Source of the DNA: Candidatus Poribacteria bacterium
Lineage (GTDB): Bacteria; Poribacteria; DTPJ01; WJIO01
NCBI GenBank assembly: GCA_014730235.1
Contig: WJIO01000078.1
Coordinates: 1 to 5,576 of the forward strand
Direction: 5' to 3'
DNA: 5,576 nt
The translations under genes were made by a program, and so were the position numbers. The notes beneath the pieces are model-generated. The model had not been told where the DNA came from, searched no databases, and saw only the letters and a list, made by a program, of their open reading frames with translations. Below, in pieces: positions 1-5,576 of this stretch (its first letter is position 1; each line of letters begins with the position of its first letter).

Positions 1-43
1 AGACTCCTGTAAATCAAATAATTACAGGAGTCTTTTTCTTTTT
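1..43 (+). terminator. Rho-independent terminator of an upstream gene
   Basis: A perfect 12-bp stem (1-12 paired with 22-33) encloses a 9-nt loop and runs into a T-rich tail (TTTTTCTTTTT, 33-43). This is the textbook intrinsic terminator form. It must close a + strand gene lying left of the window, so the operon that starts at 235 is a separate transcription unit with its own promoter between 44 and 234. Confidence 0.88.
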
Positions 44-45
44 AG

Positions 46-90
46 GTCAGAATGGGTGTCAGAATACGTGTTCGCTTTAGCCATCGAACA
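46..90. promoter_or_regulatory. Possible operator region upstream of the desulfurase operon
   Basis: The 190-base leader between the terminator and the first gene holds an 8-bp direct repeat GTCAGAAT (46-53 and 58-65), offset by 12 bp. Next to it is a 6-bp inverted repeat TGTTCG/CGAACA (69-74 and 85-90) around a 10-nt spacer. Together they could be a regulator binding site. I see no clear Bacteroidota -7 box (TAnnTTTG) at a proper distance; TATATTG at about 156-162 is only a partial match. Repeats this short can arise by chance. Confidence 0.2.
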
Positions 91-234
91 ATCCTTCCCT
101 TAAATTAGGCAATCTAGAATATAAACGGAAGGTCCACCTATATACCAGAAAACCTTATATTGCATTCCGGAGCGACCTGAACATACCCCTGAACAGGTTT
201 TATAAATCACAACACGTCCGATTGATAATACAGG

Positions 235-1353
235 ATGGAAAATCCAGATCCATATTATTTCGATTATGCTGCATCCACTCCGCCATTCGTGGAAGCAATG
301 GAAATGTATAAATCATACTCCCTGAACTACTCTGCCAATCCTTCCTCAACCCATACCTCAGGGATTGAGGCCAACCGCAAACTGCTTGAACTCAAAATAC
401 GATTCTGTAATTTGCTTGATTTCAAGGACGGCCACTTGCTGTTGTGCTCTTCAGCTACGGAGGCAAACAATACCATAATCGAAGGTCATAGGAGAAAATT
501 TCCCCAAGGCAAAATACTCATCGCCGAAGATGTGCATGATTCCATCTGGTATGCTACCCGAAAGCACAAGGATCATACAGATGTGATACCCCTGGCTGGT
601 ATGGACCATCCTTCCACTAAGAAATTTGTTAATGCCATCCAACCTGAGACATCGTTGATATGCATCAACCATGTATGCAACGAGACCGGGAGAGTTTATC
701 AAATTGCACCGATTGCTGAAATCTGTTTCCTGAGGAATATAAGGTTGCTTGTTGACGGTTCACAAGCAGTAGGACATATACCAGTAAAGCTGAATAATAT
801 TCCCTGTGATTACTACAGCTTTTCCGCACATAAATTCGGAGGACCTCGTTCTGTTGGTGGATTACTTATCCGTGATAAGCAGTTTGAACCGCTTCTTTCA
901 GGAGGAAAGCAGGAATGGGAACTTCGTGCTGGAACAGAAAACTTGGCCGGTCTTGCAGCCACAATTACGGCTTTGGAAATTTGCCTGTCCAATATGGATG
1001 AACAAGCAACACGGCTTAATATGCTGAAAACAAACTTGCTTAACGAACTGAAAAATCAGATCCCGGTAGTACTGATAAATACTCCTGAGCACGGCCTGCC
1101 TGGATTTCTATCCCTGAGCTTCCCCGGTTTGCTGAGCAATGAAATAGTAACAGCACTTTCAATATCCGGATTTGAAATAGCAAGGGGTTCGGCCTGTCAT
1201 GCCAACCGGATTGAACCTTCCAGGATCATACTTGCAACCGGGCGTAATGAAAAAGAAGCCGCCGGAACCATTCGTATCAGTATGGGAAGGGGAAATACAG
1301 AGAAATCAGTAAAGGAACTTGGTTCAGCCTTATCGGACCATTTTCTGAGTTAA
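235..1353 (+). CDS. Cysteine desulfurase (NifS/IscS-like, PLP-dependent)
   Basis: A 372-residue fold-type I aminotransferase-class V protein that should take sulfur from L-cysteine, giving alanine and an enzyme-bound persulfide. Family motifs appear in order: Y-x-D-Y-A-A-S-T-P near residue 8, S-A-T-E-A-N-N (73-79) for phosphate binding, an active-site-type His101, N-E-T-G (149-152), D174 and Q177 in V-D-G-S-Q-A-V-G, the PLP lysine K200 in S-A-H-K, R-A-G-T-E-N (231-236), the catalytic Cys321 in R-G-S-A-C-H, and E-P-S-R near 327. Length is slightly short of the usual 380-400. The ATG at 235 is chosen because the family's N-terminal motif begins seven residues later; AGG abuts the ATG, too close to act as a ribosome site. 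It leads a three-gene operon, with the next gene starting 3 bases after its stop. No IscU, SufE or selenium partner is visible, so the sulfur acceptor is unknown; the neighbours suggest a dedicated rather than a housekeeping role. Selenocysteine lyase activity cannot be excluded. Confidence 0.93.
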   Translation: MENPDPYYFDYAASTPPFVEAMEMYKSYSLNYSANPSSTHTSGIEANRKLLELKIRFCNLLDFKDGHLLLCSSATEANNTIIEGHRRKFPQGKILIAEDVHDSIWYATRKHKDHTDVIPLAGMDHPSTKKFVNAIQPETSLICINHVCNETGRVYQIAPIAEICFLRNIRLLVDGSQAVGHIPVKLNNIPCDYYSFSAHKFGGPRSVGGLLIRDKQFEPLLSGGKQEWELRAGTENLAGLAATITALEICLSNMDEQATRLNMLKTNLLNELKNQIPVVLINTPEHGLPGFLSLSFPGLLSNEIVTALSISGFEIARGSACHANRIEPSRIILATGRNEKEAAGTIRISMGRGNTEKSVKELGSALSDHFLS

Positions 1354-1356
1354 AAA

Positions 1357-2937
1357 ATGAAAGATAGTCCAACTATACACCTTTTGAACCCGGATGAGCT
1401 CTCTGTTGATAATGCTTATCGCAGCCTTCCCAGGATGGGTGTAATCACTATTGAAACCTCGTTCCCCAAACTTGACTCTCAGTTGGAAATGCTTGAACAA
1501 AAGGGATTTGCAGGCATACATATCATGGCATTCGGTTCGGTAGATGAAAGAATAATAATCAAAGCCTATAAGGGAAAGCAGGGGATCTGTTATGATACAG
1601 GTAGATCTGCAAGATACATGGGAGCAGCCCTGACGGCTGTGGACGATGATCATCACCTGTTGTTTTCCGATGAGGAAGTTCCTGTATGTGAAAAAACCGC
1701 CACGCTTTATTCCCTACCATGCTACAGGGATCTTATTAATTGTTCGGAAGGAGATAAGGGTTTGCTGGAAAACCTATCAAACAATCCGATATTGTTTGAC
1801 TGTGATAATTATGAAGAATCTCTGGAAAAACTGTTTTCCATGGTCCGGGGGAAGAAACAACCGGAAGAATTCACGAATCTGTTCTATCCCGGTCCCTTCA
1901 AACTCCTGGTTTTAAAAGATGGAAGTATTATTCACCGCGGAAGGATCAACAAAGTGCCGGTAGAGGAATATAAAAGATTAATGAAGAATGATGGTCTTTT
2001 CAGGCTTGGTGGACAGCCCACCGGACAATATGAATCATTTGTCGATTTATTTCAGGTTCAGGGCCCAAGGTGCCTGCTGAAAAATCCCCAACCAACCAAG
2101 GTCAATGTTCATGATCCTTTTCCCGACCTAACTGTGCTTAAAACAATATCCCGGGGGCTTAAAAACAGAATGCTCCGTATTTTAGAAAGCCAGAAAGATT
2201 ATTTTATACTGACCGGCAGCAATCGTGAAGATGAGTATGGATGTTGCCCGTCTGATGAGGTTACCGAGGCGGACAACCTGGTCAAAGCTGGTATACTGAG
2301 TGCCAGTCGTGAATCAACGGCCGATGATGCTTGTCCGGTTACCATATACGCATTCAGGAATGAAATTGTAGATTCCCTGGGACAGATGCAATTCAACCAG
2401 AATAGCGACCTCAGGCAAGACGTATATAAACGGCTGAAAAATAACCGTTCCCACTTATTGAAGATAACTGCCAGGTGGGCTCTTTTAGGGTTTGTCATTG
2501 TCACACTCATACTGGCATTGACCAGGATTTACGATACACCCGCACCACCTCGGAATAATAATGGACTGCATACCAGACTTGATGTACCAATGCCAAACAG
2601 TACAATACTGGTTCTTTTTCATTACAAAAAACGTTGTGAGCAGTGTTTGGCAATGGAAAAATATGCAAGGGAAGTATTGGAGGATAATTTTCATGAAATG
2701 TTGCAACAGAAGCAGATCCAATTCAGGCAGGCAGTTATGGACCTGGAAGAAAACAGGAACTTTATTGAACGATTTGGGTTGTTTACATCAACACTGGTAA
2801 TAATAAAGTTTGAAGACATGGAAGAAGACAGTATCAGGGTACTGGATCGTTCCTGGACTCTTTATACCAATGAAATGGAATTCAAAAAGATGCTCACAGA
2901 GGAACTAAATCATATGATCGGACATGAATACGATTAA
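1357..2937 (+). CDS. Membrane-anchored ArsF-type thioredoxin fused to an ArsM-C-like cysteine-rich cytoplasmic region
   Basis: A 526-residue composite protein. Residues 70-125 carry C-x-D-x-G-x-x-A-x-Y-x-G (C78), then D-D-D-H-H, then V-P-V-C-E-K-T-A (C111), a pattern I recognise from the C-terminal arsenic-binding region of ArsM methyltransferases; the SAM-binding Rossmann part is absent. Further cysteines are C122, C129, C149, C239, the pair C296-C297 in Y-G-C-C-P-S-D-E-V, and C326. Residues 150-340 match nothing I know. A single membrane helix lies at about 373-389, preceded by the basic K-R-L-K-N-N-R, which predicts cytoplasm for the N-terminus and periplasm for the C-terminus. Residues 415-520 look like a thioredoxin fold with C427-E-Q-C430, as in the ArsF family, which is normally a small separate protein. 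The start is 3 bases after the desulfurase stop, so the two genes are probably co-translated. I infer passage of electrons or sulfur between the next gene's membrane protein and a thiol or metalloid centre. Domain calls are from memory of motifs; the ArsM part is the least certain. Confidence 0.8.
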   Translation: MKDSPTIHLLNPDELSVDNAYRSLPRMGVITIETSFPKLDSQLEMLEQKGFAGIHIMAFGSVDERIIIKAYKGKQGICYDTGRSARYMGAALTAVDDDHHLLFSDEEVPVCEKTATLYSLPCYRDLINCSEGDKGLLENLSNNPILFDCDNYEESLEKLFSMVRGKKQPEEFTNLFYPGPFKLLVLKDGSIIHRGRINKVPVEEYKRLMKNDGLFRLGGQPTGQYESFVDLFQVQGPRCLLKNPQPTKVNVHDPFPDLTVLKTISRGLKNRMLRILESQKDYFILTGSNREDEYGCCPSDEVTEADNLVKAGILSASRESTADDACPVTIYAFRNEIVDSLGQMQFNQNSDLRQDVYKRLKNNRSHLLKITARWALLGFVIVTLILALTRIYDTPAPPRNNNGLHTRLDVPMPNSTILVLFHYKKRCEQCLAMEKYAREVLEDNFHEMLQQKQIQFRQAVMDLEENRNFIERFGLFTSTLVIIKFEDMEEDSIRVLDRSWTLYTNEMEFKKMLTEELNHMIGHEYD

Positions 2938-2945
2938 AAAGCTCC

Positions 2946-2972
2946 TGCCAGATACCTTAAGTGATCCTGGCA
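2946..2972 (+). promoter_or_regulatory. Small intercistronic hairpin before the membrane-protein gene
   Basis: TGCCAG (2946-2951) and CTGGCA (2967-2972) are perfectly complementary across a 15-nt spacer, and AT/AT inside extends the stem past a one-base bulge. The hairpin ends 3 bases before the ATG at 2976. It lacks a T-run, so it is not a terminator. It could tune translation of the third gene or processing of the message, or be chance. Confidence 0.22.
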
Positions 2973-2975
2973 AAT

Positions 2976-3644
2976 ATGAATGAATTAATTCCGGCATCAG
3001 GAGTTTGCTTTCTCGCAGGGATGATGACGTCCATCCACCCCTGTCCGATGACTACGAATATCGCTTCTGTATCTATGCTGACCGGATGGTCAGCCAGACA
3101 TCGGAATACAGCCCTGACATTGTTATTTTTTATCTGCGGATATCTTTTTTCCTATCTGATCATATCCATTCTGTTAAGTACCGGCGTATCATCGGTCCCA
3201 CGTATAAGTTATGTTTTGCAAACAATGGTCAATTATTTGCTGGGACCGATACTGGTTCTGATCGGGATGTTACTATCTGATCTACTGAATTTAAATCGTT
3301 TATATAAAGGCAGGATCCTGTTATCTATCCGTTCGAGAAACTGGTCAGGTTATTATGCATTCCCATTTGGAAGTTTGATTGCACTGAGTTTTTGTCCGGC
3401 AACCGCTGCTATATTTTTCGGCATTCTTGTACCGCTTTCTGTAGATCATGAGCAGATTATACTTTTCCCTCTCTTGTATGCCATTGGAGCCTCATTACCC
3501 CTGGTTGTCGTCAGTGTGTTGATGAACCGGGGAGCAGGATTCATTAAAAATCCTGCTTTTACTAAATATCTTGTGAGGATCAGCGGATGGATACTCATTA
3601 TCATCGGAATCATCCTTTCTATTAAAAGGATCTACCTGATTTAA
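2976..3644 (+). CDS. ArsG/CcdA/DsbD-like membrane thiol transporter
   Basis: A 222-residue polytopic membrane protein with about six hydrophobic helices. Numbered from the ATG at 2976, helix 1 holds S-I-H-P-C-P-M-T-T-N (C23) and helix 4 holds S-F-C-P-A-T (C140). One Cys-Pro in each half is the hallmark of the CcdA/DsbD-beta (LysE/TauE-like) fold, in which the two cysteines form a disulfide that carries electrons across the inner membrane. The H-P-C-P-x-T-T-N form is what I know from proteins annotated as the ArsG family, described as aromatic arsenical efflux permeases next to ArsF. Here an ArsF-type domain is encoded directly upstream, so the two are probably partners. An in-frame GTG at 2961 would add five residues; I prefer the ATG because it starts just before helix 1 and lies outside the hairpin at 2946-2972. 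Whether it moves electrons or exports a substrate cannot be told from sequence. Confidence 0.87.
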   Translation: MNELIPASGVCFLAGMMTSIHPCPMTTNIASVSMLTGWSARHRNTALTLLFFICGYLFSYLIISILLSTGVSSVPRISYVLQTMVNYLLGPILVLIGMLLSDLLNLNRLYKGRILLSIRSRNWSGYYAFPFGSLIALSFCPATAAIFFGILVPLSVDHEQIILFPLLYAIGASLPLVVVSVLMNRGAGFIKNPAFTKYLVRISGWILIIIGIILSIKRIYLI

Positions 3645-3710
3645 AACGAACAAAAACACTTCTCTATTCAGCGCATTCTGCAGTTGCAAAATAAGGCACA
3701 CTGAGCTGGG

Positions 3711-3740
3711 AAATAAGATGGGCCTGTGCCCATTATTTTG
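3711..3740 (+). terminator. Probable weak terminator of the desulfurase operon
   Basis: ATGGGC (3718-3723) and GCCCAT (3728-3733) form a perfect 6-bp stem around a 4-nt loop. AAATA/TATTT extends it beyond a two-base bulge, and TATTTTG follows. It lies about 70 bases past the stop of the membrane-protein gene and is the only terminator-like structure before the cassettes. The T-run is short, so termination would be partial. Confidence 0.42.
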
Positions 3741-3857
3741 ATAATAGTATTGTTGTGCCTTCCCCATAAATGAAGTCTTCCCAAGAATTCGGACAGTGTA
3801 TGTTTTGACATGGCAAAGAAACGTCCTATTTTTTACATTCCAACATCATGAGGAGAA

Positions 3858-3893
3858 TCGCTCAAATAATGGAATGAGCGAAATTATAATTTC
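3858..3893. repeat. Overlapping inverted repeat and 14-bp palindrome
   Basis: TCGCTCA (3858-3864) and TGAGCGA (3875-3881) are perfect 7-bp arms around 10 bases. The right arm runs into GAAATTATAATTTC (3880-3893), a perfect 14-bp palindrome. The 12-bp palindrome TATATTAATATA follows at 3930-3941. No gene starts immediately downstream, so the purpose is unclear: a regulator site, a remnant of a lost gene's control region, or extruding AT-rich DNA. Confidence 0.5.
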
Positions 3894-4068
3894 AAGTCGC
3901 AAAATTTTTTAAAATGCTGTAATATGCAGTATATTAATATATTAAATGCCATTAGGCAAATCTTAACCGGACACTAGTGGATGTGTATATGAAACGTTTA
4001 CATCTCAGTTCACAACTAAGAAAATCATTGGCAACAATCTGAAAACAGTTACTGCTTATAAAAAGAAC

Positions 4069-4110
4069 CCCTAACCGACTCCACACTTCATATCCATAAG
4101 ATCGTTAGGC
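4069..4110. other. Possible short or decayed attC site at the left junction
   Basis: CCCTAAC (4069-4075) and GTTAGGC (4104-4110) pair over six bases and resemble integron R'' and R' boxes. The 28 bases between them pair poorly (CTT-AT/AT-AAG with a bulge), and the element is 42 bases long, shorter than usual for attC. GTTAGGC is well supported as the start of cassette 1; CCCTAAC as a true R'' is not, and no matching cassette start is evident upstream. It may be chance next to an ectopic insertion point. Confidence 0.3.
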
Positions 4111-4132
4111 AACATTTAAACTAAACAGAAAA

Positions 4133-4234
4133 ATGAGACATTAAAATTACGTTTTAAGTACAGTTATACTCTTGACTTTATTTGCGTGTAATAACCAAAC
4201 AGAATCGAAAAGTCGGGACACAAATTATGTTAAT
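4133..4234 (+). pseudogene. Disrupted lipoprotein signal peptide of the cassette 1 gene
   Basis: ATG (4133), AGA, CAT are followed by TAA (4142-4144). In the same frame the reading continues N-Y-V-L-S-T-V-I-L-L-T-L-F-A-C, a textbook lipoprotein signal ending in the lipobox L-F-A-C, and then runs open into the barrel domain. A single TTA-to-TAA change in codon 4 would account for it. The only start between the stop and the lipobox is a TTG at 4172, which would leave too short a signal. The protein is therefore probably no longer exported, unless this is a sequence error or read-through occurs. Confidence 0.6.
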
Positions 4235-4543
4235 ATGGAAAAGCAAAAAAAAGGAACGATAATGCAAATCGTTAAATTAAAAACAGAATTGTCAGAAGAG
4301 GAGCTTCTAAAAGTAGCCAAAGAGCGAGAACCGCAATTCAAAGCTATTTCTGGAATTGTTCAGAAATACTACGTTAAACTTGGAGGCCCTGGTGAATATG
4401 GAGGAGTATATATTTGGGATTCCTTAGAATCATTGGAGAAATTTAAAAAATCTGAACTTGCCGCTACTATACCCAAAGCGTATAAGGTGGTGGAAACTCC
4501 TACAGTAGAAGTAGTTGATATAATGTTTGAATTAAGAGAATAA
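4235..4543 (+). CDS. YdhR/ABM-like dimeric alpha-beta barrel protein (cassette cargo)
   Basis: A small protein of about 100 residues with the beta-alpha-beta pattern of the dimeric ferredoxin-like barrel superfamily (YdhR, antibiotic biosynthesis monooxygenase). It has a first strand M-Q-I-V-K-L-K, a helix S-E-E-E-L-L-K-V-A-K, a strand G-I-V-Q-K-Y-Y-V, the turn-strand G-G-V-Y-I-W-D-S plus the helix L-E-S-L-E-K-F, and a C-terminal strand V-E-V-V-D-I-M-F-E. The G-G-x-Y-x-(W/F) stretch followed by an acidic helix is what points to YdhR. No catalytic residues are diagnostic in this family, so activity and substrate are unknown. The ATG at 4235 is the first after the stop-disrupted leader. The ATG at 4262 is equally possible: it starts exactly at strand 1 and has AAGGAA six bases before it. 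Ancestrally the reading frame extended to 4133 as a lipoprotein. The gene is alone in its cassette and probably depends on an outside promoter. Confidence 0.72.
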   Translation: MEKQKKGTIMQIVKLKTELSEEELLKVAKEREPQFKAISGIVQKYYVKLGGPGEYGGVYIWDSLESLEKFKKSELAATIPKAYKVVETPTVEVVDIMFELRE

Positions 4544-4549
4544 AACATT

Positions 4550-4601
4550 GCCTAACTATGGCTAAACTGCATTTTAACGCATTTTAGCCAAACCGTTAGT
4601 G
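4550..4601. other. attC recombination site of cassette 1
   Basis: R'' GCCTAAC (4550-4556) fits RYYYAAC. R' GTTAGTG (4595-4601) begins with the required GTT; CTAAC/GTTAG pair over 5 bp. Between them are unpaired spacers (TA and AACC) and an inner 12-bp stem TGGCTAAACTGC/GCATTTTAGCCA (4559-4570 and 4579-4590) with a single C-T mismatch and an 8-nt loop. R box, unpaired central spacer, L box with one extrahelical position and terminal loop is the folded attC layout that IntI recognises. Confidence 0.78.
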
Positions 4602-5132
4602 TGCATTATTTTTTTTGAATCTGGATTAAATAATAAATCATGAGAACTCAACTAACACTATTCATGATTCTTTTCTTTTTGCCAAGTTGTTCACTTATGG
4701 AAAAAATGATGATAAACAGAATGGAGAAAATGTCAAATGAGGAGAAAATGGAGATGATGACCAAAATGATGGCAAATGAAAATGATTTGACTTGTAACGA
4801 TATGATGGAAAAAATGTCAGGAATGTATTTGGATGATAGCCTTTCAATGTCTGACAAAGCATCCATCATGATGCCCATATGTTTTGAACATATTTTTACT
4901 ACGGTTGAGGACAGTATGAAGGCTCAATTCTTAATAGATTTCTCAAAAGTCTTGATTGAAAATGGATATGATAATATACCATTAAAAGATAGACCCTATT
5001 TCAAGAAGGAAATGATAAATACAATTACCGGTTTGGGTTGATATTAACGCATACTAACCTTGTATATGAAATGCTTCAACATTACCAATTCAAAGGTTCG
5101 AAAGCACTTGGACCGCACTTCACATACACATG
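4596..5132 (+). mobile_element. Integron gene cassette 2
   Basis: It starts at the strand-exchange point inside attC 1 (G-TTAGTGTGCATTA). The reverse complement of 4595-4608 matches 5045-5058, just after the stop of its gene, at 12 of 14 bases with two transitions. This is the start-to-own-R'' complementarity expected of a cassette. The right end is placed after G5132, in the R' position of the hairpin at 5052-5138. It carries one gene and is AT-rich like cassette 1. Confidence 0.62.
4640..5041 (+). CDS. Methionine-rich small lipoprotein (cassette cargo, unknown function)
   Basis: A 133-residue protein starting M-R-T-Q-L-T-L-F-M with a short hydrophobic signal ending in the lipobox L-P-S-C, so it should be lipidated at Cys17 and held on a membrane facing the periplasm or outside. 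Twenty-one of the 133 residues are methionine, most of them between residues 9 and 75 in closely spaced M-M and M-x-x-M patterns alternating with Glu/Lys helices (E-K-M-S-N-E-E-K-M-E-M-M). There are two further cysteines, in L-T-C-N-D and P-I-C-F. The C-terminal half is an ordinary mixed helical sequence. I do not recognise the family. Dense Met motifs occur in periplasmic copper and silver binding proteins, but a Met-rich amphipathic helix could also be structural. The ATG at 4640 gives a correctly sized signal peptide; no good ribosome site precedes it, only an A/T-rich leader with a run of eight T at 4609-4616. The stop lies 10 bases before the R'' box of its attC. Confidence 0.82.
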   Translation: MRTQLTLFMILFFLPSCSLMEKMMINRMEKMSNEEKMEMMTKMMANENDLTCNDMMEKMSGMYLDDSLSMSDKASIMMPICFEHIFTTVEDSMKAQFLIDFSKVLIENGYDNIPLKDRPYFKKEMINTITGLG

Positions 5133-5138
5133 TAAGCT
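5052..5138. other. Long attC-like site of cassette 2, with degenerate right box
   Basis: R'' TACTAAC (5052-5058) is followed by spacer CT and the arm TGTATATGAAATGC (5061-5074). That arm pairs with GCACTTCACATACA (5115-5128) at 12 of 14 positions, the two misfits being A-C. After spacer CAT comes GTAAGCT (5132-5138) in the R' place; CTAAC/GTAAG pair at four of five. The roughly 40-nt interior can fold further (GGTTC with GGACC using a G-T pair). The layout is that of a long attC, but the right box has GTA instead of GTT, as expected if cassette 2 adjoins a non-integron target. Confidence 0.58.
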
Positions 5139-5262
5139 TCCCGATTGTTTAACTCTCTGCCCGGAATTTCAGGGTAAGTCTTCAAATGTAAGCTTCCCTC
5201 AAAATCGCAACAGTTAAAAATCGAAAAATGATTAAAAATCATCGTTTTGAAGGAAACTTACG
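5130..5262. repeat. 13-bp direct repeat and about 20-bp inverted repeat upstream of the Tat-exported gene
   Basis: ATGTAAGCTTCCC occurs at 5130-5142 and again at 5186-5198, exactly 56 bp apart. The second copy begins the left arm of an imperfect inverted repeat: GTAAGCTTCCCTCAAAATCG (5188-5207) against CGTTTTGAAGGAAACTTAC (5243-5261), with two C-A misfits and one bulged T. Inside is a small perfect hairpin ATGATT-AAA-AATCAT (5229-5243). No T-run follows, so it is not a standard terminator. It lies 64 bases before the start of the next gene and could be an operator array or a structured leader. Confidence 0.55.
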
Positions 5263-5324
5263 AATTCATACCTTAATGCTCATCCAACATCTTATTTCAA
5301 ATAATTATTCGGGTATTATACAAG

Positions 5325-5576
5325 ATGGAACCATCTAATCATCATAAGGCTGGCAGCCCGATAAGTCGCCGTACAGCCCTGAAGTTAACCCTTGCAGCAA
5401 CATTAACCCCCTCTCTATCTGCTTTAAAAGTCGATTCTCCTGCCATCAGTCAGGTGAATGTGATCCGGATTAAAAAGAAATCCGGTGAGGATGTTGTTCT
5501 GACATATCTTGAAGTCATTACAGACAATGATGTATCGGGTTATGGAGGTCCCCTCCTGAATACACAGGCTCAAAGC
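5325..5576 (+). CDS. Tat-exported protein, probably enolase-superfamily N-terminus (partial)
   Basis: Eighty-four codons are open to the window edge. Residues 14-24 read S-R-R-T-A-L-K-L-T-L-A, the twin-arginine export motif, followed by a weakly hydrophobic stretch (L-A-A-T-L-T-P-S-L-S-A). The mature part opens with a beta strand V-N-V-I-R-I-K, then V-V-L-T-Y-L-E-V-I-T-D-N-D-V-S-G-Y-G-G. The V-x-T-D-x-x-x-x-G-(Y/W)-G pattern matches the N-terminal capping domain of mandelate racemase/muconate lactonizing enzymes, and Tat-exported members are common in Bacteroidota sugar-acid and polysaccharide loci. The catalytic barrel lies outside the window, so substrate and even family remain provisional. 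The ATG at 5325 is the only start that leaves a proper n-region before the twin arginines. The gene is unrelated to the arsenic-like operon and begins a new unit. Confidence 0.72.
   Translation, partial: MEPSNHHKAGSPISRRTALKLTLAATLTPSLSALKVDSPAISQVNVIRIKKKSGEDVVLTYLEVITDNDVSGYGGPLLNTQAQS

Follow-up and report, generated by a model that had tools for sequence, protein, structure and literature searches.

The locus raises the question of what is done by a single protein in which a region related to the arsenic methyltransferase ArsM is joined through a membrane helix to an ArsF-type thioredoxin domain. The window, that is the whole stretch of DNA analysed, is a complete contig of 5.6 kb (5576 nucleotides) from a fragmented metagenome-assembled genome (MAG) assigned to Candidatus Poribacteria. 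An initial annotation had described the frame as a methyltransferase-free metalloid-binding module attached to a periplasmic thiol–disulfide module and knew of no described protein with this architecture; the collections and papers searched contained none, and no paper combining cysteine desulfurase, arsenic resistance, thioredoxin and ArsM was found in the literature. The fusion gene is the second of three genes that follow closely on one another on the + strand, between a desulfurase-type gene and an ArsG-like gene (Table 1). Its ATG lies three bases past the desulfurase stop, and the ArsG-like gene has an alternative GTG start at 2961. Together with its constant neighbours, this rare membrane protein suggests an undescribed bacterial device for arsenic-like elements or sulfur.

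Table 1. Features of the window and copies of the fusion in other genomes
Feature	Position	Strand	Basis or remark
NifS/IscS-type cysteine desulfurase-like gene, 372 aa	235..1353	+	PF00266 E 1.7e-50; first in three-gene unit
Fusion protein, 526 aa, ATG start	1357..2937	+	ArsM-C copy 1, copy 2, GCCPS domain, membrane helix, ArsF thioredoxin
Homologue of ArsM C-terminal part, residues 12-150 (end of methyltransferase fold + C-terminal domain; C78, C111, C149)	1390..1806	+	Profile matches
Putative second, Cys-free ArsM C-terminal domain copy, residues 164-225, FYPGPFKLLVLKDGSIIHRGRINKVPVEEYKRLM	1846..2031	+	hhalign
Domain with GCCPS (C296, C297) and CP.xIYAF (C326), residues 255-350	2119..2406	+	Conservation in five copies
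Single transmembrane helix, residues 370-388	2464..2520	+	Hydrophobicity; helix 364-393 in model
ArsF-family thioredoxin domain, residues 402-522, C427-E-Q-C430	2560..2922	+	NF040494; thioredoxin fold
ArsG-like / DsbD_2-type membrane protein, 222 aa from ATG	2976..3644	+	NF040495, PF13386, alignment
L064, Bacteroidetes/Bacteroidia MAG			71% identity to window fusion
L065, Bacteroidetes/Bacteroidia MAG			60% identity to window fusion
L067, Lewinellaceae MAG, on 252 kb contig			39% identity to window fusion
L066, Candidatus Aminicenantes MAG			36% identity to window fusion

The sequence features attributed to the frame by the initial annotation were all present. C78-Y-D-T-G-R-S-A-R-Y-M-G fits the pattern C-x-D-x-G-x-x-A-x-Y-x-G, DDDHH occupies residues 96–100 and PVCEKT contains C111; the seven further cysteines counted before residue 330 are C122, C129, C149, C239, C296, C297 and C326, and C427 and C430 complete the set of the protein. 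Seven of these cysteines do not change among the five copies known: C78, C111, C296, C297, C326, C427 and C430. C122, C129, C149 and C239 do vary. The initial annotation had overlooked a second ArsM-C copy, the GCCPS domain and the two conserved partner genes, one NifS-like and one ArsG-like.

The other four full-length copies came from scanning 84,980 genomes with motif-steered patterns, and belong to three MAGs of Bacteroidota and one of Aminicenantes; a fifth match (L068) was an ordinary ArsM. Since the scan requires exact 8-residue patterns, it undercounts fusion copies. Group profile searches of about 1,580 genomes (395 and 396 from the phyla of L067 and L066, 393 and 396 from the orders of L064 and L067) yielded no further full-length fusion beyond the seeds. 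Separate ArsF genes were common in these searches, as were separate ArsM genes in the two phylum searches. Own-phylum searches gave no credible fusion copy other than that of the window, the rest of the Poribacteria being without the three-gene system. An early scan of genome contigs and scans of viral contigs, using the whole protein, the partner protein or motif sets, returned no relative; some of the queries were composite or mutated and merely steered the choice of pattern.

A frame fusion, chimera or other artefact was ruled out because the frame is kept end to end in the four other genomes and dN/dS (calculated against L064) is about 0.2–0.3 in every domain; all fusion domains are under purifying selection. 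In an ArsF-domain tree of 112 columns, the four Bacteroidota-type fusions (window included) of the five formed one starred clade. As judged from this tree, all five fusions may have a single origin.

The resemblance of the N-terminal motifs to the C-terminal region of ArsM was borne out by profile comparison. A profile of fusion residues 1–150 was aligned using hhalign with 32 ArsM C-terminal sequences (probability 99.7, E 5.5e-27), the match extending to the FDC motif around C149. NF038099 (AsSugarArsM) matched all five copies (best E 7.2e-6), in the window with residues 45–117 against model positions 226–297 (E 2.5e-4), and a Staphylococcus plasmid ArsM shares 33% identity with fusion residues 12–126. 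When the fusion profile was used in whole-genome searches, ordinary ArsM proteins matched at equal positions (open frames mostly 320–490 aa). Shared with ArsM/AS3MT are the C-terminal part and the motifs GK.G.C..TG..A.Y.G...DDD.H......VC.KT...L and FDC; the fusion differs in the absence of the SAM-binding fold and of the As(III)-ligand cysteines and in the duplication of the domain. No methyltransferase Pfam match was found in the fusion, whereas real ArsM proteins gave strong matches; Pfam and PDB sequence searches with the head yielded nothing useful. With the SAM fold absent, the fusion would be unable to methylate. In Acidobacteriota, a radical SAM domain (PF04055) was found fused to a complete ArsM methyltransferase (L142 2–2257, also L141 and L152).

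The inference that these motifs bind As(III) as the arsenic-binding cysteines of ArsM was not supported. The As(III) ligands are Cys72, Cys174 and Cys224 in CmArsM and Cys61, Cys156 and Cys206 in human AS3MT (PMC4211708, PMC3877260). C78 of the fusion corresponds to human Cys271; the regions bearing human C61 and C156 have no counterpart in the fusion, and at the aligned place it lacks the C206/C224-type cysteine (GECLGGAL or SGCYSGAI). Binding of As(III) by C78 and C111 is therefore possible, though it does not follow from what is known of ArsM.

Residues 136–256 gave a further hhalign match to the ArsM profile (probability 83.9, score 37.6), with an aligned core of about 164–225. The score exceeded those of all 300 column shuffles (best 22.2), and other parts of the fusion scored 14–16 against the same profile. 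Profile alignment thus assigns to the head two ArsM C-terminal domains in tandem, of which the second lacks cysteines. In structure prediction, residues 74–223 were modelled at pLDDT <50. The fusion has the ArsM C-terminal domain in use, duplicated and without a methyltransferase; as the function of this domain is little studied, the protein is a natural construct for finding its role.

Between the tandem pair and the membrane, residues 255–350 carry GCCPS...CP.xIYAF, which is invariant and is the most conserved motif of the fusion, and are without a secure match. Modelled alone, this domain reached a pTM of 0.67 and gave weak winged-helix-like or S8-like matches only. The CodY C-terminal domain (Foldseek E 0.055) and ribosomal S8 (Z 6.4, 3.9 Å, 63 residues) were rejected as too weak. 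The domain had no sequence relative in plasmids, and phage matches were at E 2 or worse.

The membrane helix had been placed at residues 373–389; a single strong hydrophobic window was located at 370–388, with a mean Kyte–Doolittle value of 2.21 (next best window 1.11). Lys/Arg residues flank the helix on its N-terminal side in all five copies, so that the positive-inside rule most likely places the N-terminal part in the cytoplasm and the thioredoxin domain in the periplasm. The assignment of the C-terminal part as an ArsF-type thioredoxin was supported: NF040494 (ArsF) matched residues 419–520 with 77.0 bits (cut-off 60, E 1.3e-21) and also matched the other four copies. C427-E-Q-C430 sits within the thioredoxin fold of the predicted model (best Z 10.7 over 97 residues, 2.6 Å). 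Stand-alone ArsF proteins likewise have a CxxC thioredoxin fold and an ArsG neighbour, often with one N-terminal hydrophobic segment. They are encoded here by open frames of mostly about 140–235 aa with no recognised extra domain, whereas the fusion, a single 526 aa frame in five genomes rather than a small separate protein, adds about 360 aa on the cytoplasmic side. In Bacteroidota genomes (L107, L112, L114 and others) two different ArsF genes often adjoin, and in Prevotella ordinary arsF and arsG lie in one arsenic operon with arsC and acr3.

The order NifS-like cysteine desulfurase, fusion and ArsG-like permease was found in all five genomes with the fusion, with 3–10 bp ahead of the fusion gene. 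The desulfurases of L064–L067 are 45–83% identical to that of the window and the ArsG proteins 35–81%. As in NifS/IscS, the desulfurase has the class V aminotransferase fold and the catalytic lysine and cysteine: Lys200 (the PLP lysine), Asp174, Gln177, His101 and the loop cysteine Cys321 (GSACH) are invariant in the five orthologues. It differs in its constant fusion partner and in scoring below all named NifS/IscS/SufS equivalog cut-offs (best NCBIfam match FeS_nifS, 210 bits against 531). The ArsG-like protein matched the ArsG family (NF040495) and DsbD_2-CcdA (PF13386, E 5e-11) over its whole length. The two conserved intramembrane cysteines are kept, one each in HPCP and FCPAT, an arrangement which we take to be that of a CcdA/DsbD-type electron carrier. 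HPCP stands in place of the SPCP of the family. Against NF040495 it remained below the equivalog cut-off of 200 in all four copies tested (151.9 bits in the window; 172.4, 144 and 156.5 bits in the others). Electron transfer to thioredoxin-like partners is established for the DsbD/CcdA family.

From the families, gene order and cysteines observed, we infer an electron flow with its direction, a metalloid substrate and a persulfide transfer. ArsG would move electrons across the membrane to C427–C430 of the ArsF domain. The reduced thioredoxin domain would then reduce a thiophilic metalloid or organoarsenical in the periplasm, or free it from thiols. The cytoplasmic ArsM-derived head, with C78/C111 and C296–C297/C326, may dock or sense metalloid–thiol cargo or may take up persulfide from the desulfurase. 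That the fusion is the centre of such a three-gene envelope thiol relay directed at metalloids has, in our estimate, an even chance of being correct. The domain assignments, the kept gene order, the seven invariant cysteines, the topology, the purifying selection, the Prevotella arsenic operon with ordinary arsF and arsG and the established electron transfer of the DsbD/CcdA family argue for it; the lack of ars neighbours in the stretches seen, the missing ArsM ligand cysteines, the sub-threshold ArsG scores and the poorly modelled residues 74–223 count against it. The link of a cysteine desulfurase with ArsF/ArsG in two phyla suggests that the supply of sulfur and the handling of metalloids are connected in a way not yet described. 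In a bolder version, which we consider improbable, the desulfurase would load sulfane sulfur onto the cytoplasmic head, which would thiolate (or selenate) a trivalent metalloid, and ArsG/ArsF would power the reduction of the metalloid or its release outside by redox; if true, this trans-envelope sulfur–metalloid machine would be arsenic detoxification by enzymatic thiolation.

The same three genes might instead serve sulfur trafficking, in which desulfurase persulfide passes to the cytoplasmic cysteines of the fusion, ArsF/ArsG maintains some sulfur or thiol target in the periplasm in its reduced state and ArsM-C is a recruited docking scaffold. A constant desulfurase partner with intact catalytic residues, the loss of the arsenic ligands and the position of the invariant C296–C297 and C326 outside the ArsM-like part are consistent with this, as is the genomic setting, no arsenic gene adjoining any of the five operons within the stretches seen. 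Nevertheless, ArsM-C, ArsF and ArsG are three families otherwise linked to arsenic and the three-gene unit holds no acceptor gene (SufE, TusA or an apo-FeS protein), and we regard sulfur trafficking as possible but rather unlikely.

Tolerance of mercury or of soft metals in general, with a head that buffers Hg(II), Cd(II) or Sb(III) by its thiols or senses them and with desulfurase sulfur capturing the metal, is brought to mind by the Aminicenantes copy (L066), where merR, a merTP fusion and merA lie directly downstream of the operon (10236–12703; MerA 555 bits, over its cut-off). Metal genes occur at this one of the five loci only, however, and none of ArsM-C, ArsF and ArsG is a mercury family, which makes this reading improbable. 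The NCBIfam names themselves (ArsF nitroreductase subunit, ArsG efflux permease) would make the locus an ArsEFG-like system for aromatic arsenicals, and NF040494 does score over its cut-off; NF040495 does not. Against this reading, the family names trace to one studied system, ArsEFG; that system is cited in PMC9144182. No ArsE was recognised beside the fusion (none of the models scored bears that name), the desulfurase being the only other gene of the unit, and such a system has no place for a desulfurase or a cytoplasmic head; we consider it very improbable. The metalloid-directed relay is the reading that we prefer.

The contig may be mis-binned, because a Shine–Dalgarno-like upstream sequence was present in none of the six window genes but in roughly half of the MAG genes sampled, the tetranucleotide correlation of the window with its MAG is low (0.30) and the closest relative of the fusion is in a Bacteroidetes MAG. 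The finding of the fusion is unaffected by this. Downstream of the three genes, the window holds a small Met-rich lipoprotein-like ORF with MEKMM repeats (4640–5041; no family match in Pfam or NCBIfam). A small ydhR/ABM-like ORF (4236–4543) is flanked by attC-like sites (4064–4118 and 4546–4608) with matching ends GTTAGGC/GCCTAAC. The left site folds weakly; the right site (GCCTAAC...GTTAG) has an inner hairpin and z −3.6 on the − strand, and this ORF may be an integron gene cassette.
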